A DNA stretch of 37,372 bases from a virus. The translations under genes and the position numbers were made by a program. The stretch covers positions 1-37,372 of the IMG/VR virus record IMGVR_UViG_3300035703_000218; one strand, 5' to 3'. The notes beneath the pieces are model-generated. The model had not been told where the DNA came from. It saw only the letters and a list, made by a program, of their open reading frames with translations, and searched no databases. Below, piece after piece: positions 1 to 37,372 of this stretch (position 1 is its first letter; every line of letters begins with the position of its first letter).

Positions 1-1
1 C

Positions 2-67
2 GGCAAAGGAGGGAAGGAACTCTCGGTAAGCGGAGCCCTACTCGGAGCCTTCGGAGGCGGTAAATAG
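2..67 (+). CDS. Terminase small subunit, 3' end (first copy)
   Basis: These are the last 21 codons and TAG stop of the gene that is complete at 36381-36851. The 67 bases are identical to positions 36785-36851. The 5' part is missing only because the window starts inside the gene. It precedes the large terminase, the usual packaging order. Confidence 0.8.
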   Translation, partial: GKGGKELSVSGALLGAFGGGK

Positions 68-81
68 ACCACGGGGGGGGA

Positions 82-102
82 CCACCCCCAAGAGGGGGGT
101 GG
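82..102 (+). repeat. GC hairpin between terminase genes
   Basis: CCACCCCC (82-89) pairs perfectly with GGGGGTGG (95-102) around a 5-nt AAGAG loop, just after a run of eight G (73-80). It fills the gap between the two terminase genes. The copy near the window end is identical here although flanking DNA differs. It may be a packaging recognition structure or a translation control element; no direct evidence separates these. Confidence 0.55.
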
Positions 103-143
103 GTGTTACCTGTATACCCCCTCCCCGCACCTACCCCAATTTT

Positions 144-1679
144 ATGCCAGTCAAGCAAATTAAGCGGAAGAAATCCCCTTCACTCGGAATGGGTTCTCAC
201 ATCCCTGCGTGGAAGCAGCGCAAGCTCCTGGAGGAGGCGCAGCAGCTGAAGAACTTCCCGAAGATGATGCTTGGCCTACGCGATGTATATCCCTGGCAGG
301 AGGCGGTGCTCGGGGCGTTGAACGAGAAGCACTCGAAGGTAGCGCTGAAGGCGGCTAACGGCTCGGGCAAGACGAGCATGGTGGCCGCGAGCGCCGTGAT
401 CTGGCACATGCTCCGCTGGCCGGGGAGTTTGGTCGTCTGTACGGCTGGCGTGTACCGACAGGTGGCCGACGCTCTGTGGCCTCATCTGAGGAAGATGATC
501 AATGGCTTGGGCGGCGAGGAGAACGGCTTCTCGATCAAGGATGGTGAGATCCGCTACGTGTACCCGAAGAAAGTGGATGGTCAGGAGCTGGTGAGTCGGT
601 GCATCGGGTTCAGCGCGAGCAACCCGGAGAAGGCGGAGGGCTGGCACGTGCAGGGTCCGAGCAACGACCTGATGTACATAGTCGATGAGGCGAAGGCGGT
701 ACCGGATGGGATTTTCCAGTCGATGGAGCGGTGCCAGCCGACGCGGACCCTTCTGATGAGCAGCCCGGGCGGTAGCTCCGGGTACTTCTACGATGTCTTC
801 AGGCGGAATGACGGCAAGTGGCAGACGTTCACGGTGACCGCTTACGACTGTCCGCATATCCGGAAGGAGTGGATCGATGAGCAGATGGCCCGCTGGGGCG
901 AGGGTCACCCGCTGGTGCGCTCGATGATCTACGCGGAGTTCATGGAGGATGATGGGAGCCTCACTGCCGTTCGGACAGCCGATTGGCAGAAGGTGGTCAG
1001 TGGCCCACCCAAGGAGGAGACCGACGGCCACCGCCTGACCGCGGGCTGCGATTTCTCAGCCGGCGGCGATGAGAGCGTGATGGTCATCCGCCAGGGGAAC
1101 ACGGTGAAGTCGCTGATCCGCTGGCGGGACAAGGACACGATGGCCAGCGTGGGCCGGTTCATAGCGGAGTTCAGGAAGTGGAAGCTCAAAGCCGAGGACA
1201 TTTACGCGGATGTGGGTGGCATGGGGGTGGTCATGTGCGATGCGCTCAGGGCGGAGGGCTGGGATGTGCGGCGTGTGAACTTCGGGGAGCGGGCCATCCG
1301 TGATGATCAGTTTGTGAACCGAGCGGCGGAGATGTGGATCGAGTTCGGGAGGATGGTGGAGGAGGGGAAGGTGAACCTGGGACCGGTGGGGACCGACGAG
1401 GTGCTGCTCCAGCAGTTCGTGAGCCGCAAGGTGCGGACGAATGGAAAGGGCAAGCTCACGCTGGAGGGGAAGGATGAGCTGCGGGCCAGAGGCGTGAACA
1501 GCCCGGATCGTGCGGATGCGATGGTGCTGGCCTTCTGTGGGGGTGGCGGGAAGCGGATGGACGAGTACATGAAGGCATTGGGCGAGGATGGTCGGAGCCT
1601 GCTGGAACGGATGGAGGATGAGCTTGGCCCGCTTGAACCTGAGGGGGTTGCGCTTGCTGGTTGCGAGGTGGGGGGATAA
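144..1679 (+). CDS. Terminase large subunit (ATPase/nuclease)
   Basis: The 511-residue protein has the two-domain plan of phage DNA-packaging motors. The ATPase domain shows a Walker A (NGSGKT, about residues 72-77) and a Walker B ending in Asp-Glu (YIVDEA, about 181-182). The nuclease domain supplies acidic residues in GCDFS (about 303), YADVGG (about 356) and SPDRADA (about 455-458). The motor cuts concatemers and pumps DNA through the portal encoded next. The open frame extends back to a GTG at 99, but I chose the ATG at 144. Against the second copy of this region, all 13 substitutions after 144 are silent, while two of the 15 codons before it change the amino acid. The leader lacks a clear Shine-Dalgarno. 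Confidence 0.93.
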   Translation: MPVKQIKRKKSPSLGMGSHIPAWKQRKLLEEAQQLKNFPKMMLGLRDVYPWQEAVLGALNEKHSKVALKAANGSGKTSMVAASAVIWHMLRWPGSLVVCTAGVYRQVADALWPHLRKMINGLGGEENGFSIKDGEIRYVYPKKVDGQELVSRCIGFSASNPEKAEGWHVQGPSNDLMYIVDEAKAVPDGIFQSMERCQPTRTLLMSSPGGSSGYFYDVFRRNDGKWQTFTVTAYDCPHIRKEWIDEQMARWGEGHPLVRSMIYAEFMEDDGSLTAVRTADWQKVVSGPPKEETDGHRLTAGCDFSAGGDESVMVIRQGNTVKSLIRWRDKDTMASVGRFIAEFRKWKLKAEDIYADVGGMGVVMCDALRAEGWDVRRVNFGERAIRDDQFVNRAAEMWIEFGRMVEEGKVNLGPVGTDEVLLQQFVSRKVRTNGKGKLTLEGKDELRARGVNSPDRADAMVLAFCGGGGKRMDEYMKALGEDGRSLLERMEDELGPLEPEGVALAGCEVGG

Positions 1680-1697
1680 GAGGAGGGGAGGACATTT

Positions 1698-3587
1698 ATG
1701 ATGACCGATAAACAGCGGAGTGCGTTGCAGGGGCAGATTGTCGAGGCTGTGGGCCAGCGCAGCCCGTGGGAGCTGCGGCAGACGAGGTGGTATGAGTTGC
1801 GGCACCATGGATTGCGCCGCACGAACAAGCCCTGGCCGAAGGCTGCGGACCTGCACTGGCCGCTGATCGATACCGCGATCGAGAAGCTGAAGCCGCTCTT
1901 CCTCCAGCAAGCGCTGGGGATGGATGTCGTGGCCAGCTTTGTGCCGATGCGCCAGCAGTTGAACGCGTACACGAAGGTGGCGGAGGACTGGTTCAATTAT
2001 AAGATCCGGGAGAAGACCAATTTCGTGGATGAGGTCCTGAGCTGGGTGGATTACACGCTGATGAGCGGGCGCGGGGTGATGAAGTGCTTCTGGAATCCTG
2101 GCGATAAGCGGGTGGGATTCGAGGCGGTGGACCCGATGTATTTCGTGGTGCCGGCGTACACGGTGGACCTCCAGGATGCGGACTGGGCGGTGCATGTGAT
2201 GCCGATGAGTGTCCCGGCGTACAAGCGGATGGCTGGCCAGTTCGGGTGGAAGGCGGACTCGAAGACGATCGAGAAGATCCGTGGGAACCCGCAGGAGGAC
2301 GACAATATCCCGGGGGCTGCGACCGAGGACGATGCGAAGCAGTTGCGCGAGGGCATCACGTACACCAACAACACGGATGGAGTGATCGTTTGGGAGGTGT
2401 ACCGGAAGCGGGATGACGGGGTGTGGGAGGTGTATCTGTACAGCCCCGCGGCGGTGGATCTGGACCTCCGGGACCCCATGGAACTCCCGTATGACCATGG
2501 CCAGCTTCCGTTCGTGGATTTCCCGTACGAGATCAAGGACAAGGGCTGGTTCAGCCCAAGAGGCGTGTGCGAGATCTTGGCTCCGTTCGAGCTGTCCATG
2601 ACCTCGATGTGGAACCACAAGCATGACGCGATGACGCTGTACAACCGCCCACTCTTTCGGGCGGAGCGGGAATTGCCGAACAGCATCAACCTGCGGTTCC
2701 AGCCGGGACAGATTCTCCCCTATGGCGTGGCGCCGGTTCAGATGCCGCAGCCTCCGGTGAGCTTCGATCAGGAGCTGAACCAAACGCGGGCGGTGGCTGA
2801 GAACCGGATCGGTAGTCCGGATTACGGCATGTCCACGGTGATGAGCGGCGGCAGCGACCGCCGTACGGCTACCGAGATCCAGAGCATCAATGCTCAGGCT
2901 ATGCAGAGCGGCGATCTCCGGGCGCGGCTGTTCCGCATGGCGCTGGGCAAGCTCTATCGTCAGGCGTGGGGACTCTACATCCAGTACGATGCCAAGAGCT
3001 TGCGGTACCGGTTCGCGGAGGACTCGCTGGAGGCGGACCCGATCGCGTTGCACGATCAGTACGAGCTGGAGCCGAAGGGCGGCATGGACATGGTGAGCCG
3101 GCAGATGATGATCCAGCAGGCCATCAATCGGAAGCAGTTGTTCATGAACTCGCCCTGGGTGGATCAGGTGGAGCTAGACAAGAGCATCATGGAGCTGGAC
3201 GACCCGAGCCTTGTGAAGCGGTTGCTCCGGGATCCGGGCCAGAAGGCGGCGGACGAGCTGGAGGACGAGACCAAGACGATCCCGACGCTGCTGGTGGGCA
3301 TCCCGGTCCCAGCGAAGCCCGGCCAGAACTACGCGGGTCGTATCGGGGTGCTGATGCAGTACCTGAATGGGGCGATGCAGCAGGGCCAGCAGTTGAGCCC
3401 GGTGAGCAAGAACGCGTTCATGATGCGGATCGATAGCCTGTTGCAGGGCTACGAGCAGGTGGCGACGAACGAGGCGCGGAAGCTGCGGAAGGAGATCCAG
3501 AAGTTCTTCGAGAGCACGGGATTGCTCGCCGCGGAAGCGGCGCCGCAACCCCCCGCTCCGGTTCCCGCTGAGGCTCCCGTGATGTAA
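1698..3587 (+). CDS. Portal protein
   Basis: The 629-residue protein lies directly after the large terminase, 18 bases downstream, with a strong ribosome site (GGAGGGGAGG) before ATG 1698. Length, position and character (aromatic and Arg-rich N-terminal half, a helical region rich in Gln/Ala after about residue 330, acidic and Pro/Ala-rich C-terminus) fit the dodecameric portal of short-tailed phages. The motif GGSDRRTATEI near residue 380 is typical of portal stem/wing regions as I recall them. It would sit at one capsid vertex, dock the terminase and later the adaptor. Assignment rests on gene order and overall pattern. Confidence 0.88.
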   Translation: MMTDKQRSALQGQIVEAVGQRSPWELRQTRWYELRHHGLRRTNKPWPKAADLHWPLIDTAIEKLKPLFLQQALGMDVVASFVPMRQQLNAYTKVAEDWFNYKIREKTNFVDEVLSWVDYTLMSGRGVMKCFWNPGDKRVGFEAVDPMYFVVPAYTVDLQDADWAVHVMPMSVPAYKRMAGQFGWKADSKTIEKIRGNPQEDDNIPGAATEDDAKQLREGITYTNNTDGVIVWEVYRKRDDGVWEVYLYSPAAVDLDLRDPMELPYDHGQLPFVDFPYEIKDKGWFSPRGVCEILAPFELSMTSMWNHKHDAMTLYNRPLFRAERELPNSINLRFQPGQILPYGVAPVQMPQPPVSFDQELNQTRAVAENRIGSPDYGMSTVMSGGSDRRTATEIQSINAQAMQSGDLRARLFRMALGKLYRQAWGLYIQYDAKSLRYRFAEDSLEADPIALHDQYELEPKGGMDMVSRQMMIQQAINRKQLFMNSPWVDQVELDKSIMELDDPSLVKRLLRDPGQKAADELEDETKTIPTLLVGIPVPAKPGQNYAGRIGVLMQYLNGAMQQGQQLSPVSKNAFMMRIDSLLQGYEQVATNEARKLRKEIQKFFESTGLLAAEAAPQPPAPVPAEAPVM

Positions 3588-3592
3588 CAAGG

Positions 3593-3922
3593 ATGATCAC
3601 CGTGACATGTAAGGATTGCCGGTTCTATTGTGTGGACGGGACTTGCCGCAGGTTCCCGCCCGCTGGAAGGCCTAGTTGTTGGCCCACTCTCAATGCCAAC
3701 GACTGGTGCGGCGAGTTCGAGGCCAAGAAGATCATGATACCACTCACCGAAGGAACGGTAGTCCAATGCAACGTGGCACCAGCCACGCCTCGGGAGATCG
3801 AGCCAGGAGGCTTGCAGGCGCTTGAGGAGGGAGTTCCTCCGAAGGTCCGGTTCCAGCGGAAGAAGCCCGCGGTGTCCGATCTCAAGGAGATTCAGGAAAC
3901 ACCGTTGTTCGGAGGCGAATGA
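3593..3922 (+). CDS. Small Cys-rich protein, putative zinc-binding
   Basis: The 109-residue protein starts 5 bases after the portal stop; the overlapping AAGGATG supplies a plausible ribosome site. Its first 45 residues hold six Cys in the order CKDC, FYCVDGTCRRFPP, SCWP, DWCGEF, a pattern expected of a small metal-bound knuckle. The rest is polar and lacks known motifs. Similar short 'CRRFPP...CGEF' proteins occur beside head genes in other phages as I remember them, with no established role. Head assembly or a host-directed function are both possible. Confidence 0.7.
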   Translation: MITVTCKDCRFYCVDGTCRRFPPAGRPSCWPTLNANDWCGEFEAKKIMIPLTEGTVVQCNVAPATPREIEPGGLQALEEGVPPKVRFQRKKPAVSDLKEIQETPLFGGE

Positions 3923-3923
3923 T

Positions 3924-4169
3924 ATGGCTGAATACCAAGGCAAGAAGGTTACTCTCAACAAGCCCTTCTACACTCCGGGAGAGAAGAAGAAGAAGGCGGT
4001 GTATGTGCGTAATCCGAAGGGTACCGTGATCAAGGTCCGCTTCGGTGATCCGAATATGGAGATCAAGCGGGATGATCCGGAGCGTAGGAAGAACTTCCGC
4101 GCGCGGCATAATTGCGCCAGCGCCACGGACAAGACCACGCCGAGGCATTGGTCGTGCAAAGCGTGGTGA
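3924..4169 (+). CDS. Conserved 81-residue head-region protein
   Basis: ATG 3924 lies one base after the previous stop, with GGAGG (3911-3915) upstream; the open frame runs further back but that part is a shadow. The protein is very basic and ends in a Cys. It contains FGDPNMEIKRDDPERRKNF then ARHNC, a signature I recognise from short conserved proteins beside portal and scaffold genes in several phage groups, sometimes fused to head-maturation proteins. Conserved Cys and His (RHNC, WSC) could bind metal. Function not established; a head-assembly part is likely from context. Confidence 0.75.
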   Translation: MAEYQGKKVTLNKPFYTPGEKKKKAVYVRNPKGTVIKVRFGDPNMEIKRDDPERRKNFRARHNCASATDKTTPRHWSCKAW

Positions 4170-4181
4170 CCCATTTCCAAC

Positions 4182-4340
4182 ATGAAGAAGAAATCCAAGT
4201 TCAGTAAGCTCGCCACCCAGCTCAAGAAAGAGGGTGCCGATGATCCCAAGGCTCTCGCCGCGTGGATCGGTCGCAAGAAGCTCGGTGCCGCTGAGTTCAT
4301 GCGCCGCGCCGCCGCGGGTCGGAAGAAGGCCGCAAAGTAA
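4182..4340 (+). CDS. Small basic protein (52 residues)
   Basis: An ATG at 4182 opens a 52-codon frame ending TAA at 4340, filling the space between two accepted genes. The product is Lys/Arg/Ala-rich (starts MKKKSKFSKLA, ends RKKAAK) and contains AAWIGRKKLGAAEFMRRAA, a helical pattern seen in tiny proteins next to the preceding family in other phages as I recall. It could bind DNA or stay inside the head. No catalytic feature is visible. Confidence 0.65.
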   Translation: MKKKSKFSKLATQLKKEGADDPKALAAWIGRKKLGAAEFMRRAAAGRKKAAK

Positions 4341-4342
4341 CC

Positions 4343-4666
4343 ATGATCTCCATCATCGCACGAGTCCGCGCTGCTTGGACCTTTGGCCGACATCAGTGCT
4401 GGGTGAATCCGCTTCCTTGGCGCAAGGAGGATGCCAACGCACTGAACAACTTCTTCAAGAGCGATAGCGGGAAACGCTTCAAAGACGCTCTGCTGAATAC
4501 CGTTCTCATGCAGAACGCTTCAGCCATAACTGACCGAAACCATTTGCAATACTCATCAGGCTTTGCAATGGGTCAGGCCAGTCTTGTGAAGGTCATCGAG
4601 ATGATGGCCGACCAAGAATCAATTACGGGGCAGGAAGATGATCCGGATTCTGCCACGAACACATAG
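4343..4666 (+). CDS. Hypothetical head-region protein (107 residues)
   Basis: The gene starts two bases after the previous stop. The protein has a basic Trp-containing N-terminus, then a helical central part (LNNFFKSDSGKRFKDALL, then YSSGFAMGQASLVKVIEMMA) and an acidic tail. The same layout, with a Gly-containing helix before an Ile/Glu-rich end, occurs in small genes between portal and scaffold of other short-tailed phages; I know of no assigned function. Its place within the head block suggests a minor structural or assembly role. Confidence 0.65.
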   Translation: MISIIARVRAAWTFGRHQCWVNPLPWRKEDANALNNFFKSDSGKRFKDALLNTVLMQNASAITDRNHLQYSSGFAMGQASLVKVIEMMADQESITGQEDDPDSATNT

Positions 4667-4682
4667 GATCAAAGTTGCGGTT

Positions 4683-4702
4683 GTTGGTCTGTGCGGACCA
4701 GC
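4683..4702 (+). promoter_or_regulatory. Short hairpin upstream of scaffold gene
   Basis: GTTGGTC (4683-4689) pairs with GACCAGC (4696-4702), allowing one G-U pair, around a TGTGCG loop, in the 55-base gap before the scaffold start. No T run follows, so it is not a classical terminator. It may protect or tune the scaffold/capsid message. Confidence 0.35.
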
Positions 4703-4721
4703 AAACGAGTAAAAGCACAAT

Positions 4722-5675
4722 ATGGCAGATGATACACTGAGTGCCGATGCGATGCTCGCCTTGGCCAACGACTACGATGCCGGTGTCGATATCGACAGCC
4801 AGCCCAAGGAGCAGTCTCCAAATACCAATGAGACGGCTCCGGTTGAGCAAGATTCCTCCGATGCGGGGAGTGCCGGTAAAGAGGTCGATGGTGGCGAGCA
4901 GGAAGTAGGCACGAGCCGATCAGAGCCCGAAGCGAAGGCCGAGAAGAAGACGGAGCCGAAGACGGAGAAGGACAAGAGCAGCAAGTTCGCTCAGGAACAG
5001 AACCGAAAGGCGAAGACCTGGGAGCAAATCAACGCTGAGAAGGAGGCCCTCAAGGCCGAGCGCGAGGCGGTGAGGCGGGAAAGGGAGGAGTGGAGCAAGC
5101 AGCGGGAGCAATCCAAGGCTGCTGAGACCAGTTCCTTCCGAGATGAGAAGGGCTACACGGCAGAGGACTACGAGGCTGCGGCCAAGGAGTTCGAGGCCGA
5201 TGGCGATTCTCAGTTGGCCAAGGCAGCGCGAGCCAAGGCTGATGGAGTCCGAAAAGCTGCTACGGAGCGACAGCAGAAGGCGCAGCAGGAGAAGTTCGCA
5301 AAGGCATGGTCTGATTCGTATGCACGGTTGTCCGAGAAGGAGACTTGGCTGAAGGATCAGAACAGCCCCGAGTACAAACGTACTGTTGAACTGCTCCAGA
5401 AGGTGCCGATGCTGACATCAATGCCCGATGGACTTGTCCATGCGGTGGAGTTGATGAAGCTCCAGGACACTGCGTCCAAGGCTCAGTCGATCGAGGCCGA
5501 GAACAAGGCTCTGAAGGAACAACTCAATAAGCTCCAGCAGAAGACCGCTATTGGCAAAAGCGTACCGGCAGGACAACTCAAGGCTGAGGAGAAAGATTTC
5601 TCGAAGCTGTCTCTCAAGGAGCAGAGGGAGGCGCTGTTGAAAGCGTCGAGGGCGTTCGACCGGGACGAAAACTGA
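4722..5675 (+). CDS. Scaffolding protein candidate
   Basis: The 317-residue protein lies directly upstream of the major capsid gene, the standard place for a scaffold. Residues about 20-85 are acidic and low-complexity (Glu, Ser, Thr). From about 85 to 200 it is a long charged coiled coil rich in Lys, Glu, Arg, Ala and Gln, and the C-terminal third has a second coiled coil followed by a Lys/Glu/Leu-rich end. It has no Cys and few aromatic residues, as scaffolds usually do. The leader is A/C-rich (AAAAGCACAAT) with no Shine-Dalgarno. Inference from composition and synteny. Confidence 0.82.
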   Translation: MADDTLSADAMLALANDYDAGVDIDSQPKEQSPNTNETAPVEQDSSDAGSAGKEVDGGEQEVGTSRSEPEAKAEKKTEPKTEKDKSSKFAQEQNRKAKTWEQINAEKEALKAEREAVRREREEWSKQREQSKAAETSSFRDEKGYTAEDYEAAAKEFEADGDSQLAKAARAKADGVRKAATERQQKAQQEKFAKAWSDSYARLSEKETWLKDQNSPEYKRTVELLQKVPMLTSMPDGLVHAVELMKLQDTASKAQSIEAENKALKEQLNKLQQKTAIGKSVPAGQLKAEEKDFSKLSLKEQREALLKASRAFDRDEN

Positions 5676-5696
5676 TAGCACAACCACAACTCAAAT

Positions 5697-6845
5697 ATGC
5701 CAGTTACTACTTCAACCACGCTCACGAGCCAGTTCCAGAACTACTTCAGCAAGGAGCTGCTCTCCATCGTTCAGCAGGAGACCATCCTGGATCAGTTCGC
5801 CATGAAGGCTCCGATCCCCAAGAACAATGGTAACAAGGCCATCTCGATGTTCCGTTTCGGACCGCCGAGCATTGGCAGTGTCCAGTCTCTTGCTGAGGGT
5901 ACTGCGATCAGCTCCGCCAACTACCGCGCTCTGGCCCTCAACAGTCTGAGCAAGTCTCTGGCTCAGTACGGTCAGGTGATCGGTTTGACCGACATCCTCC
6001 GCGCCACCGACCTGTTCAACTCGCTCCAGCAGGCCACCAAGACCTCCGGTCTGGACATGGCCCTCTGGGTTGACTCGGTGATCCGCAATGTGCTGATCGG
6101 CTCCAACCTCACCGCCAGCGGTTCCTCCATCGGTTCCGCCGCCGAGGGTGGTGGTACGTTCGATAACTCGGACGCCGTGAACACCATCGCCAGCTCCGGT
6201 GGCGTGAAGGTCTACGGTAACCCCGCCACGCTGACCACGCAGAGCTTCTCTGCGCTGAATAGCGACACGACTGCTGCCAACACCACGATGACGGCCTCGG
6301 CTGTCCTCGATTCCATGACCCGCCTGAAGCGCAACCGCGCCCCGCTGATCAACGGCGGCTACGTCCTCGCCACCGATCCTCGTGTGGCCCGCGACCTCAT
6401 GCGCGACAGCGACTGGTTGAACGCCTCGAACTACGGCAACAAGGGCCAGCCGTTCTACAAGGGCGAGGTCGGCTCCATCTACGGTTGCCGCGTGGTGACC
6501 CAGACCAACTCGTTCGTCAGCACCGGTTCCGGTACCGCTGCCGATGAGTTCGTGTATCAGGCGACCGCCGCGGGTGGTGGTCTGGCCGCTGGCAAGGACA
6601 TCATCGCCTCGTTCTTCTTCGGTAACGAGTCGTTCGGTATCCCTGCTCTGACCGGTGATGATCCGTTGTCCCCGCGCATCGTGATCACCGACACCCCTGA
6701 CAAGTCGGATCCGTTGAACCAGCTCGTCACCGTTGGTGTGAAGCTGTACTTCGCCGCCCTGCGTCTGGCCGCTGGTAACACCGGCTCCACCGGTAACCCG
6801 GTGTGGTACTTGGTGCATCGGACGAAGACCTCGACCACGCTGTAA
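5697..6845 (+). CDS. Major capsid protein, N4-gp56 type
   Basis: The 382-residue protein matches, by pattern, the N4-gp56 family of HK97-fold capsid proteins. Its N-terminal half goes from a helix ending in QETILDQFAMKAPIPKNNG, through SMFRFGPP and LAEGTAISS, to SLAQYGQVIGLTDILRAT, the order seen in that family (locked strand, then a segment around the tyrosine-glycine and LTD motif). It follows the scaffold and precedes a strong hairpin, consistent with the most highly expressed late gene. There is no Shine-Dalgarno; the 20-base leader is almost only A and C (CACAACCACAACTCAAAT). No N-terminal processing signal is obvious. Confidence 0.9.
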   Translation: MPVTTSTTLTSQFQNYFSKELLSIVQQETILDQFAMKAPIPKNNGNKAISMFRFGPPSIGSVQSLAEGTAISSANYRALALNSLSKSLAQYGQVIGLTDILRATDLFNSLQQATKTSGLDMALWVDSVIRNVLIGSNLTASGSSIGSAAEGGGTFDNSDAVNTIASSGGVKVYGNPATLTTQSFSALNSDTTAANTTMTASAVLDSMTRLKRNRAPLINGGYVLATDPRVARDLMRDSDWLNASNYGNKGQPFYKGEVGSIYGCRVVTQTNSFVSTGSGTAADEFVYQATAAGGGLAAGKDIIASFFFGNESFGIPALTGDDPLSPRIVITDTPDKSDPLNQLVTVGVKLYFAALRLAAGNTGSTGNPVWYLVHRTKTSTTL

Positions 6846-6890
6846 TATGCGACCAAAGACGGCCACCATCATGGTGATCGCCGTCAGCCC

Positions 6891-6930
6891 GAAGGGGCAT
6901 CATCGTAATGGTGGTGCCCCTTCTTCTCAT
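6891..6930 (+). terminator. Hairpin terminator after major capsid gene
   Basis: GAAGGGGCATCATC (6891-6904) pairs with GGTGGTGCCCCTTC (6910-6923), 14 pairs with two G-U, around a GTAAT loop. A pyrimidine stretch TTCTTCT overlaps and follows the right arm. It starts 46 bases after the capsid stop. A terminator or partial terminator here would set the capsid apart from the genes downstream. The U-tract is interrupted, so leakiness is expected. Confidence 0.7.
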
Positions 6931-6969
6931 TCCGCTTGCGGATGCGAAGAGGCTGACAACAATGCGCCC

Positions 6970-7242
6970 ATGATTTCGATTCCAGTCGAGGCCCTTTCCA
7001 CCGATATGGAGGATGGCCAACAGGCTATGCCCGAGGTTGGTGATGAAGTGGTTTTGGACGATGTTCGCGGCGTTCTCAAGAAGCTGGAGAACGGAGAGGC
7101 CTACGTCGAGATCCGAAGCGTCAACGGCATGCCCGCCGAGTACGAGAACAAGGACGACAAGGAGATGTACTCCAAGAAGCCCATGGATAAGGAGTCCATG
7201 ATGAAGATGGCTGCGGATTACGACAGCGAGATGGAGTCCTAA
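6970..7242 (+). CDS. Hypothetical acidic protein (90 residues)
   Basis: The open frame begins at 6847, but that part carries the post-capsid hairpin, so ATG 6970 (MISIPVEAL) is a better start. The product is acidic with a central DEVVLDDVRGVLKKLENGEA stretch, resembling a small beta-barrel-like segment, and a Met/Lys/Asp-rich tail ending DYDSEMES. No homolog recognised. It lies between the capsid and an FmdB-like small gene. It could be a minor head decoration or completion factor; this is a guess. Confidence 0.6.
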   Translation: MISIPVEALSTDMEDGQQAMPEVGDEVVLDDVRGVLKKLENGEAYVEIRSVNGMPAEYENKDDKEMYSKKPMDKESMMKMAADYDSEMES

Positions 7243-7243
7243 G

Positions 7244-7498
7244 ATGCCGATCTACACCTTCGAGAACAATGGTCAGTGCATCGAGCACATCGCTCCGATG
7301 GGCACCGACTCTGTTGTCCTTGATGGGAAGCGGTGGAAGCGACAGCCGGTGGCCCGCTTCGGGGTCACCGGTTTTGCTTCTGAGCCGGGACTCAAGGACC
7401 AAGTGAAGAAGGGATTCAGCCGTCTGGAAGACCGCCAAGGATCCCGCTTCGAGAGCAGTTTCACCAAGAATCAGATTCGCAAGATTTGGGACATATGA
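7244..7498 (+). CDS. Small protein with FmdB-like N-terminus
   Basis: The 84-residue protein starts two bases after the previous stop. Its opening MPIYTFENNGQCIEH recalls the MPxYEYxCxxCG start of FmdB-type zinc ribbons, but only one Cys remains, so metal binding is unlikely. The remainder is basic and aromatic, with no known motif. It overlaps the next gene by ATGA. Function unknown. Confidence 0.6.
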   Translation: MPIYTFENNGQCIEHIAPMGTDSVVLDGKRWKRQPVARFGVTGFASEPGLKDQVKKGFSRLEDRQGSRFESSFTKNQIRKIWDI

Positions 7499-7761
7499 GC
7501 GACGTATCTAATCAGGCCATCGAGTATTCGATGGGACAGGGCGGCTTCCAGCTCGTGACCGCCACCACGCTGACCACTGGCCCGTTCGTGGCTCTGACCA
7601 TCATCAGCCCGACTACCTTCACTTCGATCACCGGTGGCAACATCAGCGGATCCTGGTCCACTGCGACCATACCCGCGGGTATTACGCTGCCGGGACCGAT
7701 CACGAGCTTCCAGATTTCTAGCGGTCAGGTGATTGCGTTCAATGGCGTGATTCAATCGTGA
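7495..7761 (+). CDS. Hypothetical beta-rich protein (88 residues)
   Basis: ATG 7495 overlaps the previous stop by four bases; a TTG at 7486 is possible but less likely. The sequence is Thr/Ser/Gly/Ile-rich with alternating hydrophobic residues (FVALTIISPTTFTSI, then ITLPGPITSFQISSGQVIAF), typical of a small beta-sandwich found near phage fibres. The ending with GQVIAFNG suggests a decoration or fibre-attachment fold. It overlaps the next gene by GTGA. Confidence 0.6.
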   Translation: MSDVSNQAIEYSMGQGGFQLVTATTLTTGPFVALTIISPTTFTSITGGNISGSWSTATIPAGITLPGPITSFQISSGQVIAFNGVIQS

Positions 7762-7988
7762 CACTCTCTCTCGGCACACGACTGGTATCGAACGGCGGGG
7801 GTAGTGTTACCCCTGGCGATCTACCTATCCTGCGCCGTGACTTGCTTCAGGAGGACGACTTCTTCGTTCTGCTGGAGGATGGTGACAAGATCGTCATCAC
7901 GTTTGGGACTTTTGATTCCGTCTTGTTGGAGGACGCGTCGTTCCTGCTGCAAGAGGACAGTGGCAAACTCATCATTCAAGCTAACTAA
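7758..7988 (+). CDS. Small LLxED-repeat protein
   Basis: GTG 7758 overlaps the previous TGA. The 76-residue product repeats a short unit: RRDLLQEDDFFVLLEDGDKI, then VLLEDASFLLQEDSGKLII. Such L-L-(Q/E)-E-D-x-(F/G) repeats with alternating hydrophobic and acidic positions form stacked beta-turn or beta-solenoid segments in phage tail-associated proteins. It lies directly upstream of the S74-type fibre and may join it. Function inferred only from repeats and place. Confidence 0.6.
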   Translation: MTLSLGTRLVSNGGGSVTPGDLPILRRDLLQEDDFFVLLEDGDKIVITFGTFDSVLLEDASFLLQEDSGKLIIQAN

Positions 7989-7994
7989 CAGTTT

Positions 7995-9335
7995 ATGGCA
8001 GATACAAAGATCACAGCACTGACGGCGATCACTTCGATTACGCCGGCTACGTTCCCGCTTCCTATCGTTGATCTTCTCGATACTACGATGGCGGGTTCTG
8101 GAACCACCAAGAAGGTTACCGTGAACCAGATTCTGGGTTGCGGCGGCACCGCCACCCTCGCCTCCGCCACCATCACCGGCGATCTGACGGTGGATACCAG
8201 CACCCTGAAGGTGGATTCGGCGAACAATCGGGTGGGTATTGGGACGGCAAGTCCTTCATACATATTGGATATTTTAGGCGCAAGTCCTCGTCTTCATATT
8301 AGAGACAACGGAACAGGTTCCAGTCTCCTAGACATTGAAAATGGTGCTGGCACTTTTTATGTTGGACGCGAAAACAGCACTGGTTCTGGTGGTCTTTCAG
8401 GAGTGCCTTATGCTGGAATACTGTATTTGCAAGGAGCGTATCCGATCATTTGCGGAACCAACTTTACCGAACGCTACCGCATCGCTTCCGACGGTGTAGC
8501 CACTTGGTCGAACGTCGGCGGAGTCGCTGGCACCGCCATGACCCTGAACTCCACGGGGCTGGGCGTGGGGGTTACGCCGAGTGCGTGGCAGAGTGGATAC
8601 AAAGCTATCGAAATGCCGGGAATCGGCATTTTGGGAGCAAACGGTTCTGCTGATCTGTATTGCAATGCGTATCTAAACAGCTCATTCCAGTCGATTTACA
8701 GGACCACCGCTGCTGCCACCAATTATGCGATGGGCGGTGGATTCTATCGCTGGTTCATCGCCCCCAGCGGCACCGCTGGCAATGCCATCACTTGGACCCA
8801 AGCGATGACGCTCGACGCGAGCGGGAATCTGTTGGTGGGGACGACGAGTACTTCAAAAGTTGCAAACACTGGAATCAAGTTCGTCTCAATGACGACTGCT
8901 CCAGAGCTTGCGATTGTTGGAGCTTCATCTGGTGCTGATACCACTTACTATCTCTACAACACAACCGCCGGTGCGTATCGGTTCTATGTTGGATACAATG
9001 GAACGATCAATGCCACAAATACTACTATCTCTGCAATCTCCGATGCTCGACTGAAGGAGAACGTGCAGGATATCGATGTTGGTCTTGATGCGATTCTTGC
9101 TCTCAAGCCTCGCAAGTTCGATTGGAAGGCTGGCAAGGGTAAAGACATCAAGGGCGACCGTGGTTTCATTGCCCAAGAGTTTGAGCAGGTGTTTCCGCAG
9201 CTTGTGGATAACTGGAAAGATCCTGCTCCCGAAGGCGAAGCTCCCTACAAGTCCGTTCGGCAAGACCTTATCCCCGTGCTGGTGAAAGCCATTCAGGAAC
9301 TGGCCGCTGAAGTCAACGCTTTGAAGAACGCCTAA
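7995..9335 (+). CDS. Tail fibre/spike with S74 chaperone
   Basis: The 446-residue protein has an N-terminal head (MADTKITALTAIT) that recalls the T7-like tail-attachment start of many fibre proteins, a Gly/Thr/Ser-rich repeated shaft with units like LDVDS...VGIGTASP and MTLDASGNLLVG, and a C-terminal intramolecular chaperone of the peptidase S74 family from about residue 349. That domain is recognised by SDARLKENV, then GFIAQEFEQVFPQLV and a terminal helix. Catalytic Ser is residue 349 and the candidate Lys is 354. After trimer folding, this domain cuts itself off. It probably binds the host surface. Base composition changes inside the shaft (AT-richer around 8255-8475), suggesting exchanged modules. 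Confidence 0.9.
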   Translation: MADTKITALTAITSITPATFPLPIVDLLDTTMAGSGTTKKVTVNQILGCGGTATLASATITGDLTVDTSTLKVDSANNRVGIGTASPSYILDILGASPRLHIRDNGTGSSLLDIENGAGTFYVGRENSTGSGGLSGVPYAGILYLQGAYPIICGTNFTERYRIASDGVATWSNVGGVAGTAMTLNSTGLGVGVTPSAWQSGYKAIEMPGIGILGANGSADLYCNAYLNSSFQSIYRTTAAATNYAMGGGFYRWFIAPSGTAGNAITWTQAMTLDASGNLLVGTTSTSKVANTGIKFVSMTTAPELAIVGASSGADTTYYLYNTTAGAYRFYVGYNGTINATNTTISAISDARLKENVQDIDVGLDAILALKPRKFDWKAGKGKDIKGDRGFIAQEFEQVFPQLVDNWKDPAPEGEAPYKSVRQDLIPVLVKAIQELAAEVNALKNA

Positions 9336-9336
9336 T

Positions 9337-9696
9337 ATGAACATCAACTGGATCATCGAACGCCTTCTCGTTAAGCCGACCGAAGGATCGCTCACGGACG
9401 TTGTGATTACCGCAAACTGGCGCTGCAACGGCACCGATGGCACCTACAACGGCACCTGCTACGGCTCGACCAGCTTCGCGCCGCCGACCGGATCGTTCAC
9501 GCCGTATCCTGATCTGACCGAGCAGCAGGTGCTTGGCTGGTGCTACGCCAATGGCGTCGATCAGGCGGCTATTGAGGCGAACGTGACGCAGCAGATCAAC
9601 GACCAGATCAACCCTCCGGTCATCGCTCCGCCGCTGCCGTGGTTGCCGCCGGTTGTTGTTGCGCCTGAGGCTCCTGTTGTCGAAGCTGCGGCCTGA
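9337..9696 (+). CDS. Hypothetical tail-associated protein
   Basis: The 119-residue protein begins one base after the fibre stop. A beta-rich first part (DVVITANWRCNGTDGTYNGTCYGS) leads to LTEQQVLGWCY and a Pro/Val-rich tail ending EAAA. Short proteins with this 'TANWRC...L.E.QVLGW' layout follow fibres in other phages as I recall, without a firm function. It may be a fibre-associated or assembly protein. Confidence 0.65.
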   Translation: MNINWIIERLLVKPTEGSLTDVVITANWRCNGTDGTYNGTCYGSTSFAPPTGSFTPYPDLTEQQVLGWCYANGVDQAAIEANVTQQINDQINPPVIAPPLPWLPPVVVAPEAPVVEAAA

Positions 9697-9697
9697 C

Positions 9698-9850
9698 ATG
9701 GAAATCACGATCAAACTCACTCAGGAGCAGGCCAATAGCTTGCTCCAGCTCATCGACGTTGCGGTTAAGGCCGGTGGTGTGGCCAACGCCCGTGCCGCCC
9801 TCCCGCTCGTCGATCTGATCCTCAACGCTGCACAAGCCAAGCCTGAGTAA
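9698..9850 (+). CDS. Small alpha-helical protein (50 residues)
   Basis: ATG 9698 follows the previous stop by one base; the longer open frame from 9653 is a shadow extension. The product starts MEITIKLTQEQANSLLQLID and is a mostly helical, Ala/Leu-rich sequence without Cys or membrane segment. The opening strand and helix are commonly seen in tiny phage proteins next to holins. Function unknown. Confidence 0.6.
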   Translation: MEITIKLTQEQANSLLQLIDVAVKAGGVANARAALPLVDLILNAAQAKPE

Positions 9851-10066
9851 ATGGACAACCAGCACGAGATCGAAATACGAGTTGTGAGATTGGAAACCAT
9901 CATCGGAGACAAAGACTCTGGGATGATGTCCGATATCCACTCGATCAAATCCACGCTGGAAGAACTCAAGAAATCACGGTGGCAGCTATTTGGCGGTCTC
10001 GCCGTCGTCGTCTGCATCGGACAGTTCATAGCCACCATGTTCCTCAAGACCCTGATATCGAAATGA
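9851..10066 (+). CDS. XhlA-like lysis-associated membrane protein
   Basis: ATG 9851 abuts the previous stop. The 71-residue protein has a coiled-coil N-terminal part (IEIRVVRLETII, then DIHSIKSTLEELKKSRW) and one membrane segment (QLFGGLAVVVCIGQFIATMFL) near the C-terminus, the layout of haemolysin-like XhlA proteins that partner a holin. It overlaps the holin start by ATGA. An i-spanin would have the membrane segment first, so that is less likely. Confidence 0.65.
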   Translation: MDNQHEIEIRVVRLETIIGDKDSGMMSDIHSIKSTLEELKKSRWQLFGGLAVVVCIGQFIATMFLKTLISK

Positions 10067-10242
10067 ATCCCAACGTCTCCTCTCTCATCCGCCACGGCCT
10101 CTCCGCCGCTGGTGGCTTCCTCGTCGCCAAGGGCATGGTCAGCCTCGATCAAGTCAACGAGATCGCCGGCGCGATCATCACTTTGGCCGGCATCGGCTGG
10201 TCCGTCTTCAAGAACAAGAAGGCCGAGAAGAAGGCCGAGTAA
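10063..10242 (+). CDS. Holin candidate (59 residues)
   Basis: ATG 10063 overlaps the upstream stop. The product has two short hydrophobic segments (GLSAAGGFLVAKGMV and IAGAIITLAGIGWSVF) joined by a turn and ends in a Lys/Glu-rich tail (KNKKAEKKAE), as class II holins do. The pattern VSSLIRHGLSAAGGFLVAKG resembles the Pam3-gp28 type of putative holins from memory. A terminator follows 24 bases after the stop. Confidence 0.75.
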   Translation: MNPNVSSLIRHGLSAAGGFLVAKGMVSLDQVNEIAGAIITLAGIGWSVFKNKKAEKKAE

Positions 10243-10266
10243 CATCCCGCCAGAACGGCAATGCAC

Positions 10267-10298
10267 CGCCAGCGGGATTCACACCTCGCTGGCGTTTT
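10267..10298 (+). terminator. Rho-independent terminator after holin
   Basis: CGCCAGCG (10267-10274) pairs perfectly with CGCTGGCG (10287-10294), extended inward by a G-U and a G-C pair, and is followed by TTTT. It lies between the holin and the next small gene, whose ATG is only five bases after the T run. Downstream lysis genes would need read-through or a new start. Confidence 0.8.
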
Positions 10299-10302
10299 CA
10301 TT

Positions 10303-10503
10303 ATGGATCCCATCCTCAGCATCGCCCAGGGCGTGATGAACGCGACCCTGAACAAGATCGTTGATCAGAAAGACCAAACCCTTGAAGACGGACAGAAAGA
10401 CAATCGCCTGCGCGACGATCTCCTTGCTCGCGCTGATGCCGCTGGGTTGCACCCCGACAAGAGTAGTGATGGTCCCTCCAGGACAACCCGTCAGACTGGC
10501 TGA
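10303..10503 (+). CDS. Small hypothetical protein in lysis cassette
   Basis: ATG 10303 opens a 66-codon frame with no Shine-Dalgarno, immediately after the terminator. The protein starts MDPILSIAQGVMNATLNKIV, an amphipathic helix, then becomes charged and ends in a Ser/Thr/Arg-rich tail. The lipoprotein gene begins inside it in the +1 frame, as Rz1 does in Rz, but no N-terminal membrane segment typical of an inner-membrane spanin is seen. It may be translated mainly for coupling. Confidence 0.5.
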   Translation: MDPILSIAQGVMNATLNKIVDQKDQTLEDGQKDNRLRDDLLARADAAGLHPDKSSDGPSRTTRQTG

Positions 10504-10612
10504 GAGCGTCAAAGCCCATGTGTGGGCCAAAGATGCCAGCGGTAACACCGTGAAAAGCCGAAACCGCGTGACAATCCACGAGGGTTGGTACGCACTACCT
10601 CCAAGAGAATAG
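10361..10612 (+). CDS. Lipoprotein, possible outer-membrane spanin
   Basis: The 83-residue product has a basic start (IRKTKPLKTDRK), a hydrophobic segment (TIACATISLLALMPL) and a lipobox-like LMPLGC with Cys near residue 30, so it should be lipidated. The mature part is short with Pro (TRVVMVPPGQPVRLAES) and ends GWYALPPRE. A TTG at 10361 or 10382 would be the start; there is no ATG before the Cys. The embedded position and size suggest an o-spanin for a diderm host, but an inner partner is not obvious. Confidence 0.6.
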   Translation: MIRKTKPLKTDRKTIACATISLLALMPLGCTPTRVVMVPPGQPVRLAESVKAHVWAKDASGNTVKSRNRVTIHEGWYALPPRE

Positions 10613-10613
10613 T

Positions 10614-11936
10614 ATGGGAACCCCACTCACAGGCAGTACCGTCGCCAGCACTTACACTGGCCTGCTGAAGACGACCGATAACGCCACGCTCACTGCTAGT
10701 CTGAAGGCTCTCAGCGACGGCTCTGGAAACGATTCCGCGCTCCAAGTCTCCACGGTTGCGTCGAACATCAACGGCGATTTCAGCGTCGCCACGAGCAAGT
10801 TCACCGTCGCTAGCGCAAGCGGCAACACGGCTGTGGCCGGTACACTCGCAGTCACCGGTGCCACCTCGCTCAGCTCGCTCACGACCAGCGGCAATGCCAC
10901 GATCGGTGGAACGCTCGGGATCACCGGTGGCCTCACGATACCCGGCACCCTGTCCGTCACCGGCATCTCCACGCTCACCGGAGCAGTCGGAATGGGCAGC
11001 ACCCTCAATGTCACTGGACTCTCCACGTTGGCCAGCCTTGGTGTCACCGGCGCTGCTACCATCGGAACCACGCTGGGCGTCACCGGACTCTCTACGCTCT
11101 CCAGCCTCGCGGTCACCGGAGCTTCCACGCTCGATAGCCTCGGAGTTACCAATGCGGCTACGATCGGCACCACGCTCGGTGTGACCGGATTGTCCACCTT
11201 GGCGAGCGTGTCGGTGACGGGCGCTGCTACCGTGGGATCTACGCTCGGAGTCACCGGGAATACCACGCTCACCGGAGACCTCGCGGCCAACGGCAACACC
11301 ACGCTGGGTAATGCTGGCACCGACACGCTGACGCTCAACTCGGACAACATCACCGTTCCGAACATTTCGACCGTCACGGTTGATCTGGCCAACGATAAGG
11401 TGCTGATCACCGATGCGAACGATTCCAGTAAGGTGAAGCTCGTGACCGTTGGGTCGATCGGGATCAATTCATCCAACGCCCCACAGTGCGTTCAACAGGT
11501 TGCCGATGATCGATACAACTACACTGGATCACTCACTGGTCCTGGAACTGAGATCACCTCTGTAACAAGGTCAATCACGCCTCGGTCTACTTCGTCCAAG
11601 ATTCTGGTCAGCATTGTCCTGAATTACTCGACACTGGTTAACGCCTCTCAATTCGTATTGTTCCGTGTAACCAGAAACGGAACCGAGATCGGCACTTCGA
11701 TTGGCACAGGGCAAAAAGGCATTGCTTCAGGAAGCTACGAAGACGGTGAGGTCAATGCGATCAACAACACGAAGATCGAGTTCCTCGATTCCCCGTCATC
11801 GTCCACTTCAACAACGTACAAGGTTCACATCTTCACTCCGTTGTCGGTCACGAACCTGTACCTCAACTACGCGATAAACGGTGGATCTAGCTTCACAACG
11901 ATCTCCACGATGACGCTCCAAGAGTTCTTCGCATGA
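10614..11936 (+). CDS. Repeat-built tail fibre protein
   Basis: The 440-residue protein starts with an AAGAGA site before ATG 10614. Residues about 65-245 consist of repeated units like TLGVTGLSTLASVSVTG and AATVGSTLGVTG, of roughly a dozen residues, expected to form a trimeric beta-helical shaft. The C-terminal 170 residues lack repeats and have a beta-sandwich look (LVSIVLNYSTLV, FVLFRVTRNGTEIG), suiting a receptor-binding head. It ends by overlapping the adaptor gene (ATGA). A second fibre next to the S74 one suggests two host-contact proteins. Confidence 0.8.
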   Translation: MGTPLTGSTVASTYTGLLKTTDNATLTASLKALSDGSGNDSALQVSTVASNINGDFSVATSKFTVASASGNTAVAGTLAVTGATSLSSLTTSGNATIGGTLGITGGLTIPGTLSVTGISTLTGAVGMGSTLNVTGLSTLASLGVTGAATIGTTLGVTGLSTLSSLAVTGASTLDSLGVTNAATIGTTLGVTGLSTLASVSVTGAATVGSTLGVTGNTTLTGDLAANGNTTLGNAGTDTLTLNSDNITVPNISTVTVDLANDKVLITDANDSSKVKLVTVGSIGINSSNAPQCVQQVADDRYNYTGSLTGPGTEITSVTRSITPRSTSSKILVSIVLNYSTLVNASQFVLFRVTRNGTEIGTSIGTGQKGIASGSYEDGEVNAINNTKIEFLDSPSSSTSTTYKVHIFTPLSVTNLYLNYAINGGSSFTTISTMTLQEFFA

Positions 11937-12694
11937 AACCCTCCGAAGTAGCCCAAGCGGCCTGCGACAAGCTCTCGTTCACGGACTCGGCCACGCTCGC
12001 GTTGGCCAAGAAGTTCTGCATCCGTCGCTACTCGATGATCTGGGACTCGTGCCTCTGGAACGATACCCTCGGAGTCGTCTCCACCCCGGTCACCAACGGC
12101 CAAGAACTCGTCACCATCTCGCAGTACGTCACCGCGATGTACGCCTCCGGGACCGGATACAACATGTTCCTCGACTTCCCGGTCGCCTCACGCTTCACCA
12201 TCAGCGGTGAGAGCGATGGCATCGAAGTCCCCGCCGCCGAATGGGTCTCGTTCTTCCAGCTCGATCCCAACACTTGGAACAACGTGGATAGCCGTAAGTC
12301 CACACCCGGCAACTTCGTTAACTGGACCCGCGTCCTCGGAGTCTCCTACGGCGAGGCTGGTGTTCCTCAGATCAAACTCATCCCCACGCCGAACACCGAT
12401 GGCACACTGTTCATCCTGGGCAAGAAGCAGTCGCAGATGCGGCAGTTCGGCGAAGCCCAGACCATCTCGAACGATACCAACTTCGAGCTGCGCGGCGTCG
12501 AGAATGCACTGATGGCCTACACCGAAGGCGATCTCCTCGAATACAGCAGGCAGTACGGCAAGGCGCAGGCCAAGTTCCAAGAGGGCGCTGCTCAGGTAAG
12601 CATCATGAAGGACATGGAGCGTGGCCAGCAGCAGCAGATCAGCCGCATCATCCCGGATAGCCTCTACGACTACACGTTCCAGGACATCCTCTAA
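11933..12694 (+). CDS. Head-tail adaptor / tail tubular candidate
   Basis: ATG 11933 overlaps the fibre stop. The 253-residue protein has an N-terminal helix bundle (VAQAACDKLSFTD, then FCIRRYSMIWDSCLW), a beta-rich core (residues 60-170) and a helical C-terminus with ENALMAYTEGDLLEYSR and a Gln-rich end. This helices-sandwich-helices order and the position before the large nozzle-like gene fit adaptor proteins of short-tailed phages (T7 gp11 or P22 gp4 role). Assignment is by layout; sequence identity to those is not evident. Confidence 0.6.
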   Translation: MKPSEVAQAACDKLSFTDSATLALAKKFCIRRYSMIWDSCLWNDTLGVVSTPVTNGQELVTISQYVTAMYASGTGYNMFLDFPVASRFTISGESDGIEVPAAEWVSFFQLDPNTWNNVDSRKSTPGNFVNWTRVLGVSYGEAGVPQIKLIPTPNTDGTLFILGKKQSQMRQFGEAQTISNDTNFELRGVENALMAYTEGDLLEYSRQYGKAQAKFQEGAAQVSIMKDMERGQQQQISRIIPDSLYDYTFQDIL

Positions 12695-14652
12695 TGCCTT
12701 TCCAATCCTCAGACGCGCTCGATGACCAGTTGCTTCTGGATGGAAGCAACGGCTTCTCCACCGGGGTCATCTCTGCCACTCGTCCCGATGCCATTCCTGC
12801 CACGAGCATGGAAGAGGCCATCAACATGGACTATGACGACTTCGGCAACCTCGTCACGCGCCTCGGGACCATCTCGCTGACCGGCAACAGCGAATCGCGC
12901 AACTGGGAAGACATCATCACCAACTGGGAGTCCACGACTTCCAACTTCGCCAGTAACCTGCCCACCAACTCGCAGGTCTTCTCTGGCTTCTACTTCGACA
13001 CCGCGGCTTCCGAGCGCCTCGTCATCGCCGTTCTCAATCGGAACACCGGTGCCAAGGATCTCTACTACGGATCACCCGGAGTTTCGTACAACATCATCAG
13101 CAGCTCGACGATCAACGACGCGTCTAGGTTCGTCTACTTCGCGCAGCTCAACGACAAGCTGTTCTACGCGGACGGCTATAGCGCACTGCGTTATGTCACG
13201 AGCACCAACACCAACTCCGCAATCACCGCCGGCAAGATCAGCCGCATCGATGTGATCAATCAGGGGTCGAATCTGTCCACCGTTCCTACGGTGACTATCT
13301 CGGCTCCGCCCAGCGGTGTCACGGCTACGGCTACGGCCATCTGCGGTCTGGATGGCAACGTCCTGTCCATCCGCATCGACAATCCCGGAAGCGGTTACGT
13401 CACGACTCCTACGGTCAGCATCTCTGGTGGTGGTGGCGCTCATGCGGTCGCCTTCGTCTCTCTCGCTGCGCCGGCCAAGCCGCTCTATCTCACGACGCAC
13501 ACGAACCGTCTGTGGGCCGTGTCCGCGGATACCAGCATCCAGCCCGATACCCTCTACTTCTCGGACATCCTCGATGGCGAATCGTGGGATCCGCTTGGTT
13601 CCATCCGTGTCGGCGGCGATGGCGATCCGATCCGCGGACTCTACTCGTGGTTCGGCTACAAGCTCCTCGTCTTCAAGGAACGCTCGATCTGGAGCGTGGA
13701 TGCCGATCCTACGCAGGATCCAGCCGATTGGGTCATATCGATCGTCTCCGGTAACATCGGTTGCTCCTCGCACCGCTCGATCACCGCGGTCGGTGCTGAT
13801 GTCTTCTTCCTGTCCCGCGATGGCATCCGGTCGATGGCCCAGATCCAAGCGGGTACTCAGACCAGCGTCGGCCTCGCGCTCAGCAGCCCGATCAACGACC
13901 TGATCAGCCGCATCGACAAGACCAAGTTGGAATACTGCGACGGCGTGTTCTGGAACAACCGCTACCTGCTGGCCGTTCCGTTCGTCACCGCCGGCCCGTT
14001 CTCAATCGGTCTCGAAAGCGAGTACGCGCTTCTGCTTGAGTCTGGTGCTTCGATGGAACTGGAAGGTGCCTTCAACCAGAACAACGCAGTCATCGTCTAT
14101 CACTCACTGGCTCGTTCGTGGCTCGGTTACTGGGACAACTGGCAGGTCAACGATTTCATCCCCACCGCCTTCTCGAACTTCGGCCCTGTGCTCATGTTCG
14201 CCGGCGACATCTTCTCGCTCAGCGAAGGTGCTGGCCAAGTCTGGTCGTTCAACGACTACCTGCCCAACACCCGACTGAGCCCCGTGCAGCAGTCGGCTTA
14301 CCTCGATGGCGGCAGCGCGTATCAATCCTCGGTCACCACCAAGGCGTACAACCTCGGAGAACCGATCCCGGACAAGATCGGATACAGCATCCAGATCGCG
14401 CTCGATAACCCGTATGCCACGAGCATCGGTGCTTCGCTCTCGTACGCCACGAACATGAGCGGGACGTTCACCTCGATCGATCCTGCGATCAGCATTCCGA
14501 GCACCCAGAAGTTCCTGGCGGCTTACAACCTCATCAGCCGAGGGCGTTGGAACAACATCCAGTTCAAGATCAACACGACCAACGGAAGCCGCATGAGCCT
14601 CCAGTCCACGATCCTGTCCGGATTCGTCGATTCCATTCGTCCCCAGCAATGA
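12694..14652 (+). CDS. Tail nozzle / hub-like protein candidate
   Basis: ATG 12694 overlaps the previous TAA by one base. The 652-residue protein opens with a loop region followed by EEAINMDYDDFGNLVTRLG, the 'Asn-Asp, Gly-x-Leu-x-x-Arg-x-Gly' start seen in tail tube-end proteins such as T7 gp12 or P22 gp10 types. Then come several beta segments of propeller-like character (repeats with ...RLWAVSADTS, LYFSDILDGESWDP, KLLVFKERSIWSVD, DVFFLSRDGIRSM). It would extend the portal-adaptor channel. Named by pattern and neighbour order. Confidence 0.65.
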   Translation: MPFQSSDALDDQLLLDGSNGFSTGVISATRPDAIPATSMEEAINMDYDDFGNLVTRLGTISLTGNSESRNWEDIITNWESTTSNFASNLPTNSQVFSGFYFDTAASERLVIAVLNRNTGAKDLYYGSPGVSYNIISSSTINDASRFVYFAQLNDKLFYADGYSALRYVTSTNTNSAITAGKISRIDVINQGSNLSTVPTVTISAPPSGVTATATAICGLDGNVLSIRIDNPGSGYVTTPTVSISGGGGAHAVAFVSLAAPAKPLYLTTHTNRLWAVSADTSIQPDTLYFSDILDGESWDPLGSIRVGGDGDPIRGLYSWFGYKLLVFKERSIWSVDADPTQDPADWVISIVSGNIGCSSHRSITAVGADVFFLSRDGIRSMAQIQAGTQTSVGLALSSPINDLISRIDKTKLEYCDGVFWNNRYLLAVPFVTAGPFSIGLESEYALLLESGASMELEGAFNQNNAVIVYHSLARSWLGYWDNWQVNDFIPTAFSNFGPVLMFAGDIFSLSEGAGQVWSFNDYLPNTRLSPVQQSAYLDGGSAYQSSVTTKAYNLGEPIPDKIGYSIQIALDNPYATSIGASLSYATNMSGTFTSIDPAISIPSTQKFLAAYNLISRGRWNNIQFKINTTNGSRMSLQSTILSGFVDSIRPQQ

Positions 14653-15077
14653 CCCCGCATCCCACAATCCTAGCCGCGGCCAAGCTGCTGAAGGAGAAGT
14701 GGCCCACTTGTTCCACGTGGAACGATGACCAGATCCTCAACTGGATCGGTATTTTCAATGCCAAACGCCAGATCGGTATCGTTCAAGACGAGAATGGCGA
14801 GTGCTGCGGTGTGGGCGCTGTGCGGTTCCTAAACTCCGCTGAAGAGGCCGAGGATCTCTACGCGAACGATACGAATGGTCACATCGCATGGATCGAGGTG
14901 GTGGCGACTACCAAGCCAATGGCCGTGCAGACGCTCTGGATGGGCATGCAGGCCATGTGCTCTGATCGTGTGACCAAGCTAGGCGGGGTCCGCAAAGGCG
15001 TTTCCCGTTTGTACGATTTCGATAGGTACTTCAAACTTCTGATGAACAACAGGATTTGCTATGGGCGGAACGTATAA
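14649..15077 (+). CDS. GNAT-like virion-associated protein
   Basis: ATG 14649 overlaps the previous stop by four bases; a longer frame upstream is a shadow. The 142-residue protein shows an acetyltransferase-like alternation: helix (AAAKLLKEKWPT), strands with DENGECCGVGAVRFL and HIAWIEVVAT, then a long helix. GNAT-like proteins lie between tail and ejection genes in many podophages. No acetyl-CoA motif is clear, so activity is uncertain. Its last 17 bases overlap the next gene. Confidence 0.55.
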   Translation: MTPHPTILAAAKLLKEKWPTCSTWNDDQILNWIGIFNAKRQIGIVQDENGECCGVGAVRFLNSAEEAEDLYANDTNGHIAWIEVVATTKPMAVQTLWMGMQAMCSDRVTKLGGVRKGVSRLYDFDRYFKLLMNNRICYGRNV

Positions 15078-16398
15078 AGCACCAGACATTGCGGCGGCGA
15101 ATCGGGAGGCCGTGATGGCCTCTATCGAGACGTTCCCGCTGCAGCGCGAAATTGAGACTGCATCGCGCATGGGGACCAAAGGGAGTATTACTACTCCTAC
15201 CGGTAAGGTTCTTCCTTACGATTTCACACAGACCTCAGACATCGCTCAAACAAAGGCAATCGGCCAAGCTTTGGCTGAACTTGCTCCGATTCAGGCTCAA
15301 CGTGAGCTTGAAGCGGCTCAGAAGTACGGCACCCAATTCGCTCAACAGCGCCGTGCCGAGCTTCAAGCTCTTGATCCTGAGCGGTATGGCAGCGCCACTC
15401 AACCTGGGCTTTACGCTCAGTTCCTCAGCGACATTGGCAAGGCTCCGATTGCTGAGACTTCTCCTGCTGCTCCTTCCTACGAGCGCGTGGGCATGCCTGC
15501 TGGCCCGCAGGATACTGGCTACGCTCAGTCCATCCGCAGCGACCTCGAACGCCAGATCGGAGCCGGTCTCGCTCAGGCTGGCACTCTCGATCCCGCGATG
15601 ATCCGCGCTGCCGAGCAGGCCGCTCGCGCCCGCGGAACCGCCACCGGAAACATCCTCGGAAACCTCTCCGCTTTCCGCGAAGCCCGTGCCGTCAACGAGG
15701 CGATCGCCAACGCGGATGTGCAGCGCCGGCAGCAGGCCATTGGCCTTCTCCAGAGCGGCCAGACCACGAGCGATGTCGCCAATCGTCAGGCTCAGGAGGC
15801 GTTCAACAACATCCTCGCGGCCACTGGTCAGAGGAACACCGCGATGCAGCAGAGCTTTGCCGGCCAGATGGCCGCGCAGCAGCAGCAGCAGGCCGGTCGC
15901 CAGCAGAACATCGCCAACATCCAGTCCGCCCTGGGACTCCAGCCGATCGTTTCTCAAGCCGCTCAGCTTGGAGGTCTTCAGCAGGGAGCTTCTCCGTTCG
16001 CTGCTCCTCAGCTCATTCAGGGCATGCAGCAGGCGGGTCCGGGTCAGCTCATGCAAATGGGTTCGAGCTTCGCGCTACAGAACGCTCAGAACGCGTTTGA
16101 AGCCTCGAAGGCCAATTCTCCTCTTGCCATTGCTCAGGGCGTCACGAGCAGCATCGGAAACCTTGGTCAGGCGTTCAGCGGATTCGGACTGGGCTGCTAC
16201 GTGGCCCGCGAGTGCATCCCCGATCAGTGGGAGGCGTTCTACTTCTGGAAGGAACTTGTCGGTCCCAAGTGGTTCAAGAGCTTCTACGACAGCAATGCCG
16301 AGAAGTTCGCCAAGTGGCTCAAGGACAAGCCGAAGACCAAGAAGCTCGTGGCCAACTGGATGCTTGGTCGGATCAAGAGCCTCATCCCGAAAGCCTGA
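15061..16398 (+). CDS. Internal virion / ejection protein
   Basis: The 445-residue protein is Ala/Gln/Glu-rich and mainly helical through residues 30-370, with a Gln-rich stretch (MAAQQQQQAGRQQN). It ends in a conserved-looking domain: CYVARECIPDQWEAFYFW then WFKSFYDSNAEKFAKWLKD, with Cys, Trp and basic residues. That C-terminal pattern occurs in proteins ejected by short-tailed phages as I recall. It should be packaged in the head and leave with the DNA. ATG 15061 lies inside the previous gene, implying coupling. Confidence 0.7.
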   Translation: MGGTYKAPDIAAANREAVMASIETFPLQREIETASRMGTKGSITTPTGKVLPYDFTQTSDIAQTKAIGQALAELAPIQAQRELEAAQKYGTQFAQQRRAELQALDPERYGSATQPGLYAQFLSDIGKAPIAETSPAAPSYERVGMPAGPQDTGYAQSIRSDLERQIGAGLAQAGTLDPAMIRAAEQAARARGTATGNILGNLSAFREARAVNEAIANADVQRRQQAIGLLQSGQTTSDVANRQAQEAFNNILAATGQRNTAMQQSFAGQMAAQQQQQAGRQQNIANIQSALGLQPIVSQAAQLGGLQQGASPFAAPQLIQGMQQAGPGQLMQMGSSFALQNAQNAFEASKANSPLAIAQGVTSSIGNLGQAFSGFGLGCYVARECIPDQWEAFYFWKELVGPKWFKSFYDSNAEKFAKWLKDKPKTKKLVANWMLGRIKSLIPKA

Positions 16399-16401
16399 TC
16401 A

Positions 16402-17463
16402 ATGGCAACCGATACAGGATCCAACTACTTCCTCATCAACGGTGGGGAAACTCCTGCGCCGCCGACTACTCTACCTCCAGAGATTGCGGCGCTGTTCGGC
16501 CCTGTCACCGCGTCCGGATACGCTCAGGCTCCGGTCGATCCACTGAGCTACTACAACCCTGCTCCGCCTCCAGTGGAGACGACTCCGTACACCGGTGGAC
16601 CCACCAAGTGGTACGAGGCATATCGGAGAACCCCGGAGACTCCGACTCCGACTCCTGCTCCGACTCCTCCACCTACTCCGGAGATTCCGGTTCCAGTTAC
16701 GCCTACTACGGTCACGCCCGACCTGAGTAGCGTGGAGACCTTCAATCCGCTTCCTGATCAGCCTTCCAGCGGCGGCGGCGGTGGCGGCGGATTCTCACAG
16801 CCTTCTACTCCTGCCGCTCCTTCAACGCCTGCGTCTCAGGGTCCTCAGACTCCGTATTCAGCCGATGAGGTATTCCCCGGGTTCGAGGGTCTTCGTCTCG
16901 GAGATCCTGTTCCTAAGATGCCCGGAACCCGTGTTGGAGATTACATCGTAAACGATACTGGAGACGTTTGGAACTGGAGGAAAGGAGACTGGGACTACGC
17001 AGGTACTCCAAAGGAACCCTACATCCGCGAAGACGGCGCGATCGTCACCCCTGGTGGCGAAAGCTCTTTTACTCCACAAGGACCGGCTCCGACCATCACG
17101 CTTCCTCCTGAGAGCGTCACGACGACTCCGGTTCCTCAGACTCAGGTCATTACTCAGCCTCCCGTGTTTGAGGAGCGCGTCACCGTCACGACTCCGCCCA
17201 AGACTCCAGAGTTCGAGTTCCAAGAGCCTGCGCCCACTCGCAACCCAATCGTCCTCCCCGGCACCTCGGTGCTCAGCAGGCCAGTCATCACGACCCCGCT
17301 GCCCGATCTTCCGGTCAACCCCGTGCTGACTCGCAATCGTGAGACGATCCCGAGTCGGTACTTCCAAGATATCAACTACGATCCCGAGGAGATCCTCGCC
17401 GCGGCGATGCGAAGCATGGGCGGTCGCATGGCCCGCCGGTCCATCCTCAACGAACTGAGCTAA
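16402..17463 (+). CDS. Pro-rich structural protein
   Basis: The 353-residue protein starts after a 3-base gap. Residues 15-160 and 210-320 are Pro/Thr/Ser-rich with runs such as PTPTPAPTPPPTP and a seven-Gly stretch; between them is a compact segment with GLRLGDPVPKMPG and GDVWNWRKGDWDYAG. The C-terminus is helical and basic (AAAMRSMGGRMARRSIL). Such extended proteins link other internal proteins or span the tail channel. Function unknown; virion role inferred from place. Confidence 0.65.
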   Translation: MATDTGSNYFLINGGETPAPPTTLPPEIAALFGPVTASGYAQAPVDPLSYYNPAPPPVETTPYTGGPTKWYEAYRRTPETPTPTPAPTPPPTPEIPVPVTPTTVTPDLSSVETFNPLPDQPSSGGGGGGGFSQPSTPAAPSTPASQGPQTPYSADEVFPGFEGLRLGDPVPKMPGTRVGDYIVNDTGDVWNWRKGDWDYAGTPKEPYIREDGAIVTPGGESSFTPQGPAPTITLPPESVTTTPVPQTQVITQPPVFEERVTVTTPPKTPEFEFQEPAPTRNPIVLPGTSVLSRPVITTPLPDLPVNPVLTRNRETIPSRYFQDINYDPEEILAAAMRSMGGRMARRSILNELS

Positions 17464-17469
17464 CGATCT

Positions 17470-18330
17470 ATGGCTACACCTGAAGAAATTAGAAAGAAAC
17501 TTGAGGCTCAGGCTACGCAGCGTGTGAATCCGCTGCTCAAAGGCCTGACCATGTTGACCGGAGGTTTGGCCGGCGAGTTCACTGGTACCAATGAGCAGAT
17601 CCGCCAGCGCAATTTGGCCAAGCGGGCTCTGATGGAAGAGGATCTAGCTGCATTGCAGGAGCAGCGGTTGAACGAGCGCATGAAGGCGCAGCGCGGTCAG
17701 ATGCTTGAGGATGAACTCAAGAGGATTGCTGCTCAAGACGAAGCGATTGCTCGTCGCCAAAGAGATGCTGAAACCGCTGCGCGTGAAGCGAAGCGGCCTG
17801 AAATGCTTGGATTGTTGGAATCTCGCCCAAATTACCAAGTCGGAGGAGTTCGCGGTCTTGGCGGCGCAATGGCTGCTCCGATCTCTGCTCTTGAACCGAT
17901 CGAAGAAGTTGAGCGGCAGTACTCCTACGAAAAAGCTCTCCAAGGTCAGGAGGAACAGGATCGTAGGATCAAGAGCGGTTACATGAGCTACAACATTCCT
18001 GGCAGAGGAACTGTTGGTGGCACTCCGGAACAGATCGAGGCAATGGCCGAAAAAGATCCAGTGCTCAAGAAATTCCTTTCTCAAGCACCTTCTGAAGAGC
18101 CTCCTTTTTCGACCACTTGGGGTATAAACCCTTTCACGTATCGTCCGGAAGCAAAGCTGACATTCAGCAAGTCTGTTCCGTACGAAGAGCAGAAGAGGCT
18201 GGTCGAGCAGTTTATGGGTCAAAGCGGACCAAGCCCGTTTGCTGGCGAACCCGCTCCGGGAGCACCGTCTGCCAAGAAAGAAGAGAAGCCTACAGACATC
18301 AAGGGATTCACGGTCAAACGCATCAAGTAA
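17470..18330 (+). CDS. Coiled-coil internal virion protein
   Basis: The 286-residue protein begins 6 bases after the previous stop. Residues about 45-115 form a charged coiled coil (LAALQEQRLNERMKAQRG and so on), followed by Pro-containing linkers and a basic C-terminus ending KGFTVKRIK. There is no Cys. It sits between two other ejection-type genes and is probably part of the internal core. No homolog is recognised. Confidence 0.65.
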   Translation: MATPEEIRKKLEAQATQRVNPLLKGLTMLTGGLAGEFTGTNEQIRQRNLAKRALMEEDLAALQEQRLNERMKAQRGQMLEDELKRIAAQDEAIARRQRDAETAAREAKRPEMLGLLESRPNYQVGGVRGLGGAMAAPISALEPIEEVERQYSYEKALQGQEEQDRRIKSGYMSYNIPGRGTVGGTPEQIEAMAEKDPVLKKFLSQAPSEEPPFSTTWGINPFTYRPEAKLTFSKSVPYEEQKRLVEQFMGQSGPSPFAGEPAPGAPSAKKEEKPTDIKGFTVKRIK

Positions 18331-18332
18331 TT

Positions 18333-21300
18333 ATGCCAATCTTCCAAGTCACCAACGATGCGACTGGTGTTACTCTTGAACTGGAAGGAGATAGAGAGCC
18401 AACTCAAGAAGACATAAATAATGCCTTCGCTTTTGAGGGCGCTCGGAAGTATCCGAATGCTCCGGTTCTTCAGGCTCCTCCTAGTCTGTACGAGCAGGCC
18501 AAGTCTGTTGCCCCTTCTTTGGCCCGTGTTGCCGCTCCTCTGGCATTCGGAAGGCCGATGCCTCAGGACATTGCAACGACTGGAAGAGTGATCCAACAAG
18601 GTGCAGAGGCTGTTCGCAGGCTGACCGGTGGTCGTGAAAAGCCAGAAGAGCTGCTGCAAGGCGCTTCTCAAATCGAGAGAGAAGGCATCTTGGCTCTTGG
18701 TTCAGCTTCCCCAGAAAAGCGGGAACTTGCTGCCTCTCTTGGTGGAAGATTGGGTGAGGTCGTCAGCGAATACACTCCGATTCCTGAATCCGTAACTCGT
18801 CCTGTCGGACAGGTGGCTGGTCAGGTTTCGGCTGACCTTTTGTCCCCAATGAATCTGATGAGCCTCGGCATTGCCGGTGCCGCTCGTCAGGCTTCTCGCA
18901 TTCCGCAGTTGGTTGCAGGTGCTGAGTTTGCAGAGACAACTACGCCTTCAGCGGTTCGTGCTGCTCAGATTGCTGATCTCACGAGGGCCAGTGAAGCCGC
19001 TGCCGCCACCGAACAGGCTGGCCGACTGGTTGCACCTGCACTGCTTCCGCCAATCACACTTGGAGCAGCAGAGTCCACAGGGATGGCTCTCCAAACCGTC
19101 GTTGATCCGAACGCTACTCCGGAGCAGAAGCTGAAGGCTTCGCTTGAAGCGGGTGTTGGAATGCTCTTTTCCGCAGGTCTTGGCGCTCAGGTTGGTAAGA
19201 CCTTCGGTATGAAGCGCGGAGTCACTCAGGCTCAGGTGCTTCAAGAACTCGCTTCGCGTAAGCAGACCGTTGGAGAGGCCATCAGCAAAGTTGAGGGTTT
19301 GCTCAACGAGATGGATCAGATTGTTCCGGTTGAGAATCTTAGGGATCAGTTCCGGAGATTTACTTCGGAGATGAATCCTGATGATCCATTCATCTTTCGA
19401 CAGGAACCGGTTGGAGAAGGGCCTCGTTCTCGCTCTCGTTTTGTTACAGAGGAAGAGCGGGCTGCTGTTGCTCAAGAGCAGGCTTTCCAAGAAGCCAACC
19501 AACAAGCGGCACTTGAAAAAGCCGCAGAGACATCTGGAACACCGCTCAAGACAGCCGAGCAGTTGTTCCAAGAGCGGCAAGAAGCAAACAAGCCTCCGGT
19601 AATTCCAAGCGAGGAAGTCCCTCCAGCGGTTCGTGATTACATCGCTGAAGCTCAGGCTCGTAGAGATGCAGCCGCGGCAGCTCGTGGACAACGCGCCCGT
19701 GAAGTTGGCCAGCCCCCTGTCATTCAGGCTGCTGCTCCTGAAGGAACTCCCCTTCGATCCACTGACGAGATGCTCGCTGAACGACTCCGTGTTCGTGATG
19801 AGCGGATCGCTGCGGAGCAAGAAGCTGCGCGTCCTGAAACCCTTAGGGGCGCTGAGGAAATACAGGCTCAACGCGCTGCCGAACGACAGGCTCAAAGAGA
19901 ACGAGCTGCCGCCATTCGATCAGCCCTCGGTCGTCGAGAGCTGACTGTCGAAGACTTGATGAGAGAGGAGGCCGCTCAACCGCGTCCTTCTGCCCGTCAG
20001 ATTGCCGAAGAGCTGCGCCGACAGATTGAGCCTCGCATCGAAGCACCTGAGGTTCTAACTGAGCCAAGACCCGCTCGTGAAGGTGGCCTACTGCCTCAAC
20101 GAGAGCCTATCGTTGAAGAGGCTGTTCGAGAAGGCACTCCGCTTCGCAGCGCCGAGGACATCGTGGCTGAACGGCTCCGCGCCCGTGATGAGCGTGTGGC
20201 CGCTGAACAGCAGAGGATTGCGGCAGAACAGGCTCGTGTTCCTCTTGAAACCGCCAGCGAGAAACTGGCTCGTGCTCTCGAATCCAGAGATCGCCGGCTT
20301 GCCGCTGAAGCTGCTGCCGAAGCGTTGGAGTCAGGCGCTGCTCGTGGCGAATCCGTAAGAGTCACCAAGGCCACGGTCGAGAAGTTGCTTCGGATGAAGG
20401 AGAAGCCGGCAGGCCAAGCCGTTGCTGAGGAAACGATCTTCAACGAGGTCTGGAACAAGGCGCTCGAAGAGACTCAAGGCAAGTTCCGACAGAAGGCTGA
20501 AACCGTTGCTCAGAGGCTCGAAGGACTCCGTGCTGAAGTCGAACCCGGTGTCGGTGCGAACCCGTTCCCTCAACTGATGGGCGCGGCTTGGAACGGTGCG
20601 TTGTCGGTCGCCCAAGCTGTGATCCGCGCTGGCGGAACCGTGGCCGACGGTGTTGCCGCGGGAATCCGCTATGCCAAGCAGAACTTCAAGGGCAAGTTCG
20701 ATGAGGCTGATTTTACCGCTCAACTTCAACGTGTCATAGAACGTCCGTCCGCAGTTCAAGTGCCTGAAGGAATGACGGCCAGACGCTTTGCGGAACGAGC
20801 TGCCGCTTCTCCTGGTATTCCTCCGCAAATTCGAGAGGCAATTGCTGCTTCTCCAGAAGCCTCTTACGTCAGGCAAAACCTCAAGCAGACCGAGCAACAG
20901 GCTGGCGTGAAGACGGTTGATGAACTATACGCGGATATATCCGATCCAGAATCTAACACCAGCACGGCATCATCCGTAGAACTGATCAAGAGACAGATTG
21001 CGGCAGGCGAAGCTCAAGATGTTGTAGATAAGACTCTTAAGCTGGCAAAGCGTGGTACCACAATGGGCCAGCTCATCAACCAGATGAAACTTCTCAAGTC
21101 GGGAACTAGAGAAGGAATCACCTATCTGGTGACCAAATCGATGGAGGAAAACGGAAGAACTCCAACCATCGAACAGCTCAACAAGCTGGGTGACGCAATG
21201 GATGTTTTTAGGTCCACAAGTGACATTGCCCAGAACGCTGAGTTGAAGTGGAAAGAGGCTTCAAACCTTGGAGACAACGCGGCGATCGACGCAGCTTTCA

Positions 21301-23306
21301 ATGAGCTGCAATTGGCCGACTCTGCCAAGAACCAAGCAGACGCTGAACTCACGAAGCAAATTTCACGGATGAATCCGTCTTTGCTTCCAGACCTGTATGT
21401 TGCGCTGGTTCAGGGATCCGTCCAATCGACTCTTTCTCTGTTTGGAAACCTCTACGGAAACATTGTTAATAGGCCAATGTCGGAGCTTTCGGCGATGGTT
21501 GCGAAGCTGGTCGATTCGTCTCTGTTTCGTGGAAGGCTTGGAAATACTTACAACCCTAGAGCAAGGGCTTTTGATCGCATCAACAGCTTGAGAAAATCTG
21601 TTCCAGAAGCTCTTCAAATTCTCAAAAAGGGATCAGAGGCTGCTGCCTATGAACCCGGTTTTGACATGGGAAATCCCCTGAATTTCACAAGGGCCGCAAG
21701 AAACGTATACGATCGGATTTTCAACGGTGCCAATGACATCCCTCTTTTGAGGAATGCGGTTGAAATGACTCTTGGTGCCTATCCAGACACCATATTCAGA
21801 ATCAACCAAGGCGTTGATAACGTGTTCAAGTCGGCTGACAGAGCTGCTTTGATTCGTGAGGTGGGTCAAAGACGCGGCCTGACAGACGCTCAGATCAAGG
21901 TCGCGCAAAGGAATCCAAAGCTCTATGAAATCAGCGACAGGGAGTTTGAAAAGGGCGTCAAAGGGTTCACCGCGGATGACCTTGGGTACATTGATTTTGA
22001 GGCTGCTAGGTCTGTGTTTCAGCAGGAAAACGCTGCCACTCAGTTTGCCTCGATGGTGAACCGGTTTGTGAAAGAGAAGGGTGGCCCTGTTTTCTACATC
22101 CCATACAGGACTCTCTTCTTGTTCCAGAAGACCCCCATCAACGTCGCAGCCGAAGCCATGTCATTCATGCCTTCCGGTTTGGTTAGAAGGTGGGGACAGA
22201 TGGCTCCGAGGGAAAAGAACTTGGCGGCTGTGAAGCTGACGATTGGGGCGATGCTCATCACCGCTTACAATCAGTTGTACGACAAGGGGATCATCACCCC
22301 TAACCTCGACACTCCTGGTGAGACGAACAAGGCCCGCGAGTTGGCCAAGTCTGGCGGCGTCATGCCTCCCGGAACTCTCAACGTCAGCGGCTTGGTTCGA
22401 TATGTTAACGGCGAAGACCCGAGCTTTCAGCCCGGTGATAACGTGCGTGATCTCGCCAAGTTTGGAACATCGGGCGCGATTGGCATGATGGTTGGCACTG
22501 CCCGAAGGATTCGTGAAAGAAGTCGAACCAGCGATCCTGATTGGCTGACGATTGCAGGAGGAACGGTGTTGAGTGCCGCGAACTTCATTCAACAGCAAGG
22601 ATTCCTTGATGGTGTCAGCGGAATGATCAAAGCCCTGTCCCAGGAGGGTGGAGCTTCGATGGAAAGCCTCGTGAAGAAGTACCTTTCGACGGCAACATCA
22701 CCGGTTCAACCTGCGATCCTCGGGAGTTTGATGCGAGCCGAACGTGAGTTTGTTCCGGTTACAGGCGGGGAAGGTGTGATCAAAGACCTGACCAACGAAC
22801 TCAACCAAAAATATGCCGCTCTTCCGTTCGTCGAAGGAAAGCAGCTCCCTCTTCGGCGCGATCTTTGGGGGGATCCAGTCAGGCAGACCCCAAAGAGCGA
22901 GAACCCTTGGGTTTACAACTTCCTTGAGCCTTGGAAGAGCCGAGAAATCGACGCTGATCCGCTCAATGCCTCGATCTATCGGGTGTGGCGCAGGACCGCT
23001 GATAATCGGGCGATTCCATCGATTCCGAATCCTCAGATCACCTACGGGAAAACCAGTTTCGAGAAGCTGTCTCCTGAGCAGTTCGACCGCTACGCCCAAC
23101 TCGTTGGTTTCTACCGGCGCAAATTGGCTGAGGAGGTCTACATGACCAAGGACTATCGGGAAGGATCAGATGACGCTCGCATCGCGCTTCTAAACCGAGC
23201 CTACGATCGTGGCATCAACATCGGAAAGTACCGTTTCATTCAGGAATTGATGAAAAACGGCCAGACTTTGACGCCCGTCGCTCCCCGCCGAGGCTTCGAG
23301 GAATAA
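18333..23306 (+). CDS. Giant internal virion / ejection protein
   Basis: ATG 18333 (two bases after the previous stop) is a better start than the GTG-type start at 18117, which lies inside the previous gene. The 1657-residue protein has a short beta start (MPIFQVTNDATGVTLELEG), an Ala/Pro-rich membrane-active-looking region to about residue 300, a long Glu/Arg/Ala/Gln coiled coil of about 500 residues with repeated units, then a large mostly helical part with aromatic-rich stretches (VFYIPYRTLFLFQKTPIN is the like of it). Three units of the form GTPL(R/K)(S/T) followed by a Glu-Arg helix start near 19535, 19742 and 20132. Like T7 gp16 in size and place, it probably crosses the envelope during DNA entry; no lytic transglycosylase motif is visible. 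Confidence 0.75.
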   Translation: MPIFQVTNDATGVTLELEGDREPTQEDINNAFAFEGARKYPNAPVLQAPPSLYEQAKSVAPSLARVAAPLAFGRPMPQDIATTGRVIQQGAEAVRRLTGGREKPEELLQGASQIEREGILALGSASPEKRELAASLGGRLGEVVSEYTPIPESVTRPVGQVAGQVSADLLSPMNLMSLGIAGAARQASRIPQLVAGAEFAETTTPSAVRAAQIADLTRASEAAAATEQAGRLVAPALLPPITLGAAESTGMALQTVVDPNATPEQKLKASLEAGVGMLFSAGLGAQVGKTFGMKRGVTQAQVLQELASRKQTVGEAISKVEGLLNEMDQIVPVENLRDQFRRFTSEMNPDDPFIFRQEPVGEGPRSRSRFVTEEERAAVAQEQAFQEANQQAALEKAAETSGTPLKTAEQLFQERQEANKPPVIPSEEVPPAVRDYIAEAQARRDAAAAARGQRAREVGQPPVIQAAAPEGTPLRSTDEMLAERLRVRDERIAAEQEAARPETLRGAEEIQAQRAAERQAQRERAAAIRSALGRRELTVEDLMREEAAQPRPSARQIAEELRRQIEPRIEAPEVLTEPRPAREGGLLPQREPIVEEAVREGTPLRSAEDIVAERLRARDERVAAEQQRIAAEQARVPLETASEKLARALESRDRRLAAEAAAEALESGAARGESVRVTKATVEKLLRMKEKPAGQAVAEETIFNEVWNKALEETQGKFRQKAETVAQRLEGLRAEVEPGVGANPFPQLMGAAWNGALSVAQAVIRAGGTVADGVAAGIRYAKQNFKGKFDEADFTAQLQRVIERPSAVQVPEGMTARRFAERAAASPGIPPQIREAIAASPEASYVRQNLKQTEQQAGVKTVDELYADISDPESNTSTASSVELIKRQIAAGEAQDVVDKTLKLAKRGTTMGQLINQMKLLKSGTREGITYLVTKSMEENGRTPTIEQLNKLGDAMDVFRSTSDIAQNAELKWKEASNLGDNAAIDAAFNELQLADSAKNQADAELTKQISRMNPSLLPDLYVALVQGSVQSTLSLFGNLYGNIVNRPMSELSAMVAKLVDSSLFRGRLGNTYNPRARAFDRINSLRKSVPEALQILKKGSEAAAYEPGFDMGNPLNFTRAARNVYDRIFNGANDIPLLRNAVEMTLGAYPDTIFRINQGVDNVFKSADRAALIREVGQRRGLTDAQIKVAQRNPKLYEISDREFEKGVKGFTADDLGYIDFEAARSVFQQENAATQFASMVNRFVKEKGGPVFYIPYRTLFLFQKTPINVAAEAMSFMPSGLVRRWGQMAPREKNLAAVKLTIGAMLITAYNQLYDKGIITPNLDTPGETNKARELAKSGGVMPPGTLNVSGLVRYVNGEDPSFQPGDNVRDLAKFGTSGAIGMMVGTARRIRERSRTSDPDWLTIAGGTVLSAANFIQQQGFLDGVSGMIKALSQEGGASMESLVKKYLSTATSPVQPAILGSLMRAEREFVPVTGGEGVIKDLTNELNQKYAALPFVEGKQLPLRRDLWGDPVRQTPKSENPWVYNFLEPWKSREIDADPLNASIYRVWRRTADNRAIPSIPNPQITYGKTSFEKLSPEQFDRYAQLVGFYRRKLAEEVYMTKDYREGSDDARIALLNRAYDRGINIGKYRFIQELMKNGQTLTPVAPRRGFEE

Positions 23307-23324
23307 TTTCCGCAAGAAATAGTT

Positions 23325-23362
23325 TGCAACACTCGGCAACACGGGGTAACTTCTTCCCCGTG
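23325..23362 (+). promoter_or_regulatory. Control region before early operon with hairpin
   Basis: The gap holds TTGCAA (23325-23330), a 17-base spacer and TAACTT (23348-23353), a weak sigma70-like pair. CACGGGG (23340-23346) pairs perfectly with CCCCGTG (23356-23362), and the right arm contains the GTG start of the next gene. The stem would hide that start. The element CAACAC-nn-GGCAACA here recurs near 36346. No T run follows, so it is not a classical terminator. Confidence 0.5.
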
Positions 23363-23533
23363 AGCGTAAAACTACTCTCTATCAAGGAGATCGCACAGAC
23401 GCTCGGGACTCATCCCGAGACCGTGCGTCGCTGGATCAGGGATGGTCGGCTTCCAGCCATGAAGGCAACGAAGCGCACGATCCGTGTTCGCTCCGACGTC
23501 ATCGAGCAACTACTCCGAAACAACAACAAATGA
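23360..23533 (+). CDS. MerR/excisionase-like HTH protein
   Basis: The 57-residue product (GTG start 23360; a TTG at 23324 is possible) is a winged-helix DNA-binding domain of the HTH_17 type: LLSIKEIAQTLGTHPETVRR then WIRDGRLPAMKA and IRVRSDVIEQLL. Such proteins act as excisionases or small transcription regulators. No integrase gene is in the window, so a regulator is more likely. It overlaps the next gene by ATGA and its leader can form a hairpin, so self-control is plausible. Confidence 0.7.
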   Translation: MSVKLLSIKEIAQTLGTHPETVRRWIRDGRLPAMKATKRTIRVRSDVIEQLLRNNNK

Positions 23534-24309
23534 ACGCAATCGCAACGACAACCGCTGATCCATCCGCTGAGATGTACAGCAAGATCGCAGACCCCATCAC
23601 CGCCATCGAGAAGATGGGCGAGTGGATAGCTTCCAGCGGCATGCTGGGATGCACCAAGGTCGAACAGGGCAAACTCATCGCGTGGCAGTGCGCCGCCGAG
23701 AAGAAGACCCCGTTCGATTTCAAGCGCGAGTACCACATCATTAACGGCTCTTTGAGCATGCGCTCCGATGCCATGCTGGCCGGCTACCGCGCCCGCGGCG
23801 GCAAGGTGCTTTGGAAGCAGTTCGACCAAAAAGCCGCGATCGCGGTCTGGACCTACGATGGTAACCAATGCGAGATCGGGTTCTCAGTCGAGGACGCAAA
23901 ACTCGCTGGTCTACTGCCCGCCAAGCCGGGTTCCGGGTGGGCCAAGGATCCGGGTGCCATGCTCCGTGCTCGGTGCATCAGCAAAGCGATCCGCATGCTG
24001 GCTCCTGAGGTTGTGGCCGGCATCTACACACCGGAAGAGACCGAGGACTTCCAGCCCGCGCCCGCTGAGATGGCTGTCGCTCCCGCCAAGGCCTTCGACC
24101 TCGTGGCCAAGCTTGAAGAACTCTTCGAGGCTCGTGAGTACGATGTGAACGCGCTGCTGCTCAAGGCCGGTCGAATCAATGAAGGCCAGACCTTCCGCGA
24201 TCTTGATGACACCTTCGCCAGCAAGTACATCAGCAAGCCTGACCTCATCCTGAGCAAGCTGCCCGTCATCGTGACCCCCGAGATCGTGAACGCGGAGGTG
24301 CAGCCGTGA
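23530..24309 (+). CDS. RecT-like single-strand annealing protein
   Basis: The 259-residue protein has the layout of a phage recombinase family: an N-terminal helix, CAAEKKTPFDFKREYHIING followed by SLSMRSDAMLAGYRARGG, a strand pair ending EIGFSVEDAKLAGLL, and MLRARCISKAIRMLAPEV then AGIYTPEE. The order (GKPS-like turn, DA-LLG, SxEDA, MLxxRA) is what I remember for RecT-like annealing proteins. It is followed by a RecE-like nuclease overlapping by GTGA. It should anneal ssDNA during concatemer formation or repair. The leader is CAA-rich (AAACAACAACAA) with no Shine-Dalgarno. Confidence 0.75.
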   Translation: MNAIATTTADPSAEMYSKIADPITAIEKMGEWIASSGMLGCTKVEQGKLIAWQCAAEKKTPFDFKREYHIINGSLSMRSDAMLAGYRARGGKVLWKQFDQKAAIAVWTYDGNQCEIGFSVEDAKLAGLLPAKPGSGWAKDPGAMLRARCISKAIRMLAPEVVAGIYTPEETEDFQPAPAEMAVAPAKAFDLVAKLEELFEAREYDVNALLLKAGRINEGQTFRDLDDTFASKYISKPDLILSKLPVIVTPEIVNAEVQP

Positions 24310-25085
24310 GCGGAGAAATCATCTGCAACATGCCGGCGGCGATCTACCACTCGACACGCGCTCTATCGAAGTCCGGGCTCGATCAGTTCCGCAAGTCGCC
24401 CGCTCACTTCCGAGCTTGGCAGGATGGCACGACCAAGAACGAGTCGTCCCCTGCGCTGGAGTTCGGGACCGCGGTTCACATGGCGATCCTGGAGCCTGAG
24501 CTGTTCGCCAAGTCCTACACGTTGTTCACAGGCGATCGGCGCAACAAGGACGGCAAGATGGCCTACGAGGCGGTCATCGCATCTGGAATGATCCCGCTCA
24601 ACCAAGAGCAGTGGGACAACATCACCGGAGCCGCCGCCGCGGTTCACGCTCACCCTACCGCCGCTCTGCTTGTCGAAAAAATCCAGACCGAGGTCTCGTG
24701 CTTCGACTCGTGGAATGGCGTGAAGGTCAAGGCTCGCATCGACGGTCTCGCCAAGGACTACATCATCGACGTAAAGACCACCCAGGACGCATCGCCAGTG
24801 GCCTTCGGGAAGTCATGCGCCCAGTTCCGATATCACGTGCAGGCTGCGTGGTACCAGCGCATCACCGGGGTGAAGCGCTTCATATTCATCGCAGTCGAGA
24901 AGGAAGCACCCTATGGCGTGGCCTGCTACGAACTCGATGAGCAGGCCATCAGCCTCGGTCACATCATCATCGAGGAGCAGCTCAGAACCTACGTCGAGTG
25001 CGAGCAACTCAACTCGTGGCCCTGCTACTCGTCCCATATCCAATCACTCTCGCTGCCCGCGTGGGCGGCTCGTCAGTCCGAATAA
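24306..25085 (+). CDS. RecE-like PD-(D/E)XK exonuclease
   Basis: The 259-residue protein has the RecE C-terminal type nuclease motifs: SKSGLDQFRKSPAHF at the N-terminus, ALEFGTAVHMAILEPE (His 58), KARIDGL (Asp 146), IIDVKTT (Asp 155, Lys 157) and RYHVQAAWY (Gln 179). Together they form the metal site of 5'-3' double-strand exonucleases. GTG 24306 has a GGAGGTG site before it. It pairs with the annealing protein just upstream to form an exonuclease/annealing recombination system. Confidence 0.85.
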   Translation: MSGEIICNMPAAIYHSTRALSKSGLDQFRKSPAHFRAWQDGTTKNESSPALEFGTAVHMAILEPELFAKSYTLFTGDRRNKDGKMAYEAVIASGMIPLNQEQWDNITGAAAAVHAHPTAALLVEKIQTEVSCFDSWNGVKVKARIDGLAKDYIIDVKTTQDASPVAFGKSCAQFRYHVQAAWYQRITGVKRFIFIAVEKEAPYGVACYELDEQAISLGHIIIEEQLRTYVECEQLNSWPCYSSHIQSLSLPAWAARQSE

Positions 25086-25115
25086 CAACAACAGCAACAA
25101 CACACATCCCAACAC

Positions 25116-25535
25116 ATGAAATTCAAAGTCGATCGTTCCCAAGCCGAAGTGAAAAGTTTCGCCGGTCCCGGCGAATACACCATCGTCATCCAGTCCGCCA
25201 AGGACGAGGGTCTCGATAAGAGCGGTAACAGCGTCGCCACGCTGCGATACAAGGGTCCGTCCGGTGAGGTCATCAGCGACCGCTTCATCCTCAAGGACAC
25301 CATGATGTGGCGTCTCCAGGCGTTGATCAGCGCGACCGAAGCCAACATCGATGACGGTGCCGAGTTCGATTTTAGCGTCGGAGGAGCATTCACACGGTTC
25401 CTCCAAGGCTTCGTTGGACTGTCGATGATCGTGGTCCTAGAAGAGGAGAAGTACACCGACAAGAACGGGCAGGAGCAAACCACCCTGCGTGTCCGTCGCA
25501 TGAAGAAGGTGCCGAGCGATAACGACACCATCTAA
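25116..25535 (+). CDS. DUF669-like, ssDNA-binding candidate
   Basis: The 139-residue protein starts MKFKVDRSQAEVKSFAGPGE and runs as a beta-barrel-like chain with PGEYTIVIQSAKDEG, NSVATLRYKGPSG and VVLEEEKYTDKNGQEQ, then an acidic C-terminal end SDNDTI like many SSB tails. The pattern recalls DUF669 proteins, which lie beside recombination genes. It would bind ssDNA made by the exonuclease. The leader is 30 bases of almost only A and C with CAA repeats and no Shine-Dalgarno. Confidence 0.65.
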   Translation: MKFKVDRSQAEVKSFAGPGEYTIVIQSAKDEGLDKSGNSVATLRYKGPSGEVISDRFILKDTMMWRLQALISATEANIDDGAEFDFSVGGAFTRFLQGFVGLSMIVVLEEEKYTDKNGQEQTTLRVRRMKKVPSDNDTI

Positions 25536-25549
25536 CCACTAAACAAAAG

Positions 25550-25577
25550 CCCCCCGGAGTTTGCAGCCTCCGGGGGG
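25550..25577 (-). terminator. Strong GC hairpin with T run on minus side
   Basis: CCCCCCGGAG (25550-25559) pairs perfectly with CTCCGGGGGG (25568-25577) around TTTGCAGC. On the plus strand TGACATG follows, with no T run. On the minus strand the flank reads CTTTTGTTT, so it looks like a rho-independent terminator for antisense transcripts. It sits between the ssDNA-binding and helicase genes. In the plus direction it may pause transcription or shield the mRNA. Confidence 0.6.
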
Positions 25578-25615
25578 TGACATGAGTCCAAAACAACAAA
25601 GCGCAACGACACGCT

Positions 25616-27106
25616 ATGCAACTGAGACCGTACCAAGAAGAGTGTGTGGGTCAAGTCTTCCAGTCTTGGGAAGATTATCAACGATCGCTGATCGTCATCC
25701 CCACTGGTGGCGGGAAGACCATCGTCTTCGCTCACATAGCCAATCGCGCCCAGGGTCGCACCCTCATCATCGCGCACCGCGAAGAACTCCTTCAGCAGGC
25801 CAAGGACAAGATCAAGCAAGCCGTCGGTCGAGACGCTGCACTCGAACGTGCTGAGGACTTCGCGGGTCCAGAGTTCCGTATCGTCGTCGGATCCATTCAA
25901 ACCCTTCTCCGCCGACACAATCGGTTCGCTCCCGATTACTTCACCAACATCATCATCGACGAGGCGCACCACGTTGCAGCCGACTCGTACCAGAGCGTTC
26001 TAAGCCACTTTCCGCAGGCCAATATCCTCGGGGTCACCGCAACCCCCGATCGATCCGATAAGAAGCAGCTCGGATCCTTCTTCGAGAACGTGGCCTACGA
26101 GGTCACACTCCTCGATCTCATCAAGCAGGGTTATCTCGTACCCATCAAGGCCCGTGTCTGCGATGTCTCCATCGATCTCACCAAGGTCAAGTTCCACGCC
26201 GGCGACTTCGATGCCAATGACACCGCTCACGCCATCGAGCCGTACCTCGAACGCATAGCAGCCCAGATCAAGCAGTTCGGCGGGAAGAAGACCATCGTGT
26301 TCCTACCGCTCATCGCCACATCGGAGAAGATGACCTCCATCTGCCGCGCCATCGGCCTCGATGCCGAGCACGTGGATGGCACCAGCACCGATCGCAAGGA
26401 GATCCTCAAGCGGTTCGCCCAGAAGCAGCGCGGAGTCCTCTGCAATGCCATGCTGCTGACCGAGGGGTACGATGAGCCCAGCATCGACACCATCGTCTGC
26501 CTGCGCCCCACCAGAAGCCGCTCGCTCTACACCCAGATGATCGGGCGCGGTACCCGGCTGCATGCCGGTAAGACGCATCTCACCATCCTCGACTTCCTGT
26601 GGATGACCGGACGCCACAAGCTCGTGCGTCCCACGCGCCTCATCTGCCAGGATGAGATCGGAGACATCGCTGATGAACTCACGGCCAAGCAGGGCGAGTT
26701 CGATCTCCAAGAGGTCGTCAACGATGCGGTGATCCAGCGCGAGAATGCGTTGGCCAAGCAGTTGGCTCAGAAGAAGAAGCTGTCCGGTAAGACCATCGAT
26801 CCGCTAGAGTTCGCCCTATCAATCCACGACACAACGATGGCCGACTGGGAACCGACCATGCCGTGGCACTCGCAGCCGGTCACTGAATCGCAGGCAAAGA
26901 CACTCAAGAGCTTCGGGTTCTCCACCGACTCGATCACCTGCCGCGGTCAGGCAAGCGCGGTTCTGGAGCGTGTGATGAATCGAGCGGCCCTCAAGCTCGC
27001 CACACCCAAGCAGGTTCGCTGTCTGACCCGTTTCGGAATCAAGAACGCGCACACATGGAAGTTCGATGCGGCATCCCAATTCCTCTCGAAGGCATTCAAA
27101 CGATGA
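25616..27106 (+). CDS. SF2 DEAD/DEAH-type helicase
   Basis: The 496-residue protein has all core motifs of superfamily 2: LRPYQEE at the start, Walker A PTGGGKT (29-35), Ia IIAHREEL, DEAH (115-118), GVTATP (139-144), NAMLLTEGYDEP (V) and QMIGRGTRL (VI, near 307-315). A C-terminal helical and basic part follows. Such enzymes unwind DNA or branch-migrate in phage recombination and replication. The leader CAAAACAACAAAGCGCAACG has no Shine-Dalgarno. It overlaps the next gene by ATGA. Confidence 0.9.
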   Translation: MQLRPYQEECVGQVFQSWEDYQRSLIVIPTGGGKTIVFAHIANRAQGRTLIIAHREELLQQAKDKIKQAVGRDAALERAEDFAGPEFRIVVGSIQTLLRRHNRFAPDYFTNIIIDEAHHVAADSYQSVLSHFPQANILGVTATPDRSDKKQLGSFFENVAYEVTLLDLIKQGYLVPIKARVCDVSIDLTKVKFHAGDFDANDTAHAIEPYLERIAAQIKQFGGKKTIVFLPLIATSEKMTSICRAIGLDAEHVDGTSTDRKEILKRFAQKQRGVLCNAMLLTEGYDEPSIDTIVCLRPTRSRSLYTQMIGRGTRLHAGKTHLTILDFLWMTGRHKLVRPTRLICQDEIGDIADELTAKQGEFDLQEVVNDAVIQRENALAKQLAQKKKLSGKTIDPLEFALSIHDTTMADWEPTMPWHSQPVTESQAKTLKSFGFSTDSITCRGQASAVLERVMNRAALKLATPKQVRCLTRFGIKNAHTWKFDAASQFLSKAFKR

Positions 27107-27243
27107 GCACCGCACTGACCATCATCTCCATGGCGGCGCTGATGCCCCTCTGCGTGATCGCAGGCATCTACGTGGGCCACACTCTCACCATCAAGTCCCA
27201 GAACACAAAAACCAATGAGCAATCGAATCGTAATCGCATGTGA
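27103..27243 (+). CDS. Small membrane protein (46 residues)
   Basis: ATG 27103 overlaps the helicase stop by four bases. The product has one hydrophobic segment (TALTIISMAALMPLCVIAGI) and a polar, basic tail. It overlaps the resolvase gene by 29 bases in another frame. No family recognised; a small inner-membrane protein is the only safe call. Confidence 0.5.
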   Translation: MSTALTIISMAALMPLCVIAGIYVGHTLTIKSQNTKTNEQSNRNRM

Positions 27244-27673
27244 CCCCGGCGTGAACGGCGGGTTCGCGGTCCAAACCAAGGACGGCATCCTCCTGTTCCC
27301 AATGCCAGAGTCACTCCCCGACATGGCGCAGCTTCTGAATGGATTCAAGTTGGCAGATAGCCACCTGTGGATCGAGAAGGTGCCCAAGTTCGTCAGCAAG
27401 CTGACCCCGGCATCCGCGGTCGCCACGCTCCACGAGAACTACGGCATCATACAAGGTCTGGCCTACGCCACCGGCTACGCGCTGCACCGCGTGGAACCCA
27501 AGGTGTGGCAGGAACCGCTCGGACTTGGCGGTCGCAAGGCATGCGCCACCGGCCCTGAATGGAAGCGCAAGCTCAAGAGCAAGGCCCAGGAGCTGTACCC
27601 GCACCTCGATGTGACGCTCGGCAACGCGGACGCGCTGCTGATCCTCCACTACGCCCAGGGAGGTGGCCGATGA
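27215..27673 (+). CDS. RuvC-like Holliday junction resolvase
   Basis: The 152-residue protein has an RNase H-type fold with RuvC-like catalytic acids: Asp 10 in ACDPGVNGG, Glu 54 in LWIEKVP and Asp 139 in GNADALLI. The size is right for a phage RuvC homolog. It would resolve branched intermediates before packaging, fitting the recombination genes upstream. The start lies within the small membrane gene and the end overlaps the next start by ATGA. Confidence 0.85.
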   Translation: MSNRIVIACDPGVNGGFAVQTKDGILLFPMPESLPDMAQLLNGFKLADSHLWIEKVPKFVSKLTPASAVATLHENYGIIQGLAYATGYALHRVEPKVWQEPLGLGGRKACATGPEWKRKLKSKAQELYPHLDVTLGNADALLILHYAQGGGR

Positions 27674-27819
27674 GCGAGCTGGCCAAGAAGCTGAATCAGC
27701 AAGGCACCGGCGTGTACCAGCTTACACGTAAGGAAGCGGGCGAGGCATACCGCGCTGCGAAGAAGGTCAAAGCCTATCAGATCACGTACTGGAACCGGAA
27801 GAAGAAGGAGGTCAAATGA
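27670..27819 (+). CDS. Small basic protein (49 residues)
   Basis: ATG 27670 overlaps the resolvase stop. The product is helical and basic (starts MSELAKKLNQQGTGVYQLTR, ends YWNRKKKEVK). It is too short for a family call. The 4-base overlaps at both ends place it in a translationally coupled chain. Confidence 0.6.
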   Translation: MSELAKKLNQQGTGVYQLTRKEAGEAYRAAKKVKAYQITYWNRKKKEVK

Positions 27820-28004
27820 GAGGAAAGAAAATCAGCGAGTTTATCAAAGAGCCGTGGCGGGAAGTCGGTCTGGATGCGATGAAACGAGGCCAGGATATCT
27901 GCGATCGGAATGGAATGGCCAATCCAGAGGGATACATGGCGATGTGCGTCGGCCTGTGCGACATCATCCGAGAAATCAAAGAGGACAAGAAGGAGGCCAA
28001 ATGA
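27816..28004 (+). CDS. Hypothetical small protein (62 residues)
   Basis: ATG 27816 overlaps the previous stop with GGAGG just upstream (AAGAAGGAGG). The product starts MRGKKISEFIKEP and contains GMANPEGYMAMCVGLCDII then a charged tail. Two Cys close together are the only notable residues. No function recognised. Confidence 0.6.
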   Translation: MRGKKISEFIKEPWREVGLDAMKRGQDICDRNGMANPEGYMAMCVGLCDIIREIKEDKKEAK

Positions 28005-28411
28005 GCGATCATATTCCTGACGCCACGAAAATGATCGGCGATACACCGAGGATGGACGTGGCGCTTCGTAAGGCACAGGAAGATTGCACTGAATCATATC
28101 TATTAACTGAAGGTATGAAACTCGAACGCGAACTCAACGCGGCCAACGAGCGCATCCATCTACTCATCGCAGAGCGTGACACGGCGCGACGACAGGCTGA
28201 TCAGAATTACAAGCTCCGCGAGGAGTTCCGCGAACTGCTAGGAACCGATGATGTCGAGCAGGGAGTGGCTGTGGTGCGTGAGATGAAGGAGCGCATCAAG
28301 CGGCTTGAACAACTTGGAGATGCTCTCGCATATGCGATAGAGGAAAGCTGCGATCCAACATTCGCAAACGATGTAACCAGATGGAGGAAAAACAGGGAGG
28401 CAATGGAATGA
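28001..28411 (+). CDS. TPRTD/coiled-coil paralog 1
   Basis: The 136-residue protein starts at ATG 28001, after AAGGAGG, overlapping the previous stop by four bases. It carries GDTPRMD near residue 14, then LERELNAANERIHLL and a charged coiled coil with KERIKRLEQLGDAL. The same motif order occurs in the genes at 28408, 29400 and 29657, so these are paralogs from local duplication. Such 'DTPRTD ... LERELxxANERI' proteins are known to me only as uncharacterised phage genes. The C-terminus is basic. Confidence 0.7.
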   Translation: MSDHIPDATKMIGDTPRMDVALRKAQEDCTESYLLTEGMKLERELNAANERIHLLIAERDTARRQADQNYKLREEFRELLGTDDVEQGVAVVREMKERIKRLEQLGDALAYAIEESCDPTFANDVTRWRKNREAME

Positions 28412-28659
28412 GCGATACACCTAGGACGTTCAAAATGATAGCATACGCTCCAACTGGATTAAAAATTAATCCAGCGTTCAATCAAGCGGTCGATTTGTGC
28501 GAACAGCTTGAGATTGAACTCAACGCGGCGAATGAGCGCATCAAGCGGCTGGAGGAGGTGGGAGACGCGATGGCCGCATGGCTGTCAGACCCAAGGAACT
28601 TGGGCGGCGGGTCGTCTATGGCTTCGCAATGGCACAAAGCCAAGGAGGCCAAGCCGTGA
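28408..28659 (+). CDS. TPRTD/coiled-coil paralog 2
   Basis: The 83-residue protein starts MSDTPRTFKMI at ATG 28408, overlapping by four bases. Then comes LCEQLEIELNAANERI and KRLEEVGDAMAAWL, nearly matching a stretch of the gene at 28001, also at DNA level (AACTCAACGCGGC). The C-terminus is Gly/Ser then charged. Function unknown; the family repeats along this operon. Confidence 0.7.
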   Translation: MSDTPRTFKMIAYAPTGLKINPAFNQAVDLCEQLEIELNAANERIKRLEEVGDAMAAWLSDPRNLGGGSSMASQWHKAKEAKP

Positions 28660-28934
28660 GAACCTCAACCGAAACACTGATCAAAGCGATGCGAATCGTA
28701 TCCGCCGGTAATGACGGTGTTGTCTCAGCAGCAACTGCTGAGGCAGCGCAGCGACTGGAGGAGCAGCAAGAGCGCATCAAGAAACTAGAGAGCGAGAACG
28801 ACGACATGAGAGAGGATCTGCTGATGTGGGGTGATACCCTTCGGTTACAACAGCGGATCAACAAGCTAGAGCAGGAAAACGACGCTCTTCGCGCCGATCT
28901 GCTGTTGTGGAATGAGAAGGAGGTGATGCCGTGA
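28656..28934 (+). CDS. Coiled-coil small protein (92 residues)
   Basis: GTG 28656 overlaps the previous stop by four bases. The protein lacks the TPR motif but has the same coiled-coil character, with an internal duplication: RIKKLESENDDMREDLLMWG and RINKLEQENDALRADLLLW. It may be a diverged member of the neighbouring family or a dimerising partner. No function known. Confidence 0.65.
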   Translation: MRTSTETLIKAMRIVSAGNDGVVSAATAEAAQRLEEQQERIKKLESENDDMREDLLMWGDTLRLQQRINKLEQENDALRADLLLWNEKEVMP

Positions 28935-29119
28935 GAGACGATGATTTCCCGTGGCTAGTTCTGATGCTACCTCTCAGTTTGGGGTTTGTTATCGGAATGA
29001 TGATCGGAGCGATGTCAACCAACAGCCAATGGAAAACATCAGCGGTGAAGAGGGGCCATGCTGAATGGGTTGCGAACGAACGTGGAGAAGCAGAGTTCAA
29101 ATGGAAGGAGTGCAAATGA
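28931..29119 (+). CDS. Small membrane-anchored protein (62 residues)
   Basis: GTG 28931 overlaps the previous stop by four bases; GGAGG lies upstream. An acidic start (RDDDFPW) is followed by one membrane helix (LVLMLPLSLGFVIGMMIGAM) and a polar tail of about 35 residues with charged ends. It may anchor a coiled-coil partner from the same gene run to the inner membrane; this is inference. Confidence 0.6.
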   Translation: MRDDDFPWLVLMLPLSLGFVIGMMIGAMSTNSQWKTSAVKRGHAEWVANERGEAEFKWKECK

Positions 29120-29403
29120 GCGACTACACAATGCCAACGTCGAATACGGTGACTACAATCGACCCACAGGCCACCAAGATCCGCGAGCTTCAATCCGATG
29201 TCACCCAACTCGAAAACCGTCTCCGCGCTCTGTGGGACAAGCTCGAAGGGGAGAGGAAGTATTACATGGAGCATCTCCAGTTGAATGAAGAACTAGTTTC
29301 CGAAATTGAGCTGGAGAACGAACGGTTGAAAGAGCAGAACAAACGGCAAAATGAAGCGATTGATTCGCTTCGTGAAATGTACGCAAAGGATGGAAAGCTG
29401 TGA
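29116..29403 (+). CDS. Coiled-coil small protein (95 residues)
   Basis: ATG 29116 overlaps the previous stop; AAGGAG lies upstream. The protein has a short polar head (MSDYTMPTSNTVTT) and then a nearly continuous coiled coil (IRELQSDVTQLENRL and later VSEIELENERLKEQN). It resembles its neighbours in build but lacks the TPRTD motif. Function unknown. Confidence 0.65.
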   Translation: MSDYTMPTSNTVTTIDPQATKIRELQSDVTQLENRLRALWDKLEGERKYYMEHLQLNEELVSEIELENERLKEQNKRQNEAIDSLREMYAKDGKL

Positions 29404-29660
29404 GTGAAACACCTAGGACTGATAAAAACCGTTTCCATTCTGACATTGGAGGGTGGGTCTGTTACTCATCATTATGCCGACAACTAGAACGGGAACTCAA
29501 TGAAGCCAGCGAGAGGATCAAGCGAATGGAATCATTCATCAACCGATTCCTAGATCCAGAGGATCTGGGCTACGCCGTGAACAACTACGTCCGAGATGAT
29601 GCTCGTGAGGCTCTCGGGCGTGAACGAGTGGAGTCTGGAAGCGGAAAGGATAAGCCATGA
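29400..29660 (+). CDS. TPRTD/coiled-coil paralog 3
   Basis: GTG 29400 overlaps the previous stop by four bases. The 86-residue product starts MSETPRTDKNRF, then CRQLERELNEASERIKRM, the same order as the genes at 28001 and 28408, with two Cys between. The tail is acidic then Arg/Glu-rich. A member of the duplicated family; role unknown. Confidence 0.7.
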   Translation: MSETPRTDKNRFHSDIGGWVCYSSLCRQLERELNEASERIKRMESFINRFLDPEDLGYAVNNYVRDDAREALGRERVESGSGKDKP

Positions 29661-29998
29661 ACCATCTTGTTAACTCCAACAAAAAGGTCGGAAGCAAAAC
29701 CCCGCGCACAGACCGGCAGGCGGTTGTCACCGTGGCTTTCCAGCAGTTCGTGAAGATCGGATTCGCAAAGCAGCTAGAGCGGCAACTCAGAGGTGCGAAC
29801 AGTCGTGTGCTTGAGCTGGAATTGGACGTCGAAGCCTACAAGGTCAGGCTCATCGAGGACGGCGAGCGCATCTACACGCTGGGGACAAGATCAGACCGCT
29901 ATCGCACCGAGCTGCTCAAAGCCCGTGAGCGGATCAAGGAACTGGAAGCCAAAGAGGACGAACTGAACGACCTCAAGAAATGGTTGGAGGGACGATGA
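29657..29998 (+). CDS. TPRTD/coiled-coil paralog 4
   Basis: ATG 29657 overlaps the previous stop by four bases. The 113-residue product has GSKTPRTDRQAV near residue 12, FAKQLERQLRGANSRVLELE and a long coiled coil to the end (LLKARERIKELEAKEDEL). It is the longest-diverged member of the local family. Role unknown. Confidence 0.7.
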   Translation: MNHLVNSNKKVGSKTPRTDRQAVVTVAFQQFVKIGFAKQLERQLRGANSRVLELELDVEAYKVRLIEDGERIYTLGTRSDRYRTELLKARERIKELEAKEDELNDLKKWLEGR

Positions 29999-30201
29999 CC
30001 CTCCTGCTCCACGAACTCCCGCACCATCACCACCTCCGAAACTCCGCACTCAAAACCATCGACGTTCGCATTCGGTGCCGACACACCAAAGCCACCCGCG
30101 ACCCGCGAACGTGGAAGATCAAGAATAACAGCTACAACGAACTCAACGATTCCTGGCAGACGAACTTCGATTTCATCGTCACCGTCTCCAGCGACCAATA
30201 A
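29995..30201 (+). CDS. Hypothetical His-rich small protein (68 residues)
   Basis: ATG 29995 overlaps the previous stop by four bases after GGAGG. The product begins MTLLLHELPHHHHLRNS, with five His in eight residues that could bind metal, then an Arg/Lys-rich middle and NFDFIVTVSSDQ. No known family. It ends five bases before the next start. Confidence 0.55.
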   Translation: MTLLLHELPHHHHLRNSALKTIDVRIRCRHTKATRDPRTWKIKNNSYNELNDSWQTNFDFIVTVSSDQ

Positions 30202-30205
30202 GAAA

Positions 30206-30466
30206 ATGAACCAGCTCGCAAGATTCGGGTTGACCAAGGAGTCGATGCAGCGCATGCTCGGCACCGTCACCGTCACCGCCACGGCAAAGAAACGGGAGAT
30301 TCCTCCCGGTCCTAACCGTAAGTGGTACAGCGTTCCAGACGACATCAAGACCGCGATCCTCGAAGCCCACCCAACCTACACTTACCGTGAGTTGGCCAAG
30401 AAGTATGGCGTGTCCCTAACCAGCGTATGGAAAATCAAGAACCAAAACCAAAACAACAAGAAGTAG
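30206..30466 (+). CDS. Small HTH protein
   Basis: The 86-residue protein has a C-terminal helix-turn-helix-like stretch (PTYTYRELAKKYGVSLTSVW then KIKNQNQN), as in small regulators of the HTH_23 or HTH_38 type. The N-terminal half is Thr-rich and basic. It is followed in overlap by a zinc-finger-like frame and then another HTH gene, so this part of the operon looks regulatory. Confidence 0.6.
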   Translation: MNQLARFGLTKESMQRMLGTVTVTATAKKREIPPGPNRKWYSVPDDIKTAILEAHPTYTYRELAKKYGVSLTSVWKIKNQNQNNKK

Positions 30467-30606
30467 AGGAACTACAACGATGGAAGCAGTTATGTCACGA
30501 ATTGGCCGCATGCTTGGGCTGCGGCTGCACAACTCAGACCGGCCTGTGCATGCAGTGCCACAAAGCCAGCAAACGATACCGAGCAGTCCAAATACCCCTG
30601 CGATGA
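30427..30606 (+). CDS. Overlapping Cys-rich, zinc-finger-like small protein
   Basis: An ATG at 30427, inside the end of the preceding gene in a different frame, opens 59 codons to TGA 30606. That stop overlaps the next ATG (30603) by four bases, as in nearly all junctions here. The product has a charged Gln/Glu/Lys-rich head and then CLGCGC, TGLCMQCH, giving Cys at about residues 29, 32, 34, 41 and 44, a zinc-knuckle spacing. The coupling and Cys pattern argue it is real. Confidence 0.6.
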   Translation: MENQEPKPKQQEVEELQRWKQLCHELAACLGCGCTTQTGLCMQCHKASKRYRAVQIPLR

Positions 30607-30995
30607 AACTCCGCGAGTCCATAAACCAAGTCACCGAACTCAGATCCAAGGGCCACACCTACAAGTCCATTGGCCAACAACTCGGGTTCACCAAGCAGCG
30701 CGTCCACCAGATCCTGCGATCCGCCAAGACGCTCAAGGAGAATGAGTCGCTCTGGACCAATGGACTCAGCGCCCGGAACGTGGCAATCCTATCGAAGCTC
30801 CACATCACCTCACGGGAGGTTGCCATCCACGCGATCAAGACTGGTGACATCAGGCCATTCAAGTGGGCCAACTACGGTGCCACTTCCTACACCGAACTCT
30901 GCGAGTGGCTAGGCATTCAGCCGGTCGCTAACACCGCCAACAGCCGAAGCTCACGCGCATCCAAGGTCTGCCCGCACTGCAACAAACCCCTATGA
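30603..30995 (+). CDS. Sigma-factor-region-4-like HTH protein
   Basis: ATG 30603 overlaps the preceding small gene by four bases; an open frame from 30480 is longer but overlaps that gene. The 130-residue product has LRSKGHTYKSIGQQLGFTKQ then RVHQILRSAK, a typical helix-turn-helix like sigma70 region 4 or RNA polymerase-related small regulators. The middle is helical, and the C-terminus ends in CPHCNKPL, one half of a zinc-ribbon-like pair. Probably a transcription regulator. Confidence 0.65.
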   Translation: MKLRESINQVTELRSKGHTYKSIGQQLGFTKQRVHQILRSAKTLKENESLWTNGLSARNVAILSKLHITSREVAIHAIKTGDIRPFKWANYGATSYTELCEWLGIQPVANTANSRSSRASKVCPHCNKPL

Positions 30996-31252
30996 GCCGC
31001 CATTCATTCCCACTCGTCGAATCCATCAAGGTGGTCCATCTCTCCGAAGGACGAACCGTCCGAGTGTGGCGTGATAGAACCAAAGAGAACCTGAAGACCA
31101 ACTACGGCGACGGTGATATCCACCTCACCTGCGTGGCCCAAGCTCATGATCACATCGAGATGATCAAGACTCTGGCCCGCTTGGAGAATGTTCGAGCCGT
31201 TGAGTTGGTCGATCAGAAAGGCAACGGAATCAAAGTCCACAAACAACCATGA
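30992..31252 (+). CDS. Hypothetical protein (86 residues)
   Basis: ATG 30992 overlaps the previous stop by four bases. The chain alternates strands and a helix (IKVVHLSEGRTVRVWRD, HIEMIKTLARLENVRAVELV). The pattern could be a small alpha-beta fold. No family recognised. It belongs to the same coupled chain. Confidence 0.6.
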   Translation: MSRHSFPLVESIKVVHLSEGRTVRVWRDRTKENLKTNYGDGDIHLTCVAQAHDHIEMIKTLARLENVRAVELVDQKGNGIKVHKQP

Positions 31253-31494
31253 GCCACTCCTCGACACGCGATCTCGCAAGCGCCCTCAAGATCCTGGCCC
31301 AACAGATCCACAGTGAAGACGGCGCAGCCAATGTCGTCTGCGCTGAAGCCGCCGACCGGATCCTCATGCTCGTCACCCTTACCAACGAACTGACAGCACA
31401 CATCCTGGCCAGCCCCATCCACCACCCCAAATGCACAGCCAAGACCAAGGGAAGCTACTGTAATTGCATCCTATCCCGGGTGACACCATCATGA
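31249..31494 (+). CDS. Hypothetical protein (81 residues)
   Basis: ATG 31249 overlaps the previous stop. It starts MSHSSTRDLASALKILA and has a helical middle with ANVVCAEAADRILMLV, then a His/Cys part near the end (HHPKCTAKTKGSYCNC). The last three Cys and two His could bind zinc. No function recognised. Confidence 0.55.
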   Translation: MSHSSTRDLASALKILAQQIHSEDGAANVVCAEAADRILMLVTLTNELTAHILASPIHHPKCTAKTKGSYCNCILSRVTPS

Positions 31495-31757
31495 AAACCC
31501 CACGACACGAGCAGCCATGGTACTCATGCCGGCTCGAAAACAACAAGAAGCCCGAACCACTCACCGAAGAAGAGAAGACCATCATGAGCGGCGTGAACCG
31601 CAAACTCATCGAAGACGCCCCACGCCTCATCGCCTACGGAATCAAGCAAGGATGGATCTCCTACCCCAAGAAACCTCGAACCCAACACACATGGATCACC
31701 AAGGACAGCCCACCGCTCCAACAGGACGATTCGTCAACATTCACAACGGATCCGTAA
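31491..31757 (+). CDS. Hypothetical protein (88 residues)
   Basis: ATG 31491 overlaps the previous stop by four bases. The product is charged, with a middle helix (PLTEEEKTIMSGVNRKLIED) and APRLIAYGIKQGWISY. No homolog known to me. Its end overlaps a further small frame by 67 bases. Confidence 0.55.
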   Translation: MKTPRHEQPWYSCRLENNKKPEPLTEEEKTIMSGVNRKLIEDAPRLIAYGIKQGWISYPKKPRTQHTWITKDSPPLQQDDSSTFTTDP

Positions 31758-31891
31758 TCGTCGAAGTTATAGGCCAAGGACAGTACCGTATCGGAGAGAC
31801 CCGCCGCACTGTAACCATCTACAGTCGAGACGGGTCTCTTTTCGTCCGCAATTCCCAAGAGTTCCATCGAGTCTTCAAAGAACTCAAGTAG
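31691..31891 (+). CDS. Small hypothetical protein with terminator-like insert
   Basis: ATG 31691 opens a 66-codon frame within the end of the previous gene. The chain is beta-like (FVNIHNGSVIVEVIGQGQYR, TVTIYSRDGSLFVRN). A perfect 8-base hairpin with a T run lies inside it, so either the message is often cut short here or the frame is not used. Confidence is limited. Confidence 0.45.
   Translation: MDHQGQPTAPTGRFVNIHNGSVIVEVIGQGQYRIGETRRTVTIYSRDGSLFVRNSQEFHRVFKELK
31795..31842 (+). terminator. Terminator-like hairpin upstream of primase gene
   Basis: GAGACCCG (31796-31803) pairs perfectly with CGGGTCTC (31831-31838); an A-T pair and a G-U extend the base of the stem. An inner ACTGT/ACAGT stem (31808-31825) fills the loop. 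TTTT follows (31839-31842). It lies inside a small open frame and 73 bases before the primase start, so it could end the run of small genes or act as an attenuator of primase expression. Confidence 0.6.
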
Positions 31892-31914
31892 TCCGAACCC
31901 AGCAACGCAACGAC

Positions 31915-33771
31915 ATGACAACGCTCCTCGAACGAGCGGCGCTTTGGCTCGCCAAGGTACCGCCAGCCATCTCCGGATCCGGAGGGCACTCTCAAACCTA
32001 CACCGCCGCCGTGGGCCTAGTCCACGGCTTCGGGCTGTCCGACACCGACGCATTCGCGCTCCTATCGGACTGGAACCGCTCATGCCAACCTCCATGGCAG
32101 GACCGCGAACTCCTCCACAAGATCAGGCAGGCCAATGAGAAGTCCCACTCCAAGCCCCGCGGCCACCTCGCCAATTCATCGGGAGCAGGTCCATCTGAGC
32201 CATTGGACCTGACACGGGTCCGGTTCAGCCGGCCAAAGCCCGTGGAGGCATCACAGAAGTCCGATGGGTCCGTGGCGTCCTCCGCGCCATCAAACCCGCC
32301 CGCAGCGCCTATCCCGGCCTCGCACGATGCCTCGGAGTTCAAGCGGTTCCTCACATCCGCCTTCGCGCCCACCGAGGTGGTCTGCATCTGCGAGCAGGTC
32401 GAGGACGGTACCCCCATGACCAGCGGATCCTTCCTGCCCGTCGAGGATTGGATCGCCCGCTTCGATGACCCCGAGTCCATCCTCTTCCGACCCGATCGGA
32501 ATCAAGGCGTCTTCGTCCGCATCAACCCGTTCAAGCCCAACTTCTACAGCGGCTCCGACAACGATGTGATGGCCTACCGCCATGTCCTGGTGGAGTTCGA
32601 TCAGAAGCCAAAGGCCGAGCAGGAACAGCTCCTCCGATCCTCGGGCCTGCCGATCAGCGTACTCATTGACTCCGGTGGCAAATCCATCCACGCCTGGGTC
32701 CGTGTCGATGCCCCCAATCGCAAGGAATGGGACGCCCGCCGTGACGCCATCTACGCGGCAATCCCCGATGTAGATCCCAAGAACAAGAACCCATCGCGCT
32801 TCTCCCGGCTCCCGGGCGCATGGCGGGGCTCTGAGAAGCAGAAGCTGTTGGCCAGCAATCTCGGCGCTCGCTCATGGGAAGAGTGGCTCACCGATCGGGA
32901 GACCGATGATGACAAGGCCACCGTCGTCACGGTCAAAGACCTCATCAACTTCGATCCCGACAAAGATCCGGACAACCTCATCGGCAAGCGGTGGCTTACC
33001 CGCGGATCCTCCATGATCATATCCGGTGGAACCGGCATCGGAAAGTCATCCCTCATGATGCAGATCGTCATCCAATGGGCCATGGGCAGAGACTTCTTTG
33101 GGGTTGCACCGGTGCGACCACTCCGCATCGGTATCGTGCAAGCAGAGAACGACAAGGGCGACCTCGCAGAAGCCTTCAGGGGAGTCATCAAGGGGCTCAA
33201 TATGCCCACTTCCGATATCTACACCCTCCAGGAGAACCTCCACTTCAGGACCGAGGCAGTCCGCACCGGGGACGCGTTCCTCGCCTACGCCCGCCGGTTC
33301 ATCACCCGATCGAAGCTCGATGTCATCATCGGTGACCCGCTCTTCTCCTACTTCGGTGGCGATCTCAGCGATCAGGGCGAGGTCAGCGTGTTCTTGCGCA
33401 ACAAGCTCCAGCCCATCCTCCACCAGACCAAGGTCGCTTGGATCTGGATGCACCACATCTCCAAAACCCAGCGCAAGGACGGCGAGCCCATGACCACCAT
33501 GGAACTCGCCCACGCAGGGTTCGGATCCAGCGAACTCGCCAACTGGGCGCGGGAGATCGCGGTGCTGGTAGAATTAGGCCAGTCGAAGCCCCGTAGGTTC
33601 CAACTGGCCTTTTGCAAGCGGGGATCGAGGCTGGATGCTAACTCACTTCATCTTCAGCATTCTCCCAGCGGGATTGTGTGGGAGCAGTGGAACCCGATGG
33701 TGATGACAGGGGCTCAGTTGAAGGAACCGAGTGGTAGGAAGGGAGGTTATCCCAAAAGGCGGGGTCCTTAG
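31915..33771 (+). CDS. Primase-helicase (AEP-like plus RecA-like)
   Basis: The 618-residue protein has three parts. The first 80 residues form a helical domain (DAFALLSDWNRSCQPPW then ELLHKIRQANE) like the PriCT-1 type of primase-associated helices. Residues about 140-320 resemble archaeo-eukaryotic primases with VEFD (226-229), DSGGKSIHAWV and NPSRFSRLPG. From about 360 a RecA-like ATPase shows Walker A GGTGIGKSS (371-379) and LDVIIGDPL (Walker B, about 468). It should prime and unwind DNA at the phage fork. The leader is CAGCAACGCAACGAC, no Shine-Dalgarno. Its last 134 bases overlap a minus-strand gene. Confidence 0.85.
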   Translation: MTTLLERAALWLAKVPPAISGSGGHSQTYTAAVGLVHGFGLSDTDAFALLSDWNRSCQPPWQDRELLHKIRQANEKSHSKPRGHLANSSGAGPSEPLDLTRVRFSRPKPVEASQKSDGSVASSAPSNPPAAPIPASHDASEFKRFLTSAFAPTEVVCICEQVEDGTPMTSGSFLPVEDWIARFDDPESILFRPDRNQGVFVRINPFKPNFYSGSDNDVMAYRHVLVEFDQKPKAEQEQLLRSSGLPISVLIDSGGKSIHAWVRVDAPNRKEWDARRDAIYAAIPDVDPKNKNPSRFSRLPGAWRGSEKQKLLASNLGARSWEEWLTDRETDDDKATVVTVKDLINFDPDKDPDNLIGKRWLTRGSSMIISGGTGIGKSSLMMQIVIQWAMGRDFFGVAPVRPLRIGIVQAENDKGDLAEAFRGVIKGLNMPTSDIYTLQENLHFRTEAVRTGDAFLAYARRFITRSKLDVIIGDPLFSYFGGDLSDQGEVSVFLRNKLQPILHQTKVAWIWMHHISKTQRKDGEPMTTMELAHAGFGSSELANWAREIAVLVELGQSKPRRFQLAFCKRGSRLDANSLHLQHSPSGIVWEQWNPMVMTGAQLKEPSGRKGGYPKRRGP

Positions 33772-34261
33772 TCGCTTCCTGCAATTTGCGGAAGTTCTCT
33801 TCCTTTGCCCTTTCCTCCAGCTCCTCGGAATCCACATCCGGGGAGCTTTTCTCTTCCTGAGCCTCATCGTCTGAGTCGGCCACATCCTCGGTCTTTCTGC
33901 CTCCCTTGCGACGACGCAGCCACACTACCTCACCCTTCACCTTACGAAGCTCAGACCTCAGCGATGATATATCACGCTTCATCTCAGTGATCATTGCCAA
34001 TAGCATTGATACCTTATCAACCTCCTCGGCGGGAACCCAATCACAACCACGCCACTGGCGATGGATACGATCGAATATCAATACCGCGCTCTTCATGTGG
34101 CGCATCGAATCAAACGCACGAAGTGCACGACCCAATTCACACCTCAGGTTCTCGCGGATGTAGGTCACGACCTCGGACCGAGTTGGGTCTGCGTCGTGCC
34201 TCATCGGCGGCATCAGGCGGAACATGGCGCGGAGGGTGGAACCATTCTCTAGATAACTCAT
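33638..34261 (-). CDS. Minus-strand coiled-coil protein (207 residues)
   Basis: Minus-strand ATG 34261 begins a 207-residue protein with an N-terminal helical, Arg-rich part (VVTYIRENLRCELGRALRAF then SAVLIFDRIHRQW), a coiled coil (AMITEMKRDISSLRSELRKV), a basic patch (WLRRRKGGRKTED) and an acidic, Ser/Pro-rich tail. Its build recalls small DNA-binding regulators or partition-like adapter proteins, but I recognise no family. A 9-base inverted repeat lies directly over its start. Its 3' end is antisense to the primase end. Confidence 0.65.
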   Translation of the reverse strand: MSYLENGSTLRAMFRLMPPMRHDADPTRSEVVTYIRENLRCELGRALRAFDSMRHMKSAVLIFDRIHRQWRGCDWVPAEEVDKVSMLLAMITEMKRDISSLRSELRKVKGEVVWLRRRKGGRKTEDVADSDDEAQEEKSSPDVDSEELEERAKEENFRKLQEATKDPAFWDNLPSYHSVPSTEPLSSPSGSTAPTQSRWENAEDEVS

Positions 34262-34286
34262 GGGAGAACCAAGGTACGTTCTCCCA
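34261..34286 (-). promoter_or_regulatory. Inverted repeat at start of minus-strand gene
   Basis: TGGGAGAAC (34261-34269) and GTTCTCCCA (34278-34286) form a perfect 9-base inverted repeat with an 8-base spacer. The arm nearest the gene includes the first base of the ATG. It could be an operator for a dimeric repressor, or an mRNA hairpin that hides the start, since no Shine-Dalgarno is nearby. Confidence 0.6.
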
Positions 34287-34356
34287 GGACACCCGTCAAG
34301 TACCCAGAAGGAACTTCCAATCACGGTCCCAGAAAGTTCCGCGCCTCCCCCGCTAT

Positions 34357-34398
34357 CTCCCCTAAAAGGGAGTCTTAATACTCCCTTAAAAGGGAGTC
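34357..34398. repeat. Two tandem palindromic 18-mers
   Basis: CTCCCCTAAAAGGGAGTC (34357-34374) and CTCCCTTAAAAGGGAGTC (34381-34398) differ at one base and start 24 bases apart, separated by TTAATA. Each is itself an imperfect palindrome. They are AT-richer than the surroundings. Paired operators, iteron-like sites, or small terminator stems are all possible. Confidence 0.65.
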
Positions 34399-34409
34399 AA
34401 AAATAGCAT

Positions 34410-34463
34410 CGCCGAGACGCTGCGGGGGCGTTTTAAGACGCCCCGCGCTCGGCGGCAATTTTT
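34410..34463. terminator. Bidirectional terminator
   Basis: CGCCGAG (34410-34416) pairs with CTCGGCG (34448-34454), and inside GCGGGGGCGT pairs with ACGCCCCGC with one bulged G. The plus side is followed by TTTTT (34459-34463); the minus side by TTTTT after six bases. It can end plus transcription coming from the primase side and minus transcription coming from the right. Confidence 0.7.
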
Positions 34464-34760
34464 GAGAACCCCCGATTCCGGATTGCGAAACTTGGAAGTG
34501 GGGAAGTGGCTGCTGCGGAGGTGCGGAGGTGCGGAGTGGTGGTTGGGTGGAGGAATGGGAGTGCCCCGCGCTGGAGCGGAAATGGGCCACCAGTGCGTCG
34601 GAGGGTGCGGGAAGGGTGGAAGGACGGTAGGCAGGGTTCGCGGGGCTGGAAATCGAAGGGCCGAAACCGCTCCATTCTGCCGCTCCATTCACCCCGGGGA
34701 TGATTGGCCCACTCGATCCCGCTCCATGATGAGGTATCGGGGCATTAGCATTTCTAATTT

Positions 34761-34784
34761 CCGAATTCCGAATTCCGAATTCCG
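34761..34784. repeat. CCGAATTC x3 tandem repeat
   Basis: Three direct 8-base units (CCGAATTC, the last ending in G instead of C) follow each other. Each is nearly its own inverse, so the block can fold. It is the most AT-rich spot of the gene-free region. Similar aattccg-type blocks are known to me from intergenic DNA of some Verrucomicrobiota and Planctomycetota; that host hint is weak. Confidence 0.6.
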
Positions 34785-34908
34785 TATGGCTTATGGAGGA
34801 TTGGGGAATAGTGATAAATCGGGGAAGCGGGAGCGGGAGCTTGTGACAAATGGGGAGGGAGCTTGTGTTAAATCGTGCACATGAGCGGCGGGGCATAGCC
34901 CGGCATGA

Positions 34909-35032
34909 GCGAGTAGGACACGGCGTGTCTGACCTGGTCGGACATTGGGTGTCCTAGGGGGCGAAACCTGGCTCCGGGGGTAGGGACACTAGGTGACCGA
35001 GTAGGAAGGAAGGAAGGGGACCGAGTGGACAC
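34909..35032. repeat. Degenerate GAGTAGGACAC-like repeats
   Basis: Three related 13-mers occur: GCGAGTAGGACAC (34909), ACCGAGTAGGAAG (34996) and ACCGAGTGGACAC (35020). The first contains half of the palindrome GACAC-GGC-GTGTC (34917-34929), and GTGTCCT (34949) and GGGACACT (34983) add further copies of the core. Iteron-like or protein-binding sites are possible. Confidence 0.4.
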
Positions 35033-35047
35033 CGGATCCGGGCAAAG

Positions 35048-35076
35048 AAAAACCCCGCAGGGCGAACCATACGGGG
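35048..35076 (-). terminator. Terminator of minus-strand operon
   Basis: On the minus strand CCCCGTA pairs with TGCGGGG (one G-U in RNA) and is followed by TTTTT, then CTTT. It begins 24 bases after the last gene of the minus operon (stop at 35100). Confidence 0.75.
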
Positions 35077-35099
35077 GCGAGAGGAGAATGGCCTACTTG

Positions 35100-35189
35100 T
35101 CAGTTCCCGGCGAGGGCCGACAGCGCCATGAGGAGCACGAAGAAAGCGCCAAGGAGAAGATACCCAAGGGCACGAAAGAGGTCGGTCAT
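35100..35189 (-). CDS. Tiny membrane protein (29 residues)
   Basis: The minus-strand ATG at 35189 overlaps the upstream TAA (TAATG). The product is MTDLFRALGYLLLGAFFVLL then MALSALAGN: a short polar head and one membrane helix. It is the last gene of the operon, before a terminator. Its hydrophobic end recalls the first gene of the same operon (ALVALIESMGG). Function unknown. Confidence 0.55.
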   Translation of the reverse strand: MTDLFRALGYLLLGAFFVLLMALSALAGN

Positions 35190-35422
35190 TAGATCATTCC
35201 AAGGGCGATTAGGAGTGAAGGGCAGCCATGGCTGCAGCGCCCGTCGGGCTCGACAATGCAACCCTCAGTGCAGCACGCAGGACTTGTACCCTCGAACATA
35301 GCATGGCGGGCGTATTCAAAAGCGCCGTCTTCAGAGGGTTCCCAACCCTCGTTTTCAAGCGCTTCCATGGCGCTGATTCGGTACGGGTTGCGGGTTGCGG
35401 TAGGGACTTGTGTGGTTTTCAT
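35189..35422 (-). CDS. Cys-rich CCTEGC/HGCPS small protein
   Basis: The minus-strand ATG 35422 is the likely start; the open frame from 35629 is not, since it runs over the upstream gene. The 77-residue product has SPACCTEGCIVEPDGRCSHG then CPSLLIALGMI. Small proteins ending in 'CC..GC.VEPDG.C.HG.PS.LLALG' are widespread but uncharacterised as far as I know; the five Cys and one His suit a zinc or Fe-S site. It is coupled to the 29-residue gene by TAATG. Confidence 0.75.
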   Translation of the reverse strand: MKTTQVPTATRNPYRISAMEALENEGWEPSEDGAFEYARHAMFEGTSPACCTEGCIVEPDGRCSHGCPSLLIALGMI

Positions 35423-35486
35423 GTTTTCTTGTAAGGGCGTCAATTGCCCGCAGAATCCACCGTTGCCGATGGACTCGCCGGGAAAT

Positions 35487-36176
35487 TCAAGCTTGGGCTT
35501 CGATGAAATGCCGCTTCCCGGTCCCGTGGGCAGGAATGAAAACCGAACGGACACCCGAACGGGCGCCCGCGCAGGCCTGACAATCGATGCAGGGGGTCCC
35601 GTCGCGATCACTGGCGCAAAGAGTCTCAAAGGTCCAATGATCGAGGTCCGGGGTGACGCGGAAGGTGCTCCAACCCATAGAGCGGGCGATGACCAACTCT
35701 GCTGCAGTGTCGACGGAGGCCATCAATAGTTGACGCCAACCTTGCATACTGGGCTTGCGCCATTGATGCGTGTAACCAGTCCAACCGCTCGAAGCGCCGG
35801 CAATAGCAAGCGCAAGCGATAGGGGGAGATGCGTGGGATCCCCGTACGCTCCGAAGCGAACCCGCCGCCCCTCGAAAACGGAAACGGAAGGGAGCGGAAG
35901 ATAAGCGCCCGCTTTCCATGCCCGCCAGATACCGAGAGGCGCTTGGCCCACGTTGACGTAGCAGGAACGACCGGAGCCGTCGCCGTTGCCGCGGTGGACG
36001 CAATTGCCGCAAATCAGACGGTCCAACCCTTCCTGAATTGCGCGGACGGGATCCATGGAGCGGACAAGGATCCACACTTGGATCATGTCGCCGGTTTTCC
36101 GGTTGTCCGAAGGGGTCTCGAAGCCCGTCGCGATCATGACGCGATGCTGGTCCTCATGGAGAATGAAGCCGTTCAC
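35487..36176 (-). CDS. Conserved phage/plasmid GYTHQW-type protein
   Basis: The minus-strand GTG 36176, with GGAGG six bases upstream and overlapping the preceding gene by GTGA, is the best start. The 229-residue product carries ICGNCVHR, CYVNVGQAPLGIWRAWKAG, RFGAYGDPTHLPL, WTGYTHQWR, LMASVDTAAE, GWSTFRV and CIDCQAC. I remember this motif order from phage and plasmid proteins of unknown function. Seven Cys (56, 59, 72, 187, 196, 199, 202) could hold one or two metal or Fe-S centres. The neighbours are small membrane and Cys-rich proteins. Confidence 0.8.
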   Translation of the reverse strand: MNGFILHEDQHRVMIATGFETPSDNRKTGDMIQVWILVRSMDPVRAIQEGLDRLICGNCVHRGNGDGSGRSCYVNVGQAPLGIWRAWKAGAYLPLPSVSVFEGRRVRFGAYGDPTHLPLSLALAIAGASSGWTGYTHQWRKPSMQGWRQLLMASVDTAAELVIARSMGWSTFRVTPDLDHWTFETLCASDRDGTPCIDCQACAGARSGVRSVFIPAHGTGKRHFIEAQA

Positions 36177-36283
36177 TGGAGGCCTCCCATCGATTCGATG
36201 AGGGCGACAAGCGCCATGATTAGAACGAAAGCAAGGGCAGCGAAAGCGCCTTGCCAATGGGAGGGAATACGGGGCTTTTTCAT
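36173..36283 (-). CDS. Small membrane protein (36 residues)
   Basis: The minus-strand ATG 36283 begins MKKPRIPSHWQ, then one membrane helix (GAFAALAFVLIMALVALI) and ESMGGLQ. It is the first gene of the minus-strand operon and overlaps the next by GTGA. Its start lies 97 bases from the divergent small terminase gene. Function unknown. Confidence 0.6.
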   Translation of the reverse strand: MKKPRIPSHWQGAFAALAFVLIMALVALIESMGGLQ

Positions 36284-36380
36284 GATTTGAAAGGAACCGA
36301 CTATCGGTTCACGGGGGGAAGTAAACCAAACAAGACACATCTTGTCAACACCGGGCAACAAAAAGGTTGCAAGGGGGAGA
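36284..36380. promoter_or_regulatory. Divergent control region
   Basis: The gap between the minus operon and the small terminase gene holds GAACCG-ACTAT-CGGTTC (36294-36310), a perfect ACAAGA-CACA-TCTTGT palindrome (36330-36345), GCAAC-AAAAAG-GTTGC (36355-36370), and TTGTCAACACCGGGCAACA (36343-36361), which resembles the region before the early operon at 23325. No clear -10/-35 pair was found for either direction. Likely operator and promoter sites for both. Confidence 0.5.
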
Positions 36381-36851
36381 ATGAGGGGAGAATGCGCCGA
36401 TATGGCCAAGGGAAAGGATAAGGAAGCGCTCCAGGTGGAAAGGGTGGAAAGGAAGGAGGCACCAATTCCTTCTGTCCGGAAGCCACTAAAAAAAGGTCCT
36501 CCACCAAAGGAGGTTGCTCCTTCCGATTGGAATCGGGTCCTCGACGGCGCTTCACTCGGGATCCCTTTCGATCGCTTGTGTCACCTTGCGGGCATGACGG
36601 ATAAGACCTTCGCCAAGTACTTGCTCCGATACCCCGAACGAAAGGAGGAGATCGATGCTGCGAAAACCCGGGGCGAGTATGACCTCACCTCCGTTGTCCG
36701 TTCCTGCGGTCCCGGATGGCAGGGTTCCGCGTGGTTACTGGAGCGAACCCGCGGTTACGTAGCAAGAGCCCAACTCGAGCATACCGGCAAAGGAGGGAAG
36801 GAACTCTCGGTAAGCGGAGCCCTACTCGGAGCCTTCGGAGGCGGTAAATAG
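36381..36851 (+). CDS. Terminase small subunit
   Basis: The gene precedes the large terminase directly, and the product (156 residues from ATG 36381; ATG 36402 also possible) is basic at the N-terminus (Lys/Pro/Glu-rich) with a helix-turn-helix-like stretch (FDRLCHLAGMTDKTFAKYLL), then YPERKEEIDAAKTRGEYDL and a Gly-rich end (GALLGAFGGGK). That is the plan of a DNA-recognition small terminase. GGGGGAG lies before 36381. It would bind the packaging start and load the large subunit. Confidence 0.75.
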   Translation: MRGECADMAKGKDKEALQVERVERKEAPIPSVRKPLKKGPPPKEVAPSDWNRVLDGASLGIPFDRLCHLAGMTDKTFAKYLLRYPERKEEIDAAKTRGEYDLTSVVRSCGPGWQGSAWLLERTRGYVARAQLEHTGKGGKELSVSGALLGAFGGGK

Positions 36852-37372
36852 ACCACGGGGGGGGACCACCCCCAAGAGGGGGGTGGGTGTTACCTGTATA
36901 CCCCCTCCCCCTACCGACCCCAATTTTATGCCCGTCAAGCAAATTAAGCGGAAGAAATCCCCTTCACTAGGAATGGGTTCTCACATCCCTGCGTGGAAGC
37001 AGCGCAAGCTCCTGGAGGAGGCTCAGCAGTTGAAGAACTTCCCGAAGATGATGCTTGGCCTACGCGATGTATATCCCTGGCAGGAGGCGGTGCTCGGGGC
37101 GTTGAACGAGAAGCACTCGAAGGTAGCCCTGAAAGCTGCTAACGGCTCTGGCAAAACGAGCATGGTCGCCGCGAGCGCGGTCATCTGGCACATGCTCCGC
37201 TGGCCGGGGAGTTTGGTCGTCTGTACGGCTGGCGTGTACCGACAAGTGGCCGACGCTCTGTGGCCTCATCTGAGGAAGATGATCAATGGCTTGGGCGGCG
37301 AGGAGAACGGCTTCTCGATCAAGGATGGTGAGATCCGCTACGTGTACCCGAAGAAAGTGGATGGTCAGGAGC
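36785..37372. repeat. Terminal direct repeat, right copy
   Basis: Second copy of positions 1-588, offset 36,784. It covers the small terminase end, the GC hairpin and the first part of the large terminase. Confidence 0.92.
36928..37372 (+). CDS. Terminase large subunit, 5' part (second copy)
   Basis: This is the first 148 codons plus one base of the gene seen whole at 144-1679, cut by the window end. Thirteen bases differ from the first copy and all changes are silent. The Walker A motif is kept. It shows that the window runs past a full genome length rather than a gene duplication. Confidence 0.9.
   Translation, partial: MPVKQIKRKKSPSLGMGSHIPAWKQRKLLEEAQQLKNFPKMMLGLRDVYPWQEAVLGALNEKHSKVALKAANGSGKTSMVAASAVIWHMLRWPGSLVVCTAGVYRQVADALWPHLRKMINGLGGEENGFSIKDGEIRYVYPKKVDGQE

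Follow-up and report, generated by a model that had tools for sequence, protein, structure and literature searches.

The window, by which we mean the whole stretch of DNA analyzed (37,372 nucleotides), is the entire IMG/VR record of one phage. Four ORFs encoding proteins of 36, 229, 77 and 29 residues run along its minus strand from 36283 to 35100 and are referred to here as P3, P1, P2 and P4, respectively. The features of the locus are as follows:

36402..36854, plus strand: divergent neighbor, a probable small terminase gene located before terL and conserved in its place beside the operon
36320..36348, minus strand: promoter-like element TTGACA-N17-TTTACT in the divergent region, facing the operon, as read from the sequence
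36173..36283, minus strand: P3, 36-residue peptide with a single transmembrane (TM) segment, sharing a GTGA overlap with the start of P1
35487..36176, minus strand: P1, 229-residue GYTHQW protein of PHROG 2554, with a GTG start at 36176
35189..35422, minus strand: P2, 77-residue Cys-rich CCTEGC protein, an optional member of a variable slot
35100..35189, minus strand: P4, 29-residue peptide with one TM segment, MTDLFRALGYLLLGAFFVLLMALSALAGN; its gene is the constant one at the locus
35045..35076, minus strand: intrinsic terminator, with stem CCCCGTATGG/CCCTGCGGGG followed by a T tract, directly 3' of P4

The positions and overlaps agree with a preliminary description of this DNA: all four ORFs were found in place, with the GTGA overlap, a 64-base gap between P1 and P2, and a TAATG overlap at the P2/P4 junction. 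The same description had proposed a divergent control region and a terminator belonging to the operon, and both were recovered. Of the 46 loci that share the P4 subtype of this operon, 15 have a comparable element at a fixed position, a rate to be set against about 1% for control stretches; the 86 loci of the other P4 subtype all lack it, so the element at 36348–36320 is promoter-like and not universal. A strict consensus promoter scan did not include it among the listed elements. The divergent gene had no PHROG match, and its name as a small terminase therefore comes from its position and synteny. The gene cluster is more than a chance arrangement, since P1 is highly conserved, P4 is under purifying selection, and P2 and P3 recur in relatives.

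In the 80 closest viral loci, P1 is followed by P4 in all but four (76 loci); those four (L015, L023, L032 and L049) stop shortly after P1. Among 62 distinct P4 sequences, which fall into two subfamilies, pN/pS was 0.17–0.22, showing that P4 is a real, selected gene. A hairpin followed by a T tract was found no more than 67 nt past the P4 stop codon in 86 of 87 relatives. These hairpins had 31 different stem sequences, showing that the terminator is real. Two degenerate DNA-pattern scans for P4 yielded 133 further loci with enough upstream sequence, of which 97 encoded P1 and 36 lacked it. P4 is thus a backbone gene of this phage group and not a dedicated partner of P1. One contig assigned to a Verrucomicrobiota MAG (L128) carries P1 and P4 in the same arrangement. 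This is a weak hint of a Verrucomicrobiota host, as the contig may be a binned phage.

P1 matched the PHROG 2554 profile with an E-value of 8.2e-66 over residues 10–226. This PHROG has no assigned function, and P1 spans the last 220 of its 529 profile positions. By tblastn, matches to P1 were found in 147 phage records (from phages of Mycobacterium, Klebsiella, Gordonia, Microcystis, Roseobacter and others) and on 6 plasmids, and homologues were also present at 42 bacterial genome loci and in more than 500 viral contig stretches. NCBIfam gave no match. When the neighbors of diverse P1 homologues were clustered, no constant partner gene emerged; the recurring neighbors were integrases, terminases and a DUF932-like gene, named by inspection of their sequences.

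Conservation was assessed in 85 diverse members that were 33–88% identical to P1. Cys56, Cys59 and Cys72 were invariant and Cys187, Cys196, Cys199 and Cys202 nearly so, the seven positions being Cys in 84–85 of the 85 sequences. The first group reads CX2C-X(6-31)-C in all 85 members, with a fixed CX2C and a spacer of 6 to 31 residues between Cys59 and Cys72, and the second reads C-X8-CxxCxxC. Other conserved residues are N25, K27-T28-G29, Q33, R107, G109-x-Y111-G112-D113-P114, T133-G-Y-T-H137 and H217-G. Judged from the sequences, such a pattern is more in keeping with a catalytic or cofactor-binding protein than with a structural part of the virion.

A few P1 homologues have unusual features. 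Two have long C-terminal extensions (L098, 5836–8019, 727 residues; L138, 4989–6125, 378 residues). Other long ORFs considered as fusions appear to result from upstream read-through. The chromosome of Calothrix sp. NIES-4101 has three copies of the family (L130, L131 and L132), whose aligned part lacks the N-terminal 50 residues and with them the KTG motif. The homologue in phage Ma-LMM01 is gp072. The early genes of that phage are gp054–gp063 (PMC5780444), so the P1 homologue is not of the early class, at least there; the transcriptome paper does not mention it by name (PMC5780444). No other expression data for a homologue were found, and these count against the reading favored below.

The gene content upstream of P4 was surveyed in 99 P4 loci with at least 1.8 kb of upstream sequence, after removal of near-duplicates. 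The slot was headed by P1 at 70 loci, by an unrelated 206-residue gene at 17, by a glutamine amidotransferase (GATase)-like gene at seven and by a 106-residue gene at three; 27 of the 29 loci lacking P1 thus held one of these three alternatives. P1 never occurred together with the 206-residue or the GATase-like gene (0 of 99 loci). The 206-residue protein has no known relatives. The GATase-like protein resembles class-II glutamine amidotransferases, with weak matches to GATase_6 and to a PHROG, and has MC at its N-terminus. In eight loci (L343, L345, L353, L362, L412, L416, L421 and L422), a protein of about 296 residues that starts with MCKLFIATG replaces P1; it is weakly similar to class-II glutamine amidotransferases and its gene ends directly at P4. 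In the 80 closest viral loci, zero to three small genes separated P1 from P4; they came from about a dozen families, including P2, and the gaps ranged from −4 to about 820 bases. About 30 gene orders were found among the 99 loci. These results bear out the proposal that the operon carries a cargo module, in that P1 occupies an exchangeable gene slot upstream of P4.

The small genes bear on whether the four genes form one fixed system, in which Cys-rich P2 and the membrane peptides P3 and P4 act together with P1. The overlapping genes, laid out as one transcript, would suit such a system, and P2 indeed occurs only with P1 (19 of 70 loci with P1 versus 0 of 29 without; Fisher p = 0.001, uncorrected for relatedness). 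A small gene encoding DLIQRDAF behaves in the same way (32 of 70 versus 0 of 29), showing that some companions follow P1. P1 was also encoded in all 20 viral loci retrieved with P2, so the two Cys-rich proteins do co-occur. However, P2 was present in only 23 and P3 in only 15 of the 80 close loci, P4 is found without P1 as described above, and P1 is encoded by many phages, plasmids and bacteria, with no match to P2 or P4 in the five phage and plasmid regions tested. The obligate four-gene system put forward earlier is thus largely refuted, and we consider it very improbable. Nor is the CCTEGC protein widespread, as had been stated: it gave one weak match in 50,697 phage records and was otherwise found only in this phage group.

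Alternatively, the function of the locus might lie mainly in P4, which could act in lysis or exclusion, for instance, with P1 carried along as a passenger. P4 and the terminator are, after all, the constant parts of the locus, and P4 combines strong purifying selection with a single TM segment. On the other hand, no functional homologue was found for it, either in PHROG with the P4 consensus or in PADLOC with the P4 sequence from the window, and P1 is conserved across unrelated phages that lack P4. We consider a P4-centered locus somewhat unlikely. PADLOC had no match for any of the four operon proteins at E-values up to 1.

A relative of P1 was found in DUF7227 (PF23872), a family likewise without a known function that includes proteins from the Pseudomonas phages PAK_P2 and JG004 and from cyanophages. 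P1 itself scored only 14 bits (E = 0.039) against DUF7227, under the Pfam gathering cut-off of 27 bits, but 60 of the 85 P1 relatives matched it at E ≤ 0.1, the best at 4.8e-8. When a separate alignment of 29 DUF7227 proteins was compared with the P1 alignment by hhalign, the two matched with a probability of 97.6 (E = 3.1e-12) over 190 columns. By these alignments, P1 belongs to a sister family of DUF7227, sharing common descent over most of its length; the score below the cut-off is why we do not call it a member. Common to both are N-KTG, CY, GD, YTH, CPA..CxxCxxC and AHG. CPDACPxKxxGCYA, AGDL and GFTYTHY in DUF7227 correspond to CGxC...CYV, YGDP and TGYTHQW in P1, and DUF7227 also has CPA..CxxCxLC and AHG. 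Unlike P1, DUF7227 has CX3CX6C as its first site and lacks GYTHQW. The predicted folds are similar. DUF7227 matches in P1-bearing genomes proved to be P1 itself. In the record of Pseudomonas phage PAK_P2 (58392–59053; L213/L216), the DUF7227 match is split across two reading frames, unlike in a close viral contig (L217), where it is uninterrupted in a single 223-residue ORF.

AlphaFold2 models were obtained for P1 (pLDDT 96.5) and DUF7227 (pLDDT 94.1). Searches of PDB sequences with P1, the P1 profile and the DUF7227 profile gave no meaningful match, and a Foldseek search of the PDB with the P1 model returned only unrelated folds (best E = 0.19). With VIA-align, the eight best PDB entries for the P1 model were all radical SAM proteins, including PFL-AE (Z = 4.2, rmsd 5.2 over 146 residues), SkfB (4.0), a viperin-like protein (3.5) and spore photoproduct lyase (3.0); barrels of other families began at Z = 2.8. 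The first seven entries for the DUF7227 model were also all radical SAM, among them EpeE (Z = 6.5, rmsd 4.6 over 156 residues), PFL-AE (6.2), viperin (6.1) and QueE (6.0), with other TIM barrels just behind (CutC, 6.0; TrpA, about 5.6). Every one of these Z-scores falls within the range that VIA-align calls a common arrangement.

In the P1 model, strand 32–38 is followed by the Cys loop (56–72), helix 79–88 and strand 105–111, which ends in YGDP. Then come helix 119–128, strand 131–136, a helix, strand 152–155, a helix and strand 171–175, and finally the four-Cys segment (187–202), strand 211–215 and a helix. In radical SAM enzymes, strand 1 leads into the cluster loop and strand 2 into the GGE position (PMC6231123, SkfB paper). 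The model matches this layout in the order of its strands and in the placing of the Cys loop and YGDP, if our strand-by-strand correspondence is correct. As in PFL-activating enzyme, viperin, QueE, EpeE and SkfB, P1 may form a partial α/β barrel with a three-Cys loop after the first core strand and a Gly/acid motif after the second, and it has an extra, cluster-like group of Cys. Unlike them, P1 lacks CX3CX2C and a literal GGE, having YGDP in its place, and is shorter. The Pfam Radical_SAM profile (PF04055) found no match in the 85 P1 members at E ≤ 0.1, and hhalign showed no significant link to a phage DUF5131 family represented by only four sequences. Given the low Z-scores and the missing canonical motif, Pfam match and DUF5131 link, we call P1 radical-SAM-like and not a member of the superfamily. 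Judging by the models, its fold is probably derived from the radical SAM fold. The seven conserved Cys and this predicted fold agree with the preliminary suggestion of a protein that uses a metal or an Fe–S cluster.

The Cys groups could instead be structural zinc sites in a non-catalytic, TIM-barrel-derived protein, such as one that binds a host protein. The C-X8-CxxCxxC group could hold zinc, and such a protein would account for the missing radical SAM motifs and the weak PDB matches. Against this, the three-Cys group occupies the position of a catalytic loop and is surrounded by invariant polar residues (N25, K27, Q33, R107, YGDP and H137) in a pattern typical of an active site, and the best matches of two sister families, each modelled on its own, are radical SAM structures. 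We regard the zinc-binding protein as unlikely.

In a viral structure library, the P1 model matched, beyond its own family, DUF7227 and then, non-significantly, Gp37/Gp68 (DUF5131) and Gene product 88 (PF17338). The latter two are structural neighbors of the DUF7227 model (BFVD E ≈ 3e-5). A search with the PF17338 profile in the P1-bearing genomes and five phages gave no match in any genome and is hence uninformative, and in the literature searched we found no link between DUF7227, DUF5131, three-Cys-motif proteins or GP88 and radical SAM. In a Methylovulum sequence (L297, 1492–3533), a DUF5131 gene (C-X6-C-X2-CY) lies directly before a 432-residue gene whose product we take to resemble a three-Cys-motif partner protein. 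Tentatively, and with less than even confidence, we suggest that GYTHQW/PHROG 2554 and DUF7227, possibly with Gene product 88 and Gp37/Gp68, might form one unrecognized, phage-centered superfamily of minimal radical-SAM-like enzymes. Their cluster motif would be atypical, GYTHQW and DUF7227 would have an additional cluster between the last two strands, and these enzymes would serve as exchangeable cargo modifying a nucleotide or host component during infection.

For the operon itself, the reading that we favor, with moderate confidence, is an accessory cargo cassette in an exchangeable slot, led by P1 as a minimal Fe–S radical-SAM-like enzyme. The slot, belonging to one phage lineage, would extend from the divergent control region next to the terminase gene as far as P4 and the terminator, which form its other boundary. 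P1 would be a minimal Fe–S protein with a predicted partial (β/α)6 barrel of the radical SAM type. The catalytic [4Fe-4S] cluster of radical SAM enzymes is bound in the loop that follows the first core strand, and this is where Cys56, Cys59 and Cys72 would be located; GxYGDP, closing the second core strand, would take the place of the GGE of those enzymes. A second metal site would be formed by Cys187, Cys196, Cys199 and Cys202, which come between the final two strands. The most likely activity of P1 would be to modify a nucleotide, a nucleic acid or a small metabolite by means of SAM or a cofactor related to it, to the benefit of the phage in host takeover or in counter-defence; no link to a substrate or to defence was found. 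P2, P3 and the remaining small genes would be interchangeable companions that are not needed as subunits, and P4 would be a core membrane peptide whose gene happens to come last in the transcript.

Such a slot resembles phage accessory-gene hotspots, such as anti-defence and host-takeover clusters, in having constant flanks between which small genes are rapidly exchanged. Unlike at those hotspots, no known anti-defence gene was recognized at the P4 slot. To our knowledge, it is unusual for a constant 29-residue TM peptide and a terminator to serve as the anchor of a slot. In the search for counter-defence or takeover genes, the slot is of use as a natural catalogue of accessory genes that are interchanged within one phage lineage. 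Taken together, P1 and DUF7227 are found in more than 300 phage records, among them phages of Mycobacterium, Klebsiella, Pseudomonas, Gordonia and cyanobacteria. Nearly all are labelled "hypothetical", and recognition of a likely Fe–S radical-SAM-like active site makes the biochemistry of both families testable and points to residues for mutation.

Elsewhere in the genome, terL, portal, major head protein, RecT, exonuclease VIII, SSB-like protein and primase genes were identified. The window contained no tRNA and no Rfam match at the gathering threshold. Between the primase gene and the minus-strand operon (33771–35100) lies an ORF-poor stretch of more than 1 kb with GGAGGTGCGGAG-type and TTCCGAATTCCGAA repeats, a possible origin or recombination site. 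The ends of the record (1–588 and 36785–37372) overlap by 588 bases with 97% identity and no gaps, and several of the mismatches affect the third base of terL codons. The record has the appearance of a genome of about 36.8 kb that was assembled as a circle, with its ends from slightly different variants.
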